Shown: one piece after another, positions 1 through 64,000 of the stretch
How the letters are laid out: the number at the start of each line of letters is the position of its first letter
Position numbering within the stretch: the first letter of the stretch is position 1
NCBI RefSeq assembly: GCF_001269905.1
Contig: NZ_LHVK01000009.1
Location: 1-64,000, forward strand
DNA length: 64,000 bases
Origin: Pseudomonas corrugata
GTDB taxonomy: Bacteria; Pseudomonadota; Gammaproteobacteria; Pseudomonadales; Pseudomonadaceae
Direction: 5' to 3'
Position numbers and translations under genes: made by a program
The notes under the pieces: model-generated
Told to the model about the DNA's origin: nothing
Database searches by the model: none
Seen by the model: only the letters and a program-made list of their open reading frames with translations

Positions 1-360
1 ACGACGCCAAACCCTGTGGGAGCGAGCCTGCTCGCGATGGCGGTGGCCCATTTGGCATTGCGATGGCGGTGGCCCATTTGGCATTGATCTTGGCTGACAG
101 GTCGCTATCGCGAGCAGGCTCGCTCCCACAGTGGAACTGCTGATAGAGGATATTTGTGTATCTTGGCTGACAGGTCGCTATCGCGAGCAGGCTCGCTCCC
201 ACAGTGGAACTGCTGATAGAGGATATTTGTGTACGACGCCAAACCCTGTGGGAGCGAGCCTGCTCGCGATGGCGGCAGCTCATTCGGCATTGAGTTGGCA
301 GACAGACCGCCATCGCGAGCAAGCTCGGCTCCCACGGCGGGATGATTATGACAATTTTGA
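1..360. repeat. REP array with tandem duplications
   Basis: At least four REP-type palindromes with the core GTGGGAGCGAGCCTGCTCGC or its inverse lie here in alternating orientation. Two tandem duplications are visible: a 26-bp unit (35-60 and 61-86) and a 73-bp unit (88-160 and 161-233). The start of the array (1-43) recurs at 233-275. Pseudomonad REP/REPIN elements are non-coding and are mobilised by RAYT transposases; none is encoded in this window. From 361 to 453 I see no gene or clear signal. Confidence 0.9.
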
Positions 361-453
361 ATAAGGTCTATTCGAAAGCGGTCTGTCCCCAAGCGGCATT
401 TCTGCCCCTGATTCTGCGTCCTAGTCTTACGAGCCAGCCTGTTCGGGATTAGA

Positions 454-492
454 TTTCCTGAACGCCGTGGGGTCCCGGCTTTATTCAGGAAA
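454..492 (+). promoter_or_regulatory. Leader hairpin abutting the ribosome-binding site
   Basis: The arms TTTCCTGAA (454-462) and TTCAGGAAA (484-492) are perfectly complementary. An inner GCCG/CGGC pair (464-467/476-479) extends the stem. The right arm runs into the AAGAGGAA ribosome-binding site of the small gene that starts at 505, so folding could affect its translation. That role is inference. Confidence 0.5.
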
Positions 493-504
493 GAGGAATC
501 GGCT

Positions 505-762
505 ATGAACAGGTTTCTACGCGTGATGTTGTTGCTGAAGGTGTTGGTGATGTTGTCCCTGGGGTCCGGCGCTGTGTGGGCCGAGTGCGTGGATCATGAG
601 CAACATGCCTCGAGCGGGCAGGGGGGACAGGGAGCAATGATGTTTGCTGCGGCCGACACCCAATCGGGGGATCAGGACGATGATGACTCGACGATCGACC
701 AGCCCGACACCGACGATGGGGATGAGGGCGACGAAAGTGACGAAGGCGACAGTCAGACGTAA
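505..762 (+). CDS. Small secreted acidic protein, function unknown
   Basis: An 85-residue product with a clear N-terminal signal peptide: basic MNRFLR, a hydrophobic stretch, and a likely cleavage after AVWA near residue 26. The mature part of about 59 residues is extremely acidic, with a C-terminal run of Asp/Glu interspersed with Ser, Thr and Gly, and contains a single Cys. A ribosome-binding site (GAGGAA) precedes the ATG. It stands alone, convergent with the dpp operon. The acidic tail resembles low-affinity cation-binding or intrinsically disordered periplasmic proteins, but I recognise no family and assign no function. Confidence 0.6.
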   Translation: MNRFLRVMLLLKVLVMLSLGSGAVWAECVDHEQHASSGQGGQGAMMFAAADTQSGDQDDDDSTIDQPDTDDGDEGDESDEGDSQT

Positions 763-782
763 TTTCTCGGCCGAGTAGAACA

Positions 783-814
783 CCGTGGCGAGGGAGCAAG
801 CACCCTCTCCACGG
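783..814. terminator. Bidirectional hairpin between convergent genes
   Basis: CCGTGGCGAGGG and CCCTCTCCACGG form an imperfect 12-bp stem with an 8-nt loop between the convergent small gene and dppF. It resembles half of a REP element and has no strong T-run, so it is a probable rather than certain terminator. Confidence 0.45.
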
Positions 815-826
815 TTTCAGCGGGTG

Positions 827-1807
827 TTACGCTGCGCCGTCAAGGAATTGCTCGGCGTAGTGGCATGCCACCAACCGATTATCCAATGGACGCAAGGCCG
901 GCTCTTCGGTCTTGCAACGCTCGGTGGCATACGGACAGCGCTTGTGGAAGGCGCAGCCTGACGGCGGGTTGAGCGGGTTGGGCAGTTCGCCGACGATCTT
1001 GATCTTCGGCTTGTTCGGGTCCGGATGGATCGTCGGTGTAGCCGACAGCAGCGCCTGGGTGTACGGATGCAACGGGCGGCTGTAGATCGACTCGTTGGGG
1101 CCCATCTCCACTGGACGGCCGAGGTACATCACCATCACGTCGTCAGCGACGTGTTGCACCACCGCCAGGTTGTGGGAAATGAACACGTAGGCGGTATTGA
1201 ACTCTTGCTGCAGATCCATGAACAGGTTCAGCACCTGGGCCTGGATCGACACGTCCAGCGCCGAGGTCGGTTCGTCCGCCACCAGCACCTTGGGTTGCAG
1301 CATCATGGCACGGGCCAGGGCGATGCGCTGGCGCTGGCCGCCGGAGAACATGTGCGGGTAGCGCTGATAATGTTCGGGGCGCAAGCCCACCTGCTTCATC
1401 ATCGCCTGCACCTTCTCCCGCCGCTCGGTGGCCGACAGGCTGGTGTTGATCAGCAACGGCTCGGCCAGTTGATCGCCGATCTTTTGCCGCGGGTTGAGGG
1501 ACGCGTAAGGGCTCTGGAACACCATCTGCACGTCTTTGCGTAACTGCTTGCGTTCGGCCTTGTTGGCGCCGGCCACTTCCTGTCCGGCGATTTTCAATGA
1601 GCCGGAGGACGGCTCTTCGATCAGGGTCAGGGCCCGGGCGAGGGTGGATTTGCCGCAACCGGATTCACCCACCACGGCCAGGGTCTTGCCGGCCTCGAGT
1701 TCGAACGACACGCCGTTGAGGGCGCGCACGGTGGCGTGGCCCTTGAACATGCCACGGGACACTTCGTAATGACGGGTCAGGTCACGGGCGGTAAGTACGA
1801 CGGCCAT
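827..1807 (-). CDS. dppF: Dipeptide ABC transporter ATPase DppF
   Basis: A 326-residue ATPase that powers di/tripeptide import as the partner of DppD on the cytoplasmic face of DppBC. It carries Walker A GESGCGKST, the Q-loop VFQSPYASLNPR, the signature SGGQRQRIALARA, Walker B VLVADEPTSALD and the switch His in FISHN. The C-terminal oligopeptide-transporter extension has the clustered cysteines GCAFHKRCPYATERC. The ATG at 1807 overlaps the dppD stop (TGATG) and is preceded by AGGAGG, so it is preferred to the upstream GTG at 1810. Last gene of the operon. Confidence 0.93.
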   Translation of the reverse strand: MAVVLTARDLTRHYEVSRGMFKGHATVRALNGVSFELEAGKTLAVVGESGCGKSTLARALTLIEEPSSGSLKIAGQEVAGANKAERKQLRKDVQMVFQSPYASLNPRQKIGDQLAEPLLINTSLSATERREKVQAMMKQVGLRPEHYQRYPHMFSGGQRQRIALARAMMLQPKVLVADEPTSALDVSIQAQVLNLFMDLQQEFNTAYVFISHNLAVVQHVADDVMVMYLGRPVEMGPNESIYSRPLHPYTQALLSATPTIHPDPNKPKIKIVGELPNPLNPPSGCAFHKRCPYATERCKTEEPALRPLDNRLVACHYAEQFLDGAA

Positions 1808-2775
1808 CACGCCACCTCCTGGTTCAACGGGTAGAAGCAGCGGGCGAGGCTGTTGGTTTTCGGGTCAAGGGCAGGGCGCTGTTGACGGCAGTTGTCCTGC
1901 ACGTAGGGGCAGCGTGGCGACAGCAGGCAGCCTTGCGGACGGTCATAGCGACCGGGAACGATGCCCGGCAACGTCGCCAGACGGTCGGCGCCCATGCTGT
2001 GTTCCGGAATCGCCGCCAGCAATGCCTCGCTGTACGGGTGGGCCGGAATGTCGAACAGCTCCGGCACCTTACCCACTTCCACGGCTTGACCGGCGTACAT
2101 TACGCAGACGCGCTGGGCGGTTTCCGCGACGACGGCGAGGTCGTGGGTGATCAACACCAGGCCCATGTTCTGCTCTTTCTGCAAGGTCAGCAGCAGGTCC
2201 ATGATCTGCGCCTGGATGGTCACGTCCAGGGCGGTGGTCGGTTCGTCGGCGATCAACAGCTTCGGCTCGCCGGCAATGGCCATGGCAATCGCCACACGCT
2301 GGCTCATGCCGCCGGACAGCTGATGAGGGTAGGCCTCCATGCGGCTGGCAGCGCCGGGGATCTCGACTTTTTCCAGCAATTCGATGGCGCGCTTGCGGGC
2401 GGCCTTGCCGGACATTTTCAGGTGCAGGCGCAACACTTCTTCGATCTGGAACCCCACGGTGTAGCTGGGGTTGAGCGCGGTCATCGGATCCTGGAAGACC
2501 ATCGCCAGGTCCTTGCCGACGATCTGCCGGCGCTGGCGGGCGCTCAGCTTGAGCATGTTCTTGCCGTCGAAGTTCAGCGCATCGGCGGTGACGATGCCAG
2601 GGTGCTCGATCAGGCCCATCAGCGCCATCATGGTCACGGATTTACCCGAGCCCGATTCGCCAACGATGGCCAATACTTCGCCTTTATCCACGCTCAGGTC
2701 CAGGCCATCGACCACGGGAACGGCGTTGGCGTCGCCGAAGCGGACGTTGAGATTCTTGATTTCTAGCAGTGACAT
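1807..2775 (-). CDS. dppD: Dipeptide ABC transporter ATPase DppD
   Basis: A 322-residue ATPase paired with DppF. Walker A is GESGSGKS, the signature is [14 protein letters not shown], Walker B is [12 protein letters not shown], and the His loop is LITHDLAVV. The C-terminal Cys-rich segment [15 protein letters not shown] is the usual oligopeptide/dipeptide extension. The start is placed at MSLLEIKN because GAGGAG lies 5 nt upstream; the longer reading adds seven unlikely residues. It is 10 nt from dppC and overlaps dppF. Confidence 0.93.
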
Positions 2776-2785
2776 GGGAATCTCC

Positions 2786-3697
2786 TCAGGCGGCATTCTT
2801 GAGTTTCGGGTCCAGCGCGTCGCGCAGGCCGTCGCCCATCAGGTTGATTGCCAGCACGCTGAGCAAAATGGTCAGACCGGGCAGGCTAACGACCCACCAG
2901 GCGCGTTCGATGTAGTCCCGGGCCGAGGCCAGCATGGTGCCCCACTCCGGAGTCGGCGGCTGGACGCCCAGGCCGAGGAAGCCCAGGGCGGCGGCGTCGA
3001 GGATGGCCGAGGAAAAGCTCAGGGTCGCCTGCACGATCAGTGGTGCCATGCAATTGGGCAGCACGGTGATGAACATCAGGCGCGGCAGGCCGGCACCGGC
3101 CAGGCGGGCGGCGGTCACGTAGTCGCGGTTCAGTTCGCCCATGACGGCGGCGCGGGTCAGGCGCACGTAGGACGGCAGCGACACGATGGCAATGGCGATT
3201 ACGGTGTTGATCAGGCCAGGGCCGAGAATGGCGACGATCGCCACGGCCAGCAGCAGCGAAGGCAGGGCCAGCATGATGTCCATCAGGCGCATGATGGTCG
3301 GGCCGAGGATGCGCGGGAAGAACCCGGCGAACAGGCCCAGCAGAATGCCCGGGATCAGCGACATCACCACCGACGACAAGCCGATCAGCAACGACAGGCG
3401 TGAACCCTGGATCAGCCGTGACAGCAGGTCGCGGCCCAGTTCGTCGGTGCCGAGCAGGAATTGCAGTTGCCCGCCTTCGAGCCAGACCGGTGGCGTCAGC
3501 AGGAAATCGCGATACTGCTCGCTCGGATCATGAGGGGCGACCCATGGGGCGAAGATCGCGCAGAACACCACCAGGATCATGAACATCAGCCCGGCCACGG
3601 CACCCTTGTTACGGGAAAATGCCTGCCAGAATTCTTTGTACGGGGACGGATACAGCAGGCTTTGATCGACTGCTACCGAAGGAGTTGGAGTACTCAT
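2786..3697 (-). CDS. dppC: Dipeptide ABC transporter permease DppC
   Basis: A 303-residue inner-membrane permease of the OppC/DppC type. It has a cytoplasmic N-terminus ([13 protein letters not shown]), a first membrane span around residues 28-50, the OppC-type N-terminal region, and then five further spans forming the binding-protein-dependent transport domain. The EAA-type loop is around [23 protein letters not shown], where the ATPase docks. The start at MSTPTP is chosen over an in-frame upstream codon because that extension would overlap dppB. The gene lies between dppB and dppD with 10-nt gaps on both sides. Confidence 0.93.
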
Positions 3698-3707
3698 GGA
3701 TTTGATC

Positions 3708-4718
3708 TCAGCGCTGATGACGGATGCGTGGGTTGGCAAAGCCGTAGAGGATGTCCACGACGAAGTTGACCAGAATCACCAGGCAGGCGATTAACAGGAT
3801 GCCGTTCTGCACCACGGGGTAGTCCCGGGCTCCGATGGCTTCGATCAGCCACTTGCCGATGCCCGGCCAGGAGAAGATCGTTTCGGTCAGGACCGCACCG
3901 GCCAGCAGCGTGCCGACCTGCAGGCCGACCACGGTCAGTACCGGGATCAGTGCGTTGCGCAGGCCGTGGACGAACACCACGCGCGCCGGCGACAGGCCCT
4001 TGGCCCGGGCGGTGCGGATGTAGTCTTCGCGCAGCACTTCGAGCATCGAGGAGCGGGTCATGCGGGCGATCACCGCCAGCGGAATGGTGCCCAGCACGAT
4101 GGCCGGCAGGATCAGGTGATGCAGTGCGTCGAGGAACGCGCCCGGCTCATCGGCGAGCAAGGTGTCGATCAGCATGAAGCCGGTTTTCGGCTCTATGTCG
4201 TAGAGCAGGTCGATGCGTCCCGATACCGGTGTCCAACCCAGGGACACCGAGAAGAACATGATCAGGATCAGGCCCCACCAGAAGATCGGCATCGAATACC
4301 CCGCCAGGGAGATGCCCATCACCCCATGGTCGAACAGGGATCCTCGCTTGAGTGCCGCGATCACCCCGGCCAGCAGGCCCAGGATACCGGCGAACAACAG
4401 GGCGGCCATGGACAGTTCCAGGGTCGCGGGAAACAGGGAGCTGAACTCGGTCCAGACGCTTTCGCGGGTGCGTAGCGATTCGCCGAGATCACCGTGGGCC
4501 AGTTTGCCGATGTAGTCCAGGTATTGGGCATACAGCGGTTTGTTCAGGCCAAGGCGTTCCATTGCCTGAGCATGCATTTCGGGATCGACCCGACGTTCGC
4601 CCATCATCACTTCCACGGGGTCGCCGGGGATCATGCGAATCAACGCGAAGGTCAGCAAGGTGATGCCGAAGAACGTGGGGATCAGTAATCCCAGTCGGCG
4701 GGCAATAAAACTAAACAT
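3708..4718 (-). CDS. dppB: Dipeptide ABC transporter permease DppB
   Basis: A 336-residue inner-membrane permease with the family N-terminus MFSFIARRLGLLIPTFFGIT followed by a long periplasmic segment and five further membrane spans. The EAA loop is around MLEVLREDYIRTARAKGLSP. It forms the translocation channel with DppC. It lies 75 nt downstream of a dppA gene, with a stable hairpin in the gap that probably sets binding protein above permease in the mRNA; this arrangement is common in ABC importer operons. Confidence 0.93.
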   Translation of the reverse strand: MFSFIARRLGLLIPTFFGITLLTFALIRMIPGDPVEVMMGERRVDPEMHAQAMERLGLNKPLYAQYLDYIGKLAHGDLGESLRTRESVWTEFSSLFPATLELSMAALLFAGILGLLAGVIAALKRGSLFDHGVMGISLAGYSMPIFWWGLILIMFFSVSLGWTPVSGRIDLLYDIEPKTGFMLIDTLLADEPGAFLDALHHLILPAIVLGTIPLAVIARMTRSSMLEVLREDYIRTARAKGLSPARVVFVHGLRNALIPVLTVVGLQVGTLLAGAVLTETIFSWPGIGKWLIEAIGARDYPVVQNGILLIACLVILVNFVVDILYGFANPRIRHQR

Positions 4719-4750
4719 CTTCAGGTGTACCTCATCAGCCGGTTAGGCAT

Positions 4751-4783
4751 GTCCGGCACCCCTTTGATCAGGGGATACCGGAC
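4751..4783 (-). promoter_or_regulatory. Intercistronic hairpin dppA-dppB
   Basis: GTCCGG/CCGGAC outer arms (4751-4756/4778-4783) with CCCCT/AGGGG inner arms form a two-part stem in the 75-nt gap. No T-run follows on the minus strand, so mRNA 3'-end protection or partial termination is more likely than full termination. Confidence 0.5.
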
Positions 4784-4793
4784 GCTTTCTTAT

Positions 4794-6389
4794 CTACTTC
4801 ACCTGGGTGGTGGCGAAGTTGTTGGTGGTGAGCGGGCTAATGGAGTAGCCCTCTACGTTCTTGCGCATTGCCGTGAACATCCGGGTGTGGGCCATACTGA
4901 TCCACGGTTGGTCCTGGTTGAAAATCACCTGGGCCTGTTCATAGAGCTTGATCCGCTCTTCAGGGTTCACGGAGGCGCGGGCCTGGTCGATCAGCGCCTG
5001 GAATTTCTCGTTGCACCAGCGGGCGTAGTTTTCGCCGTTCTTCGCAGCCTCGCAACTGAGCATAGGCGTCAGGAAATTATCCGGGTCGCCGTTATCGCCC
5101 GCCCATCCGGCGGACACCATGTCGTGCTCGCCGTTCTTCGCGCGCTTGAGCATTTCGCCCCATTCCATGACGCGGATGTCGACCTTGATCCCGATCTTCG
5201 CCAGGTCGGCCTGCATCATCTGCGCGCCGAGCATCGGGTTGGGGTTGGTCGGGCCGCCGCCGTTGCGGGTGAACAGGGTGAACACGGTGCCTTCCGGCAC
5301 GCCGGCTTCCTTGAGCAACTGGCGGGCCTTGTCCAGGTCACGGGGCGGGTTCTTCAACTCGTGATTGAAACCCAGCAGTGTCGGCGGGTAGGGGTTGACC
5401 GCCACGCTGGCGTTGCCCTTGCCGAACAGCGCGTTGACGTAGGCTTCCTTGTCGAAGGCGATGTCGATGGCTTTGCGCACCCGCACGTCGCTCATGTACT
5501 TGTGTTGGGTGTTCATGGCGACGTAGGACACAGTCATGGCGTCCAGTTCATCGACTTTCAGGTTGGGGTCTTTCTTGATGCTCGGAATGTCGTCGGGCTT
5601 GGGGTACAGCGCGACCTGACACTCATTGGCCTTGAGCTTCTGCAGGCGCACATTGTTGTCGGTGGCGATGGCCAGTATCAGTGCATCGGCCGGCGGCTTG
5701 CCGCGGAAGTAATCCGGGTTGGCCTTGAAGCGAACCTGGGCGTCCTTGTTGTAGCGCTGGAAGATGAACGGCCCGGTGCCGACCGGCTTGCTGTTGAGGT
5801 CGCCGGTCTTGTTGGCCTTGAGCAACTGGTCGGCGTATTCGGCCGGGTAGATCGAGGAGAAGGCCATGGCGATGTCGGCCAGGAATGGCGCTTCACGGCG
5901 GGTCAGGGTGAACTTGACCGTATGCTCGTCGACTTTCTCGACGCTTTTCAACAGCTCTTTGAAACCCATGCTTTCAAAGTAGGGGAAGCCCACGCTCGAC
6001 AGTTTGTGCCACGGATGATTCGGGTCCAGCTGGCGCTGGAAGCTCCAGACCACATCGTCGGCGTTCATGTCACGGGTTGGCTTGAAGTATTCGGTGGTGT
6101 GGAACTTGACGCCTTTGCGCAGGTGGAAGGTGTACGTCAGGCCATCGTCGCTGATGTCCCAGGATTCGGCCAGGGCCGGAATCACTTCGGTGGTGCCAGG
6201 CTTGAAATCGGCCAGGCGATTGAAAATGGTTTCCGCCACGGCGTCGGCAGTGACTGCAGTCGTGTACTGGACCATGTCGAAGCCTTCCGGGCTGGCTTCT
6301 GTACAAACCACCAAGGGTTTGGCCGTGGCGCCAACGGCGACACTCAGCAGCGCAGCGGCGAGGGCTGCGCGTAGGGGGATCATGTTCAT
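4794..6389 (-). CDS. dppA: Peptide-binding periplasmic protein (DppA4-like)
   Basis: A 531-residue substrate-binding protein of the DppA/OppA class (SBP_bac_5). The signal peptide MNMIPLRAALAAALLSVAVGATA precedes the mature start KPLVVCTEASPEGFD. It has the typical GWAGDNGDPDNF segment and paired cysteines. The start at 6389 has AGAGG 8 nt upstream; the ATG at 6395 is too close to it. This is the copy next to the permease genes, equivalent by position to PA4502 (dppA4) of P. aeruginosa. It is the most divergent of the four binding proteins here and probably has a different peptide preference. Confidence 0.9.
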   Translation of the reverse strand: MNMIPLRAALAAALLSVAVGATAKPLVVCTEASPEGFDMVQYTTAVTADAVAETIFNRLADFKPGTTEVIPALAESWDISDDGLTYTFHLRKGVKFHTTEYFKPTRDMNADDVVWSFQRQLDPNHPWHKLSSVGFPYFESMGFKELLKSVEKVDEHTVKFTLTRREAPFLADIAMAFSSIYPAEYADQLLKANKTGDLNSKPVGTGPFIFQRYNKDAQVRFKANPDYFRGKPPADALILAIATDNNVRLQKLKANECQVALYPKPDDIPSIKKDPNLKVDELDAMTVSYVAMNTQHKYMSDVRVRKAIDIAFDKEAYVNALFGKGNASVAVNPYPPTLLGFNHELKNPPRDLDKARQLLKEAGVPEGTVFTLFTRNGGGPTNPNPMLGAQMMQADLAKIGIKVDIRVMEWGEMLKRAKNGEHDMVSAGWAGDNGDPDNFLTPMLSCEAAKNGENYARWCNEKFQALIDQARASVNPEERIKLYEQAQVIFNQDQPWISMAHTRMFTAMRKNVEGYSISPLTTNNFATTQVK

Positions 6390-6423
6390 CGTCATATCCT
6401 CTGCAATCGGTGAAACGGCAAAA

Positions 6424-6458
6424 GCCGGACGGCCGACCTCGTGAGTCGACCGTCCGGC
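6424..6458 (-). terminator. GC hairpin after opdP
   Basis: GCCGGACGG and CCGTCCGGC are perfect 9-bp arms immediately downstream of the porin stop, followed on the minus strand by CTTTTGCC. Likely partial terminator or attenuator between opdP and the downstream dppA. Confidence 0.55.
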
Positions 6459-6465
6459 GCAGGGT

Positions 6466-7887
6466 TTACAGAATGTTGAACGGGATGGTGGTGACCAGGC
6501 GGAACTCATTGATGTTGCCGTCGGCCTGATGTTCGCTGGCGCGGTGGGTCGTGTAGGTGGCACGAATCGCGGTGGCCTTGAGCGGGCCGCTCTGCACGGC
6601 ATAAGACGCGCCGACGCCGTATTCGTAGTGACTTTCACCGTCCATCAGGCTCAGGTCGCCGCGCTGGGCACCTGGGTCGGTATAGGCCGTGCCCTTGTAA
6701 TGAGTACCGTCAATACCCCAGCCGCGTGCTTGGTAGATATTGAACTTCAGACCTGGCACGCCGTACTCGGCCATGTTGATGCCATAGGCAATCTGGAACG
6801 ACTTCTCATTCGGGCTGTTGAAGTCCGACAGCAGGGAGTTGGCCAGGTAGATGCCGTTGGTTTCGTGCAGGTAGTCGAAGTATTCGTCACCGTTCACTTC
6901 CTGATAGGAGAACGTCAGGCTGTGGGCTTGGTGCGTAAGACCGAACGACAGGGAGTAGGTATCGTTGTCGATATCCCCCATCAGCTTTTTGCCTTCATCG
7001 ACGGTCTTGTAGTAGTTCAGGCTTGTGGTCAGGCTCACTACCTGGCTGTCACCCAACTCGTGGGTGGCGCCGAAGTAGTACTGGTTCCAGAAGTCTTCGA
7101 CATTGGCCCCATACAGGCTGGTTTTGAGGCTCTTGAACGGCTGGTAGTTCACCCCCCCCATGTAGACCTTATCGGTTTCCACGCCGGTGGCGGAATATTC
7201 GCTGCGGAATTTCGACAGGCTCTGTTCGGTTCGTGGCGAAACACGGTCGAATCCGGCGACATCGAATGACAGGTTGTTGAATTCTTCGCTGTGCAGGCTG
7301 ATGCCTTCAAAGCTGGAAGGCAATGGACGGTTACCGATAACGTCGACAATAGGCGTGCTGAAGTTCTGGCGGCCGGCGGTCAACGTGGTGTTCGATACAC
7401 GGAACTTGACGTTGGCCAGACCCAGTTTGCTCCACTGGTCTACGGCATCGCCGTTGGAGTCTGCCAGGGTACGGTTCGAACCACCGGCAATGTGCTTGCG
7501 ATCACGGTCCAGCACGATTGCGTTGTAGGCGGCCACTTCCGTGCTGACACCTACGGTACCTTGGGTAAAGCCGGAGGTGTAGTTGACGATGGTGCCCTGC
7601 ACCCAGTTGATGCGACGGGAAATCGGGGTCCGGGGCACGGAAGGATCATTTTTGACGCTGTTTGGCTTGTAGCTGAACCGGTCGTCCCGGCGACGCAACT
7701 CATTGGCGTACCAGTTGCGGGTCGTACCGCTCAGGCTTTGCCCATCAATGAAACCTTTAGCTTCGCTTTGGGCGCTGCTGCCAGCCAGAGTGGTAGGTAC
7801 GAACTCCTGACTTACAGATTCAGCGTAGGCGCTGGCCGTAACGCTGCTGATGGCCAGGGCCAGTAACGCGGTGCTGCTCAATTTCAT
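6466..7887 (-). CDS. opdP: OprD-family outer-membrane porin, OpdP-like
   Basis: A 473-residue specific porin of the OprD family. It has signal peptide MKLSSTALLALAISSVTASAYA, the OprD-type FIDGQSL and NWYANELRRRD segments, many alternating beta strands, and a C-terminal strand ending FNIL. It sits between dppA genes exactly where PA4501 (opdP, glycine-glutamate/dipeptide porin) sits in P. aeruginosa, so it should bring dipeptides across the outer membrane for the DppA proteins. The leader holds a LacI-type palindrome and an A-rich motif next to the AAGGAG ribosome-binding site. A basic-amino-acid porin is the alternative, but context favours peptides. Confidence 0.85.
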   Translation of the reverse strand: MKLSSTALLALAISSVTASAYAESVSQEFVPTTLAGSSAQSEAKGFIDGQSLSGTTRNWYANELRRRDDRFSYKPNSVKNDPSVPRTPISRRINWVQGTIVNYTSGFTQGTVGVSTEVAAYNAIVLDRDRKHIAGGSNRTLADSNGDAVDQWSKLGLANVKFRVSNTTLTAGRQNFSTPIVDVIGNRPLPSSFEGISLHSEEFNNLSFDVAGFDRVSPRTEQSLSKFRSEYSATGVETDKVYMGGVNYQPFKSLKTSLYGANVEDFWNQYYFGATHELGDSQVVSLTTSLNYYKTVDEGKKLMGDIDNDTYSLSFGLTHQAHSLTFSYQEVNGDEYFDYLHETNGIYLANSLLSDFNSPNEKSFQIAYGINMAEYGVPGLKFNIYQARGWGIDGTHYKGTAYTDPGAQRGDLSLMDGESHYEYGVGASYAVQSGPLKATAIRATYTTHRASEHQADGNINEFRLVTTIPFNIL

Positions 7888-7899
7888 GGGTAACGCTCC

Positions 7900-7907
7900 T
7901 TTTTCTT
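7900..7907 (-). promoter_or_regulatory. Candidate Hfq/Crc A-rich motif upstream of opdP
   Basis: On the minus strand AAGAAAAA matches the AAnAAnAA pattern of Hfq/Crc catabolite-repression sites and directly abuts the AGGAG ribosome-binding site. Motif match only. Confidence 0.35.
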
Positions 7908-7969
7908 TCTTAATTAACGCCGGTCTTTTTTGGTGATACGGCTATCGGTTTTGCTGCTGAATACAGTTC

Positions 7970-7981
7970 GCAAACGTTTGC
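7970..7981. promoter_or_regulatory. Perfect 12-bp palindrome upstream of opdP
   Basis: GCAAACGTTTGC is a perfect palindrome with the central CG typical of LacI/GalR-family operators. It lies 83-94 bp upstream of the opdP ATG. A weak TTCTGC-N16-TATTCA promoter on the minus strand would place it between -35 and -10. No LacI-family gene is in the window. Confidence 0.45.
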
Positions 7982-8021
7982 AGAAGGCCTGATCGGCGAA
8001 TTACGGCAAGACGTCTGCGTA

Positions 8022-8039
8022 AGGCCCCCAAGGGGGCCT
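8022..8039 (-). terminator. Compact GC hairpin after dppA
   Basis: AGGCCCCC and GGGGGCCT form an 8-bp stem with a 2-nt spacer just downstream of the binding-protein gene. It lacks a T-run, so it may stabilise or partly terminate the transcript before the opdP promoter. Confidence 0.45.
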
Positions 8040-8057
8040 CGCTGTAGGACTAATCGG

Positions 8058-9662
8058 TTATGGGTTCAGGCTGACGCCCGAGAACACGTTGCGACCGAAG
8101 GGGCTGACCTTGAATCCTTCGACTTTGGCGCTCAGCGGCTGGTTGACCGTCGAGTGGGCAACAGGGGTGATCGGCACTTGCTGCTTGAGCAACTGCTGGG
8201 CCTGTTTGTAGAGCACGGTGCGCTGGTCGCGGTCGGTGACGACCTTGGCCTGTTTGATCAGCTTGTCGTAATCCTGGTCGCACCACATGGAGTAGTTGTT
8301 GCCGCCAATGGCGTCACAGCTGTACAGCGTGCCCAGCCAGTTGTCCGGGTCACCGTTGTCGCCGGTCCAGCCGATCAGGCTGATGTCGTGCTCACCGTTC
8401 TTGGTGCGCTTGATGTACTCGCCCCATTCGTAGCTGACGATCTTCACCTTCAAGCCGATCTTCGCCCAGTCGGCCTGGAGCATCTCGGCCATCAGCTTGG
8501 CATTGGGGTTATACGGGCGTTGCACGGGCATGGCCCATAGGGTGATTTCGGTGCCTTCCTTGACCCCAGCGGCCTTGAGCAACTCCTTGGCTTTTTCCGG
8601 GTTGTAGGCGGCGTCCTTGATCGTGTCGTCGTAGGACCACTGGGTCGGTGGCATGGCGTTGACCGCCAATTGCCCTGCGCCCTGGTACACGGCGTTGAGG
8701 ATGGCCTGCTTGTTCACCGCCATGTCCAACGCGCGGCGCACTTCGACCTGGTCGAACGGCTTGTGGCGAGTGTTATAAGCGATGTAGCCAAGGTTGAAAC
8801 CGGGCTTTTCGATCAACTGCAGCTTGGGATCGTTCTTCAAGGCCGGCACATCGGCCGGACGTGGATGCAGGGTGACCTGGCATTCGTTGGCCTTGAGCTT
8901 CTGCACCCGCACCGAGGCGTCGGTGTTGATCGAGAAGATCAGGTTCTTCAGCTTGACCCGTTCCGGCGCCCAATAGTGCGGGTTGGCGACGTAACGGATA
9001 TTGGAATCTTTCTGGTAGCTCTTGAACTCGAACGGGCCGGTGCCGATGGGCTTCTGGTTGATGTCGCTCGGCTTGCCATTCTTGAGCAACTGCTCGGCGT
9101 ACTCGGCCGAGAGGATCGCGGCGAAGCTCATGGCGATGTTCTGGATGAAGGCTGCATCGACACTGTTGAGCGTCATGACCACGGTCAGCGGTCCGGTCTT
9201 CTCCACCTTGGCGATGTTCTTGTTCAGGCTCATGCCATTGAAGTAGGGGAATTCGGTGGGGTAGGCCTTGCGAAATGGATGCTGCGGGTCAAGCATGCGG
9301 TTGAAGGTGAACAGCACGTCGTCGGCGTTGAAGTCCCGGGTCGGCTTGAAGTAGTCGGTGCTATGGAATTTCACGCCTTCGCGCAGGTGGAACGTGTATT
9401 TCAGGCCGTCTTCGGAAATATCCCAACTCGTCGCAAGGCCCGGTACGACATTGGTCGCGCCCTTTTCAAACTCGGCCAGGCGGTTGTACAGCGGCTCGGC
9501 GGCATCGTTGTCGGTGGCGGTGGTGTATTGCGCCGTGTCGAAACCGGCGGGGCTGCCTTCGGAGCAGAACACCAGGCTACCGCCGGCGGCGGCCTGGGCC
9601 ACGGATGTCGCGGCCAGCAGGCCGGTACTCAGCAATGTAGATAAAACCAGGGTATGGCGCAT
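8058..9662 (-). CDS. dppA: Peptide-binding periplasmic protein (DppA3-like)
   Basis: A 534-residue SBP_bac_5 protein with signal peptide MRHTLVLSTLLSTGLLAATSVAQA and mature start AAGGSLVFCSEGSPAGFD. It is closely similar in sequence to the next two upstream copies (shared blocks such as GTGPFEFKSYQKDSNIRY and ALDMAVNKQAILNAVYQGAG). The start at 9662 has GAGGGAG a few nt upstream and gives a clean signal peptide; the longer reading does not. By order it corresponds to PA4500 (dppA3). It captures di/tripeptides in the periplasm and delivers them to DppBCDF. Confidence 0.9.
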   Translation of the reverse strand: MRHTLVLSTLLSTGLLAATSVAQAAAGGSLVFCSEGSPAGFDTAQYTTATDNDAAEPLYNRLAEFEKGATNVVPGLATSWDISEDGLKYTFHLREGVKFHSTDYFKPTRDFNADDVLFTFNRMLDPQHPFRKAYPTEFPYFNGMSLNKNIAKVEKTGPLTVVMTLNSVDAAFIQNIAMSFAAILSAEYAEQLLKNGKPSDINQKPIGTGPFEFKSYQKDSNIRYVANPHYWAPERVKLKNLIFSINTDASVRVQKLKANECQVTLHPRPADVPALKNDPKLQLIEKPGFNLGYIAYNTRHKPFDQVEVRRALDMAVNKQAILNAVYQGAGQLAVNAMPPTQWSYDDTIKDAAYNPEKAKELLKAAGVKEGTEITLWAMPVQRPYNPNAKLMAEMLQADWAKIGLKVKIVSYEWGEYIKRTKNGEHDISLIGWTGDNGDPDNWLGTLYSCDAIGGNNYSMWCDQDYDKLIKQAKVVTDRDQRTVLYKQAQQLLKQQVPITPVAHSTVNQPLSAKVEGFKVSPFGRNVFSGVSLNP

Positions 9663-9928
9663 GACGCTCCCTCTTTTGTTCGGGGTGTTTGACAGTGAAC
9701 CGGCGTCCATCCGGGGACAGGTCCGGGGCACTGAGCTCATTCCATTGCATACAGCGATGCCGCAGGGTCGGCAGGTCTGCCGGGTCCCAACGGTAGGAGC
9801 CGTGGGTCTGGCAGTAAATGCGTAACGCCTGAAAGACTTGTGAGAAAGGGCGGTACGTCCTCAACCAGCTGCCGCGCTGCGCAGATGTTTTGGACTTAGG
9901 CGATTTCCTGGGTCTTGGCAGATAAAAC

Positions 9929-9956
9929 AACGGCGCCGTCAGGAGACGCCGCCGTT
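9929..9956 (-). terminator. Terminator-like hairpin after the middle dppA
   Basis: AACGGCG and CGCCGTT arms, plus inner GC pairs, are followed on the minus strand by GTTTTATC, just downstream of the dppA stop at 9964. The rest of the 301-bp gap (9663-9928) holds no gene that I can support. Confidence 0.55.
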
Positions 9957-9963
9957 GAACACC

Positions 9964-11589
9964 TTATTTGCTGACGCTGACACCGTAGAAGGAGTTCAAG
10001 CCGAATGGGCTGATCTTGAAGTCCTGCACATTGGTGCGCATGGGTTGGAACACCGTCGAGTGAGCGATAGGTGTCATCGGCACGGCATCCTTGAGGATGT
10101 GTTGCGCCTGCTTGTACAGCTCGGTGCGCTTGGACTGGTCCGAAGTGCGCTTGGCCTGCTTGACGATGTCGTCGAACTTCTTGTCGCACCACTTGGAGAA
10201 GTTGTTGCCCTGCAGCGAGTCGCAACCGAACAGCACGTTGAGCCAGTTGTCCGGGTCACCGTTATCGCCGCTCCAGCCGATCAGCATCGCGCCGTTCTCG
10301 CCGCCCTTGGAACGCTTGATGTACTCGCCCCACTCGTAGGTGACGATCTTGGCCTTGATGCCGATCTTGGCCCAGTCGGACTGCAGCATTTCAGCCATCA
10401 GCTTGGCGTTGGGGTTGTACGGACGCTGCACCGGCATCGCCCACAGGGTGATTTCGGTACCTTCCTTGATGCCCGCTTCCTTGAGCAACTGCTTGGCTTT
10501 CTCAGGATTGTACGGCGCATCCTTGATGGTGGTGTCATAGGACCACTGGGTCGGCGGCATGGCGTTGACCGCCAGTTGGCCGGCGCCCTGGTATACCGAG
10601 TCGATGATCTGCTGCTTGTTGACAGCCATGTCCAGTGCCTGACGCACTTTCAACTGGGCCATCGGGTTGGGCTGGTCGCTGCCCTTGATCTTGTCCATCA
10701 CGTTGTAGGCGATGTAGCCCAGGTTGAAGCCTGGCTGGTCCGGCATCTTCAGGTTCTTGTCTTCACGGATGGCCTGCAAGTCGGCAGGGCGCGGGAAGAG
10801 GGTGATCTGGCATTCGTTCTTCTTCAGCTTCTGGATACGCACCGACGGGTCGGTGGTGATGGCGAAGATCAGGTTGTCGATCTTCACGTCTTCCGGAAGC
10901 CAGTAGTCCTTGTTGCCGGTGAAGCGGATGTTCGAGTCTTTCTGGTAGCTCTTGAACACGAACGGACCGGTGCCGATCGGCTTCTGGTTGATATCGGAAG
11001 GCTTGCCTTCCTTGAGCAACTGGGCGGCGTATTCGGCGGACTGGATGGACGCGAAGTGCATCGCCATGTTCTGGATGAACGCGGCATCGACAGCGTTGAG
11101 GGTGAACTTGACGGTCTTGTCGTCGAGCTTCTCGACCTTGGCGATGTTGGTGTCCATGCCCATGTCGGTGAAGTACGGGAATTCGGTCGGGTACGCCTTA
11201 CGGAACGGATCGTCCTTGTTGATCATGCGGTTGAATGTGAACAGCACGTCGTCGGCGTTGAAGGTACGGGTCGGCTTGAAGTACGGGGTCGTATGGAACT
11301 TGACACCATCGCGCAGATGGAAGGTGTAGGTGAGACCGTCTTCGGAAATGTCCCACTTGGTCGCCAGGCCCGGGATCACGGCGGTGCCGCCACGCTCGAA
11401 CTGGGTCAGACGGTTGAAGATGGTCTCGGCTGAGGCGTCGAAGTCGGTTCCGGTGGTGTATTGACCCGGGTCGAAGCCAGCCGGGCTGCCTTCGGAGCAG
11501 AACACCAGGTTAGTCGCAGCGGAGGCGAAGGGTGCGCTGGCTAATAAGCTTGCGCCGACTAAAAACGGAATGACCGCGTGTTTAAGCAT
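9964..11589 (-). CDS. dppA: Peptide-binding periplasmic protein (DppA2-like)
   Basis: A 541-residue SBP_bac_5 protein. Signal peptide MLKHAVIPFLVGASLLASAPFASA precedes ATNLVFCSEGSPAGFDPGQY. It is a close paralogue of its two neighbours. Compared with the others it has a short insertion (DKIKGSDQPNPM) before the LKVRQALDMAVNK block. The start at 11589 follows ATGAGGCC; the upstream ATG at 11613 would spoil the signal peptide. Equivalent by order to PA4497 (dppA2). Confidence 0.9.
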   Translation of the reverse strand: MLKHAVIPFLVGASLLASAPFASAATNLVFCSEGSPAGFDPGQYTTGTDFDASAETIFNRLTQFERGGTAVIPGLATKWDISEDGLTYTFHLRDGVKFHTTPYFKPTRTFNADDVLFTFNRMINKDDPFRKAYPTEFPYFTDMGMDTNIAKVEKLDDKTVKFTLNAVDAAFIQNMAMHFASIQSAEYAAQLLKEGKPSDINQKPIGTGPFVFKSYQKDSNIRFTGNKDYWLPEDVKIDNLIFAITTDPSVRIQKLKKNECQITLFPRPADLQAIREDKNLKMPDQPGFNLGYIAYNVMDKIKGSDQPNPMAQLKVRQALDMAVNKQQIIDSVYQGAGQLAVNAMPPTQWSYDTTIKDAPYNPEKAKQLLKEAGIKEGTEITLWAMPVQRPYNPNAKLMAEMLQSDWAKIGIKAKIVTYEWGEYIKRSKGGENGAMLIGWSGDNGDPDNWLNVLFGCDSLQGNNFSKWCDKKFDDIVKQAKRTSDQSKRTELYKQAQHILKDAVPMTPIAHSTVFQPMRTNVQDFKISPFGLNSFYGVSVSK

Positions 11590-11760
11590 GTTGGCCTCAT
11601 GATTTGTTGTCATTTTTGGATTTGAGGGCGACCTCGTGAGTCGTCCTGCGGATACTTATGCAGGCCCCATACCCAATGCAAGATCCAGAGCGGTTCCAAA
11701 TCTGAAACAGTGGCACGAACGTACCTTAATGTCGCATCTGTGTAAGTTCTGACGCAGTTG

Positions 11761-11830
11761 ATCGTTTGCGCCGGCTTTTTTGGTGCAAACGATGCTTTGA
11801 ATCGGTGCGCGTCGGAGGTGTCGCGCACCG
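11761..11830 (-). promoter_or_regulatory. Two hairpins between dppA copies
   Basis: ATCGTTTGC/GCAAACGAT (11761-11769/11785-11793) and CGGTGCGCG/CGCGCACCG (11803-11811/11822-11830) form two perfect 9-bp stems in the 255-bp gap downstream of the first dppA gene. A termination or mRNA-processing role is inferred. Confidence 0.5.
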
Positions 11831-11844
11831 GGTTGGGGCGGGTT

Positions 11845-13446
11845 TTACTGCTGCAAACCCACGCCGTAGAAGGGGGTAAGGCCAAACGGGCTGAGTTTGA
11901 AATCCACGACTTTCTTGTTTATTGGCTGGAACACCGTGGAGTTGGCAATCGGCGTAATCGGCACCTGTTGCTTGAGAATCCGTTGCGCCTGCCGGTACAG
12001 ATCGATTCTCTGCTGGCGGTCGGTCGAGACCTTGGCTTGCTGGATCAGCTTGTCGTAGGCTGGGTCGCACCACTTCGCGTAGTTGCTGCCTTTGACCGCC
12101 GCGCAACTGTAGAGCACGCCAAGCCAGTTGTCGGGGTCGCCGTTGTCGCCGGTCCAGCCGTAGATCATCGCGTCGTGCTCGCCATTCTTGGCGCGCTTGA
12201 TGTACTCCCCCCACTCATAGCTGACGATGTTGGCCTTGATGCCGATTTTCGCCCAGTCCTGCTGGATCATTTGCGCCGACATCCGCGCGTTGGGGTTGGA
12301 GGCGCGTTGCACCGTCATTGCCCATAAATTGATGGTGGTACCTGGCGCCACCCCGGCTTCCTTGAGTAGCGCCTTGGCCTTGGTCACGTCGTGGGGCGCA
12401 TCCTTGATGGCCGGGTCGAATGACCACTGGGCCGGTGGCAGGGCGTTCTGGGCCAGTTGTCCGGCGCTCTGGTACACCGCTTTGATGATCGCCGGTTTAT
12501 CGATGGCCATGTCCAGCGCCTGGCGGACCTTGAGCTGGTCCAGGGGCGGGTGCGTGACGTTGTAGGCGAGGAAACCCAGGTTGAAGCCGGGTTGCCTGAG
12601 CACCTGCAGGTTGGGGTCCTTTTCCATTACCTCGATGTCGGCCGGACGCGGGTAGCCGCTGACCTGGCATTCGTTGCGCTTGAGCTTTTGCAGGCGCACG
12701 GCGGCGTCGGGGGTGATGGAAAAGATCAGGTTATCGATTCTCACGTCCTCGGGTTTCCAGTAGGCCGTGTTGGCGGCGTAGCGGATCTGCGAGTCCTTCT
12801 GGTAACGCTTGAACACGAACGGGCCGGTGCCGACGGGTTTCTGATTGAGATCGCCGGCCTTGCCTTCCTTCAACAACTGCGCCGCGTATTCGGCGGACTG
12901 CACGGAGGCGAAACTCATCGCCAGGTTCTGCACGAACGCGGCGTCGACGTTGTTCAGGTTGAAGCGCACGGTGTGCTCGTCGACTTTTTCGACGTTCTTG
13001 ATCGTGGTGTTCAGGCCCATGTCGGTGAAGTAGGGCGACTCGGTCGGGTAGGCCTGGCGGAACGGCTGTTGCGGATCGAGCAGGCGCTGGAAGGTGAACA
13101 CCACGTCGTCGGCGTTGAAGTCGCGGGTGGGGGTGAAATAGTCGGTGGTGTGGAACTTCACACCGCCGCGCAGATGGAAGGTGTAGACCAGGCCATCGGC
13201 GGAGACGTCCCAGCTCGTCGCCAACCCCGGTTCGACTTCGGTGCCGCCGCGCTTGAACTGGGTGAGGCGATTGAAGACGGTTTCGGCCGAGGCGTCGAAG
13301 TCGGTGCCACTGGTGTACTGGCTGGGGTCGAACCCAGCGGGGCTGGCTTCGGAGCAGTAGACCAGGGTAGTGGCGGCCTGGGCCAGCGGGGCGCAGCCGA
13401 TCAGGGCGAGGGTGAGCAGCAATGGTTGGAAAGTGGTTCTGTCCAT
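11845..13446 (-). CDS. dppA: Peptide-binding periplasmic protein (DppA1-like)
   Basis: A 533-residue SBP_bac_5 protein and the first gene of the dpp locus. Signal peptide MDRTTFQPLLLTLALIGCAPLAQA precedes ATTLVYCSEASPAGFDPSQY. A cysteine lies in the hydrophobic core (LIGCAPLAQA), but the following residues fit signal peptidase I better than a lipobox. The start at 13446 has AAGGGA upstream. It corresponds by order to PA4496 (dppA1). In P. aeruginosa mdpA and psdR interrupt the run after dppA2; here they are absent. Confidence 0.9.
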   Translation of the reverse strand: MDRTTFQPLLLTLALIGCAPLAQAATTLVYCSEASPAGFDPSQYTSGTDFDASAETVFNRLTQFKRGGTEVEPGLATSWDVSADGLVYTFHLRGGVKFHTTDYFTPTRDFNADDVVFTFQRLLDPQQPFRQAYPTESPYFTDMGLNTTIKNVEKVDEHTVRFNLNNVDAAFVQNLAMSFASVQSAEYAAQLLKEGKAGDLNQKPVGTGPFVFKRYQKDSQIRYAANTAYWKPEDVRIDNLIFSITPDAAVRLQKLKRNECQVSGYPRPADIEVMEKDPNLQVLRQPGFNLGFLAYNVTHPPLDQLKVRQALDMAIDKPAIIKAVYQSAGQLAQNALPPAQWSFDPAIKDAPHDVTKAKALLKEAGVAPGTTINLWAMTVQRASNPNARMSAQMIQQDWAKIGIKANIVSYEWGEYIKRAKNGEHDAMIYGWTGDNGDPDNWLGVLYSCAAVKGSNYAKWCDPAYDKLIQQAKVSTDRQQRIDLYRQAQRILKQQVPITPIANSTVFQPINKKVVDFKLSPFGLTPFYGVGLQQ

Positions 13447-13504
13447 GAAATCCCTTGGGGCGTGGTGACGGTTTTCATGGAGAGTAGCTGTGTAGTGGGG
13501 ATGG

Positions 13505-13518
13505 TTGGAAATATCCAA
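13505..13518. promoter_or_regulatory. Inverted repeat upstream of the dpp locus
   Basis: TTGGA-AATA-TCCAA lies 59-72 bp upstream of the first dppA start, the expected place for an operator or promoter element. Identity of any regulator is unknown. Confidence 0.25.
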
Positions 13519-13570
13519 AAGTGAGGGGGACCCCTGGCTTTGGGCATAGCCGCAGGTTGGATGCTGTCCT

Positions 13571-13699
13571 GTGGCGAGGGAGCTCGCTCCCGCTGGGCTG
13601 CGAAGCGGCCCCAAAAGCAGCGACGCTGCCTGTCTGACACGCCGAGGTGTCAGCTTCGGGTCTGCTTCGCAGCCCAGCGGGAGCAAGCTCCCTCGCCAC
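13571..13699. repeat. Composite REPIN-type palindrome, copy 1
   Basis: Outer arms GTGGCGAGGGAGC / GCTCCCTCGCCAC, then GCTGGGCTGCGAAGC / GCTTCGCAGCCCAGC, enclose a central hairpin CTGACAC/GTGTCAG (13634-13640/13647-13653). It lies between the dpp promoter region and the DUF6124 leader and recurs at 14323 and 20127, with a variant at 19123. Confidence 0.85.
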
Positions 13700-13774
13700 G
13701 GTGTTGCGGTAGGGCTGGAGGCAGCGCGAATCATTCAGGTGCATCGGAAGGATCTTCTGGACCGAAGGGAAATT

Positions 13775-13915
13775 TTAGGGTTGCCCCTCGGAAGTGGGCT
13801 CCCTAACCTTTTGCCTGTCGCTGCGAACCAGTGACCAGGAGTGGAAACCTGAAATTAGTAGGTCGTAAGCCTCACGACCATAACGGCAAGTGATGGCTCC
13901 AATTTCATCGGGAGC
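13775..13915 (+). promoter_or_regulatory. Structured 5' leader of the DUF6124 gene
   Basis: Three successive helical domains fill this leader. Domain 1: TTAGGG/CCCTAA (13775-13780/13801-13806) with GCCC/GGGC inside. Domain 2: CCTGTCGCT (13814-13822) with AGTGACCAGG (13830-13839), nine pairs and one bulge. Domain 3: TGAAATT/AATTTCA (13850-13856/13901-13907) enclosing GGTCGT/ACGACC (13861-13866/13874-13879). The last arm ends just before the GGGAG ribosome-binding site. This density of complementary segments is unlike ordinary spacer and suggests a riboregulator. Function and ligand are unknown. Confidence 0.5.
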
Positions 13916-13921
13916 ATGCAC

Positions 13922-14308
13922 ATGAATGAAGGAAAGGCCGAACCAAACTTCAATAGAACCCATCCGCTATCAGACTTCGACGCCGTCGAAGATTTACTCA
14001 AGGACCGCGCCGCCGCCGAGCGTGCCTTGGGCCACTACCTCAAACCCAAGTCGCCAGAGCCACCCACCGATCCGCGCATCGACAGCCTGTTCTCCGTGAC
14101 CGCCAAAGCGGACGCCGACACGCTATTGACCAGCACCTGCGAAACCCTGGCCTCGGTAAAGGCCATGGCCGAGGATCTGGCCTTCGAGGTGGATGGCACG
14201 CGCCGTAGTGTGGCGCTGGGGATTCATCAGTTGGTGGAGTTGTGTCAGTTGCTGGTGGACAAGGCGCTGGATCAGCTTGAAGTGCCGGCCAGTTCGGTCG
14301 AGGTGTAG
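13922..14308 (+). CDS. DUF6124-family small protein
   Basis: A 128-residue protein with a variable, charged N-terminus and a helical C-terminal half containing LLTSTCETLASVKAMAEDLA and VALGIHQLVELCQLLVDKAL. This pattern matches the Pseudomonas-restricted DUF6124 proteins, whose role is unknown. No signal peptide or membrane span. GGGAG lies 7 nt before the ATG at 13922, so that start is favoured over the ATG at 13916. It is a single-gene unit flanked on both sides by near-identical REPIN palindromes and preceded by a highly structured leader. Confidence 0.75.
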   Translation: MNEGKAEPNFNRTHPLSDFDAVEDLLKDRAAAERALGHYLKPKSPEPPTDPRIDSLFSVTAKADADTLLTSTCETLASVKAMAEDLAFEVDGTRRSVALGIHQLVELCQLLVDKALDQLEVPASSVEV

Positions 14309-14322
14309 CACGGACGGCCCTT

Positions 14323-14452
14323 GTGGCGAGGGAGCTTGCTCCCGCTGGGCTGCGAAGCAGCCCCAAAAGCAGCCACTCAGTTCATCTGACACACCGAGGT
14401 GTCAGGTTCGGGGTCTGCTGCGCAGCCCAGCGGGAGCAAGCTCCCTCGCCAC
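14323..14452. repeat. Composite REPIN-type palindrome, copy 2
   Basis: Same architecture as 13571-13699, with arms GTGGCGAGGGAGC/GCTCCCTCGCCAC and the central hairpin CTGACAC/GTGTCAG. It lies 15 nt after the DUF6124 stop, between convergent genes, and could also end transcription. Confidence 0.85.
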
Positions 14453-14500
14453 AAGGACAGGGTTCAGCCAGTAGAGAAAACTGGCTGAGTACTCCTTACA

Positions 14501-15217
14501 TCACTGCATCAACACCTCAATCGCCCCATCCGCCGTCATGCTCACCTTGCTGGTGCCCGCTTCCACTTCAGGTGTGACGGACTCGGCATCCATGGCCCCG
14601 GCCTTCATCATCATCGGTGCGCGCAGGTAGGGCTGCGGATAACCGTTGGTGTTGAGGTTCAGGTTGACGATTTTGTAGCCCTTGCCACCCAGGGCTTCGG
14701 TGGCCAGTTGGGCGCGGGCCTTGAAGGCGTTGACGGCGTCCTTGAGCAGGGCGTCTTCGCTGCTCTGGCGGGTGGCGGTGGAGATGGCGAAGTCCATGCC
14801 GCCCATTTTCATGTCGGTCAACAGTTCGCCAGTGAGTTTGGACAGGGCGGCGAAGTCGGCGCTTTCCAGGCGTAGTTCGGCGCGTTCGCGCCAGCCGGTG
14901 ATTTTCTGGCCCTTGCTGTCGTAGATCGGATAGCTGTTGCGGCTGCCCTGGCGCAGGGTGATGTCCTTGACCTGCTTGGCCTGGCCGATGGCTTTGTTCA
15001 GCCTGGTGCTGACGGCGGCGGCGAGTTTGGCCGGGTCGGTGTTTTGTTCTTCGGTGTAGAGCGTGACGATCATCAGGTCACGGGCCACTTCCTGGCTGGC
15101 TTCGGCGCGCAGGGAAATCTGGTTGTAGTGCAGTTCATCGGCGGCCAGGGCCGGCAGGCTGGCGACGGTGCCGAGGCTGAGGGCGAGGAGGGCGGCGGGG
15201 CGACTGAACGTGTGCAT
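14501..15217 (-). CDS. SIMPL (DUF541) domain periplasmic protein
   Basis: A 238-residue secreted protein with signal peptide MHTFSRPAALLALSLGTVASLPALA. The mature region has the SIMPL/DUF541 pattern: LHYNQISLRAEASQEVARDLM near the start, TRLNKAIGQAKQ in the middle, and the GYKIVNLNLNT segment. Family members (E. coli YggE, BP26) form periplasmic oligomers linked to envelope or oxidative stress; the precise role is unclear. It is divergent from roxS and sits between roxSR and the dpp locus, the same order as around PA4495 in P. aeruginosa. Confidence 0.85.
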   Translation of the reverse strand: MHTFSRPAALLALSLGTVASLPALAADELHYNQISLRAEASQEVARDLMIVTLYTEEQNTDPAKLAAAVSTRLNKAIGQAKQVKDITLRQGSRNSYPIYDSKGQKITGWRERAELRLESADFAALSKLTGELLTDMKMGGMDFAISTATRQSSEDALLKDAVNAFKARAQLATEALGGKGYKIVNLNLNTNGYPQPYLRAPMMMKAGAMDAESVTPEVEAGTSKVSMTADGAIEVLMQ

Positions 15218-15336
15218 GAAAGCTCCTTGGGATGATGTGCAGGGGTAAGGTCCGGGCCTGCGTGAACGATAAGACTCTAGCGTTTGTGGTGTGGTTCGCC
15301 CAGTTACAACTTCTATACAGATGCATGAGGCCAATG

Positions 15337-15354
15337 AAGATCCCCTCGCCACAA
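15337..15354. repeat. Solitary half-REP
   Basis: ATCCCCTCGCCACA matches one arm of the composite REPIN family with no partner arm nearby. It lies in the 248-bp divergent spacer between the SIMPL gene and roxS. Confidence 0.5.
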
Positions 15355-15465
15355 GGTGATAGGCAGCGTTCAGAGGCTGTGGCGCTTTGCCGCATAGCTG
15401 CCTCTGCAACCCGCGCCTTGGTTATACTCCGTGCGATTCGCCTGGAGCACTCATCAGGAGAGCTC

Positions 15466-16728
15466 ATGCTCGCCCCTTTGCAAATGACTTCCGCCTCACG
15501 CCAGAATCTCTGGCGGCTGACGTTCATCCGTATCCTGGTCCTTGCGGCCCAGGCCGGGTCCGTGGGGCTCGCCTATTGGTTCCAGCTGTTGCCGCTGCCC
15601 TGGCTGCAACTGGCGATTACCCTGGTGTGCGCCTCGGTGTTGTGTGCGCTGACGGCCATTCGGCTGCGCGCCTCGTGGCCGGTGACGGAGCTGGAGTACG
15701 CGGTGCAACTGGCCTGCGACTTGTTTATCCACAGTGCTTTGCTGTATTTCTCTGGCGGTTCGACCAACCCTTTCGTGTCTTATTACCTGGTGCCGCTGAC
15801 CATTGCCGCAGTGACATTGCCGTGGCGTTATTCGCTGATTCTTTCCGGTATCGCCCTGGCGCTGTACACCCTGTTGCTGGCGCGGTTCTATCCCCTGGAA
15901 ACTTTCCCGATCGCCCGGGAAAACTTGCAGATCTACGGTATGTGGCTGAGTTTCGCCCTGGCCGCGGCGGTCATCACGTTTTTCGCCGCGCGCATGGCCG
16001 AGGAGCTTCGTCGCCAGGAGGAGCTGCGGGCGATCCGTCGTGAAGAAGGCCTGCGGGACGAACAACTGCTGGCCGTGGCTACCCAGGCCGCCGGCGCCGC
16101 CCATGAGCTGGGCACACCGCTGGCGACCATGAGCGTGCTGCTCAAGGAGATGCAACAGGATCATCCCGACCCGCTGTTGCAGGACGACCTCAGTGTGCTG
16201 CAGGATCAGGTCAAGCTCTGCAAGGAGACCCTGCAATACCTGGTGCGCGCCGCCGAGGCCAACCGCCGGCTGGCGATCGACATGCAGGACGTCACCGACT
16301 GGCTCGACGAAGCCCTCAATCGCTGGCACCTGATGCGCCCGGAGGCCAGTTATCGCTTTCGGTGCCTGGGCTACGGCCCCGTGCCGCGCATGGCGCCGCC
16401 ACCGGACTTGACCCAGGCGTTGCTGAACCTGTTGAACAACGCTGCCGATGCCTGCCCCGAAGGCATGGAGGTGGCGCTGGACTGGAATGCCTACGAATTG
16501 ATCATCAGCATTCGCGACCACGGTGCCGGTGTGCCGCTGGCCATCGCCGAGCAGATCGGCAAGCCGTTCTATACCACCAAGGGCAAAGGCCTGGGCCTGG
16601 GCCTGTTTTTGAGCAAGGCGAGCGTGACACGCGCTGGCGGCTCGGTGAAACTCTACCCCCATGAGAGCGGCGGTACGCTCACCGAGCTGCGCCTGCCCCA
16701 TGCCGACCGAGGAGACGAACATGAGTGA
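15466..16728 (+). CDS. roxS: Redox sensor histidine kinase RoxS (RegB/PrrB family)
   Basis: A 420-residue inner-membrane kinase with about six spans in residues 16-175. It carries the RegB-type quinone-site motif GGSTNPF (97-103). The H-box AAHELGTPLATMS has His213 as phosphoacceptor, the redox-type cysteine is Cys252 (VKLCKETL), and the N box (LLNLLNNAADAC) and G boxes follow. In pseudomonads RoxSR controls terminal oxidases, including the cyanide-insensitive oxidase. CAGGAG precedes the ATG at 15466; longer readings are not supported. It overlaps roxR by 8 nt. Confidence 0.92.
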   Translation: MLAPLQMTSASRQNLWRLTFIRILVLAAQAGSVGLAYWFQLLPLPWLQLAITLVCASVLCALTAIRLRASWPVTELEYAVQLACDLFIHSALLYFSGGSTNPFVSYYLVPLTIAAVTLPWRYSLILSGIALALYTLLLARFYPLETFPIARENLQIYGMWLSFALAAAVITFFAARMAEELRRQEELRAIRREEGLRDEQLLAVATQAAGAAHELGTPLATMSVLLKEMQQDHPDPLLQDDLSVLQDQVKLCKETLQYLVRAAEANRRLAIDMQDVTDWLDEALNRWHLMRPEASYRFRCLGYGPVPRMAPPPDLTQALLNLLNNAADACPEGMEVALDWNAYELIISIRDHGAGVPLAIAEQIGKPFYTTKGKGLGLGLFLSKASVTRAGGSVKLYPHESGGTLTELRLPHADRGDEHE

Positions 16729-17281
16729 CGAGATCCAAGTCGATGGCGAAGAACTGCCGCACCTGTTGCTGGTGGATGATGACGCCACGTTTACCCGCGT
16801 CATGGCCCGGGCGATGTCCCGTCGCGGTTTTCGCGTGAGCACCGCCGGCTCCGCCGAGGAGGGCCTGACCATCGCCCAGGCCGACCTGCCGGACTATGCT
16901 GCCCTGGACCTGAAGATGGACGGCGACTCGGGCCTGGTGCTGCTGCCCAAGCTGTTGGAGCTGGACCCGGAGATGCGTGTGGTGATCCTCACCGGTTATT
17001 CGAGCATCGCCACGGCGGTCGAAGCCATCAAGCGCGGCGCCTGCAATTACCTGTGCAAACCGGCGGATGCCGATGACGTGCTGGCCGCGCTGCTGTCCGA
17101 GCACGCCGACCTCGACACCCTGGTACCGGAAAACCCCATGTCGGTGGATCGCCTGCAATGGGAGCACATCCAGCGGGTGCTGACCGAACATGAGGGCAAC
17201 ATTTCCGCCACCGCCCGCGCACTGGGCATGCACCGGCGCACCTTGCAGCGCAAATTGCAGAAGCGGCCCGTGCGTCGCTGA
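16721..17281 (+). CDS. roxR: Response regulator RoxR (RegA/PrrA family)
   Basis: A 186-residue regulator. The receiver domain has the acidic pair DDD (19-21), phosphoacceptor Asp63 in ALDLKMDGDSG, a conserved Thr in VVILTGYSS, and a Lys in CNYLCKPAD. The C-terminus is a Fis-type helix-turn-helix (HIQRVLTEHEGNISATARAL then MHRRTLQRKLQK), the hallmark of RegA-type regulators without a sigma-54 domain. It is translationally coupled to roxS by an 8-nt overlap. Confidence 0.92.
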   Translation: MSDEIQVDGEELPHLLLVDDDATFTRVMARAMSRRGFRVSTAGSAEEGLTIAQADLPDYAALDLKMDGDSGLVLLPKLLELDPEMRVVILTGYSSIATAVEAIKRGACNYLCKPADADDVLAALLSEHADLDTLVPENPMSVDRLQWEHIQRVLTEHEGNISATARALGMHRRTLQRKLQKRPVRR

Positions 17282-17375
17282 ACCTGTGCTGAACGGATGT
17301 GGTCCACCCCCTCGCGGCACATCGGGCCGTTGCTCTATGATCGGCCCGAATCTTTCTCTTTATTGAGCTTTAACC

Positions 17376-19103
17376 ATGAATCAGAACGCTGAATATTCCG
17401 CGGTCAACGATGCAGTGCGCGGGCAGTTTTTCCGCCGTGTCTGGCATATGACCACGCCTTACTGGCGCAGTGAGGAGAAGGGCAAGGCCTGGACGCTGTT
17501 GATCGCCGTCATCGCGCTGTCGCTGTTCAGCGTGGCGATTTCGGTGTGGATCAACAGTTGGTACAAGGATTTCTACAACGCCCTGCAAGAAAAGAACAGC
17601 GCGGCGTTCTGGCAGTTGATCCTGTACTTCTGCGGCATCGCCGCGGTGGCAATCCTGGGAGCGGTGTACCGCTTGTACCTCACGCAGATGCTCACCATCC
17701 GCTGGCGGGCCTGGTTGACCGAGCAGCATTTTGCCCGTTGGCTCGACAACAAGAATTACTACCAGCTGGAGCAGGGGGGCTACACCGACAACCCGGACCA
17801 GCGGATTTCCGAAGACCTCAACAGCTTCACCAGCAATACCTTGGGCCTGGGGCTGGGCTTGCTGCGCAACGTGGTCAGCCTGGTGTCGTTCTCGATCATT
17901 CTGTGGGGGGTGTCGGGCAGCATCGAGGTGTTCGGCTATACCATTCCCGGTTATATGTTCTGGTGCGCGTTGGTGTACGCGGCGGTGGGCAGTTGGCTGA
18001 CGCACCTGATCGGCCGTCGCCTGATCGGCCTGAACAACAACCAGCAGCGCTTCGAAGCCGACCTGCGCTTTTCCATGGTGCGAGTGCGCGAGAATGCCGA
18101 AAGCATTGCGCTGTACAACGGCGAACCCAACGAAAACCGGCGCTTGAGCGGTCGTTTCGGACTGGTCTGGCATAACTTCTGGGACATCATGCGGGTATCC
18201 AAGCGCCTGACGTTCTTCACCTCCGGCTACAGCCAGATCGCGATCATCTTCCCGTTCATGGTGGCGGCGCCGCGTTACTTCGCCGGCAAGATCCAGCTGG
18301 GCGAACTCATGCAGATCAACTCGGCGTTCGGTAACGTGCAGGAGAGTTTCAGCTGGTTCATCAGTGCTTATACCGACCTGGCCGCATGGCGCGCCACCTG
18401 CGATCGTCTGCTGAGTTTCCGCCAGGCCATGAGCGACAACGAAGAGCGCGTACCGGCCATCGGCGTGGAGAACCAGGGCAGCCTGTTGAGCGTGCAGCAC
18501 CTGGGGCTGGATGTGGCCGACGGTCGGCATCTGCTCAGCAACGCCGACATGACCATCGAGCCGGGCGAGCGGGTGATGCTCAGCGGCCGTTCCGGTAGTG
18601 GCAAATCCACGTTGTTCCGGGCGATGGGGCACTTGTGGTCCAGAGGCCGCGGACGCATTGTGCTGCCGGCGGCACGTTATCTGTTCCTGCCGCAGAAACC
18701 TTATCTGCCGATTGGCAGCCTGCGGGAAGTGCTGAGTTATCCACAGCCTGGCGATATCTACCCCAACGAACGTTATGCACAGGTACTCGAGACCTGCCGT
18801 CTGCCGCACCTGATCGCGCGCCTGGATGAAAGCAACCACTGGCAGCGCATGCTCTCCCCCGGCGAGCAACAGCGCCTGGCCTTTGCCCGCGCGTTGCTCT
18901 ATGCACCGCAATGGTTGTACATGGATGAAGCCACCTCGGCGATGGACGAAGAGGATGAGGGCACGCTGTACCAGGCGCTCATCGATCAGTTGCCGGGGTT
19001 GAGCATCGTCAGCGTCGGCCACCGAAGCAGTTTGAAACGGTTCCATCCGCGACATGTACGTATCGAAAATGGCCAACTGCTGGAGCGGGCTGAAGTCACC
19101 TGA
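17376..19103 (+). CDS. SbmA/YddA-like ABC transporter, fused permease-ATPase
   Basis: A 575-residue half-transporter. The N-terminal domain belongs to the SbmA/BacA-like ABC_membrane_2 group, with NSWYKDFYNALQEKN and YYQLEQGGYTDNPDQRISED as recognisable segments. The ATPase domain has Walker [10 protein letters not shown], signature LSPGEQQRLAFARAL and Walker B WLYMDEATSAMD. E. coli YddA is the nearest kind I recognise; related proteins move peptides, vitamin B12 or lipids, and substrate and direction here are unknown. Start ATG at 17376 lies about 95 nt after roxR, so shared expression is possible but not shown. Confidence 0.85.
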   Translation: MNQNAEYSAVNDAVRGQFFRRVWHMTTPYWRSEEKGKAWTLLIAVIALSLFSVAISVWINSWYKDFYNALQEKNSAAFWQLILYFCGIAAVAILGAVYRLYLTQMLTIRWRAWLTEQHFARWLDNKNYYQLEQGGYTDNPDQRISEDLNSFTSNTLGLGLGLLRNVVSLVSFSIILWGVSGSIEVFGYTIPGYMFWCALVYAAVGSWLTHLIGRRLIGLNNNQQRFEADLRFSMVRVRENAESIALYNGEPNENRRLSGRFGLVWHNFWDIMRVSKRLTFFTSGYSQIAIIFPFMVAAPRYFAGKIQLGELMQINSAFGNVQESFSWFISAYTDLAAWRATCDRLLSFRQAMSDNEERVPAIGVENQGSLLSVQHLGLDVADGRHLLSNADMTIEPGERVMLSGRSGSGKSTLFRAMGHLWSRGRGRIVLPAARYLFLPQKPYLPIGSLREVLSYPQPGDIYPNERYAQVLETCRLPHLIARLDESNHWQRMLSPGEQQRLAFARALLYAPQWLYMDEATSAMDEEDEGTLYQALIDQLPGLSIVSVGHRSSLKRFHPRHVRIENGQLLERAEVT

Positions 19104-19122
19104 TGGCCAGTTGTGCAGTATT

Positions 19123-19264
19123 GTGGCGAGGGGGGGCAGCGAAACGTCGCACCGCCCCGCTGGGCTGCGCAGCAGACCTTGTCCTGCCAGCAAAAGCCGA
19201 TGTGGATTGATGGTTGTATTTGATGGGGCGCTCCGCGCCCAACGGGGATAAATTCCCTCGCCAC
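19123..19264. repeat. Variant composite palindrome
   Basis: Outer arms GTGGCGAGG/CCTCGCCAC as in the REPIN family, but the centre differs: a GGGCGC-TCC-GCGCCC hairpin replaces the CTGACAC one. It lies between the ABC gene and the GntR regulator. Confidence 0.6.
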
Positions 19265-19301
19265 AACCAGCAATCCCTGAGAAGGCCGGCAGGGAACACA
19301 G

Positions 19302-19331
19302 TGATCATACAACCGCGTTACGCTATGATGA
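19302..19331 (+). promoter_or_regulatory. Candidate operator upstream of the GntR regulator
   Basis: ATCATA (19304-19309) and TATGAT (19324-19329) are perfect arms 14 bp apart, 36-61 bp before the regulator ATG. TGATCATA versus TATGATGA extends it with one mismatch. Autoregulation is a guess. Confidence 0.3.
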
Positions 19332-19364
19332 TGCGTATTCAATCGCTTGCCGAGAAAGAGTCCC

Positions 19365-20111
19365 ATGGAAAAACCGATCGACGTACCGCGCTTTCCCCGT
19401 AAGCGCCGCAGCCTGGCGCAGGAGTTGGTGACGGTGTTGACCGAGCAGATCCGTGACGGCCTGCTCAAGCGAGGCGACAAGTTGCCCACCGAGTCGGCGA
19501 TCATGGAAGCCCATGGCGTCAGCCGCACCGTGGTACGCGAAGCGATTTCCCGCTTGCAGGCGGCCGGCCAGGTGGAAACCCGCCACGGCATCGGCACATT
19601 CGTGCTGGACACGCCCAGCCCGAGCGGTTTTCGGATCGACCCGGCCACGGTAGTCACCTTGCGCGATGTGCTGGCGATTCTGGAGTTGCGCATCAGCCTG
19701 GAAGTGGAGTCCGCCGGGCTCGCAGCCCAGCGCCGCAGCGACGAGCAACTGGCAGCGATGCGCGCCGCCCTTGACGCACTGAACGAAAGTGCCGCTCACG
19801 CCACCGATGCGGTGGCCTCGGACTTCGCTTTCCATCTGGAAATCGCCCTGTCCACGGGCAACCGCTATTTCACCGACATCATGACCCACCTGGGCACCAG
19901 CATCATCCCGCGCACCCGGGTGAATTCGGCTCGCCTGGCCCATGACGACCAGCAACACTACATGGACCGCCTGAGCCGCGAGCACGAGGAAATCTACGAG
20001 GCCATCGCCCGCCAGGACTCCGACGCCGCCCGTGCGGCCATGCGTCTGCACCTGACCAACAGCCGCGAGCGGCTGCGCCAGGCCCATGAAGAAGCGCAAG
20101 CGCACGGCTGA
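19365..20111 (+). CDS. FadR-type GntR transcriptional regulator
   Basis: A 248-residue repressor-type protein. The N-terminal winged helix covers residues 15-85 (DKLPTESAIMEAHGVSRTVV; RLQAAGQVETRHGIGTFV). The FCD ligand-binding domain follows, with likely metal ligands in SDFAFHLEIA, THLGTSI and HLTNSRERL. ATG 19365 is preferred over an upstream TTG because GAAAGAG precedes it. It lies upstream of the aldarate catabolic genes and is the obvious candidate regulator, probably sensing galactarate, glucarate or a pathway intermediate. Confidence 0.85.
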   Translation: MEKPIDVPRFPRKRRSLAQELVTVLTEQIRDGLLKRGDKLPTESAIMEAHGVSRTVVREAISRLQAAGQVETRHGIGTFVLDTPSPSGFRIDPATVVTLRDVLAILELRISLEVESAGLAAQRRSDEQLAAMRAALDALNESAAHATDAVASDFAFHLEIALSTGNRYFTDIMTHLGTSIIPRTRVNSARLAHDDQQHYMDRLSREHEEIYEAIARQDSDAARAAMRLHLTNSRERLRQAHEEAQAHG

Positions 20112-20126
20112 TCCCCGAGAACCCCT

Positions 20127-20273
20127 GTGGCGAGGGGATTTAGCGAAACGTTGTTGCACCGCCCCGTTGGGCTGCGTAGCGGCCCCAAAAGTAGCGATGC
20201 CGTCCCTCTGACGCACCGAGGTGTCAGGGTTGGGTCTGCTGCGCAGCCCAGCGGGGATAAATCCCCTCGCCAC
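20127..20273. repeat. Composite REPIN-type palindrome, copy 3
   Basis: GTGGCGAGGGGATTT and AAATCCCCTCGCCAC outer arms, the conserved GCTGCG/CGCAGC segments and a central CTGACGC/GTGTCAG hairpin. Lies just after the regulator stop, between convergent genes. Confidence 0.8.
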
Positions 20274-20323
20274 AGGGTGGTCTACGTCCATGGCGACGTA
20301 CCAGCAGCATGAGCTGGAGAACC

Positions 20324-20689
20324 TTACTTGACCTTCAAGCGAACCGGCGCCGAAACCATCTCATCGCCATAGTCATCGGACTCGCTGAAATACCGATAGC
20401 GCAGTTCGACCACCTGGCCACGATACTTTTCCAGCCTGGCCTTGGGCACGGTCAGTTCCAGTTCGGTGAGTTTCTGGGCGTTGCCCTCGTCGTCATAGGT
20501 GGCCAGGGACTTTCGATCGACCCATTCAACGGGCTCCGAGCCGAGTAGCGGGGCGACTTCCCACTCGTATCCGATCTTGTCCAGGTCCGGGATTGTGAAT
20601 TTCAACCCGCCCTCCAGTCCCGCCAGATCGATGGTGACTTCGTCTGTGTCCGGGAACCGGACGAGAACAGGCTTTTTATAGGTGCTCAT
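20324..20689 (-). CDS. Hypothetical 121-residue protein
   Basis: I do not recognise this protein. It has no signal peptide or membrane span. It begins MSTYKKPVLVRFPDTDEVTI and consists mainly of short predicted beta strands (LKFTIPDLD, ELELTVPKARLEKYRG, VVELRYRYF), ending in APVRLKVK, which is compatible with a small beta-sandwich. Codon usage looks native. It is transcribed against the flanking aldarate regulator and operon, and AAGGAG lies before its ATG. Its leader contains a strong hairpin. Confidence 0.7.
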   Translation of the reverse strand: MSTYKKPVLVRFPDTDEVTIDLAGLEGGLKFTIPDLDKIGYEWEVAPLLGSEPVEWVDRKSLATYDDEGNAQKLTELELTVPKARLEKYRGQVVELRYRYFSESDDYGDEMVSAPVRLKVK

Positions 20690-20719
20690 AGTGTCACTCC
20701 TTGAGGGATCGACCGTGCG

Positions 20720-20747
20720 GTCAGGCTTTTTTAGGGCAAAGCCTGAC
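20720..20747 (-). promoter_or_regulatory. Hairpin in the leader of the hypothetical gene
   Basis: GTCAGGCTTT and AAAGCCTGAC form a perfect 10-bp stem with an 8-nt loop, 31 nt upstream of the minus-strand gene. A second inverted repeat, ACTGTC/GACAGT (20756-20761/20768-20773), follows. Roles unknown; on the plus strand they lie upstream of the kdgD promoter. Confidence 0.4.
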
Positions 20748-20822
20748 GAGGTAAAACTGTCAAAGTCGACAGTGCGGATGAACGGCTCGCCGGACTTTTT
20801 CCCCCTCGATGACGAAATGCAG

Positions 20823-20862
20823 TTGACGTTCGTATTTTAAGTTGTACGATGACCTACAACTT
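20823..20862 (+). promoter_or_regulatory. kdgD operon promoter with overlapping operator
   Basis: A sigma-70-like TTGACG (20823-20828), 16-bp spacer and TACGAT (20845-20850). AAGTTGTA (20839-20846) and TACAACTT (20855-20862) are perfect 8-bp arms that cover the -10 and start region. The inner TTGT...ACAA suits a GntR/FadR-family operator, so repression by the upstream regulator and induction by the aldarate is the likely logic. Confidence 0.6.
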
Positions 20863-20917
20863 CTGGCCGAAGCTTATCTCTCTCAAACACAATTTTGCGT
20901 CCCAGGGTGTTCGAATA

Positions 20918-21829
20918 ATGAATCCACAAGAACTGAAGTCCATCCTCTCGTCTGGCCTGCTGTCGTTCCCGGTCACCGATTTCACTGCTCAAGGCGATTT
21001 CAATCGCGACAGCTACATCAAGCGCCTCGAGTGGCTGGCTCCGTACGGTGCCTCGGCCCTGTTCGCAGCCGGTGGTACGGGGGAGTTTTTCTCCCTGGCC
21101 GCCAGCGAGTATTCCCAGGTCATCAAGACGGCTGTCGACACCTGTGCCTCCAGCGTGCCAATCCTCGCCGGTGTCGGCGGTGCGACGCGCCAGGCTATCG
21201 AATACGCCCAAGAGGCCGAGCGCCTGGGTGCCAAAGGCCTCTTGCTGTTGCCGCACTACCTGACCGAAGCCAGCCAGGACGGCGTTGCCGCCCACGTTGA
21301 AGCCGTGTGCAAATCGGTGAAGATCGGCGTGGTGGTCTACAACCGCAACGTCTGCCGCCTGAACGCCGTGCTGCTCGAACAACTGGCCGAGCGTTGCCCG
21401 AACCTGATCGGCTACAAGGATGGCCTGGGCGATATCGAGTTGATGGTGTCGATCCGTCGTCGCCTCGGCGATCGCTTCAGCTACCTGGGTGGCCTGCCGA
21501 CCGCTGAAGTCTACGCTGCGGCCTACAAGGCCCTGGGCGTGCCGGTCTATTCCTCGGCGGTGTTCAACTTCATCCCGAAAACCGCGATGGACTTCTACAA
21601 CGCCATCGCCCGCGACGATCACGCCACTGTTGGCAAGATCATCGATGACTTCTTCCTGCCGTACCTGGATATCCGCAACCGCAAGGCCGGTTATGCCGTG
21701 AGCATCGTCAAGGCGGGCGCGAAGATCGTCGGCTACGACGCCGGTCCCGTGCGCACGCCGCTGACCGATCTGCTGCCGGACGAATATGAAGCCCTGGCCG
21801 CGCTGATCGACAAGCAAGGCAAGCAGTAA
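20918..21829 (+). CDS. kdgD: 5-dehydro-4-deoxyglucarate dehydratase
   Basis: A 303-residue cytosolic enzyme of the DHDPS/NAL class I aldolase superfamily. It dehydrates and decarboxylates 5-keto-4-deoxyglucarate to alpha-ketoglutarate semialdehyde. The Schiff-base lysine is Lys167 in [11 protein letters not shown], with the partner Tyr141 in VVVYNRN; the N-terminal segment is [10 protein letters not shown]. The start is MNPQELK at 20918; the 23 residues of upstream reading would overlap the operator. It is the first gene of the aldarate operon and its product feeds the next enzyme. Confidence 0.92.
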
Positions 21830-21838
21830 CAGACCCGA

Positions 21839-21864
21839 CGAGCCGCTGAGCAATCAGCGGCTCG
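21839..21864 (+). terminator. Hairpin between kdgD and the dehydrogenase gene
   Basis: CGAGCCGCTGA and TCAGCGGCTCG form a perfect 11-bp stem followed by TTCCC. A second, weaker hairpin (21867-21884, CCCATGCT/AGCGTGGG) resembles the GTTCCCACGCTC repeat seen at 26410. Likely attenuation or mRNA processing inside the operon. Confidence 0.5.
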
Positions 21865-21927
21865 TTCCCATGCTCAGCGTGGGAGCGACCTCGGAACCAG
21901 ACAGGCTATTTGTAAGGAGAAGCATCC

Positions 21928-23373
21928 GTGGCAGATGCAAAGCGTTTCGATAACTACATCAATGGTCAGTGGGTGGCCGGTGCTGACTATTGCACCAACA
22001 TCAACCCGTCTGATCTGTCCGATGTCATCGGCGAGTACGCCAAGGCTGACGCAGCGCAAGTCAATGCCGCCATCGAAGCCGCCCGCGCCGCGTTCCCGGC
22101 CTGGTCGACTTCGGGCATCCAGGCTCGTCACGACGCGCTGGACAAGGTCGGCAGCGAAATCCTCGCCCGTCGCGAAGAGCTCGGCCAACTGCTGGCCCGG
22201 GAAGAGGGCAAGACCCTGCCCGAAGCCATCGGCGAAGTGACCCGCGCCGGCAACATTTTCAAGTTCTTCGCCGGTGAATGCCTGCGCCTGTCCGGCGACT
22301 ATGTGCCGTCGGTGCGTCCGGGCGTCAACGTCGAAGTGACCCGTGAAGCCCTGGGTGTGGTTGGCCTGATCACGCCGTGGAACTTTCCCATCGCCATCCC
22401 TGCGTGGAAAATTGCCCCGGCCCTGGCCTACGGCAACTGCGTGGTGATCAAGCCTGCCGAGCTGGTACCGGGTTGCGCCTGGGCCTTGGCGGAAATCATT
22501 TCCCGCGCCGGTTTCCCGGCCGGTGTGTTCAACCTGGTGATGGGCAGCGGCCGCGTGGTCGGTGACCTCCTGGTCAACAGCCCGAAGGTCGATGGCATCA
22601 GCTTCACCGGTTCCGTGGGCGTGGGCCGGCAGATCGCTGTCAGCTGCGTGTCGCGCCAGGCCAAGGTGCAGTTGGAAATGGGCGGCAAGAACCCACAGAT
22701 CATCCTCGATGACGCCGACCTCAAGCAGGCTGTCGAACTGGCGGTGCAGAGTGCGTTCTACTCCACCGGCCAACGCTGCACGGCCTCGAGCCGCCTGATC
22801 GTCACCGCCGGTATCCACGACAAGTTCGTCGCGGCCATGGCCGAGCGCATGCAATCGATCAAGGTCGGTCATGCCCTGAAGGCGGGTACGGACATCGGCC
22901 CGGTGGTTTCCGAGGCCCAGCTCAACCAGGACCTGAAGTACATCGACATTGGCCAGAGCGAAGGTGCGCGGCTGGTCAGCGGTGGTGGCCTGGTGACCTG
23001 CGACACCGAAGGCTATTTCCTGGCGCCGACCCTGTTCGCCGACAGTGAAGCGGCAATGCGCATCAGCCGTGAAGAAATTTTCGGCCCGGTGGCCAACGTT
23101 GTGCGCGTGGCTGACTACGAGGCGGCGCTGGCGATGGCCAATGACACCGAGTTCGGTCTGTCCGCCGGTATCGCCACCACGTCGTTGAAGTATGCCAACC
23201 ACTTCAAGCGCCATTCCCAGGCGGGCATGGTGATGGTCAACCTGCCAACCGCCGGCGTGGATTACCACGTGCCGTTCGGCGGACGCAAAGGTTCGTCCTA
23301 TGGTTCGCGCGAGCAAGGTCGCTACGCGCAGGAGTTCTACACCGTGGTGAAGACCTCTTACATCGGTTCGTAA
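21928..23373 (+). CDS. Alpha-ketoglutarate semialdehyde dehydrogenase
   Basis: A 481-residue NAD(P)+ aldehyde dehydrogenase. It has the PWNFP cofactor motif (150-154), general base Glu250 in LEMGGKNP and catalytic Cys284 in GQRCTASS. Next to kdgD it should oxidise alpha-ketoglutarate semialdehyde (2,5-dioxopentanoate) to alpha-ketoglutarate, sending aldarate carbon into the TCA cycle. The start is GTG with AAGGAG upstream. Sequence alone would also allow a succinate-semialdehyde-type enzyme; the context decides. Confidence 0.9.
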   Translation: MADAKRFDNYINGQWVAGADYCTNINPSDLSDVIGEYAKADAAQVNAAIEAARAAFPAWSTSGIQARHDALDKVGSEILARREELGQLLAREEGKTLPEAIGEVTRAGNIFKFFAGECLRLSGDYVPSVRPGVNVEVTREALGVVGLITPWNFPIAIPAWKIAPALAYGNCVVIKPAELVPGCAWALAEIISRAGFPAGVFNLVMGSGRVVGDLLVNSPKVDGISFTGSVGVGRQIAVSCVSRQAKVQLEMGGKNPQIILDDADLKQAVELAVQSAFYSTGQRCTASSRLIVTAGIHDKFVAAMAERMQSIKVGHALKAGTDIGPVVSEAQLNQDLKYIDIGQSEGARLVSGGGLVTCDTEGYFLAPTLFADSEAAMRISREEIFGPVANVVRVADYEAALAMANDTEFGLSAGIATTSLKYANHFKRHSQAGMVMVNLPTAGVDYHVPFGGRKGSSYGSREQGRYAQEFYTVVKTSYIGS

Positions 23374-23384
23374 CACGCAACACC

Positions 23385-23410
23385 GGTCGGCGTCGAAACC
23401 GGCGCCGACC
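23385..23410 (+). promoter_or_regulatory. Intercistronic hairpin
   Basis: GGTCGGCG and CGCCGACC form a perfect 8-bp stem without a T-run in the 84-nt gap before the transporter gene. Probably transcript stabilisation. Confidence 0.4.
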
Positions 23411-23431
23411 GCACAAATTGATTTCCCGTAT

Positions 23432-23439
23432 AAAAATAA
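23432..23439 (+). promoter_or_regulatory. Candidate Hfq/Crc A-rich motif before the transporter gene
   Basis: AAAAATAA fits AAnAAnAA and lies 19-26 nt before the transporter ATG, next to its GGAAG ribosome-binding site. Catabolite repression of a sugar-acid transporter would make sense. Motif match only. Confidence 0.3.
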
Positions 23440-23457
23440 ATAGTGGAAGTAGATTAC

Positions 23458-24828
23458 ATGCAAGAAACCAAGCCGACCCGCGTCCGCTATTTGATCCTGC
23501 TCATGCTGTTTCTGGTGACGACGATCAACTATGCCGACCGCGCAACTATCGCCATCGCAGGCTCCAGCTTGCAGAAAGACCTCGGCATTGACGCCGTTAC
23601 CCTTGGTTATATTTTCTCCGCTTTTGGTTGGGCCTACGTAGCCGGGCAGATTCCCGGTGGTTGGCTGCTCGACCGTTTCGGCTCGAAAAAAATCTATGCC
23701 CTGAGCATTTTTACCTGGTCGTTTTTCACCGTGCTGCAGGGCTATGTCGGTGAATTCGGCATGTCGACGGCCGTGGTTGCGCTGTTCATGCTGCGCTTTC
23801 TGGTCGGGCTGGCCGAAGCGCCATCCTTCCCGGGTAACGCACGTATTGTCGCCGCCTGGTTTCCCACCGCAGAGCGCGGCACCGCCTCGGCAATCTTCAA
23901 TTCGGCGCAGTATTTCGCCACTGTGTTGTTCGCGCCGCTGATGGGCTGGATCGTCTACCGCTTCGGCTGGCAGCACGTGTTCATCGTGATGGGCGTGGTT
24001 GGCATCGTGTTCTCGCTGATCTGGCTCAAAGTGATCCACAGCCCGCGCCAGCATCCGATGATCAACGAAGCCGAGTTCAATCATATCGCCGCCAATGGCG
24101 CGATGGTCGACATGGACCAGGACAAGGGGAAGGGCAAGGAGAAGAAGGCCGACGGTCCGAAATGGGATTACATCCGCCAATTGCTCACCAATCGCATGAT
24201 GCTCGGCGTGTACCTGGGCCAATACTGCATCAACGGTATCACCTACTTCTTCCTGACCTGGTTCCCGGTGTACCTGGTCCAGGAGCGTGGCATGACCATC
24301 CTCAAGGCCGGCTTCATCGCGTCCTTGCCGGCGATCTGCGGCTTCATCGGCGGCGTGCTGGGCGGGGTGATCTCCGATTACCTGCTGCGCAAGGGCCACT
24401 CGTTGACCTTCGCCCGCAAGGCCCCGATCATCGCCGGCCTGCTGGTGTCCAGCAGCATCGTGGCCTGCAATTATGTCGAAATCGAATGGATGGTGGTCGG
24501 CTTCATGGCCCTGGCCTTCTTCGGTAAAGGGGTGGGCGCGCTGGGCTGGGCCGTGGTGTCCGATACCTCGCCAAAACAGATCGCCGGCTTGAGCGGTGGC
24601 CTGTTCAACACCTTCGGCAACCTGGCATCGATCACTACACCAATCGTCATCGGCTACATCATCAGTGCCACCGGTTCGTTCAAGTGGGCACTGGTATTCG
24701 TCGGTTGCAACGCCTTGGTGGCGGTGTTCAGCTACCTGGTCATCGTTGGGCCGATCAAGCGTGTCGTGCTCAAGGAACCCACGGCCAGGGATGCCGACCT
24801 CTCCAGTCTGTCCGAAGCCAAGTCCTGA
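23458..24828 (+). CDS. MFS aldarate (glucarate/galactarate) transporter
   Basis: A 456-residue, 12-span inner-membrane transporter of the anion:cation symporter group (GudP/GarP/ExuT-like). Family signatures include [13 protein letters not shown] in span 1, [11 protein letters not shown] after span 2, and [18 protein letters not shown] in the span 4 region. A Lys-rich central loop ([11 protein letters not shown]) separates the two six-span halves. Context between the dehydrogenase and galactarate dehydratase points to uptake of D-galactarate and/or D-glucarate. ATG 23458 is preferred to GTG 23443, which overlaps the ribosome-binding site. Confidence 0.9.
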
Positions 24829-24841
24829 AGGAGCGGCACCG

Positions 24842-26395
24842 ATGAAACTGATTGAACATGCCGATTCGCCCCGTTACATCCGCCTGCACGAGCGGGACAA
24901 TGTGGTGATCGTCGTCAATGACCAGGGTGTTCCGGCCGGGACCGAATTCCCGGACGGCCTGGTCACCGTGGACTTCGTGCCCCAGAGCCACAAGGTCACG
25001 CTGCAGGACATTCCCGAGGGCGGCGAGGTGATTCGCTATGGCCAGGTGATTGGCTACGCGTTGCAACCGATCCCCCATGGCAGTTGGGTCAAGGAAGACC
25101 AGTTGCGCATGCCCACCGCGCCACCGCTGGACAGCCTGCCGCTGTCCACCGACGTGCCGGCGGCCGATGCGCCGCTGGAGGGTTATACCTTCGAAGGCTA
25201 CCGTAACGCCGACGGTACCGTCGGCACGCGCAATATCCTGGGCATCACCACCACGGTGCAGTGCGTGACCGGGGTGCTGGATCATGCGGTCAAGCGCATC
25301 AAGGAAGAATTGCTGCCCAAGTACCCGAACGTTGATGACGTGGTGGCGCTGACCCACAGCTACGGCTGTGGCGTGGCGATCACCGCCACCGATGCGTACA
25401 TCCCGATTCGTACCGTGCGCAACCTGGCGCGCAACCCGAACCTGGGTGGCGAGGCGCTGGTGATCAGCCTGGGCTGTGAAAAATTGCAGGCCGGACAGGT
25501 GATGCACGAAAACGACAGCTCGGTTGACCTCAGCGAGCCATGGTTGTATCGCTTGCAGGACTCCAGCCACGGCTTCACCGAGATGATCGAACAGATCATG
25601 GCGTTGGCTGAAACCCGCCTGAAGAAACTCGACCAGCGTCGTCGCGAAACCGTGCCGGCTTCGGAGTTGATCCTGGGTATGCAGTGCGGTGGCAGCGATG
25701 CGTTTTCCGGCATCACCGCCAACCCGGCCCTGGGCTATGCCTCGGACCTGTTGTTGCGTGCCGGGGCGACGGTGATGTTCTCCGAGGTCACCGAAGTACG
25801 CGACGCCATCTACCTGCTGACGTCCCGGGCGCAAACCCGGGAGGTTGCCCAGGAGCTGGTGCGCGAGATGGACTGGTACGACCGTTACCTGGCCAAGGGC
25901 GAGGCGGATCGCAGTGCCAACACCACGCCGGGCAACAAAAAGGGCGGGCTGTCGAACATCGTTGAAAAGTCCCTGGGCTCGATCGTCAAATCCGGCAGCA
26001 GTGCGATCAGCGGCGTGCTCGGTCCGGGCGAGCGTTTCAAGCAAAAAGGCCTGATCTTCTGCGCCACGCCGGCCAGCGATTTTGTCTGCGGCACGCTGCA
26101 ATTGGCGGCGGGGATGAACCTGCACGTGTTCACCACCGGCCGTGGCACGCCTTACGGTTTGGCGATGGCTCCAGTGGTGAAGGTCTCGACCCGTACCGAA
26201 CTGGCCCAGCGCTGGCCCGACCTGATCGACATCGACGCCGGCCGGATTGCCACTGGCCGTGCCTCGATCGAAGAGTTGGGCTGGGAACTGTTCCACTATT
26301 ACCTTGATGTGGCCAGCGGCAAGAAGCAGACCTGGGCTGAACGGCACAAGCTGTACAACGACATCACCTTGTTCAACCCGGCGCCGATTACCTGA
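24842..26395 (+). CDS. garD: Galactarate dehydratase
   Basis: A 517-residue member of the UxaA/GarD hydro-lyase family. It has the N-terminal SAF-type domain (residues 1-95), a linker, and the catalytic domain starting at [17 protein letters not shown], with conserved Cys/His segments ([30 protein letters not shown]). It should convert D-galactarate to 5-keto-4-deoxyglucarate, the KdgD substrate, which completes the route galactarate to alpha-ketoglutarate. The start has GGAGCGG upstream, 13 nt after the transporter stop. No glucarate dehydratase (gudD) is present in the window. Confidence 0.88.
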
Positions 26396-26409
26396 TCTGA
26401 CGTTGTCGT

Positions 26410-26519
26410 TGATCGTTCCCACGCTCTGCGTGGGAATGCAGCCAGGGACGCTCCGCGTCCCGAGAGCCGAACGCGGAGCGTCCGTTGAGGCATTTCCACG
26501 CAGAGCGTGGGAACGATCA
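26410..26519. repeat. GTTCCCACGCTC-type foldback repeat
   Basis: Arms TGATCGTTCCCACGCTCTGC / GCAGAGCGTGGGAACGATCA enclose GGACGCTCCGCGTCC and CGCGGAGCGTCC segments. The whole unit of about 110 bp is a nested palindrome just after garD and may also end that operon. Confidence 0.8.
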
Positions 26520-26575
26520 GTGGGAAAGTGGCTTATTATTAGCCACCTAACGACACCCCTCTCAAGGTCCCCGGC

Positions 26576-27517
26576 ATGCTGGCAATTTTCCTCGAAACCC
26601 TGAACATCACCGCGCCGGTGTTTGCCATGCTGTTTCTGGGGGTGTTGCTCAAGCGCATAGGCTGGATCAACGACAATTTCATCCACATCGCCTCGTCCCT
26701 GGTGTTCAACGTCACCATGCCGGCGCTGTTGTTCCTCGGCATCCTCCATGCCGACCTGCATGCGGCGCTGCAGCCGGACCTGCTGATCTATTTCTCCGTC
26801 GCCACCCTGGTGAGCTTCGCCATGGCCTGGGGCTGGGCGATCTGGCGTTGCCCGTGGGAAGATCGCGGCATCTATACCCAAGGGGCGTTTCGTGGCAATA
26901 ACGGGGTCATCGGCCTGGCGCTGGCGGCGAGCATGTATGGCGACTATGGGATTTCCCTGGGGGCGATCCTCGCAGCGCTGGTGATCCTGTTCTACAACAC
27001 GTTGTCGACCATCGTGCTGGCGGTCTACAGCCCGGTGATCAAGTCCGACCCGTGGAGCATCTGCAAAAGTGTGTTCAGCAACCCGCTGATTATCAGCGTG
27101 ATCATTGCCGCGCCGTTCGCCTATTGGCAGATCGGCCTGCCGCACTGGTTCGAGACGTCAGGCAAGTACCTCGCGCAGATGACCTTGCCCCTGGCGCTGA
27201 TCTGCATCGGCGGTACGCTGTCGCTGGCGGCGTTGCGCAAGAGTGGCAAGATGGCCATGAGTTCGAGCCTGGTGAAGATGGTCGGCCTGCCGGTGCTGAC
27301 CACCCTGGGCGCCTGGCTCTGGGGCTTTCGCGGGGCGGAATTGGGGATTCTGTTCCTGTACTTCGGCAGCCCGACTGCCGCCGCCAGCTTCGTCATGGCC
27401 CGTGCCGCCGATGGCAACCATGAGCTGGCGGCGGCGATCATCGTCATCACCACGTTGATGGCGGCGATCACCACCAACCTGGGGATCTTTGTGTTGCAGT
27501 GGGGTGGGTGGATCTAG
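26576..27517 (+). CDS. AEC-family (auxin efflux carrier-like) transporter
   Basis: A 313-residue inner-membrane protein with about ten spans and the AEC pattern: an N-terminal five-span half (FLETLNITAPVFAMLFLGVL; VFNVTMPALLF), a central loop, and a C-terminal half (ALICIGGTLSLAALRKSG; GSPTAAASFVMARA). Bacterial members move small organic acids such as malate or malonate; the substrate here is unknown. Its position after the aldarate operon hints at an organic acid, but a repeat separates them. Confidence 0.85.
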   Translation: MLAIFLETLNITAPVFAMLFLGVLLKRIGWINDNFIHIASSLVFNVTMPALLFLGILHADLHAALQPDLLIYFSVATLVSFAMAWGWAIWRCPWEDRGIYTQGAFRGNNGVIGLALAASMYGDYGISLGAILAALVILFYNTLSTIVLAVYSPVIKSDPWSICKSVFSNPLIISVIIAAPFAYWQIGLPHWFETSGKYLAQMTLPLALICIGGTLSLAALRKSGKMAMSSSLVKMVGLPVLTTLGAWLWGFRGAELGILFLYFGSPTAAASFVMARAADGNHELAAAIIVITTLMAAITTNLGIFVLQWGGWI

Positions 27518-27540
27518 CTGCTGTGGTGTTCTTCAGATCC

Positions 27541-27627
27541 AATCGCGAGCAGGCTCGCTCCCACATTCGATCGCATTCCTTCTGAAGAAACCCGATCCAC
27601 TGTGTGCGAGCCTGCTCGCGATGGCGC
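27541..27627. repeat. Inverted REP pair (REPIN)
   Basis: ATCGCGAGCAGGCTCGCTCC followed by the inverse GTGCGAGCCTGCTCGCGATG, 35 bp apart, between convergent genes. Confidence 0.85.
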
Positions 27628-27654
27628 CAGTCCATACAGCCCAAATCCCGCGTT

Positions 27655-28035
27655 TCACTCCGACTTCTGATACGCCTCGATCACTTCCTGCGCCGCCCGA
27701 AACGCATCGATCGCCGCCGGCACCCCGGCATACACCGCGCAATGCAACAACGCTTCGCGAATCTCCTCCACCGTGCAGCCGTTGTTCAGCGCACCACGCA
27801 CATGGCCTTTGAGTTCCTGCGGGCATTTGAGGGCGGTGAGGGCGGCAAGCGTGATCAGGCTGCGGGTTTTCAGCGGCAGGCCTTCGCGGCTCCAGACGCT
27901 GCCCCAGGCATGTTCATTGACGAAATCCTGCAGAGGCTGGGTGAATTCGGTGGCGTTGCCCAGGGCGCGGTCGACGAATGCGTCGCCCATCACCTGGCGA
28001 CGCATGTCCAGGCCGGTCTTTGGAGTGTCGGTCAT
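27655..28035 (-). CDS. Carboxymuconolactone decarboxylase-family protein
   Basis: A 126-residue all-helical protein with the CMD pattern RSLITLAALTALKCPQELKGHVRGALNNGCT and EIREALLHCAVYAGVPAAID. It lacks the CxxC redox motif of AhpD and resembles the PcaC type, but no other protocatechuate genes are nearby, so a decarboxylase role is unproven. Its ATG (28035) overlaps the antiporter stop (28032) as ATGA, indicating translational coupling. Confidence 0.85.
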   Translation of the reverse strand: MTDTPKTGLDMRRQVMGDAFVDRALGNATEFTQPLQDFVNEHAWGSVWSREGLPLKTRSLITLAALTALKCPQELKGHVRGALNNGCTVEEIREALLHCAVYAGVPAAIDAFRAAQEVIEAYQKSE

Positions 28036-29126
28036 GGCAAATCCCTCTTGTGGTGTTGGCGGCGCCAGGCGCGCACGGAGGTGAACAGCAAGAATACGAG
28101 CAGGACCGGCAGCACGTAGAACAGCATCAGCCGTTCCAGTTGGCCAGCCAGGGGCATGCCGGTGGTAAACGACATCACGTGCAGCCCATAGGCCAGGTAC
28201 AAGCCCAGGAGCAACAAGCCTTCGGCGCGGGTGACCCGGTAGCCGGAATAGAACACCGGCAGGCACAGCACCGCCACGCCGAGCATCACCGGCAGGTCGA
28301 AGTCCAGCGCGTTCGGCGAAACCGAAAGCGGCGTCGGTGCGAGGAGGGCGGTCACCCCGAGCACCCCCAGCAGGTTGAACAGGTTGCTGCCGATCACGTT
28401 GCCCACCGCGATGTCGCGCTGGCCCCGCAGAGCGGCGATCAGTGAGGTCGCAAGCTCCGGTAATGAGGTGCTGACGGCGACGATGGTCAGGCCGATGATA
28501 CGTTCCGAAAGCCCCAGGTCGGTGGCGACCTCCACCGCCGCGCCCAGCAGCAGATGTCCGGCAAAAATCAGCAGCGCCAGACCCGCTGCGATCATCGACA
28601 GGCTCTTGAGCCAGGACGCCGGTGTCACTTTGACCGCTACGGCATGGGGACGCCCGGAGTGCCGTGACTGACGCAGCAACAAGCCCAGGTACACCGCCAG
28701 GGCGATCAGGAGCAGCACGCCGTCCAACCGCGTCAGCTCTTCGTTCCAGGCCAGCACGAACACCAACAGGCTGGCGCCGATCATCAGGGGGATGTCCAGG
28801 CGCACCAGTTGGCGCGAGACCCGCAACGGAATGATCAGCGCCGACAGGCCGAGGGTCACGAGAATGTTGAAGATACCGCTGCCGATCACGCTGCCCACGG
28901 CAATGTCGGCGTTCTGCGTCAGGGTCGCTTGCAGGCTGACGGCCATTTGTGGCGCGCTGCTGCCGAAGGCGACGACGCTCAGGCCGATGATCAGGGGGCG
29001 TACTTGCAAGCGCGCTGCCAAGCCGACAGCGGCCCGCACCAGCAATTCGGCGCCGGCAATCAGCAACAGCAGGCCACCGAACAGTTCGATCAGGCTGAAA
29101 AGCGGTAAAGCGGCGAGTAGGGAAAT
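28032..29126 (-). CDS. Na+/Ca2+ exchanger-family antiporter (YrbG-like)
   Basis: A membrane antiporter with about ten spans and two alpha-repeats: GSSAPQMAVSLQATL with VIGSGIFN, and STSLPELATSLIAAL with VIGSNLFN. Repeat 2 keeps the ion-binding Glu (PEL) but repeat 1 has Gln (PQM). The only ATG-initiated reading (29216) runs 74 nt into the upstream rlpA-like gene. An ATT codon at 29126, with GGAG 7 nt upstream, gives 364 residues starting ISLLAALPLF and a clean 16-nt gap; I chose it. A CTG at 29093 is an alternative. Confidence 0.8.
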   Translation of the reverse strand: MSLLAALPLFSLIELFGGLLLLIAGAELLVRAAVGLAARLQVRPLIIGLSVVAFGSSAPQMAVSLQATLTQNADIAVGSVIGSGIFNILVTLGLSALIIPLRVSRQLVRLDIPLMIGASLLVFVLAWNEELTRLDGVLLLIALAVYLGLLLRQSRHSGRPHAVAVKVTPASWLKSLSMIAAGLALLIFAGHLLLGAAVEVATDLGLSERIIGLTIVAVSTSLPELATSLIAALRGQRDIAVGNVIGSNLFNLLGVLGVTALLAPTPLSVSPNALDFDLPVMLGVAVLCLPVFYSGYRVTRAEGLLLLGLYLAYGLHVMSFTTGMPLAGQLERLMLFYVLPVLLVFLLFTSVRAWRRQHHKRDLP

Positions 29127-29142
29127 GGCTGGGCTCCGTCTA

Positions 29143-29520
29143 TCAATCGTCGAGGGCTTGCACACGTACCCGCGCGGTGCCGCTGCGCAACATGCCCAAT
29201 TGCTCGGCGGCTTCACGGGACACGTCGATCAGCCGGCCCCGAGTATAGGGGCCGCGGTCGTTGATACGGACCACGACACTGTCATTGTTGCCCAGGTTGG
29301 TGATTTTCACCCGTGTGCCGAACGGCAACTGGCGATGGGCGGCAGTCAGGCTGTGCTGGTCGAAACGCTCGCCACTGGCGGTGCGCTTGCCGTGGTGCCG
29401 GGCGCCGTAATAGGAGGCCACGCCCGTCTGGTCGTAGCCGTGTGGGTCGACCGTCCCGCTCTGGCTGGCGCAACCGGCCAACAGGGACAGCAGGGCGCAG
29501 GCGCCGAGGAGACGCTTCAT
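29143..29520 (-). CDS. RlpA-like septal ring lipoprotein
   Basis: A 125-residue lipoprotein with signal MKRLLGACALLSLLAGC, where the lipobox LAGC gives Cys17 as the lipidation site. The double-psi beta-barrel domain contains GVASYYGARHHGKRTASGE, LPFGTRVKITNL and VVVRINDRGPYTRGRLIDVS, with the catalytic-type Asp. It lacks the C-terminal SPOR domain of full RlpA, so septal targeting via denuded glycan is unlikely; a lytic-transglycosylase-like role is inferred from the fold. Confidence 0.88.
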   Translation of the reverse strand: MKRLLGACALLSLLAGCASQSGTVDPHGYDQTGVASYYGARHHGKRTASGERFDQHSLTAAHRQLPFGTRVKITNLGNNDSVVVRINDRGPYTRGRLIDVSREAAEQLGMLRSGTARVRVQALDD

Positions 29521-29542
29521 AGAAGGATTGTCCGAGACAAAT

Positions 29543-29657
29543 GTGGGAGCGAGCCAGTGGGAGCAAAGCTTGCTCGCGATGAACGATAACGCAATCTTCT
29601 GACGGATCGAGGTGCTTTCATCGCGAGCAAGCTTTGCTCCCACAGATTCGCTCCCAC
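29543..29657. repeat. Inverted REP pair
   Basis: GTGGGAGCAAAGCTTGCTCGC and its inverse, each flanked by an extra partial GTGGGAGCGAG copy, between the rlpA-like gene and gatB. Nearly identical to the pair at 42407. Confidence 0.85.
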
Positions 29658-29699
29658 AGGGGAGAGTGGAGCCAGATTGAAAGACTGGCCCCATGGCCG

Positions 29700-31145
29700 T
29701 CAGCCCTCGAGCTTGCTTTTGAGCAGTTCGTTGACCTGTTGCGGGTTGGCCTTGCCCTTGGAGGCTTTCATGGCCTGGCCGACGAAGAAGCCGAACATCT
29801 TGCCGCGCTTGGCTTCATCCGCCGCACGGTATTGTTCGACCTGTTCGGCGTTGGCTGCGAGCATTTCATCAAGTACGGCAGAAATGGCACCGGTGTCGGT
29901 GACCTGCTTCAAGCCGCGCTTTTCGATGATCTCGTCGGCGCTGCCTTCGCCATTGGCCATGGCTTCGAAGACCATCTTGGCGATCTTGCCGGAGATGGTA
30001 TTGTCCTTGATCCGCAACAGCATGCCGCCCAACTGCTCGGCCGACACCGGCGACTCGTCGATTTCCAGCCCCTGCTTGTTCAGCAGGCTGCCTAGTTCGA
30101 CCATCACCCAGTTGGCCGCCAGCTTGGCGTCGCCGCCGATGCCGACGACTTTTTCAAAGTAATCGGCTTGTTCGCGGCTGGTGGCCAGGACGTTGGCGTC
30201 GTAGCTCGACAGCCCGAACTGCGCCTGGAAGCGCTCGCGTTTCTGTGGTGGCAGTTCCGGCAGGGTGGCCCGCACGTCATCGAGGAACGAGTCTTCGATC
30301 ACCACCGGCAGCAGGTCCGGGTCGGGGAAGTAGCGGTAGTCGTTGGCTTCTTCCTTGCTGCGCATCGGACGGGTCTCGTCCTTGTTCGGGTCGTACAGGC
30401 GGGTCTGCTGGATGACCTTGCCACCGTCCTCGATCAGTTCGATCTGGCGCTGGATCTCGCTGTTGATCGCCTTCTCGATGAAGCGGAACGAGTTGACGTT
30501 CTTGATCTCGCAGCGCGTGCCGAATTCGGCCTGGCCCTTGGGCCGGATCGATACGTTGCAGTCGCAGCGCAGCGAGCCTTCGGCCATGTTGCCGTCGCAG
30601 ATGCCCAGGTAGCGCACCAGTGCGTGGATTGCCTTGACGTAGGCCACGGCTTCCTTGGCACTGCGCATGTCCGGTTCGGAGACGATTTCCAGCAGCGGCG
30701 TGCCGGCACGGTTCAGGTCGATGCCGGTGGCGCCGTTGAACTCTTCGTGCAGGCTCTTGCCGGCGTCTTCTTCCAGGTGCGCCCGGGTGATGCCGACACG
30801 CTTGACCGTGCCGTCTTCCAGGGCGATGTCCAGGTGGCCCTTGCCGACAATCGGCAGTTCCATCTGGCTGATCTGGTAGCCCTTGGGCAGGTCCGGGTAG
30901 AAGTAGTTCTTGCGGGCGAACACGTTGTGCTGGCCGATCTCGGCGTCAATCGCCAGGCCGAACATCACCGCCATGCGCACCGCTTCGGCGTTGAGCACCG
31001 GCAGCACACCAGGCATGCCCAGGTCGACCAGGCTGGCCTGGGTGTTGGGCTCGGAGCCGAACGTGGTGGAACTGCCGGAAAAGATTTTCGACCGGGTGGT
31101 GAGCTGGGTGTGAATCTCCAGCCCGATCACGACTTCCCATTGCAT
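29700..31145 (-). CDS. gatB: Asp/Glu-tRNA amidotransferase subunit B
   Basis: A 481-residue subunit of the GatCAB amidotransferase, which converts misacylated Asp-tRNA(Asn) and/or Glu-tRNA(Gln) to the amide form. It starts [20 protein letters not shown]. The cradle domain holds [23 protein letters not shown] and LLEIVSEPD, and the C-terminal helical YqeY-like domain ([11 protein letters not shown]) binds tRNA. GAGGAG precedes the ATG. It is separated from gatA by a 138-bp foldback element, unusual inside this operon. Confidence 0.96.
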
Positions 31146-31168
31146 GTGTTTCTCCTCAGAAGTCTTAT

Positions 31169-31306
31169 CAGGGGATTTTGAAACGTCGCGAGCGAAGGTG
31201 AGGCAAGGCGAAAACTGGTGAGAAAGCGGAGTTGACTGTAGTCAATGAGCATTTCGAACCAGTTTTCAACGCAGCATTACCGAGCGCAGCAGTTTCAAAA
31301 CCCCTG
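31169..31306. repeat. Covarying foldback element, copy 1
   Basis: Outer arms CAGGGGATTTTGAAAC (31169-31184) and GTTTCAAAACCCCTG (31292-31306); middle stem GAAAACTGGT/ACCAGTTTTC (31210-31219/31258-31267); terminal stem TTGAC-TGTA-GTCAA (31232-31245). Conserved single strands AGGCAAGGC and AACGCAGCAT flank the middle stem. The right outer arm contains the last codons and stop of gatA. Confidence 0.75.
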
Positions 31307-32746
31307 AGGGGTGCGGGTGTGCCAGTCAGTGTTCAACTGATACTGGTGAGCCACGTTGAGCAGGCGGCCTTCCTGGAAGTACGGCGCGAGCAACTGCACG
31401 CCCACCGGCAGGCCATCGACGAAACCGGCCGGCATGGACAGGCCCGGCAAACCGGCGAGGTTGGCGGTGATGGTGTAGACGTCTTCCAGGTAGGCAGCGA
31501 CCGGGTCGCTGTTCTTGGCGCCGAGTTTCCAGGCCGGGTTCGGCGTGGTCGGGCCGAGGATGATGTCGACCTCGTTGAAGGCGGCCATGAAGTCGTTCTT
31601 CACCAGGCGGCGGATTTTCTGCGCCTTGAGGTAGTAGGCGTCGTAATAGCCGGCGGACAGCGCGTAAGTCCCGACCATGATCCGCCGCTGCACTTCGGCG
31701 CCGAAGCCTTCGCCACGGGAGCGCTTGTACAGGTCGATCAGGTTTTCCGGGTTTTCGCAGCGATAGCCGAAGCGTACGCCATCGAAACGCGAGAGGTTCG
31801 ACGAGGCCTCCGCCGGGGCGATCACGTAATAGGCCGGAATCGCGTGCTGCATGTTCGGCAGGCTGATTTCCTTGACCACCGCGCCGAGCTTTTCCAGTTC
31901 CTTGACGCTGTTGTGGATCAGGTCGGCAATGCGCGGGTCGAGGCCGGCGCCGAAATATTCCTTCGGCACGCCGATACGCAGGCCTTGCAGCGAGCCGTTG
32001 AGGCCGGCGCTGTAGTCTGGCACCGGTTCATCGATGCTGGTGGAGTCGTTCGGGTCGAAGCCGGCCATGCCTTGCAGCAACAGTGCGCAATCTTCGGCGG
32101 TGCGCGCCAATGGGCCGCCCTGGTCGAGACTGGAGGCGTAGGCAATCATGCCCCAACGCGACACGCGACCGTAGGTGGGCTTGAGGCCGGTGAGGTTGGT
32201 GAAGGCCGCGGGCTGGCGAATCGAGCCGCCGGTGTCGGTAGCGGTAGCGGCCGGCAGCAGGCGCGCAGCCACGGCAGCGGCGGAACCGCCGGACGAACCG
32301 CCCGGTACGTGTTCCAGGTTCCAGGGGTTCTTCACCGCGCCGTAGTAGCTCGACTCGTTGGCCGAACCCATGGCGAATTCGTCCATGTTGGTCTTGCCCA
32401 GGGTCACAGCGCCGGCAGCGGCCAGCTTGGCGACCACGGTGGCGTCGTAAGGAGCCTTGAAGTTGTCGAGCATCTTCGAGCCGCAGCTGGTGCGGATGCC
32501 TTGGGTGCAGAACAGGTCCTTGTGAGCGATCGGCGCGCCGAGCAGGGCGCCGCCTTCACCGTTGGCGCGGCGGGCGTCGGCCGCCTTGGCCTGGCTCAGG
32601 GCCAGGTCTTCGGTCACGCTGATGAAGCTGTTGAGCTGCGGGTCGAGCTGGGCGATACGCGCCAGCAGGGTTTTGGTCAGCTCTTCGGAGGAAAACTTTT
32701 TATCGGCGAGTCCGCGGGCGATCTCGGCCAGTGTCATGTGATGCAT
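31295..32746 (-). CDS. gatA: Asp/Glu-tRNA amidotransferase subunit A
   Basis: A 483-residue amidase-signature enzyme that releases ammonia from glutamine for GatB. The Ser-cis-Ser-Lys triad is present: Lys in [11 protein letters not shown], and both serines in [13 protein letters not shown] and [15 protein letters not shown]. Its last residues (PQGF) and stop lie within the outer arm of the foldback repeat, so the repeat may have set the C-terminus. It lies 16 nt downstream of gatC. Confidence 0.96.
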
Positions 32747-32762
32747 GAGAGGCTCTTTCCCT

Positions 32763-33050
32763 TTAGTCGATGACTTTCGGAACCAGGTACAGGCCGTTTT
32801 CGACCGCTGGCGCGATGGACTGGTAGGCCTCGCGGTTATCGGGTTCGGTCACGACGTCGGCGCGCAGGCGCTGGCTGGCTTCCAGTGGGTGGGCCAGCGG
32901 TTCGATACCGTCGGTATTGACCGCCTGCATCTCGTCGACCAGCCCCAGAATGCTGTTCAGGGCAGAAGTGATGTGTGGAAGATCGGCTTCATTGAGGCCC
33001 AGGCAGGCCAGATGAGCGATTTTTTCCACGTCGGAGCGTTCAAGCGCCAT
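32763..33050 (-). CDS. gatC: Asp/Glu-tRNA amidotransferase subunit C
   Basis: A 95-residue subunit that wraps around and stabilises GatA-GatB. The family N-terminus is [45 protein letters not shown] is diagnostic. First gene of the gatCAB operon, divergent from mreB. TGGAGAA precedes the ATG. Confidence 0.95.
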
Positions 33051-33131
33051 GGGATTCTCCAGTGGAAAACAGAACGGACGCAGTCTGTCCGTGTGTTAGA
33101 TTGTCGGAACACTACCGCATTTCTACGGTCC

Positions 33132-33291
33132 AGTGCCCTGTATCACAAGTACTGTTCTTTTTTGACGGCGTCCATTGCCGTCATGCTGCGTTGCCGCTTC
33201 TCGCCATAGCGGGCTATGACTCGTCGCGGCGCCTTGCCTGACGACAATAGCCACTCGTCAAAAAAGGAACGTATTTGCGAAACAGGGCACT
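33132..33291. repeat. Covarying foldback element, copy 2
   Basis: In inverse orientation to the other copies. Long outer arms begin AGTGCCCTGT (33132) and end ACAGGGCACT (33291) and carry inner TTTTTTGACG/CGTCAAAAAA; middle stem GCCGC/GCGGC (33193-33197/33226-33230); terminal stem CATAG-CGGG-CTATG (33205-33218). Core strands GCCTTGCCTGAC and ATGCTGCGTT match the other copies in reverse. It fills much of the 371-bp gatC-mreB spacer; I see no gene in the rest (33051-33131, 33292-33421), which must hold both promoters. Confidence 0.75.
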
Positions 33292-33409
33292 TGCCGCGAT
33301 TGTAGGGTTTGGTGCACGGAAAAGCGGCCAATTTAACATATTGGCGCCTTGCCCAAAATCCCTGTCGTTGTTAGAGTTTGCCGCACTTTTTTACCCACGC
33401 GTTGCCTAG

Positions 33410-34459
<1,050 letters not shown>

Positions 34460-34488
34460 GTCTCGCCGGGTCCATGTTGTTCGCTTCC

Positions 34489-34512
34489 GGGCAGCACTTT
34501 GCAGTGCTGCCC
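34489..34512 (+). terminator. Hairpin between mreB and mreC
   Basis: GGGCAGCACT-TTGC-AGTGCTGCCC is a perfect 10-bp stem followed by GTTGCCGTTTATCTTCTG, only weakly T-rich. Likely partial terminator. Confidence 0.65.
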
Positions 34513-34597
34513 GTTGCCGTTTATCTTCTGTCATTCGTATCCAGGCCGGTTTGATGCCGTATGAATAAAGAGAACATTTGCCTGGGAGGAGCGGCTT

Positions 34598-35752
34598 ATT
34601 AAACCGCTTTTTGCCAAGGGCCCCTCGTTGGGTGTGCGCCTTCTGGTGCTGGCTGTGCTATCGGTTGCGCTGATGGTGGTCGATGCCCGCTTCACACTGC
34701 TCAAGCCCGTGCGCAGCCAGATGTCGCTGATCCTGATGGAGTCCTATTGGATCACCGACCTGCCGCAACGGCTGTGGCAAGGTGTGGCCAGTCAGTTCGG
34801 CAGCCGGACCGAGTTGGTCGCCGAGAACGAAAAACTCAAGACCGAGAACCTGCTCCTGCAGGGGCGTCTGCAGAAGCTGGCGGCCCTCACCGAGCAGAAT
34901 GTGCGGCTGCGCGAGTTGCTCAATTCCTCTGCGCTGGTCAACGAAAAGGTCGAAGTGGCCGAACTGATCGGCATGGACCCCAACCCGTTCAGCCACCGGA
35001 TCGTCATCAACAAGGGCGAGCGTGACGGTGTGGTCCTCGGTCAGCCGGTGCTCGATGCCCGCGGCCTGATGGGCCAAGTGGTGGAGTTGATGCCCTACAC
35101 GTCTCGCGTGTTGCTGTTGACCGATACCACCCATAGCATCCCCGTGCAGGTCAACCGCAACGGTTTGCGAGCAATTGCCAGCGGGACCGGCAACCCGGAG
35201 CGCCTGGAGCTGCGGCACGTAGCCGACACCGCCGATATCAAGGAAGGCGACCTGCTGGTCAGCTCCGGCCTCGGCCAGCGGTTTCCTGCCGGCTATCCAG
35301 TGGCGATTGTCAAGGAAGTCATCCATGACTCCGGCCAGCCATTCGCCATTGTCCGTGCGGTACCGACCGCCGCGTTGAACCGCAGCCGTTACCTGCTGCT
35401 GGTATTCAGTGACAACCGCACGCCTGAAGAGCGCGCCAACGACGCTGCCGCGGCCCAGGAAGCCCAGGACCGGCAGGGTGGCGAAGCGGCTGCCCCTGGT
35501 GCCGGCGCAGCCGTGCCGGCCGCAACGCCAAATCCATCCGTGTCCGCACCGGTTACGCCGGCCTCGGCAACCACACCGGCTGCTGCGCCCGCCACTACGC
35601 CTGCCAGGCCTGCGCCTGCAACACCCGCTGCAACACCGGCCAGGCCTGCCACTCATGCAACGGCCACTCATGCACCAGCGGCCCAATCGGCGCGGCCTGC
35701 AACCAGAGCGCCCGCCGCTACGCCCGCCAACAGGGGAGCACGAGAAGAATGA
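34598..35752 (+). CDS. mreC: Rod-shape protein MreC, probable ATT start
   Basis: A bitopic inner-membrane protein linking MreB to the periplasmic wall machinery. There is a membrane span (RLLVLAVLSVALMVV), a coiled coil (ELVAENEKLKTENLLLQGRL), two beta domains (VAELIGMDPNPFSHRIVINKG onward), and a long Ala/Pro/Thr-rich tail of about 90 residues. No ATG or GTG fits: the first in-frame TTG (34628) removes residues before the span, whereas ATT at 34598 lies 7 nt after GGGAGGA and gives the N-terminus IKPLFAKGPSLGV. I therefore choose ATT (384 residues). Overlaps mreD by ATGA. Confidence 0.9.
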   Translation: MKPLFAKGPSLGVRLLVLAVLSVALMVVDARFTLLKPVRSQMSLILMESYWITDLPQRLWQGVASQFGSRTELVAENEKLKTENLLLQGRLQKLAALTEQNVRLRELLNSSALVNEKVEVAELIGMDPNPFSHRIVINKGERDGVVLGQPVLDARGLMGQVVELMPYTSRVLLLTDTTHSIPVQVNRNGLRAIASGTGNPERLELRHVADTADIKEGDLLVSSGLGQRFPAGYPVAIVKEVIHDSGQPFAIVRAVPTAALNRSRYLLLVFSDNRTPEERANDAAAAQEAQDRQGGEAAAPGAGAAVPAATPNPSVSAPVTPASATTPAAAPATTPARPAPATPAATPARPATHATATHAPAAQSARPATRAPAATPANRGAREE

Positions 35753-36237
35753 GCAGTACCCAATCCGGTAACGGCTGGATGGTCTGGTTGACTTTCGCCA
35801 TAGGCCTGTTGCTCAGCGTTTCGCCGCTGCCGCAGTTCATGGAAATCCTTCGTCCGTTGTGGCTGGCCTTGCTGCTGGCTTTCTGGGCGCTGGCGCTGCC
35901 GCACAAGGTCGGCATGGTCACTGCCTGGTGCCTGGGGCTGGCCGAAGACGTGCTCTATGGGACGCTGTTGGGGCAGAACGCGCTGATCCTGACCTTGATT
36001 ACTTTTCTGGTGCTGTCGCTGCAGCAGCGCCTGCGGATGTTCCCGATGTGGCAACAGTGCCTGGTGATCCTGGTGATCTTCGGCCTGGCCCAACTGGTGC
36101 AGTTATGGCTCAGCGCGCTGACCGGCAATCGCCAGCCGACCCTGGCACTGGTGCTGCCGGCCCTGGTCAGTGCCTTGCTCTGGCCTTGGGTCAGCTTCGG
36201 TTTGCGCGGCCTGCGCCTGCGTTTCAAGATCAACTGA
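35749..36237 (+). CDS. mreD: Rod-shape protein MreD
   Basis: A 162-residue inner-membrane protein with about five spans and no large soluble domain. The motif LCLGLAEDVLYGTLLGQNA-like segment (CLGLAEDVLYGTLLGQ) is typical of gammaproteobacterial MreD. It works with MreBC and RodA/PBP2 in elongation. Its ATG overlaps the mreC stop by 4 nt. Confidence 0.93.
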   Translation: MSSTQSGNGWMVWLTFAIGLLLSVSPLPQFMEILRPLWLALLLAFWALALPHKVGMVTAWCLGLAEDVLYGTLLGQNALILTLITFLVLSLQQRLRMFPMWQQCLVILVIFGLAQLVQLWLSALTGNRQPTLALVLPALVSALLWPWVSFGLRGLRLRFKIN

Positions 36238-36242
36238 TTCGC

Positions 36243-36386
36243 TAGGCTCTGTACGAAAAGTCTTGAGACGAAGGTCAGGCAAGGCGAAAACAGCCGAGCA
36301 AGCGCAGTGTACTGGAGTGCATGAGCATTCCGAGGCTGTTTTCAACGCAGCATGAACGAGTATCAAGGCTTTCCGTATAGAGCCTA
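36243..36386. repeat. Covarying foldback element, copy 3
   Basis: Outer arms TAGGCTCTGTACGAAAAG and CTTTCCGTATAGAGCCTA (two mismatches); middle stem GAAAACAGCC/GGCTGTTTTC (36286-36295/36334-36343); terminal stem TGTAC-TGGA-GTGCA (36308-36321). Core strands AAGGTCAGGCAAGGCG and CAACGCAGCATGAACG. It fills the mreD-maf gap. Confidence 0.75.
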
Positions 36387-36409
36387 GGGCTCAAGCGGGA
36401 GATGGATTG

Positions 36410-37006
36410 ATGAAACCGCTTTACCTTGCCTCAGGCTCGCCGCGTCGGCGTGAGCTGCTTACGCAGATCGGCGTGTCCTTTACCGCCATCAGCGCGGACA
36501 TCGACGAAACTCCCCTGAATCACGAGACCCCGTCGGCCTATGTCGAGCGCCTGGCGCGCGGCAAGGCCGAGGCCGGGCGGCGGACCTTGCCGATCGATGA
36601 CGGTGGCTGCGTGTTGGGCGCCGATACGGCGGTAGTGCTGGACGGGCAGATTCTCGGCAAGCCACTGGACCAGTCTGAAGCGCGCTCGATGCTGCTGAGC
36701 CTGTCCGGTCGCGACCATGAGGTACTGACCGCCATCGCTCTTTTGGACGGGGAGCGCTGCGAATCCCGGGTGGTTCGCAGTCGGGTGCGCTTTCGCTCTA
36801 TCACCGAAGAGGAAGCGGCGGCTTACTGGGCCAGTGGTGAACCCCGGGACAAGGCCGGTGGCTATGGCATCCAGGGATTGGGTGCGGTGTTCGTCGCCGG
36901 GCTTGAGGGCAGCTATTCTGCGGTGGTTGGCTTGCCGCTGTGCGAAACCGCACAACTGTTGGAGCATTTCGGCATACCCTGTTGGCAAACCTTGAACGTG
37001 CGTTGA
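36410..37006 (+). CDS. maf: Maf-type nucleoside triphosphate pyrophosphatase
   Basis: A 198-residue house-cleaning phosphatase of the YhdE (dTTP/UTP) type. It has the N-terminal substrate loop [28 protein letters not shown] containing the conserved acidic residues, and [13 protein letters not shown]. The segment [18 protein letters not shown] is characteristic. The ATG at 36410 is preferred to a TTG at 36407, with GGGAGA at a good distance. The order mreD-maf-rng is conserved in gammaproteobacteria. Confidence 0.95.
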
Positions 37007-37062
37007 GCGCCGTCTGACCAGATGCAGCCATTATCGTGAAAATGCCTGAACGAGACCCTGCC

Positions 37063-38520
37063 ATGAGTGAAGAGATCCTGATCAACATCACGCCGATGGA
37101 ATCGCGCGTGGCGGTGGTTGAAAACGGTGTGCTGCAAGAGGTTCATGTCGAACGCACGCAGAAGCGTGGCATTGTCGGCAACATCTACAAAGGCAAGGTG
37201 GTGCGGGTATTGCCCGGCATGCAGGCGGCGTTCGTCGATATCGGTCTGGACCGTGCTGCGTTCATCCATGCTTCGGAGATTTCCCTGCGCGAAGGGCCTG
37301 CCGTGGAGAGCATCGGCGCGCTGGTCCATGAAGGCCAGAGCCTGGTGGTGCAGGTCACCAAGGACCCCATCGGTTCCAAGGGCGCGCGCCTGACCACGCA
37401 ACTGTCCATTCCGTCCCGCTACCTGGTGTACATGCCACGCACCGCCCATGTCGGCATTTCCCTGAAGATCGAGGACGAAGCCGAGCGCGAGCGGCTCAAG
37501 CAAGTGGTCAGCGATTGCGTGGAGAAAGAAGGGATCAAGGAAGCCGGCGGCTTCATCCTGCGCACCGCTGCCGAAGGCGCCGGGGCCGATGAGATTCTCA
37601 TGGACATCCGTTACCTGCGAAGACTCTGGGACCAGATCGCCGCGCAGATCAAGACCATTGCCACCCCCAGCGTGATCTACGAAGACCTGGGCCTGGCATT
37701 GCGCACGCTGCGGGACCTGGTCAGCCCCAAGATCGAGAAAATCCGCATCGATTCCCGGGAAACCTTCCAGAAGACCACTCAGTTCGTGGCCGAGCTGATG
37801 CCGGAAATTGCCGACCGTCTCGAGCATTATCCCGGCGAACGGCCGATTTTCGACCTGTACGGCGTCGAGGACGAAATCCAGAAGGCCCTGGAGCGCAAAG
37901 TGCCGCTCAAGTCCGGCGGTTACCTGGTGGTCGACCCGGCCGAGGCCATGAGCACCATCGACGTCAACACCGGAGCGTTCGTTGGCCATCGCAATCTTGA
38001 GGAAACCATCTTCAAGACCAACCTGGAAGCTGCCACCGCTATCGCTCGCCAATTGCGCCTGCGCAACCTGGGCGGGATCATCATCATCGACTTCATCGAC
38101 ATGGAGGACGAAGAGCACCAGCGCCAGGTGCTGAGGACCCTGGAAAAACAACTCGAGCGCGATCACGCCAAGACCAACATCATCGGCATCACCGAGTTGG
38201 GCCTGGTGCAGATGACCCGCAAACGCACCCGCGAAAGTCTCGAGCAGGTGTTGTGCGAGCCGTGCAGCGCCTGCCAGGGCCGGGGCAAGCTCAAGACCCC
38301 GGAAACCGTGTGTTACGAAATCTTCAGGGAAATTCTCCGGGAAGCACGCGCTTACCAGGCCACTGGCTATAGAGTGTTGGCGAACCAGAAAGTGGTGGAC
38401 CGCCTGCTCGATGAGGAGTCGGGTAATGTCGCGGAACTGGAGGCTTTTATCGGGCGCACGATCCGCTTCCAGGTGGAAACCATGTATTCCCAGGAACAAT
38501 ACGACGTTGTGCTGCTCTGA
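37063..38520 (+). CDS. rng: Ribonuclease G
   Basis: A 485-residue endoribonuclease of the RNase E/G family, active in 16S rRNA 5' maturation and mRNA decay. There is an N-terminal S1 domain (IYKGKVVRVLPGMQAAFVDI), an RNase H-like and 5'-sensor region, and catalytic aspartates in TIDVNTGAFVG and IIIIDFIDMEDE. The zinc-link cysteines are in LCEPCSACQGRG. It lacks the long C-terminal scaffold of RNase E, which fixes the identity. Start MSEEILINITP at 37063. Confidence 0.96.
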   Translation: MSEEILINITPMESRVAVVENGVLQEVHVERTQKRGIVGNIYKGKVVRVLPGMQAAFVDIGLDRAAFIHASEISLREGPAVESIGALVHEGQSLVVQVTKDPIGSKGARLTTQLSIPSRYLVYMPRTAHVGISLKIEDEAERERLKQVVSDCVEKEGIKEAGGFILRTAAEGAGADEILMDIRYLRRLWDQIAAQIKTIATPSVIYEDLGLALRTLRDLVSPKIEKIRIDSRETFQKTTQFVAELMPEIADRLEHYPGERPIFDLYGVEDEIQKALERKVPLKSGGYLVVDPAEAMSTIDVNTGAFVGHRNLEETIFKTNLEAATAIARQLRLRNLGGIIIIDFIDMEDEEHQRQVLRTLEKQLERDHAKTNIIGITELGLVQMTRKRTRESLEQVLCEPCSACQGRGKLKTPETVCYEIFREILREARAYQATGYRVLANQKVVDRLLDEESGNVAELEAFIGRTIRFQVETMYSQEQYDVVLL

Positions 38521-38581
38521 AGTGGCTCCTGAAGCGGTGGTCTCGCCGATTTGAATATCTTTGCCTGGGGAGTCCACTGAC

Positions 38582-41500
38582 ATGGAGCGTTTGACCCGCA
38601 TTCTGGCCGCGCTGACCCGCTGGGGCTTGGGTCTGTGCGCGCTACTGCTGGTGCTGCTGGCGCTATATGTCAGTCTGGGGCGGGAGCTGGCGCCGCTGGT
38701 AGCCGAGTACCGCGCCGAGATCGAGGATCGGGCCACCGAAGCGCTGGGCATGCCGTTGCGCGTCGGCAGCGTGGAGGGTAAATGGAGCGGCCTGGCGCCG
38801 ATTCTGCTGGCTCGCGACGTGATGATCGGCGAAGGGGCCAATGCCATGCACCTGGATGAGGTGCGTGCCGTGCCCGACATATGGGCCAGCCTGCTGGCCC
38901 GGCAGGTGCGCATCGCCCACTTGGAACTCGGTGGGCTGAAAATCAGCCTCAAGGAAGGCACCGACGGCAAATGGGCCTTGGAAGGTCTGCCAGTCAAGGA
39001 AGATCAGCCGTTCGACCCGCAGCAATTGTTCGATCGCATGCAGGTGGTATCGAGGCTCTCGATCCTGGACAGCCAAGTGACCTTGCAGCCGCTGGATCAG
39101 GCGCCGCTGACCCTGACCTATGTAGGCCTGAGCCTCAGGACCGGCGTCAGCCGCCAGCGCCTGGATGTACGCCTGACCTTGCCCGACGGGCAACCGCTGG
39201 CAATCAACCTGCGTACCCGCATCCGCGCCGCGGACTGGAAGAACGGCCAGGCCGATGCGTACCTGAGCCTGCCGCAGAGCGACTGGTCGAAATGGCTGCC
39301 GAAGCGCCTGACCCGGGAGTGGAATTTCTCCCAGGCCAAGGCCGGCGGCGAGTTCTGGCTGAGTTGGGGGAACGGCACGCTGCAGAGCGCTGCCGTGCGC
39401 CTGAATGCGCCGGACATCACCGGCGCCTACGCCGAGCGCAAGCCGGTACAGATCCGCAACCTGGCACTCAACGGATATTTCCAGCGCGGCAGCGACGGGT
39501 TCACCGCGACGTTCGATTCCCTGGCGATGAGTCTGGGAGACGTCCGCTGGGAGTCGCGCCTGCAATTGCAGCAGAGCGTCGGCACCGAGCAGACTGAAGA
39601 ACTCTGGCATGTGCAGGCCGATCGCCTCGACCTGGCCCCGCTTACGCCGCTGCTCAATGCCCTGGCGCCTCTGCCCGCGGGCGTAGCGACGGCCATCGAC
39701 CGTCTCAGGTTCACCGGTGGTCTGCGCAATGTGTTGGTGGACTACCGGCCGCAGAATGCCGGAGATCGGAAGGTCAGCTTCGCCACGAACCTGGATACGG
39801 TAGGCTTCAATGCGTATCACGGTGCTCCGGCGGCGCGTAATGTCTCGGGCAGCCTCAGCGGCGACCTCGGTGGCGGCGAGCTGCGCATGGACAGCAAGGA
39901 TTTTTCCCTGCACCTGGATCCGATCTTCGCCAAGCCCTGGCAGTACCTGCAGGCCAATGCGCGGCTGACCTGGAAGCTCGACCAGCACGGCTTTACCCTG
40001 ATCGCGCCCTACCTGAAGGTGCTGGGGGAGGAGGGCAGGATTGCCGGAGACTTCCTGATCCGCCTGCATTTCGACCATAGCCAGGAAGACTACATGGACC
40101 TGCGGGTCGGCCTGGTGGATGGCGATGGGCGCTACACCGCCAAGTATCTGCCGGCGGTGCTGAGCCCGGCCCTGGATGAGTGGTTGCGCACGGCCATCGT
40201 CAAGGGTGCCGTGGATGAAGGGTTTTTCCAGTATCAGGGTTCGCTGAACCACGGCGCCGAGGACGCGGCCCGCAGCATCAGCCTGTTCTTCAAGGTGCAT
40301 GACGCCGAGCTGGCCTTCCAGCCGGGCTGGCCTTCGGTCGGCAAGGTCAGTGGCGACGTTTTCGTCGAAGACAGCGGCGTGCGCATTTTCGCCAGCCAGG
40401 GACAATTGCTGGGCACCCAGGTCAGAGACGTGGCGGTGAACATTCCCCATGTCCCGAGCGGGCAGCATTCCCATCTGCTATTGGAGGGTGGGTTCAGCGG
40501 GGGGTTGGGAGACGGGCTGAAAATCCTGCAGACAGCGCCGATCGGCACGGCCGAGACGTTCGCCGGCTGGGAAGGCGAAGGCGGCCTGCAAGGCAATGTG
40601 AAGCTCGATATCCCATTGGCCAAGGGTGATCAACCGAAGATTCTGGTGGACTTCAGCACCGCCGACGCCCGACTCAAACTCAGCGATCCGGTGCTGGAGC
40701 TGACCCAGCTCAAGGGCGACTTCCGTTTCGACAGCAACAAGGGGCTGAGCGGCAAGAACATCACGGCCCGGGCGTTCGACCGACCTTTGACCGCGCAGAT
40801 CTTTGCCGATGGCCGTGCCGGTGCGCTCAATACCCGGGTGGCTGCGTCCGGGCGGCTGGACGTCAAGAAACTCACCGACTGGCTGAACGTTACCCAGCCG
40901 TTGCCCGTTTCCGGAGTCGTTCCTTACCAGTTGCAGGTGATACTCGACGGGGCCGATAGCCAGTTGTCGGTCAGTTCCAACCTAAAGGGTGTGGCGGTGG
41001 ACCTGCCGGCGCCCTTCGGCATGACGGCCGATACCGGGCGTGACACGGTGTTCCGCATGACGCTGCAGGGCCCGGAGCGACGTTACTGGGTCAATTATGG
41101 CGACCTCGCCAACTTAACGTACGCCGCGCCGGGCGGGAAGCCGGCCGATGGTCGTGGTGAGCTGTTGCTCGGAGGCGGCGATGCAGTCTTGCCTGGAGCC
41201 AAAGGGTTGCGGCTGCGTGGGACGCTGTCGGAACTGGATGTCGGGCCCTGGCAGGACCTGATGAACAAGTACGCCGGACAGGACCCCAGCGGCAGCGCCA
41301 GGCAATTGCTCAGCGGCGTCGACCTGAAGGTGGGCAAGCTCACGGCCATGGGGACGACCCTGGACCAGGCATCGGTGCAACTGGACCGCAAGCCGGACGC
41401 CTGGGCCTTGCGGCTCGACAGCCAGCAGGCCAAGGGCAGCGCCAGCCTGCCGGATGCGAAGAGCGCTCCGATCGGGATCAAGCTGGACTATGTTCGCCTG

Positions 41501-42385
41501 CCGGCCGCGGACCCGACGGTGCAGGCCGATGAAAACGCGCCGGACCCCTTGGCATCGGTGGACCCCACACGGATCCCGGCCATGGATATCGCGATCGACC
41601 AGTTGTTCCAGGGACCGGATCTGATCGGCGCCTGGTCATTGAAGGTGCGTCCGACCAGCAAAGGCATTGCGCTGAACAATCTGGACCTGGGGCTCAAGGG
41701 CATGACGTTGCAGGGCAGTGGCGGTTGGGAAGGCGTGCCCGGCTCAACCCGCAGCTGGTACAAGGGGCGCATCGGCGGCAAGAACCTGGCGGATGTGCTC
41801 AAGGGCTGGGGATTCGCCCCAAGCGTGACCAGCCAGGCCTTTCATCTGGACGTCGATGGCAACTGGCCCGGCTCACCGGCGTGGGTCGCGACCAAGCGCT
41901 TTTCCGGCAGTATCGATGCGTCGTTGAGCAAAGGCCAGTTCGTCGAGGTCGAGGGCAGCGCCCAGGCATTGCGGGTGTTCGGCCTGCTGAACTTCAACTC
42001 CATTGGTCGGCGGCTGCGCCTGGACTTCTCCGACCTGTTCAGCAAGGGCCTGAGCTACGACCGGGTCAAAGGGCTGTTGGTGGCGAGCAATGGTGTCTAC
42101 GTGACCCGTGAACCCATTACTCTGACTGGCCCTTCGAGCAACCTGGAACTCAACGGAACATTGGACATGGTGGCAGACCGGGTCGATGCCAAGTTGCAGG
42201 TGACATTGCCGGTGAGCAACAACCTGCCGATTGCCGCGCTGATTGTCGGCGCACCGGCGGTGGGCGGAGCACTGTTTCTGATCGACAAGTTGATCGGTGA
42301 CCGCGTGGCGCGTTTTGCCAGCGTAAGATACGACGTCAAGGGGCCGTGGAAAGAGCCGAAGATCACCTTCGACAAGCCGTTCTAG
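38582..42385 (+). CDS. yhdP: YhdP-family AsmA-like envelope protein
   Basis: A 1267-residue protein with one N-terminal membrane span (residues 12-35, LGLCALLLVLLALYVSLG) and a very long periplasmic beta-rich region of the DUF3971/AsmA-like type, ending in an AsmA_2-like block (VEGSAQALRVFGLLNFNSIG). YhdP, with TamB and YdbH, is implicated in bulk phospholipid transport to the outer membrane as a beta-groove bridge. It is 61 nt after rng and probably cotranscribed. The ATG at 38582 follows GGGGAGT. Confidence 0.93.
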   Translation: MERLTRILAALTRWGLGLCALLLVLLALYVSLGRELAPLVAEYRAEIEDRATEALGMPLRVGSVEGKWSGLAPILLARDVMIGEGANAMHLDEVRAVPDIWASLLARQVRIAHLELGGLKISLKEGTDGKWALEGLPVKEDQPFDPQQLFDRMQVVSRLSILDSQVTLQPLDQAPLTLTYVGLSLRTGVSRQRLDVRLTLPDGQPLAINLRTRIRAADWKNGQADAYLSLPQSDWSKWLPKRLTREWNFSQAKAGGEFWLSWGNGTLQSAAVRLNAPDITGAYAERKPVQIRNLALNGYFQRGSDGFTATFDSLAMSLGDVRWESRLQLQQSVGTEQTEELWHVQADRLDLAPLTPLLNALAPLPAGVATAIDRLRFTGGLRNVLVDYRPQNAGDRKVSFATNLDTVGFNAYHGAPAARNVSGSLSGDLGGGELRMDSKDFSLHLDPIFAKPWQYLQANARLTWKLDQHGFTLIAPYLKVLGEEGRIAGDFLIRLHFDHSQEDYMDLRVGLVDGDGRYTAKYLPAVLSPALDEWLRTAIVKGAVDEGFFQYQGSLNHGAEDAARSISLFFKVHDAELAFQPGWPSVGKVSGDVFVEDSGVRIFASQGQLLGTQVRDVAVNIPHVPSGQHSHLLLEGGFSGGLGDGLKILQTAPIGTAETFAGWEGEGGLQGNVKLDIPLAKGDQPKILVDFSTADARLKLSDPVLELTQLKGDFRFDSNKGLSGKNITARAFDRPLTAQIFADGRAGALNTRVAASGRLDVKKLTDWLNVTQPLPVSGVVPYQLQVILDGADSQLSVSSNLKGVAVDLPAPFGMTADTGRDTVFRMTLQGPERRYWVNYGDLANLTYAAPGGKPADGRGELLLGGGDAVLPGAKGLRLRGTLSELDVGPWQDLMNKYAGQDPSGSARQLLSGVDLKVGKLTAMGTTLDQASVQLDRKPDAWALRLDSQQAKGSASLPDAKSAPIGIKLDYVRLPAADPTVQADENAPDPLASVDPTRIPAMDIAIDQLFQGPDLIGAWSLKVRPTSKGIALNNLDLGLKGMTLQGSGGWEGVPGSTRSWYKGRIGGKNLADVLKGWGFAPSVTSQAFHLDVDGNWPGSPAWVATKRFSGSIDASLSKGQFVEVEGSAQALRVFGLLNFNSIGRRLRLDFSDLFSKGLSYDRVKGLLVASNGVYVTREPITLTGPSSNLELNGTLDMVADRVDAKLQVTLPVSNNLPIAALIVGAPAVGGALFLIDKLIGDRVARFASVRYDVKGPWKEPKITFDKPF

Positions 42386-42406
42386 TGGGCGGCGCAATCC
42401 GCCCTG

Positions 42407-42522
42407 CGGGAGCGAGCCTGTGGGAGCAACCTGTGGGAGCAAAGCTTGCTCGCGATGAACGATGACGCGGGTTTACAGTTGCACCGAGTCGTCCGTATCG
42501 CGAGCGAGCTTTGCTCCCACAG
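42407..42522. repeat. REP pair with duplicated left half
   Basis: GTGGGAGCAAAGCTTGCTCGC and the inverse GCGAGCTTTGCTCCCAC, with two additional partial GGGAGC copies at the left end, between yhdP and the amidase gene. It closely resembles 29543-29657. Confidence 0.85.
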
Positions 42523-42564
42523 CCCTCACGGCAAGGATAAGGACAGGAACAGGAGGAAAGCACC

Positions 42565-43428
42565 ATGCCAGTCGCAGTGATTCAAATGGTCAGCCAGAGC
42601 GATGTGCTCGCCAACCTGGCGCGTGCCCGTGTTTTGCTGGAGCAGGCTGCCGCTGGCGGTGCGCGGCTGGCGGTGTTGCCGGAAAACTTCGCGGCGATGG
42701 GGCGGCGGGACGTGGCCGACCTCGGTCGTGCCGAAGCCTTTGGTCAGGGACCGATCCTGCCCTGGTTGAAACAGGTCGCCCGTGACCTCAGGTTATGGGT
42801 TGTGGCCGGCACGTTGCCCTTGCCGCCGGTGGACCGGCCCGAGGCCAAGGCCCATGCCTGCTCGCTGCTGGTGGACGATCAGGGCCAGATCGTGGCGCGG
42901 TACGACAAACTGCACCTGTTCGACGTTGATGTGGCTGACAATCGTGGGCGCTACCGTGAGTCTGATGACTATGCTTATGGCGGTAACGTGGTGGTCGCTG
43001 ATACGCCGGTGGGCAGGGTGGGCCTGACGGTCTGCTATGACTTGCGTTTTCCGGAGCTGTATAGCGAGCTGCGGGCTGCCGGCGCCGAATTGATTACGGC
43101 GCCCTCGGCGTTCACCGCCGTCACCGGTGCAGCTCATTGGGAGGTGCTGATTCGCGCCCGGGCCATTGAAACCCAGTGCTATGTGCTGGCGGCCGCCCAA
43201 GGGGGCGTGCATCCGGGGCCTCGGGAAACCTTTGGCCATGCGGCCATTGTCGACCCATGGGGGCGGGTGCTGGCGCAACAGGATCAAGGCGAAGCCGTGC
43301 TGCTGGCCGAGCGTGACAGCAGCGAACAGGCGTCCATCCGGGCGCGCATGCCGGTGGCCAGCCATCGGCGCTTTTTCTCGCAGGGCGCTCGACAGCGACC
43401 TGTCCAAGACGACGAATTCAAGGCGTAA
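42565..43428 (+). CDS. Nitrilase-superfamily amidase (deaminated glutathione amidase type)
   Basis: A 287-residue carbon-nitrogen hydrolase. The catalytic triad is visible as Glu40 (LPENFAA), Lys115 (YDKLHLFD) and Cys157 (VCYDLRFPE). The [10 protein letters not shown] segment is that of the Nit1/YbeM branch, which repairs deaminated glutathione, so that is the most likely role; another small-amide substrate cannot be excluded. AGGAGG precedes the ATG. It lies 5 nt from tldD and is clearly cotranscribed with it. Confidence 0.9.
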
Positions 43429-43433
43429 AACAT

Positions 43434-44876
43434 ATGAGCGGGTTGTTGTCCTCAGTCAGTGAACACCTTCTATCCCCCGGCGGCGTAACTCTTGAGAGCC
43501 TGCAAAGCGTGCTGGGCGACTTGGCCGGTCCGGGTATCGATGCGGCCGACCTGTATTTCCAGGGACAGATCTCCGAGTCCTGGTCGCTGGAAGACGGCAT
43601 CGTCAAGGAAGGCAGTTTCAACCTTGACCAGGGCGTGGGCGTGCGTGCCCAGTCCGGCGAGAAAACCGGATTCGCCTACAGCAATGCCATTACCCTCGAA
43701 GCCCTGGGGGCTGCGGCCCGTGCGGCGCGTTCGATTTCCCGGGCCGGGCAGAACGGCACGGTACAGGCCTTCAGCAGCCAGGACGTCGCGCAGTTGTATG
43801 CACCGGATAATCCGCTGGAGGTCATGAGCCGGGCCGAGAAGGTCGAACTGCTCAAGCGCATCGATGTCGCGACCCGGGCCCTCGACCCGCGCATCCAGCA
43901 GGTGTCGGTGAGCATGGCCGGCGTCTGGGAACGCATCCTGGTGGCCTCCACCGACGGTGGCTTGGCGGCGGATGTACGGCCGCTGGTGCGGTTCAATGTC
44001 AGTGTGATTGTCGAGCAGAACGGTCGCCGCGAGCGCGGGGGGCATGGCGGCGGCGGGCGTACCGACTACCGCTATTTCCTCAGTGAAGACCGCGCCATGG
44101 GTTACGCCAGGGAGGCCTTGCGCCAGGCGCTGGTCAACCTGGAAGCCATTCCCGCACCGGCTGGCACGTTGCCGGTGGTGCTGGGGTCCGGCTGGTCCGG
44201 TGTGCTGCTGCACGAAGCGGTGGGGCATGGCCTGGAGGGCGATTTCAACCGCAAAGGCAGTTCGGCCTACAGCGGACGCATGGGCGAAATGGTCGCTTCG
44301 AAACTCTGCACCATTGTCGATGATGGCACCTTGGCCGGGCGGCGCGGTTCGCTGAGCGTCGATGACGAGGGCACCCCGACCGAGTGCACCACGCTGATCG
44401 AAAACGGCGTACTCAAAGGCTACATGCAGGACAAGCTCAACGCGCGGTTGATGGGCGTCGCCCGTACCGGCAACGGGCGTCGTGAGTCTTACGCGCACCT
44501 GCCCATGCCACGCATGACCAACACTTACATGCTGGGTGGACAAAGTGATCCTGCGGAAATCATCGCTTCGGTGAAAAAAGGCATCTACTGCGCCAACCTC
44601 GGCGGCGGCCAGGTGGACATCACCAGCGGCAAGTTCGTGTTCTCCACCAGCGAGGCCTACCTGATCGAGGACGGCAAGATCACCGCGCCGGTCAAGGGAG
44701 CGACGCTGATCGGAAACGGACCGGAGGCCATGAGCAAGGTGTCGATGGTCGGTAACGACCTGGCCCTGGACAGTGGGGTAGGAACGTGCGGCAAGGATGG
44801 GCAGTCGGTACCGGTGGGTGTCGGTCAGCCGACCCTGAAGATCGATGCGATTACCGTGGGTGGTACGGGCGCGTAG
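43434..44876 (+). CDS. tldD: Metalloprotease TldD
   Basis: A 480-residue subunit that carries the zinc active site of the TldD/TldE protease. The HExxxH motif is HEAVGH at 260-265, followed by [15 protein letters not shown]. The heterodimer degrades unfolded peptides and matures certain peptide antibiotics and modified peptides. Its partner pmbA (tldE) lies 730 bp downstream beyond darP. The last codons are GGC GCG TAG, and the stop overlaps the left arm of a foldback repeat. Confidence 0.95.
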
Positions 44877-44964
44877 GAGCTGCCGAAGGCTGCGATCTTT
44901 TGATCTTTCACCCTGGATCAATGGTATGGGAAAGATCGCAGCCTCGCTGCACTCGGCAGCTCCT
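44875..44964. repeat. AGGAGCTGCCGA-type foldback repeat
   Basis: Arms AGGAGCTGCCGA/TCGGCAGCTCCT and GGCTGCGATCTTT/AAAGATCGCAGCC make a long imperfect hairpin between convergent tldD and darP. Likely also the terminator for one or both genes. Confidence 0.75.
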
Positions 44965-44976
44965 GCAGGACGCTAC

Positions 44977-45501
44977 TCAGCGCAAGCCGCGTTGAGTTTC
45001 GTCCAGCTCCCGGATGTACTTGAAGATTTTACGGCTCGAAGCCGGTGGCTTGTTCTGCGCCACTTCGTGCTGGGCCTGACGAATCAGGGAACGCAACTGC
45101 TGGCGATCGGCCTCCGGATAGTCGACGACGAATTTTTCCAGGGTAGCGTCGTCGCCAGCGATCAAGCGATCACGCCAGCGCTCCAGGTTATGGAAGCGTT
45201 CGTTGTACTGCCGGGTGGAGGCGTCGAGTTGATCGAGCAGGACCAGGATGGCGTCAGTGTCCTGATCGCGCATCAGTTTGCCGATGAACTGCAGGTGCCG
45301 TTTCCGCGCGATATTCGCGGTGTGCTTGGGCGCATCGGCCAGGGCCCGGCGCAAGGCGTCGGTCAAGGGCAGTTTGGCCAGCAAGTCCGGCTTGAGTGTT
45401 GTCAGGCGCTCGCCGAGGTCAACCAGAGCATGCAGCTCGCGTTTGACCTGGGATTTGCTTTTTTCACCCTCGTAGAGGGAGTCGTCGTAAGAATCAACCA
45501 T
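44977..45501 (-). CDS. darP: Ribosome biogenesis factor DarP (YjgA)
   Basis: A 174-residue, highly charged helical protein of the DUF615/YjgA family. Family segments are [20 protein letters not shown] near the start, [14 protein letters not shown] in the middle and [13 protein letters not shown] at the end. It associates with late 50S assembly intermediates. The ATG at 45501 begins MVDSYDDSL; the upstream extension is rejected. It is transcribed against tldD and pmbA. Confidence 0.93.
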
Positions 45502-45608
45502 GGGGGCAGTCCGCAAAGAAACGCCGCCATGATAACCAGTCGGGGGCCGCTTGTCCGGCCCGGTCGCTCGAAGGCCTTACCGAAAGCAGAATTTGAGTGG
45601 AGAAAGCC

Positions 45609-46955
45609 ATGAGTGCAGTTCAGAGCGTCGGCCCGCAAGCATTGCCGGCACTGCAGGAGCAGGTCGAGCAGATCCTTGCCGAGGCCAAACGACAGGGCGC
45701 CAGTGCCTGTGAGGTGGCGGTGTCACTGGAGCAGGGCTTGTCGACGTCGGTACGCCAGCGTGAGGTGGAAACCGTCGAGTTCAACCGCGACCAGGGTTTT
45801 GGCATTACCTTGTACGCGGGGCAGCGCAAGGGCTCGGCCAGTACGTCGGCCAGCGGCCCGGACGCCATTCGCGAAACCGTCGCCGCGGCACTGGCGATTG
45901 CCCAGCACACCTCCGAAGACGAGGCCTCGGGCCTGGCCGATGCCGCCCTGATGTGCCAGGAGGCGCGGGATTTCGATCTGTTCCACGCTTGGGACATCAC
46001 CCCCGAACAAGCCATCGAGCAGGCGTTGCGCTGTGAAGCGGCAGCATTCGATACCGACCCGCGGATCAGGAATGCCGACGGCACGACGCTCAATACCCAC
46101 CAGGGCTGCCGGGTGTACGGCAACAGTCACGGCTTCATCGGCGGCTACGCGTCGACCCGTCACAGCCTCAGCTGCGTGATGATTGCCGAAGCCAATGGCC
46201 AGATGCAGCGCGATTACTGGTACGACGTGAACCGCCAGGGCAATCTGCTGATGGATCCGCTGGTGATTGGCCAGAAAGCCGCGCAACGGGCGGCCAGTCG
46301 TTTGGGCGCGCGACCTGTGCCGACCTGTGAAGTGCCGGTACTGTTTGCCGCCGAGTTGGCTGGTGGGTTGTTCGGCAGCTTCCTGTCGGCGGTGTCCGGC
46401 GGCAATCTGTATCGCAAGTCTTCGTTTCTCGAAGGCTCGCTGGGGCAGAAACTGTTCCCGGAATGGATGACCATCGATGAACGTCCGCACCTGATGCAGG
46501 CCATGGGCAGTTCGGCTTTCGACGGTGATGGCCTGGCCACGTATGCCAAGCCGTTCGTGGAGAGGGGGGAACTGGTGTCCTACATTCTCGGCACGTATTC
46601 GGGTCGCAAACTCGGCATGCCGAGCACCGCCAATGCGGGTGGCGTGCACAACCTGTTCGTGACCCATGGCGAAGAGGACCAGGCGGCCTTGCTGCGGCGG
46701 ATGGGCAAAGGGTTGCTGGTGACCGAACTGATGGGGCATGGCCTGAACATGGTAACCGGCGATTACTCCCGGGGTGCGGCCGGGTTCTGGGTCGAAAATG
46801 GCGAGATTCAGTTCCCTGTCCAGGAAGTGACCATTGCCGGCAACATGCGCGACATGTTCAAGCAGATCGTGGCGGTGGGGAAGGATCTGGAGCTGCGCAG
46901 CAACATCCGCACCGGTTCGGTGCTGATCGAGCGAATGATGGTGGCTGGCAGCTGA
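45609..46955 (+). CDS. pmbA: Metalloprotease PmbA (TldE)
   Basis: A 448-residue partner of TldD. It shares the fold but lacks the HExxxH zinc motif, as expected for TldE. Recognisable segments: DQGFGITLYAGQRKGSAST, TCEVPVLFAAELAGGLFGSF and VTELMGHGLNMVTGDYSRGA. The start MSAVQSVG follows AGAAAG; the GTG upstream at 45597 is less likely. It ends before a strong bidirectional terminator. Confidence 0.95.
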   Translation: MSAVQSVGPQALPALQEQVEQILAEAKRQGASACEVAVSLEQGLSTSVRQREVETVEFNRDQGFGITLYAGQRKGSASTSASGPDAIRETVAAALAIAQHTSEDEASGLADAALMCQEARDFDLFHAWDITPEQAIEQALRCEAAAFDTDPRIRNADGTTLNTHQGCRVYGNSHGFIGGYASTRHSLSCVMIAEANGQMQRDYWYDVNRQGNLLMDPLVIGQKAAQRAASRLGARPVPTCEVPVLFAAELAGGLFGSFLSAVSGGNLYRKSSFLEGSLGQKLFPEWMTIDERPHLMQAMGSSAFDGDGLATYAKPFVERGELVSYILGTYSGRKLGMPSTANAGGVHNLFVTHGEEDQAALLRRMGKGLLVTELMGHGLNMVTGDYSRGAAGFWVENGEIQFPVQEVTIAGNMRDMFKQIVAVGKDLELRSNIRTGSVLIERMMVAGS

Positions 46956-46967
46956 CCTCGTTGCAAT

Positions 46968-47008
46968 AAAAAAGGCGCGGCATCCCTAATGGGTGACGCG
47001 CCTTTTTT
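46968..47008. terminator. Strong bidirectional terminator
   Basis: AAAAAAGGCGCG and CGCGCCTTTTTT are perfect 12-nt arms, with A- and T-runs on both sides, between convergent pmbA and ptsO. It serves both strands. Confidence 0.93.
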
Positions 47009-47041
47009 GTACTCGCGAAACCAAGAGCCTGAGCCTGGAGC

Positions 47042-47323
47042 TTATTCGCCCTCATCGAAGTAGCGGTTGATCAGGTCCACCAGGGCATCCATCGCCTCAT
47101 GTTCTTGTTCACCTTGGGTTTGCAGGTGAATCGTGGTGCCCTTGCCCGCTGCAAGCATCATCATGGCCATGATGCTTTTACCGTCGATCATGGTTTCAGG
47201 CTCAGGCGTCCGACCGACGCGGATGGTCGTCTCCTTGAACTGACCGGCAACGCCGACAAACTTGGCTGAAGCCCGGGCGTGCAAGCCCAGCTTGTTGATG
47301 ATTTCAATTTCCCGAGCAGGCAT
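47042..47323 (-). CDS. ptsO: Nitrogen PTS phosphocarrier NPr
   Basis: A 93-residue HPr-like protein. Phosphorylated His15 lies in NKLGLHARASAKF and the regulatory-type Ser50 in GKSIMAMMML. It relays phosphate from PtsP (EI-Ntr) to PtsN (EIIA-Ntr) in a regulatory phosphorelay that does not transport sugar. It is the last gene of the rpoN-hpf-ptsN-rapZ-ptsO run, 15 nt after rapZ. Confidence 0.95.
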   Translation of the reverse strand: MPAREIEIINKLGLHARASAKFVGVAGQFKETTIRVGRTPEPETMIDGKSIMAMMMLAAGKGTTIHLQTQGEQEHEAMDALVDLINRYFDEGE

Positions 47324-47338
47324 CGCGATATGAATCCT

Positions 47339-48196
47339 TTAGCTGAGGTCGCGGTGGCGAACCTGGACGTTCTTCAGGGATTGTTGCAGGAGCTGGCCCA
47401 GGCGCTCGGTCAGATAGACGGAGCGGTGATGACCACCGGTACAGCCGATGGCAATCGTGACATAGGCACGGTTGCTTGCGGCGAAACGGGGTAGCCATTT
47501 AAGCAGGTAGCCGGAGATGTCCTGGAACATTTCCTCGACATCCGGTTGAGCCGCCAGGTAGTCGATCACCGGTTGGTCGAGCCCGGATTGCTCGCGCAGC
47601 TCCGGTTTCCAATATGGGTTGGGCAGGCAGCGCACATCGAACACCAGGTCGGCGTCTACCGGCATGCCACGCTTGAAGCCGAACGACTCCACCAGGAACG
47701 CCGTGCCGGGCTCCGGCTGGTTCAGCAGGCGCAACTTGATGGTGTCGCGCAACTGATACAGGTTCAGGTTCGTGGTATTGACCTTCAAGTCCGCGAGGTC
47801 GGCAATCGGTCCGAGCAACTGGCTTTCGTCTTCAATGGCTTCGGCCAGCGAGCGGTTGGCATTGCTCAGCGGGTGGCGCCGTCGGGTCTCGGAAAAGCGC
47901 TTGAGCAGTGTTTCATCATCGGCATCCAGATACAGGACATCGCACTGGATATGCCGGCTGCGCACTTCCTCGAGCAGCTCGGGGAAACGCGACAAGTGGC
48001 TCGGCAGGTTGCGCGCATCGACAGAAACCGCCACCAGCGGTTGCGCCAGCTCGGTATGGATCAGCGCCCGCTCGGCCAACTCCGGCAGCAGGCCGGCCGG
48101 CAGGTTGTCGATGCAATAGTAGCCGCTGTCCTCAAGCACATTGAGCGCCGTGCTTTTACCGGAGCCGGAGCGGCCGCTAACGATGATCAGGCGCAT
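47339..48196 (-). CDS. rapZ: RNase adapter RapZ
   Basis: A 285-residue protein with N-terminal P-loop GRSGSGKST (8-16) and a C-terminal domain containing [23 protein letters not shown] and [10 protein letters not shown]. In enterobacteria it binds glucosamine-6-phosphate and presents the GlmZ sRNA to RNase E; pseudomonads lack obvious GlmYZ, so the target here may differ. It sits 2 nt from ptsN. Confidence 0.95.
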
Positions 48197-48198
48197 GA

Positions 48199-48663
48199 TT
48201 AATGACCGTTCTGCTCGTCCAGGACGACCTGATACAAGGCTTGGTTACTCGGTGCGCTGCGCAGTTTTTCGCGCACTTCCTTGCGGTCCAGCATGCTGGC
48301 GATCTGGCGCAGCAGTTCAAGATGCGCATCGGTCGCTGCTTCCGGAACCAGCAATACGAACAACAGGTCAACCGGTGCGCCGTCGATGGCGTCGAAATCT
48401 ATGGCGGCTTCAAGGTGCAGCAGCGCGCTGATGGGCGTGATGCATCCCTTGAGGCGACAGTGAGGAATGGCGATGCCGTTGCCAAAACCGGTGGAACCGA
48501 GTTTTTCACGGGCAACCAGGGCCTCGAAAACGTCCTGCATTTCCAGATCCGGCACTTCGCGGTGGATCAGGTTGGCAATTTGTTCGAGGGCTTTCTTTTT
48601 ACTGCCGCCCGGCGCGTTCACCATGGAACGGCCGGGGGTCAGGATGGTTTCTAGTCGGATCAT
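48199..48663 (-). CDS. ptsN: Nitrogen PTS protein PtsN (EIIA-Ntr)
   Basis: A 154-residue EIIA domain of the mannitol/fructose type. The phosphorylated residue is His68 in [34 protein letters not shown] follows. It acts as a regulator (potassium, nitrogen and carbon physiology, PHA) in pseudomonads rather than in sugar uptake. It lies between hpf and rapZ. Confidence 0.95.
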
Positions 48664-48675
48664 GGATTGGGGGAG

Positions 48676-48984
48676 TTAACGACCGGTAGCGCCCTGGAGG
48701 AGGCTCTGGGTCTTTTCCTTATGCTTTTTGAGTTGGCGATCCAGCTTGTCGGTCAGCAGGTCAATCGCGGCGTACATGTCTGTATGCTCCGCATTGGCAA
48801 CCACCTCTCCGCCGGGGATATGCAGTGTGGCTTCGATTTTCTGCAGCAGCTTCTCGACGTTCATCGTGACCTGCACGTTGGTGATCTTGTCGAAATGCCG
48901 TTCCAATCGGTCGAGTTTTTCGCCGATGTAGGTACGCAGGGGTTCGGTCACTTCCAGTTGGTGTCCACTGATGTTGACTTGCAT
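48676..48984 (-). CDS. hpf: Ribosome hibernation promoting factor (short HPF)
   Basis: A 102-residue protein: MQVNISGHQLEVTEPLRTYIGEKLDRLERHF, then NVEKLLQKIEATLHIPGGEV and DMYAAIDLLTDKLDRQLKKHKEK. This is the short form that binds the 30S A/P region and promotes 100S dimers in stationary phase. The ATG at 48984 has GGAGAAG just upstream; the longer reading lacks support. It lies 76 nt after rpoN. Confidence 0.95.
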   Translation of the reverse strand: MQVNISGHQLEVTEPLRTYIGEKLDRLERHFDKITNVQVTMNVEKLLQKIEATLHIPGGEVVANAEHTDMYAAIDLLTDKLDRQLKKHKEKTQSLLQGATGR

Positions 48985-49060
48985 ACAGCTTCTCCTTCGT
49001 TGCCAGTGCATAAAGCGGCAGGCAGAAATACCTGCCACTGGAACGCTGTGGCGTGGCCTG

Positions 49061-50557
49061 TTACATCAACCGCTTGCGTTCGCTCGAAGGCGCGATCCCG
49101 AGGGATTCGCGATACTTGGCGACGGTACGGCGGGCCACCTGAATGCCTTGTGCCTCCAGTAAACCAGCGATCTTGCTGTCACTCAACGGCTTTTTCTGAT
49201 TTTCCGCGGCCACCAGTTTCTTGATGATCGCGCGGATGGCCGTGGAAGAGCATTCGCCGCCTTCGGAGGTGCTGACGTGGCTGGAGAAAAAATATTTCAA
49301 TTCGTAGATACCCCGTGGGGTATGCATGAATTTCTGCGTGGTCACACGGGAAATTGTCGATTCGTGCATGCCCACTGCCTCGGCAATGTCGTGCAGGACC
49401 AGCGGTTTCATCGCTTCGTCGCCGTAGTCCAGGAAGCCGCGTTGGTGCTCGACGATCTGGGTGGCGACCTTCATCAGGGTTTCGTTGCGACTCTGCAGGC
49501 TCTTGATGAACCAGCGCGCTTCCTGCAGCTGGTTGCGCATGAAGGTGTTGTCGGCGCTGGTGTCGGCACGCTTTACAAAGCCGGCATACTGGGCGTTGAC
49601 CCGCAGCTTGGGTACCGACTCCTGGTTCAGCTCCACCAGCCAGCGATCGTTGTGCTTGCGCACGATCACATCGGGAACCACGTACTCGGGCTCGGTGGCC
49701 TCGATCTGGGAGCCCGGGCGCGGGTTGAGGCTCTGGACCAGTTCGATCACCTGGCGCAGCTCATCTTCCTTGAGCTTCATGCGTCGCATCAGTTGGCTGT
49801 AGTCGCGGCCGCCCAGCAGATCGATATAGTCGGTGACCAGTCGCTTGGCTTCGGCCAGCCATGGCGTCTTGGCGGACAACTGGCGCAGTTGCAGGAGCAG
49901 GCACTCACCCAGGTTGCGGGCGCCGATGCCGGCCGGCTCGAACTGCTGGATACGGTGCAGGACGGCCTCGATCTCGTCCAGCTCGATGTCCAGCTCCGGA
50001 TCGAAGGCTTCGAGAATTTCTTCGAGGGTTTCGTCCAGGTAGCCCTGGTTGTTGATGCAGTCGATCAGGGTCACGGCGATCAGGCGATCGGTGTCGGACA
50101 TCGGTGCCAGGTTCAGTTGCCACAGCAGGTGGCTTTGCAGGCTTTCACCGGCGGAAGTGCGGGTGGTGAAGTCCCACTCGTCATCATCGCTGCTCGGCAG
50201 GCTGCTGGCGCTGGTCTGGTAGACGTCTTCCCAGGCCGTGTCCACGGGCAGGTCGTTGGGGATGCGTTCGTTCCATTCGCCATCATCGAGGTTGTCCACC
50301 GTCGGGGCGGCTTCCTCCTGGTAGGACGGTTCCTGGGTCTCGGTATTGGGTTTCTGCTCGACGTTGTCGGCCAGCGGATCAGTGTTGTCGAAGTCGTCGC
50401 CTTCTTCCTGGCGTTCGAGCATCGGATTGGATTCCAGGGCCTCTTGGATTTCCTGTTGCAGGTCCAGGGTCGACAATTGGAGCAGGCGGATGGCCTGTTG
50501 CAGCTGCGGTGTCATCGTCAGCTGCTGGCCCATTCTCAAGACTAGCGATGGTTTCAT
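49061..50557 (-). CDS. rpoN: RNA polymerase sigma-54 factor
   Basis: A 498-residue sigma factor. Region I is Gln/Leu-rich ([20 protein letters not shown]), followed by an acidic region II, the core-binding region III, a helix-turn-helix, and the RpoN box [10 protein letters not shown] near the C-terminus. It directs nitrogen, flagellar and many catabolic promoters with enhancer-binding partners. A 216-bp gap upstream holds palindromes such as GGCGCACATGCGCC and probably its own promoter. Confidence 0.97.
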
Positions 50558-50773
50558 GGCAGGGGCTTAACACCTTATTCGCCGGCGCACATGCGCCATC
50601 CACTACAAGGGCGCCGAAGCGCCAAACCTTAAGCAAATTATATGCCTGAAGCAGAAGTGTTTGCCTAGGGGAATTTCTCAATTAGTTTCCCGATGATAGG
50701 GGATTCACTGAGAGTATCCCGAAGCGTTGCGTGTTTGAGTCCGCAGCGCAGGGACATTTGCCAGGCACTTCGC

Positions 50774-51499
50774 TTACAGGCGGAACTCATGACCCAGATA
50801 CACTTCCTTGACCAGTTCGTTGGCCAGGATGGTGGTGGAGTCACCTTCGGCGATCAATTGGCCGTCATTGACGATGTAGGCGGTTTCACAGATGTCCAGC
50901 GTCTCGCGCACGTTGTGGTCGGTGATCAGCACGCCGATCCCCTTCGCCTTGAGGTGGTGGATGATCTGCTTGATGTCACCTACCGAAATCGGGTCCACGC
51001 CGGCGAACGGTTCGTCGAGCAGAATGAATTTCGGTGCGGTGGCCAGGGCGCGGGCAATTTCCACTCGACGCCGTTCGCCACCGGACAGGCTCATGCCCAG
51101 GTTGTCGCGGATGTGGCTGATGTGGAATTCCTGCAGCAGGCTTTCCAGCTCCTGACGACGACCGGCCTTGTCGAGTTCCTTGCGGGTTTCGAGAATCGCC
51201 ATGATGTTGTCGGCTACCGACAGTTTGCGGAAGATCGACGCTTCTTGTGGCAGGTAGCCGATGCCGGCCTTTGCCCGGCCATGCATAGGCTGGTGGCTGA
51301 CGTCCAGGTCGTCGATCAGGACGCGGCCCTGATCGGCCTGGACCAGGCCGACGATCATGTAGAAACAGGTGGTCTTGCCCGCGCCGTTGGGGCCGAGCAG
51401 ACCGACGATCTGCCCGCTGTCGATGGACAGGCTGACATCGCGCACGACCTGACGGCTCTTGTAGCTCTTGGCCAGGTGCTGAGCTTTCAGAGTTGCCAT
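50774..51499 (-). CDS. lptB: LPS export ATPase LptB
   Basis: A 241-residue ATPase of the LptB2FGC extractor. Walker A is GPNGAGKTT, signature [15 protein letters not shown], Walker [13 protein letters not shown] and the switch His is in ITDHNVRE. It powers LPS movement from the inner membrane onto the LptA bridge. The ATG shares one base with the lptA stop (TAATG). Confidence 0.96.
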
Positions 51500-52044
51500 T
51501 ACTGGGGCCTTTGCTCGGTTTTCTTTTTCGGCTGGATGACCATGTCGATCCGTGGGCGCTGCTCGGTCACCTTGCTGCCGGTGGCGCGACCGGCGCTGGC
51601 GAGTTTCTTGTTCGTGTCGTAGACGATTTTCTCGCCTTGGGTGACGTTGTTGTCCTTGTCGATGACCTTGGCACGATCGATCAGCACGACGCGGTCCTGG
51701 GACGCGTGATACTGGATGGTCACGCCGTAGCCTTGCACGGGCTTGGTGTCGCCGGCCGTTTGCAGTTGCTCGAAATAGGCCAGGTTGCCCACCGAGGTCA
51801 CTACGTCGATATCGCCGGACTGGGTGCGGGTAATGGTCACGGTGTTGCCGGTGACCTTCATTGAGCCCTGAGTGATGATCACGTCGCCTTTATAAGTGGC
51901 GACCCCGTTCTTGTCGTCCAATTGGGCGTCGTCGGCCTGGATGCGGATAGGCTGATCACGGTCGTTGGGAAGAGACCAGGCGCTCGCGCTTCCCAGTGCT
52001 GCGCCCAGACTGAGCAAAATAGGGAGGGTTTTAGCGAGCTTCAT
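51499..52044 (-). CDS. lptA: LPS bridge protein LptA
   Basis: A 181-residue periplasmic protein with signal peptide [23 protein letters not shown] and the OstA-type beta-jellyroll repeat: [39 protein letters not shown] and the later [18 protein letters not shown]-like strand region. It forms the bridge from LptC to LptD. It overlaps lptC by 14 nt and lptB by 1 nt, showing tight coupling. Confidence 0.95.
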
Positions 52045-52603
52045 ACTGTCCTCTTACGTTCGATAGCAGGTGTATCCTGCTTTCCTTCAGATACGCTTTC
52101 ATTCCCGTGCCGGTCGATACACCACCGGCGCCGTCGATTCTAACGGGTTGCTCGGTCTGCGCATATTGTCGCTGCGGGAACACGGTCATGCGAGTGCTGG
52201 TGATGATGGTCGTGCGGTTCTTCTCGTCGGTTCGTGCGACGCGTACCGAGTCGATCAGTTCCACTTCGGTGCCGCCGGAGTTGACTTCGGCACGCTTGCT
52301 CTGCACGTGCCACGGAAACTCCGTGCCACGGAACATGTTCAGGTCCGGATTGGCGACCAGTGTAATGTCGGTGGCCTTGACGTGATCGACCTTGTCGGAC
52401 GTCATTTCGTACTGCACCTTGCCGTCAGGCAGGTACTGCAGTGTATGCGTGTTGGTCGCGTACCAGTCGATATCGTTTTCCTCGACCTTGACGGCAGGGC
52501 GGTCGAGAAAGCGCTCGGGGCTGATGTTCCAGTAGCCCACCGCCGCGAAAATTGCCGCGATACACGCGAACAGCAGGATGGTGCGAATTTTCTTGCTCAG
52601 CAT
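52031..52603 (-). CDS. lptC: LPS export protein LptC
   Basis: A 190-residue bitopic protein. The N-terminal span is MLSKKIRTILLFACIAAIFA followed by a periplasmic jellyroll (DWYATNTHTLQYLPDGKVQY; VNSGGTEVELIDSVRVAR). It receives LPS from LptBFG and passes it to LptA. It lies 7 nt after kdsC and overlaps lptA. Confidence 0.95.
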   Translation of the reverse strand: MLSKKIRTILLFACIAAIFAAVGYWNISPERFLDRPAVKVEENDIDWYATNTHTLQYLPDGKVQYEMTSDKVDHVKATDITLVANPDLNMFRGTEFPWHVQSKRAEVNSGGTEVELIDSVRVARTDEKNRTTIITSTRMTVFPQRQYAQTEQPVRIDGAGGVSTGTGMKAYLKESRIHLLSNVRGQYEAR

Positions 52604-52610
52604 AAATGGC

Positions 52611-53135
52611 TCACAGGTACGCGGCGTTTGCCGCTTCGAGGCGGCCCTGGGCGCGCAGGATCAGTTCGCAGAATTCACGGGCCGCGCCTTCGCCGCCTCG
52701 CGCGGCGGTAACGCCGTGGGCGTGCTCGCGTACGAAGCCGGCTGCGTTGGCCACTGCCATGCCCAGGCCAACCCGGCGGATCACCGGCAGGTCAGGCAGA
52801 TCGTCACCCAGGTACGCAACCTGTTCATAGCTTAGATTGAGTTGGCCCAGGAGCTCGTCCAGGACCACCAGTTTATCCTCGCGGCCCTGATAAAGGTGGG
52901 GGATGCCGAGGTTCTTTGCGCGCCGTTCGACCACCGGGGTCTTGCGGCCGCTGATGATGGCCGTCTGCACGCCGGCGGCCATCAGCATCTTGATGCCCTG
53001 GCCGTCGAGGGTATTGAACGTCTTGAACTCGCTGCCGTCTTCGAGGAAATACAGGCGTCCGTCGGTCAGCACGCCGTCCACGTCGAACACGGCCAGCTTG
53101 ATGTCCTTAGCTCGTTGCAGCAGGTCTGCGTTCAT
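52611..53135 (-). CDS. kdsC: KDO-8-phosphate phosphatase
   Basis: A 174-residue HAD phosphatase (C0 type, tetrameric) that makes free KDO for LPS inner core. Motif I is FDVDGVLTDG, motif II includes IISGRKTPVVERR and motif III/IV is AYLGDDLPDLPVIRRVGL. The gene abuts kdsD with no gap and precedes lptC, the usual order for KDO and LPS export genes. Confidence 0.95.
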   Translation of the reverse strand: MNADLLQRAKDIKLAVFDVDGVLTDGRLYFLEDGSEFKTFNTLDGQGIKMLMAAGVQTAIISGRKTPVVERRAKNLGIPHLYQGREDKLVVLDELLGQLNLSYEQVAYLGDDLPDLPVIRRVGLGMAVANAAGFVREHAHGVTAARGGEGAAREFCELILRAQGRLEAANAAYL

Positions 53136-54110
53136 TTACATGACTCCTGCACGCAGCAAGTCGTGCATGTTCAGGGCGCCCACCGGGCGGTCTTCGGCAT
53201 CGACCACCACCAAGGCGCTGATCTTGTGGTCTTCCATGATTTTCAGGGCTTCGGCAGCGAGCATGTCCGCGCGGGCCGTCTTGCCATGGGGCGTCATGAC
53301 CTGCTCAATGGTGGCACTGTGCACATCGATGGTGCGGTCCAGAGTGCGACGCAAGTCGCCGTCAGTGAAGATCCCGGCGAGCTTGCCGTCGGCCTCCAGG
53401 ATCACCGTCATGCCCAGGCCCTTGCGCGTCATTTCCATGAGTGCATCCTTGAGCAGCGTGCCGCGTTGCACCTGTGGCAACTCTTCACCGGCGTGCATCA
53501 CGTTTTCGACCTTCAGCAGCAGGCGGCGGCCCAGGGCTCCCCCTGGGTGGGAAAAGGCAAAGTCCTCCGCCGTGAACCCTCTGGCCTCCAGCAGGGCTAC
53601 GGCCAGGGCATCGCCCATGACCAGAGCAGCGGTGGTGGAGGAGGTCGGTGCCAGATTCAGCGGGCAGGCCTCGTGCTCGACGTGAACGTTGAGGTTCACT
53701 TCGGCGGCCTTGGCCAGCGGCGAGTCCGGGTTGCCGGTGAGGCTGATCAGCCGGATGCCCAGGCGTTTGATCAACGGCAGCAGTGTAATGATTTCATTGG
53801 TGGAGCCGGAGTTGGACAGTGCCAGGATGATGTCGTCCCGGGTGATCATGCCCATGTCACCATGGCTGGCTTCGGCCGGGTGGACGAAGAATGCCGTGGT
53901 GCCCGTGCTGGCCAGGGTCGCGGCGATCTTGTTGCCGACGTGTCCGGACTTGCCCATGCCGACCACGACGACGCGGCCTTTGCTGGCCAGAATCATCTCG
54001 CAGGCGCGTACGAAATCAGCGTCGATGCGGGGCAGCAAGCCTTGCACGGCTTCGAGCTCGAGGCGGATGGTACGTTGTGCCGATTGAATCAGGTCGCTGG
54101 TTTGGCTCAT
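53136..54110 (-). CDS. kdsD: Arabinose-5-phosphate isomerase
   Basis: A 324-residue isomerase converting ribulose-5-phosphate to arabinose-5-phosphate for KDO synthesis. The N-terminal SIS domain has GRVVVVGMGKSGHVGNKIAA and ALSNSGSTNEI; two C-terminal CBS domains follow (HAGEELPQVQRGTLLKDAL; VMTPHGKTARADMLAAEAL). Start MSQTSDLIQ at 54110. It is divergent from mlaF across a 273-bp spacer in which I see no gene. Confidence 0.95.
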   Translation of the reverse strand: MSQTSDLIQSAQRTIRLELEAVQGLLPRIDADFVRACEMILASKGRVVVVGMGKSGHVGNKIAATLASTGTTAFFVHPAEASHGDMGMITRDDIILALSNSGSTNEIITLLPLIKRLGIRLISLTGNPDSPLAKAAEVNLNVHVEHEACPLNLAPTSSTTAALVMGDALAVALLEARGFTAEDFAFSHPGGALGRRLLLKVENVMHAGEELPQVQRGTLLKDALMEMTRKGLGMTVILEADGKLAGIFTDGDLRRTLDRTIDVHSATIEQVMTPHGKTARADMLAAEALKIMEDHKISALVVVDAEDRPVGALNMHDLLRAGVM

Positions 54111-54383
54111 GTCAGAAATCGTATAGCCCGATGAAAAGGCGGCGATTATACCGGCAATGAACAATTCCCTCACGCAAGTTCGTCATGCTTCGTGCAAACA
54201 CCCCGCCCGGTTTGAATAAAATGTGCTCATTTCCCTTAAGTCAGGCTTAACCAGCCAGGGGTGGCCCTTGGGCGTGCGGCCGTTGCGGTGATATAGTTCG
54301 CCGCCGGTTCGGGTGCCCGGCGGTAGCGACGTTAACGGCTGGTCAGGGCATTCGGATATGAGGCTGCATCGCAAGGAGTTTAG

Positions 54384-55193
54384 ATGAGTGCCGACAACGC
54401 CTACGCGGTCGAGCTGAAGGGGCTGTCCTTCAAGCGAGGGACGCGCAGCATTTTCAATGACATCGATATTCGCATTCCGCGCGGAAAGGTGACCGGCATC
54501 ATGGGGCCTTCCGGATGCGGAAAGACCACGCTGCTGCGCCTGATGGGCGCACAGTTGCGTCCTGACGCCGGTGAAGTCTGGGTCAATGGCCAGAATCTTC
54601 CCAAGCTGTCGCGCAGCGATCTGTTCGATGCGCGCAAGCACATGGGCGTACTGTTCCAGAGCGGCGCGCTGTTCACCGATCTCGACGTGTTCGAGAACGT
54701 GGCGTTCCCGCTGCGGGTCCATACCGACCTGCCGGAGGAGATGATCCGCGACATCGTCCTGCTGAAATTGCAGGCGGTCGGGCTGCGTGGCGCCCTCGAT
54801 TTGATGCCGGACGAACTGTCCGGCGGCATGAAGCGTCGGGTTGCCCTGGCGCGGGCGATTGCCCTCGATCCGAAAATCCTCATGTATGACGAGCCCTTTG
54901 TCGGGCAGGACCCTATCGCCATGGGCGTGCTGGTGCGCCTGATCCGGTTGCTCAATGATGCCCTGGGTATCACCAGTATCGTGGTATCCCACGACCTGGC
55001 TGAAACCGCCAGCATCGCGGACTACATCTATGTGGTCGGCGATGGACAGGTGTTGGGGCAGGGTACGCCCCAAGAGCTGATGGCGTCGGACAACTCGCGC
55101 ATTCGCCAATTCATGAAGGGTGATCCGGACGGTCCGGTGGCGTTCCATTTTCCGGCCACGGATTACCGTACCGATCTGCTGGGGAAGCGCTGA
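54384..55193 (+). CDS. mlaF: Phospholipid transport ATPase MlaF
   Basis: A 269-residue ATPase of the MlaFEDB complex that maintains outer-membrane lipid asymmetry. Walker A is GPSGCGKTT, signature [14 protein letters not shown], Walker [14 protein letters not shown] and the His loop VSHDLAE. CAAGGAG precedes the ATG. It overlaps mlaE by one base (TGATG). Confidence 0.95.
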
Positions 55194-55990
55194 TGCGCAA
55201 GAAATCATTAATAGAAAGAATTCGCCTGTTTGGCCGCTCCGGCATCGACGTACTGGCGGTGCTGGGCCGTTCCACGTTGTTCCTGGCTCATGCCTTGCTG
55301 GGGCGCAACTCCACGAGCGGCGGTTTTGGCCTGCTGGTCAAGCAGTTGCACTCAGTGGGGGTGATGTCCCTGGTGATCATCGTGGTGTCCGGGATTTTCA
55401 TCGGCATGGTGCTGGCGTTGCAGGGTTTCAATATCCTGTCCAGCTACGGTTCGGAGCAGGCGGTCGGGCAGATGGTTGCGCTGACGCTGTTGCGTGAACT
55501 CGGTCCGGTGGTGACCGCGTTGCTGTTCGCCGGGCGCGCCGGGTCGGCGCTGACGGCCGAAATCGGCAACATGAAGTCCACTGAGCAACTGTCCAGCCTG
55601 GAAATGATCGGCGTCGACCCGCTCAAGTACATCATTGCCCCGCGCCTGTGGGCCGGCTTCATTTCCTTGCCGGTTCTGGCAATCATCTTCAGCGTCGTCG
55701 GCATCTGGGGTGGTTCCTGGGTGGCCGTCGACTGGCTGGGCATTTATGACGGGTCCTACTGGTCCAACATGCAGAACAGTGTCGACTTCCTCGATGATGT
55801 GCTCAATGGCGTCATCAAGAGTGCTGTATTCGCTTTTGTGGTGACCTGGATCGCCGTGTTTCAAGGCTATGACTGCGAGCCCACGTCCGAGGGGATCAGC
55901 CGTGCCACAACCAAGACCGTGGTGTACGCCTCGCTGGCGGTCCTGGGCCTTGACTTTATTCTGACCGCCTTGATGTTTGGAGATTTCTGA
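55193..55990 (+). CDS. mlaE: Phospholipid transport permease MlaE
   Basis: A 265-residue inner-membrane permease of the MlaE/DUF140 family. Characteristic segments are [36 protein letters not shown] and [19 protein letters not shown], followed by four hydrophobic spans. It overlaps both neighbours by one base. Confidence 0.95.
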
Positions 55991-56457
55991 TGCAAAACCG
56001 CACCCTGGAAATCGGTGTCGGCCTTTTCCTGCTGGCCGGCATCCTGGCGTTATTGCTGCTGGCCCTGCGAGTCAGCGGCCTGGCGCCGACTGCGAACACC
56101 GATACTTATAAACTTTATGCTTATTTTGACAATATCGCCGGTTTGACGGTCAGAGCCAAGGTGACCATGGCCGGTGTCACTATCGGCAACGTCACGGCAA
56201 TCGATCTGGATCGCGACAGTTTCACCGGACGGGTGACGATGGAGGTGGAAAAGCGCGTGGATAACCTGCCGACTGATTCCACTGCATCTATCCTGACGGC
56301 GGGTCTGCTGGGTGAGAAATACATCGGTATCAGCGTGGGTGGGGAAGAATCCCTGCTCAAGGACGGTGGGACCATCCATGACACGCAGTCGTCGCTGGTG
56401 CTCGAGGACCTGATCGGGAAATTCCTGCTTAATACCGTTAGCAAAGACGCTAAATGA
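55990..56457 (+). CDS. mlaD: MCE-domain lipid-binding protein MlaD
   Basis: A 155-residue protein with one N-terminal span (EIGVGLFLLAGILALLLLAL) and a single MCE domain (LYAYFDNIAGLTVRAKVTMA; SILTAGLLGEKYIGISVGG). It forms a hexameric ring on MlaE through which phospholipid passes. It ends just before mlaC. Confidence 0.95.
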   Translation: MQNRTLEIGVGLFLLAGILALLLLALRVSGLAPTANTDTYKLYAYFDNIAGLTVRAKVTMAGVTIGNVTAIDLDRDSFTGRVTMEVEKRVDNLPTDSTASILTAGLLGEKYIGISVGGEESLLKDGGTIHDTQSSLVLEDLIGKFLLNTVSKDAK

Positions 56458-56468
56458 GGAGCCTTTCG

Positions 56469-57122
56469 ATGATCTCTATCTTGCGACGCAGCCTGTTGGT
56501 CCTGCTGGCAGCCCTGCCGCTGATGGCCAATGCCCTGGCGGCGCCTTCCGCCCACGATATCATCCAGGACACCACGACCCGCCTGCTGGCAGACCTTGCC
56601 GCCAACAAGGAGCAATACAAGCAGGATCCGGGCGCATTCTATGATGCGCTGAACGGCATTGTTGGTCCGGTGGTGGACGCCGATGGCATCTCGCGCAGCA
56701 TCATGACGGTCAAGTACTCGCGCAAGGCAACCCCTGCGCAGATGACCCGCTTCCAGGAAAACTTCAAGCGCAGCCTGATGCAGTTCTACGGCAACGCCTT
56801 GCTCGAATACAACAATCAGGGCATCACCGTTTCACCGGCCAAGGATGAAAACGGTACCCGTACCAGCGTCGACATGCAGGTCAAGGGTAACAACGGTGCT
56901 ATCTACCCGGTGTCCTACACGCTCGAACAGTTGAACGGCGAGTGGAAGGTGCGCAACGTGATCATCAACGGCATCAACATCGGCAAATTGTTCCGCGACC
57001 AGTTTGCCGATGCCATGCAGCGCAATGGCAATGACCTGGACAAGACCATCGATGGCTGGGCCGGCGAAGTCGCCAAGGCCAAGGAAGTGACCGACGAAGC
57101 CAAGGAGAAGCAGGGACAATGA
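56469..57122 (+). CDS. mlaC: Periplasmic phospholipid carrier MlaC
   Basis: A 217-residue periplasmic shuttle between the MlaA complex and MlaFEDB. Signal peptide MISILRRSLLVLLAALPLMANALA; the mature part has SRSIMTVKYSRKATPAQMTRF and WKVRNVIINGINIGKLFRDQ. The ATG at 56469, with GAGGAG 8 nt upstream, is preferred over the ATG at 56454 that overlaps the mlaD stop. It overlaps mlaB by 4 nt. Confidence 0.94.
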   Translation: MISILRRSLLVLLAALPLMANALAAPSAHDIIQDTTTRLLADLAANKEQYKQDPGAFYDALNGIVGPVVDADGISRSIMTVKYSRKATPAQMTRFQENFKRSLMQFYGNALLEYNNQGITVSPAKDENGTRTSVDMQVKGNNGAIYPVSYTLEQLNGEWKVRNVIINGINIGKLFRDQFADAMQRNGNDLDKTIDGWAGEVAKAKEVTDEAKEKQGQ

Positions 57123-57436
57123 ATGAGTCGGCGAGTGAGTCGGCCGTTCGTCTGGGCGAAGCCGACGAGTTGTTGCTCAGCGGTGTGCTGGACTATCGCA
57201 CTGGTCCGGCCTTGCGCACCCAGGGCCAGGCGCTGATCAAGTCCGTTGGTGCCGCCGAGGTGGTCATTGACTGCTCGGCGGTGCAGAAATCCAGCAGTGT
57301 AGGCTTGTCGCTACTGCTGTGTTTCATGCGGGATGCCGAGGCGGCCGGCAAAACGTGGAGCATCCGTGGGATGCCCGAAGACATGCGCGAAATAGCCCAG
57401 GTCAGCGAGCTGACCGAGCTGTTGGCGCACCACTGA
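57119..57436 (+). CDS. mlaB: STAS-domain protein MlaB
   Basis: A 105-residue cytoplasmic STAS protein that stabilises MlaF in the transporter. Key segment: AEVVIDCSAVQKSSSVGLSLLLCF with the Ser-rich loop; EDMREIAQVSELTELL forms the C-terminal helix. Last gene of the mla operon, before a terminator. Confidence 0.93.
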   Translation: MNESASESAVRLGEADELLLSGVLDYRTGPALRTQGQALIKSVGAAEVVIDCSAVQKSSSVGLSLLLCFMRDAEAAGKTWSIRGMPEDMREIAQVSELTELLAHH

Positions 57437-57449
57437 GCCACATCGCTGG

Positions 57450-57505
57450 AAAAGTCCCCCCGTCAGAGTCCTGCTTCGCGGGGTTCGCAGGCGCGGGGCT
57501 TTTTT
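57450..57505 (+). terminator. Terminator after mlaB
   Basis: AAAAGTCCCC and GGGGCTTTTTT pair around a GC-rich loop and end in a T-run, consistent with a Rho-independent terminator between mlaB and ibaG. Confidence 0.75.
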
Positions 57506-57551
57506 GTATGATGTGCGACCCGCGCGCACAGGGCGCCGATTGAGGTTGAGC

Positions 57552-59079
<1,528 letters not shown>

Positions 59080-59092
59080 TTCCGGCTGCATG

Positions 59093-59146
59093 GGCACAAG
59101 GATGTGCCTGGATTTCGTTTCAAATCGAGGGTGGTGCACCCTCGAT
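59093..59146 (+). promoter_or_regulatory. Two hairpins in the murA-hisG gap
   Basis: GGCACA/TGTGCC (59093-59098/59103-59108) and ATCGAGGGTG/CACCCTCGAT (59124-59133/59137-59146) are perfect stems without following T-runs, upstream of hisG. Possible mRNA-level control; no leader peptide with His codons is evident. Confidence 0.45.
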
Positions 59147-59204
59147 GTGTGTCCGGCGCCGCTTGCGACCGGGCATGTGTACCTTGATAAGGACTGACGT
59201 TCCC

Positions 59205-59840
59205 ATGTTGACCATCGCACTGTCCAAGGGCCGCATCCTTGACGACACCCTGCCGCTTCTGGCTGAAGCGGGCATCGTGCCGACCGAGAATCCGGACAAG
59301 AGCCGCAAGCTGATCATCCCCACGACCCAGGCCGATGTGCGCCTGCTGATTGTGCGTGCCACCGATGTGCCGACTTACGTTGAACATGGCGCCGCCGACC
59401 TCGGCGTTGCCGGTAAGGACGTGCTGATGGAATACGGTGGCCAGGGTCTGTATGAGCCCCTGGACCTGCAGATCGCCCGGTGCAAGCTGATGACCGCCGG
59501 CAAGGTCGGCGCGCCGGAGCCCAAGGGGCGCCTGCGGGTGGCAACCAAGTTCGTCAACATTGCCAAGCGCTACTATGCCGAGCAGGGTCGCCAGGTCGAT
59601 ATCATCAAGTTGTACGGTTCGATGGAGCTGGCGCCGCTGATCGGCCTGGCGGACAAGATCATCGACGTCGTCGACACCGGCAATACCCTGCGGGCCAATG
59701 GCCTGGAACCCCAGGATTTCATCGCGGACATCACCTCCCGGCTGATCGTCAACAAGGCATCGATGAAAATGCAGCATGCTCGTATCCAGGCACTGATCGA
59801 TACCCTGCGCAAGGCAGTGGAATCGCGACACCGCGGCTGA
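59205..59840 (+). CDS. hisG: ATP phosphoribosyltransferase, short form
   Basis: A 211-residue enzyme for step one of histidine synthesis. [19 protein letters not shown] at the N-terminus and [16 protein letters not shown] (PRPP motif) are clear. It lacks the C-terminal regulatory domain, so it is the short HisG(S) that needs HisZ; hisZ is not in this window. Start ATG at 59205. Confidence 0.96.
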
Positions 59841-59847
59841 TTTACCT

Positions 59848-59947
59848 GCGCGACCTCGAGTCGCGCCCGTCTATCCGTGTCATAGCCAATTTTCTCAGGT
59901 GCCCACGCGAATGGACTGGTAGCTTAGGGCGCCTGAGCATTTGCCAT
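59848..59947 (+). promoter_or_regulatory. Hairpins in the hisG-hisD gap
   Basis: GCGCGAC-CTCGA-GTCGCGC (59848-59866) follows the hisG stop; CTCAGGTGCC (59894-59903) pairs with GGCGCCTGAG (59938-59947) with one wobble. They probably set the hisG/hisD transcript ratio. Confidence 0.4.
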
Positions 59948-59963
59948 TAATGAGGCCCTCGCT

Positions 59964-61301
59964 ATGACCGCTCCCACCTCGATTCGCCGACTCAACGCTG
60001 CCGATCCGGATTTCGCACATCATCTGGATCATCTGCTGAGCTGGGAAAGTGTGTCTGACGACTCGGTCAATCAGCGGGTGCTGGACATCATCAAAGCCGT
60101 GCGCGAGCGGGGCGATGCCGCCGTGGTGGAATTCACCCAGAAATTCGATGGCCTGCAGGCGGCGTCCATGGCCGACCTGATCCTGCCGCGCGAGCGCCTG
60201 GAGCTGGCCCTGACGCGGATCACCGTGCCCCAGCGCGAGGCCCTGGAAAAAGCCGCCTCCCGGGTGCGCAGCTATCACGAAAGACAGAAGCAGGACTCCT
60301 GGAGCTACACCGAAGCGGACGGTACCGTGCTGGGCCAGAAGGTTACGCCACTGGACCGCGCCGGCCTGTACGTGCCGGGCGGCAAGGCGTCCTATCCCTC
60401 CTCGGTGCTGATGAATGCCATTCCGGCCAAGGTTGCCGGCGTGACCGAAGTGGTCATGGTCGTGCCGACCCCACGGGGTGAAATCAACGAACTGGTGCTG
60501 GCCGCTGCCTGCATTGCTGGCGTGGACCGGGTGTTCACCATCGGTGGCGCCCAGGCCGTAGCTGCATTGGCCTACGGCACCGAAAGCGTACCGAGGGTCG
60601 ACAAGGTGGTAGGGCCGGGCAACATCTATGTCGCCACCGCCAAGCGTCACGTGTTCGGCCAGGTCGGTATCGACATGATCGCCGGCCCTTCGGAAATCCT
60701 CGTGGTGTGCGACGGCCAGACCGACCCGGATTGGATTGCCATGGACTTGTTCTCCCAGGCCGAGCACGACGAAGACGCCCAGGCGATTCTGGTCAGCCCG
60801 GATGCCGAATTCCTCGACAAGGTCGCGGCCAGTATCGACAGGCTGCTGCCAACCATGGATCGCGCCGAAATCATCAACACCTCGATCAATGGTCGTGGCG
60901 CGCTGATCAAGGTCGATGACATGGAACAGGCGATCGAGGTCGCCAACCGCATCGCGCCGGAGCACCTGGAATTGTCGGTCGCCGATCCGCAGGCCTGGTT
61001 GCCGCAGATCCGTCATGCCGGTGCGATCTTCATGGGCCGCCACACCAGCGAGGCCCTGGGCGATTACTGTGCAGGGCCCAACCATGTGTTGCCGACTTCC
61101 GGCACCGCGCGTTTCTCGTCGCCGCTGGGGGTGTATGACTTCCAGAAGCGTTCGTCGATCATCTTCTGCTCCGAGCAGGGTGCATCCGAACTGGGCAAGA
61201 CCGCTTCGGTACTGGCCCGTGGCGAGTCGTTGAGCGCCCACGCCCGCAGCGCCGAGTATCGAATTCTTGATGAGTGCTCCATTGACGGGCAGGGAAACTG
61301 A
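59964..61301 (+). CDS. hisD: Histidinol dehydrogenase
   Basis: A 445-residue zinc enzyme carrying out the last two oxidation steps to histidine. [24 protein letters not shown] and [21 protein letters not shown] are family signatures; zinc ligands lie in [13 protein letters not shown] and the C-terminal [14 protein letters not shown]. Only one base separates its stop from the hisC ATG region. Confidence 0.96.
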
Positions 61302-61302
61302 A

Positions 61303-62355
61303 ATGAGTAAATTCTGGAGCCCGTTCGTCAAGAACCTGGTGCCCTACGTGCCCGGCGAACAACCGAAGCTGACCCGCCTGGTCAAGCTCAATACCAACGA
61401 GAACCCCTACGGCCCATCGCCCAAGGCCCTTGCGGCGATGCAGACCGAGCTCAATGACAACCTGCGTCTGTATCCGGACCCCAACAGCGATCTGCTGAAG
61501 AACGCCGTGGCCCGCTACTATGGTGTGCAGGCCAACCAGGTGTTTCTCGGTAACGGCTCGGATGAAGTGCTGGCGCACATTTTTCACGGCCTGCTGCAGC
61601 ACGACCAGCCGATCCTGTTTCCGGACATCAGCTACAGCTTCTATCCAGTGTATTGCGGCTTGTATGGCATCCAGTTCGATGCGGTGCCCCTGGATGAGCA
61701 GTTCCGGATCGATCCGGCGGACTATGCCAAGCCGAACGGCGGGATCATTTTCCCCAACCCGAACGCCCCGACCGGCTGCCTGCTGGCGCTGGAAGCGGTG
61801 GAGCAAATGCTCAAGGCCAGCCCGGATTCGGTGGTGGTAGTCGATGAAGCCTATATCGACTTCGGTGGCGAGACGGCCATCAGCCTGGTGGACCGTTATC
61901 CGAATCTGCTGGTCACCCAGACCTTGTCCAAGTCCCGCTCGCTGGCGGGGTTGCGAGTGGGCTTGGCGGTAGGCCATCCGGATCTGATCGAAGCGCTGGA
62001 GCGGATCAAGAACAGCTTCAACTCCTACCCTCTGGATCGCTTGGCGAACGTGGGTGGCGCGGCGGCATTCGACGATCGCGAGTATTTCCAGAAGACCTGC
62101 CGGTTGGTCATCGAGCATCGCGAGTGGGTGGTGGCGCAACTGGAGGCCAAGGGGTTTGAAGTCTTGCCTTCGGCGGCCAACTTCATCTTCGCCCGTCACC
62201 CCCGGCATGATGCGGCGGGACTGGCGGCGAAGCTGCGAGAACAGGGTGTGATCGTGCGGCACTTCAAACAGGAGCGGATTGCCCAGTTCCTGCGGATCAG
62301 CATTGGCACACCGGAGCAGAACCAGGCGCTGATCGACGCCCTGGGCGAACTCTAA
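61303..62355 (+). CDS. hisC: Histidinol-phosphate aminotransferase
   Basis: A 350-residue PLP enzyme of fold type [16 protein letters not shown] at the N-terminus, [11 protein letters not shown], and the PLP-binding lysine in [14 protein letters not shown]. The ATG at 61303 lies directly after the hisD stop; the upstream reading from 61267 overlaps hisD and is rejected. Confidence 0.95.
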
Positions 62356-62384
62356 AGCTCTGCGCTGAACTGTAGGAAACCCTC

Positions 62385-62607
62385 TGTGGGAGCAAGGCTT
62401 GCCCGCGAAGGCGGTGGGTCAGTGACTCAAATGTCGACTGATTCGGCGCTATCGCGGGCAAGCCTTGCTCCCACAGTGGTTTCCGGCGTTCACGAAATTG
62501 GCGTTTCATCGCGGGGCCCCTGTGGGGCTTGCCCGCGAAGGCGGTCTGACATTCAAAATGACTATCGACTGACACTACGCTATCGCGAGCAAGCTCGCTC
62601 CCACAGG
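62385..62607. repeat. Two REP pairs
   Basis: Pair one (62385-62476) uses GTGGGAGCAAGGCTTGCCCGC and its inverse; pair two (62519-62607) joins a GGGCTTGCCCGCGAAGGCGG half to a GCGAGCAAGCTCGCTCCCAC half, so its arms belong to two subfamilies. They fill the hisC-DUF4198 spacer between convergent genes. Confidence 0.88.
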
Positions 62608-62630
62608 TGTGTTCTGTGCATTCAGATGCT

Positions 62631-63350
62631 TTATTCGTGATGCGGCTCGCCAAGGAACGTCAGCGAAGTAAACACACCACGCGTCGCCACGTCCTTGTCA
62701 TCCTTGAGCGGGATTTCCATCTGCGCGGCGATGACGTTCAAACCTTCATTGCGCACCAGCACCTGGGCCCGACCGTCGGCGTCGGTTTCAGTGGCGACGG
62801 TGTTCGGCGCGCTGCGGTAATCGCCCACCAGTTTTACCCCGGCCGCAGGCTTGCCATCCAGCAGGACCCGCACCGGCAATGATTGGCCGGGACCTATGGT
62901 CAGCGGATCGACGTCCGGCAGGATCACGAACCTGATCGGCTCCAGCTTCGGCAGCTTCGCTCCGGGCTCGTAGATTGCCAGGCTGTATTTGAAGGTGTGG
63001 GTCGACTCGATCGCGCCGGGCACCTTGCTGCGGCCTTCGTTGATCCACTTCTTGTCAGCGGTCTGGGACCACATGCCATTGTCCAGCGCCACCGCGAGCA
63101 CGGCCGGCGGCTTGAGCGGTTGCAGGCGGGCGTGGTCGGGTAGGCGTTGCACCGTGACCGGGATCATCTTGCCGCCCAGGTCATAGGCCCAGGCCCCGCT
63201 GATTTTCTGGGCCTTGAAGGCATTGTCCTCGGCGCCGTGGCCGTAGATCACTTCAATGTTGCCGCGCCGTTGTTCGGTCCACAAACCATGGGCCGAGGCT
63301 TGTGTCGCCAGGAACAGGCCGAGAAGGGCGAGTGTCTTGGGGTGTTTCAT
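62631..63350 (-). CDS. DUF4198 periplasmic protein
   Basis: A 239-residue secreted protein with signal peptide MKHPKTLALLGLFLATQASA and a mature N-terminus starting HGLWTEQR. The free N-terminal His fits the DUF4198/NikM-like group, in which an N-terminal His and carboxylates bind metal. The C-terminal half has the PKAGVKLVGDYRS-like carrier domain (GKPAAGVKLVGDY; TETDADGRAQVLV). It is encoded 14 nt downstream of a TonB-dependent receptor, so a role in metal or siderophore acquisition is likely; the metal is unknown. Confidence 0.8.
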   Translation of the reverse strand: MKHPKTLALLGLFLATQASAHGLWTEQRRGNIEVIYGHGAEDNAFKAQKISGAWAYDLGGKMIPVTVQRLPDHARLQPLKPPAVLAVALDNGMWSQTADKKWINEGRSKVPGAIESTHTFKYSLAIYEPGAKLPKLEPIRFVILPDVDPLTIGPGQSLPVRVLLDGKPAAGVKLVGDYRSAPNTVATETDADGRAQVLVRNEGLNVIAAQMEIPLKDDKDVATRGVFTSLTFLGEPHHE

Positions 63351-63364
63351 GCCGATTTTCCTTT

Positions 63365-64000
63365 TTACAGATCGAGGGTGAGACTGACGGTGAAGTTGCG
63401 CGGCTCGCCGGGATTGACCCAGTAGTTGCTGTAGGAGCGCTCGTAGTATTTTTCGTCGAAGACGTTGTTCAGGTTCAGGCCCACGGTGACGTTATCGCTG
63501 GCCTTGTAATGAGCCAGCAGATCCACGGTGTGGTAGGCCGGCAGCTCGAAGTCCTTGCCGGCTTCGCCCGAACGATCCCCCACGTAAGTGAACGCCGCGC
63601 CGACATCCGAGCCGCGCAGGTGCCCGTCCTGGAATTCATAGACGCCCAGCAGACTGCCGCTACGCTTGGCAACGCCCAGGATCCGGCTGCCGGTGGGGAT
63701 CTCTTTGTCACCTTCGGTCACTTCTGCATCGATGTAGGCAAAGGCCCCGATCACGCGGATGGCGTCGGTCAACTGACCGCTGACCTGCAGATCGATCCCC
63801 TGGCTACGGGCCTTGCCCATGGCGCGGTTGGTGTTGGTATCGGGGGCCAGCGCCAGGACGTTTTCCTTCTCTATATGGAACGCCGCCAGGGTGGTGCTCA
63901 GGCGATGGTCGAAGAGCTCGCTCTTGATCCCGGCTTCATAGCCAACGCCTTCCTCTGGATTGAAGGTCTTGCCGTCGGCGTCCAGGCCGTTGTTGGGCTT
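63365..64000 (-). CDS. TonB-dependent receptor, C-terminal part
   Basis: The reading frame is open to the window edge and encodes the last ~211 residues of a TonB-dependent outer-membrane receptor. It reads KPNNGLDADGKTFNPEEGVG, YEAGIKSELFDHRLSTTLAA, then GIDLQVSGQLTDAIRVIGAF, and ends LNLNNVFDEKYYERSYSNYW...FTVSLTLDL. The pattern is that of siderophore receptors (FhuA/FpvA type). The terminal residue is Leu rather than the usual Phe. The plug domain and TonB box lie outside the window, so the ligand cannot be inferred. Confidence 0.9.
   Translation of the reverse strand, partial: KPNNGLDADGKTFNPEEGVGYEAGIKSELFDHRLSTTLAAFHIEKENVLALAPDTNTNRAMGKARSQGIDLQVSGQLTDAIRVIGAFAYIDAEVTEGDKEIPTGSRILGVAKRSGSLLGVYEFQDGHLRGSDVGAAFTYVGDRSGEAGKDFELPAYHTVDLLAHYKASDNVTVGLNLNNVFDEKYYERSYSNYWVNPGEPRNFTVSLTLDL

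Follow-up and report, generated by a model that had tools for sequence, protein, structure and literature searches.

What stands in front of the DUF6124 gene on this Pseudomonas corrugata contig, and does it govern that gene? The window, by which is meant the whole stretch of 64,000 nucleotides that was analysed, carries a leader at positions 13775-13915. The original prediction, made from the letters of the DNA, had described it as an elaborate cis-regulatory RNA (riboswitch, thermosensor or protein-binding leader) built of three helical domains and acting at the ribosome-binding site. The leader is very probably real, and neither a lone riboswitch nor a thermosensor; it has the appearance of a C4 antisense-RNA cassette of the phage P1/P7 type (RF01695/RF03163) without its C4 gene. 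The whole reading, to which we give a probability of roughly 0.8, is of a C4-derived leader whose DUF6124 gene would have been released from C4 control, with the leader retained and perhaps re-purposed. The features concerned are:

13781-13809, + strand: predicted promoter, with -35 TTGCCC (13781-13786), 17 nt and -10 TAACCT (13804-13809)
13817-13835, + strand: first hairpin of the C4 target, GTCGCTG/CAGTGAC, from the c4-a1b1 match and covariation on 35 elements
13836-13851, + strand: a1 hairpin CAGG-AGTGGAAA-CCTG, from the c4-a1b1 match and covariation, with address a1 = GTGGAAA at 13841-13847
13855-13862, + strand: address b1, TTAGTAGG, 8 nt fitting the same-place C4 RNA of G172 (L118) and G010 (L119)
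13869-13901, + strand: conserved 33-nt block GCCTCAC..TCCA, in which GCCTCAC may pair with GTGA(N)GGC and which contains the putative scar of the lost C4 RNA (about 13883/13884)
13896-13915, + strand: hairpin GCTCC/GGAGC over the Shine-Dalgarno sequence GGAG (13911-13914), from the minimum-energy fold of the window, both arms being present in 10 of 11 homologues and lost in SJZ074
13922-14308, + strand: DUF6124 gene of 128 aa, an open reading frame matching PF19619 with 100.3 bits (gathering cut-off 27)

Its neighbours are a dppA-like gene on one side and a SIMPL gene on the other, and of the two start codons of the DUF6124 gene the ATG at 13922 is 7 nt behind the GGAG while that at 13916 is only 1 nt behind it. 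An AlphaFold model of the protein (11 sequences) is all helical (mean pLDDT 67.8, pTM 0.38) and has no PDB match at E <= 0.001; PHROGs, NCBIfam and PADLOC hold no family for the gene. A phage origin was considered and rejected, the single phage record having its match at the extreme edge (positions 61-327 of 22,689), as was a plasmid origin, there being no plasmid match. The protein had been called restricted to Pseudomonas, and in a sample of 145 genomes from the order, one other member of the genus among them, the window's own was indeed the sole genome with DUF6124. It had also been called a lone gene; its genome has 32 DUF6124 matches, 27 of which run from position 1 to position 62 or 63 of a profile 63 positions long. 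A pair of similar inverted repeats, each about 130 bp long (GTGGCGAGGGAGC...GCTCCCTCGCCAC), flanks leader and gene at 13571-13699 and 14323-14452. The Rfam microRNA and isrG matches in the window sit on these repeats and were set aside, the microRNA ones being spurious.

C4 RNA is best known as the single immunity switch of phages P1 and P7. Rfam 15 at its curated cut-offs gave no match across the entire 64 kb window, riboswitch and thermosensor families included. A permissive search of the leader gave a c4-a1b1 (RF03163) match at 13804-13855 with 38.3 bits (E 1.3e-8), short of the curated cut-off of 46.7 bits, a shortfall which counts against our reading. The C4 RNA itself is absent: none of the 29 C4 hits of the genome falls in the window, and the RF01695 fold of about 87 nt is not present in the leader. 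A similar arrangement of two adjacent hairpins belongs to IsrK of Salmonella Gifsy-1 (RF01394), which matched the window with 17.7 bits (E 0.067), the cut-off of 50 not being reached; IsrK activates orf45/anrP expression according to PMC4825925, and no such arrangement is found at the window.

The rest of the genome (G000, 6.1 Mb) holds the complete form of such a leader. It has 29 C4 RNAs over the Rfam cut-off, and a DUF6124 domain is encoded within 420 nt behind 22 of them. The c4-a1b1 family gave 47 rows at E <= 10, 21 over the cut-off. We used 36, 28 with a C4 RNA behind and eight without, the window among the latter; the 11 dropped were C14:61550 (40.1 bits, a good hairpin pair and no cassette behind), C23:200112, C30:217551 and eight with E values of 0.77-9.6. 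As read at 41 places, the order in a full cassette is -35 (e.g. TTGTGC), 17 nt, -10 (TAnnnT), the a1 hairpins, b1, a spacer, the C4 RNA, a2, the Shine-Dalgarno sequence (b2) and the gene, with 43-62 nt between the Rfam matches to a1b1 and C4 (27 cassettes). Four of the 27 DUF6124 genes have a1b1 and no C4 RNA (the window, C2:80179, C30:207900 and C30:26164), the gene at C27:72743 has neither, and a broken copy occurs at C12:53318. Among 99 genomes of the genus, with up to 39 candidates scored per genome, C4 RNA was found in 91 and DUF6124 in 73, the Spearman correlation between the counts being 0.85; 18 genomes had at least 30 C4 hits.

A second protein family (87-92 aa) stands behind three further C4 RNAs of this genome. 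Its members are L071 1584-1853, L072 1199-1468, L032 1640-1900, L029 1630-1905 and L034 1636-1899; an assignment to DUF3077 was given up, Pfam having assigned no family. Two of its genes without C4 RNA have the a1 code TTTGGCGA in common with three that have one, and this group is a candidate for regulation in trans.

The putative promoter of the window has the position and spacing seen in the other cassettes, and GGTTG and TA are conserved across the alignment of 11 C4-less leaders. The prediction rests on position and conservation; a generic sigma-70 scan called no promoter at 13781-13809. Transcription should begin near 13816, upstream of 13850, the point beyond which a start had been said to tell against the original prediction. 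The arms of all three proposed helices are present where they had been placed. However, since the -35 and -10 would put the start near 13816, the first helix (TTAGGG/CCCTAA with GCCC/GGGC inside) is best taken as promoter DNA: it covers the sites at which -35 and -10 recur in the other cassettes, and it is without covariation in 11 homologues (69.1% of cells are paired, against 69.0% after shuffling, 305/500). The second (13814-13839) does overlap a genuine hairpin, but in the wrong register (86.4% against 86.0%, 259/500, 11 leaders). The conserved register pairs 13817-13823 with 13829-13835, followed by the second hairpin at 13836-13851, with covariation in both. The C4 target, with its two hairpins and a1/b1, occupies 13817-13862. 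The third helix is not conserved (65.0% against 62.8%, 60/500, 11 leaders); its inner part GGTCGT/ACGACC is complete in only three of 11 rows (window, SJZ074 and citri), and its outer part TGAAATT/AATTTCA is missing from the minimum-energy fold of the window, a similar pairing being found in that of SJZ074. A lack of covariation in homologous leaders had been named beforehand as evidence against the proposal, and for helices 1 and 3 this is what we observed.

The leader nevertheless folds better than shuffled sequences. The 156 nt at 13770-13925 reach -54.7 kcal/mol (z -2.63, 2/200 shuffles as good), and the part that is probably transcribed, 13816-13924, does only modestly better than its shuffles (z -1.68, 11/200). 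The original observation is confirmed in part; helices 1 and 3 have no comparative support. The structure that does have it is the pair of consecutive hairpins, which on 35 a1b1 elements including the window is 97.9% paired against 93.1% (0/500) with 23 double-change cells against 5.8 in shuffles (0/500), bearing in mind that related sequences can exceed such shuffles without structure. This alignment (A6) omits three wrongly cut of 42, L069, L071 and L072 with their shortened first hairpin, and L103. For the 11 C4-less leaders, the two a1 hairpins together with the block hairpin are 94.4% paired against 91.8% (0/500), with a covariation score of 0.195 against 0.136 (0/500); six of the seven block-hairpin pairs never vary and are thus uninformative on pairing in the block. 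Measured against RF03163, the window element falls short in score and lacks a C4 RNA downstream, and it has the two consecutive hairpins of that family; it is probably a variant of the C4-target kind.

A riboswitch, thermosensor or protein-binding leader, as first proposed, could draw on the fold, which betters that of most shuffles, and on the hairpin that can cover the Shine-Dalgarno sequence. We consider it largely disfavoured and very improbable, given that comparison with Rfam yielded no family over its cut-off in the window, that helices 1 and 3 do not covary, and that the covarying part is accounted for by homology to C4 cassettes. What endures of the proposal is that an RNA-based control system appears to act at the ribosome-binding site of DUF6124 genes; its means would be C4 antisense pairing and not a sensing fold.

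Evidence for such pairing comes from the addresses. In the 28 cassettes of the genome, the a' loop of the C4 RNA fits its own a1 at 7.0 of 8 positions and foreign ones at 4.8. Match lengths to own and foreign C4 RNAs are 7.0 and 4.4 nt for a2, 7.3 and 4.1 nt for b2, and 6.1 and 4.2 nt for b1, and in each of the four comparisons 0/10,000 permutations reached the observed sum, counts which overstate independence because the cassettes are related. By duplex energy the cognate C4 RNA came first for b1 in only nine of the 28, the summed energy still beating every permutation. The b2 match includes Shine-Dalgarno letters in 18 of the 28; one of the 28 cassettes, C18:80559, has no recognised gene and hence an arbitrary b2. 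The a codes are common to small groups of cassettes and the b codes are nearly private. Homology, anatomy, the absence of C4 from the window and the matching of addresses can all be read directly from the DNA. The matched a2 and b2 sites fit the mode of action of phage P1/P7 C4 RNA described in PMC5320573, PMC8198154 and PMC12197685. There RNase P releases the C4 RNA from a longer transcript, whereupon its a' loop confers specificity and its b' loop masks the ribosome-binding site.

The ancestral layout would then be promoter, target a1/b1, C4 RNA, target a2/b2 (b2 over or beside the Shine-Dalgarno sequence) and DUF6124 gene. Within a full cassette the transcript is probably cut to free the C4 RNA, whose two loops would pair with a2 and b2 of the matching mRNA and block translation, a1/b1 providing a second docking site; each full cassette would so silence its own gene. 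The window lacks both the C4 RNA and the opening part of a2, and its b2 has ceased to fit, so the gene has most likely escaped C4 repression. It would be read from its own promoter, tempered at most by the small Shine-Dalgarno hairpin, with a1/b1 remaining as an unused or decoy docking site. The start of transcription, the processing, the repression in full cassettes and the release in the window are what we infer from this anatomy.

To which C4 RNA would the remaining addresses of the window belong? Its a1 (GTGGAAA) and b1 (TTAGTAGG) fit the same-place C4 RNA of G172 (L118) and G010 (L119) over 7 + 8 = 15 nt; reference values for a1 and b1 together are 11-15 nt (mean 13.2) for cognate pairs and 12 nt for the 99th percentile of non-cognate ones. 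By the same rule for all, the best C4 RNA of its own genome is C21:32975 with 12 nt, including a 9-nt run in the b' part that is paired with a1, and the others reach at most 10; three C4 RNAs on C29 have an a' loop that can pair 7 nt with b1 of the window. Both observations weigh against our reading, the 12 nt of C21:32975 lying inside the cognate range. It might be supposed that the leader is still controlled in trans by C4 RNAs from elsewhere in the genome or from related strains. The window has after all retained the address of the G010/G172 C4 RNA, and two other C4-less genes of the genome, those of the second family, have the a1 code of C4 RNAs at other loci. We think this unlikely, however, for none of the genome's C4 RNAs exceeds 12 nt when both a1 and b1 have to be matched in the right order, and the b2 site at the Shine-Dalgarno sequence no longer fits. 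Moreover, when the five genomes that have C4-less leaders were searched by pattern for loops that would fit, 38 places were found, fewer than the 69 of the reversed control pattern. Five of the 38 are reverse strands of the leaders and two lie on the opposite strand of an ordinary a1b1 element; C4-like flanks were seen at none of the 30 places examined.

The same chromosomal place was followed through the relatives using the SIMPL protein alone as bait, which was found in 394 of 398 genomes, and the 30 best loci were read. Fifteen have a DUF6124 match and 15 do not (the contig of G272 is short there). With G112 set aside for its 29-aa fragment, 14 loci were counted, and 12 of these have a C4 RNA, called in 10 by patterns for both parts and in G388 and G299 by eye; the two without are the window and G267. 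The full cassettes at this one place have several address sets, TGTGGAAA/TTTAGTAGG in G010 and G172 and CGTGAGAA/AATAGG in G159, G039 and G209, and therefore the address has changed there. On the right-hand side of the gap the window reads AACGGCAAGTGATGG, identical to the latter half of a2 in G159 and G039, and this speaks for deletion or recombination and against a leader that never had a C4 RNA. At this place, orthologous genes stand behind leaders that naturally either have or lack the antisense part. Among seven relatives at this place (L118-L124) the a/b addresses differ by species, as if exchanged as a unit. Upstream of the SIMPL gene in G112:C23 (L226), only 29 aa of DUF6124 remain; the leader and most of the gene seem to have been deleted.

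Leaders of the C4-less type also occur beyond the window. BLAST over 249 genomes found them in G232, G083 and G222. When 84,980 species genomes were scanned with a 20-letter piece, 11 stretches came up: 10 belong to Pseudomonas, and the eleventh, in an acidobacterial MAG, is unrelated. The leaders of GM50, farris and the Pavin MAG are the same as those of G083, G232 and G222 and so are not independent. The block was found in none of 2.9 million viral contigs. A covariance model of the 11 leaders gave five strong matches in 398 genomes (own, G267, G232, G083 and G222; 99-111 bits), followed by a gap down to 47 bits, where ordinary a1b1 elements start. When 25 of these ordinary matches were read, 24 had a C4 RNA behind (L182 is cut short) and L163 proved a separate C4-less case. 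Eight of the 11 distinct C4-less loci other than the window have a SIMPL match beside them, in one case just a 22-aa end.

The block at 13869-13901 is identical over 33/33 letters in seven of ten named homologues and over 30-31/33 in three, in front of genes whose proteins are 37-83% identical to that of the window, and its variation in the 11-leader alignment is confined to the loop base and the bulged base. Because 19 letters of the block served as bait in the species-genome scan, unbiased support comes from G232, G083 and G222, found by BLAST, and from G267, found with the SIMPL bait, all of which have the block intact. From a block common to ten named Pseudomonas genomes with proteins down to 37% identical, we take the C4-less leader to be old. 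Such strong conservation argues against simple decay and is to that extent a point against our own reading. That leader and gene are a non-functional remnant, decaying after control was lost, appears improbable: C4 has been lost at three further DUF6124 genes with a1b1 in this genome, and one is broken at C12:53318, but neither the window nor distant relatives show damage to the reading frame, the promoter or the conserved block.

The block beside the ribosome-binding site may have been retained as a new cis element or because another RNA docks there, or its retention may reflect recent exchange between strains. The first two would mean that after the loss of C4 the block, with or without a1/b1, became a new cis-regulatory element, either as a hairpin (GCCTCAC/GTGANGGC, the pairing in the block being that proposed by RNAalifold) beside the Shine-Dalgarno hairpin or as a docking site for another RNA or protein; this would add to release from C4 control, not exclude it. 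The preservation of 30-33 of 33 letters where the proteins are 37-50% identical, the restriction of changes to a loop base and a bulged base, and the five strong model matches in 398 genomes followed by a gap all point that way. Nonetheless, 19 letters of the block were scan bait, the pairs of its hairpin are invariant, and recent exchange between strains could equally yield identity, so that we hold the idea as a tentative one with the odds rather against it. P. mandelii 6A1 (L150, about 7056-7350 on the reverse strand) has two copies of the leader, 135 nt apart, and between them a piece of a C4 (P2 hairpin and b' loop), which we read as the trace of recombination between the two leader types.

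Returning to a released, C4-derived leader as the preferred reading, its relation to known systems can be stated. The full cassettes of this genome resemble the P1/P7 C4 RNA (RF01695) with its a1/b1 targets (RF03163) in having a two-hairpin target ahead of C4, two address loops and a second target at the ribosome-binding site. The window copy differs in having no C4 RNA and in its controlled gene, DUF6124 in place of an antirepressor operon, and the chromosomal copies here number dozens. PMC5320573 describes 21 Group 1 C4-like sRNAs with variable a' loops in one genome of Acinetobacter baumannii, many per genome as here, with read coverage suggesting processing like that of phage C4. That paper leaves the targets open, whereas here 22 of 29 C4 RNAs stand before genes of a single family and find matching sites within the leaders to which they belong. 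It also cites Weinberg et al. 2010 for predictions in Pseudomonadales, and a table in PMC2864571 places the c4 antisense RNA in Proteobacteria and phages, and c4-a1b1 in gamma-Proteobacteria and phages. The literature searched, outside which most subscription journals lie, contained no mention of DUF6124, no C4/DUF6124 system and, among the C4 antisense papers listed, no title on Pseudomonas.

A single bacterial genome thus has 29 C4 RNAs; 22 precede genes of one small-protein family, and in most cases the addresses are private and matched. Should the circuits function as their anatomy implies, they would be a natural setting in which to study how antisense RNAs can multiply and grow apart with no cross-talk, and would give access to DUF6124. 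A wider view, which we put forward as a conjecture that may well fail, is that antisense circuits run in parallel by the dozen in Pseudomonas genomes, generally one for each DUF6124 paralogue, with two-part addresses of which 'a' is shared by a small group and 'b', at the Shine-Dalgarno sequence, is nearly private. Loss of C4 would then have given a second leader type conserved for its own sake, its docking region and 33-nt block re-purposed as a cis element or as a receiver for the C4 RNAs of other strains.

Some minor features of the full cassettes were also noted. A hairpin over the Shine-Dalgarno sequence was rejected as a general feature, being no commoner than chance would give (27 of 28 cassettes; 2.59 of the 4 bases paired, 2.17 after shuffling; mean z -0.3). 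A run of T lies between b1 and C4 in C28:298230-298431, C30:204112-204313 and C7:31923-32122, partly in the loop of a hairpin (TGCAGGCGC-T7-GTGTCTGCA), and is possibly an attenuator or a binding site; attenuation as a general mechanism was rejected, with at least five T in the spacer of just four of 28 cassettes. Lastly, a1b1 elements with no recognisable DUF6124 gene behind are found at C29:337811-337862, C18:80559-80746 (which has a C4 RNA) and C14:61550-61601, and these may be stranded or decayed cassettes.
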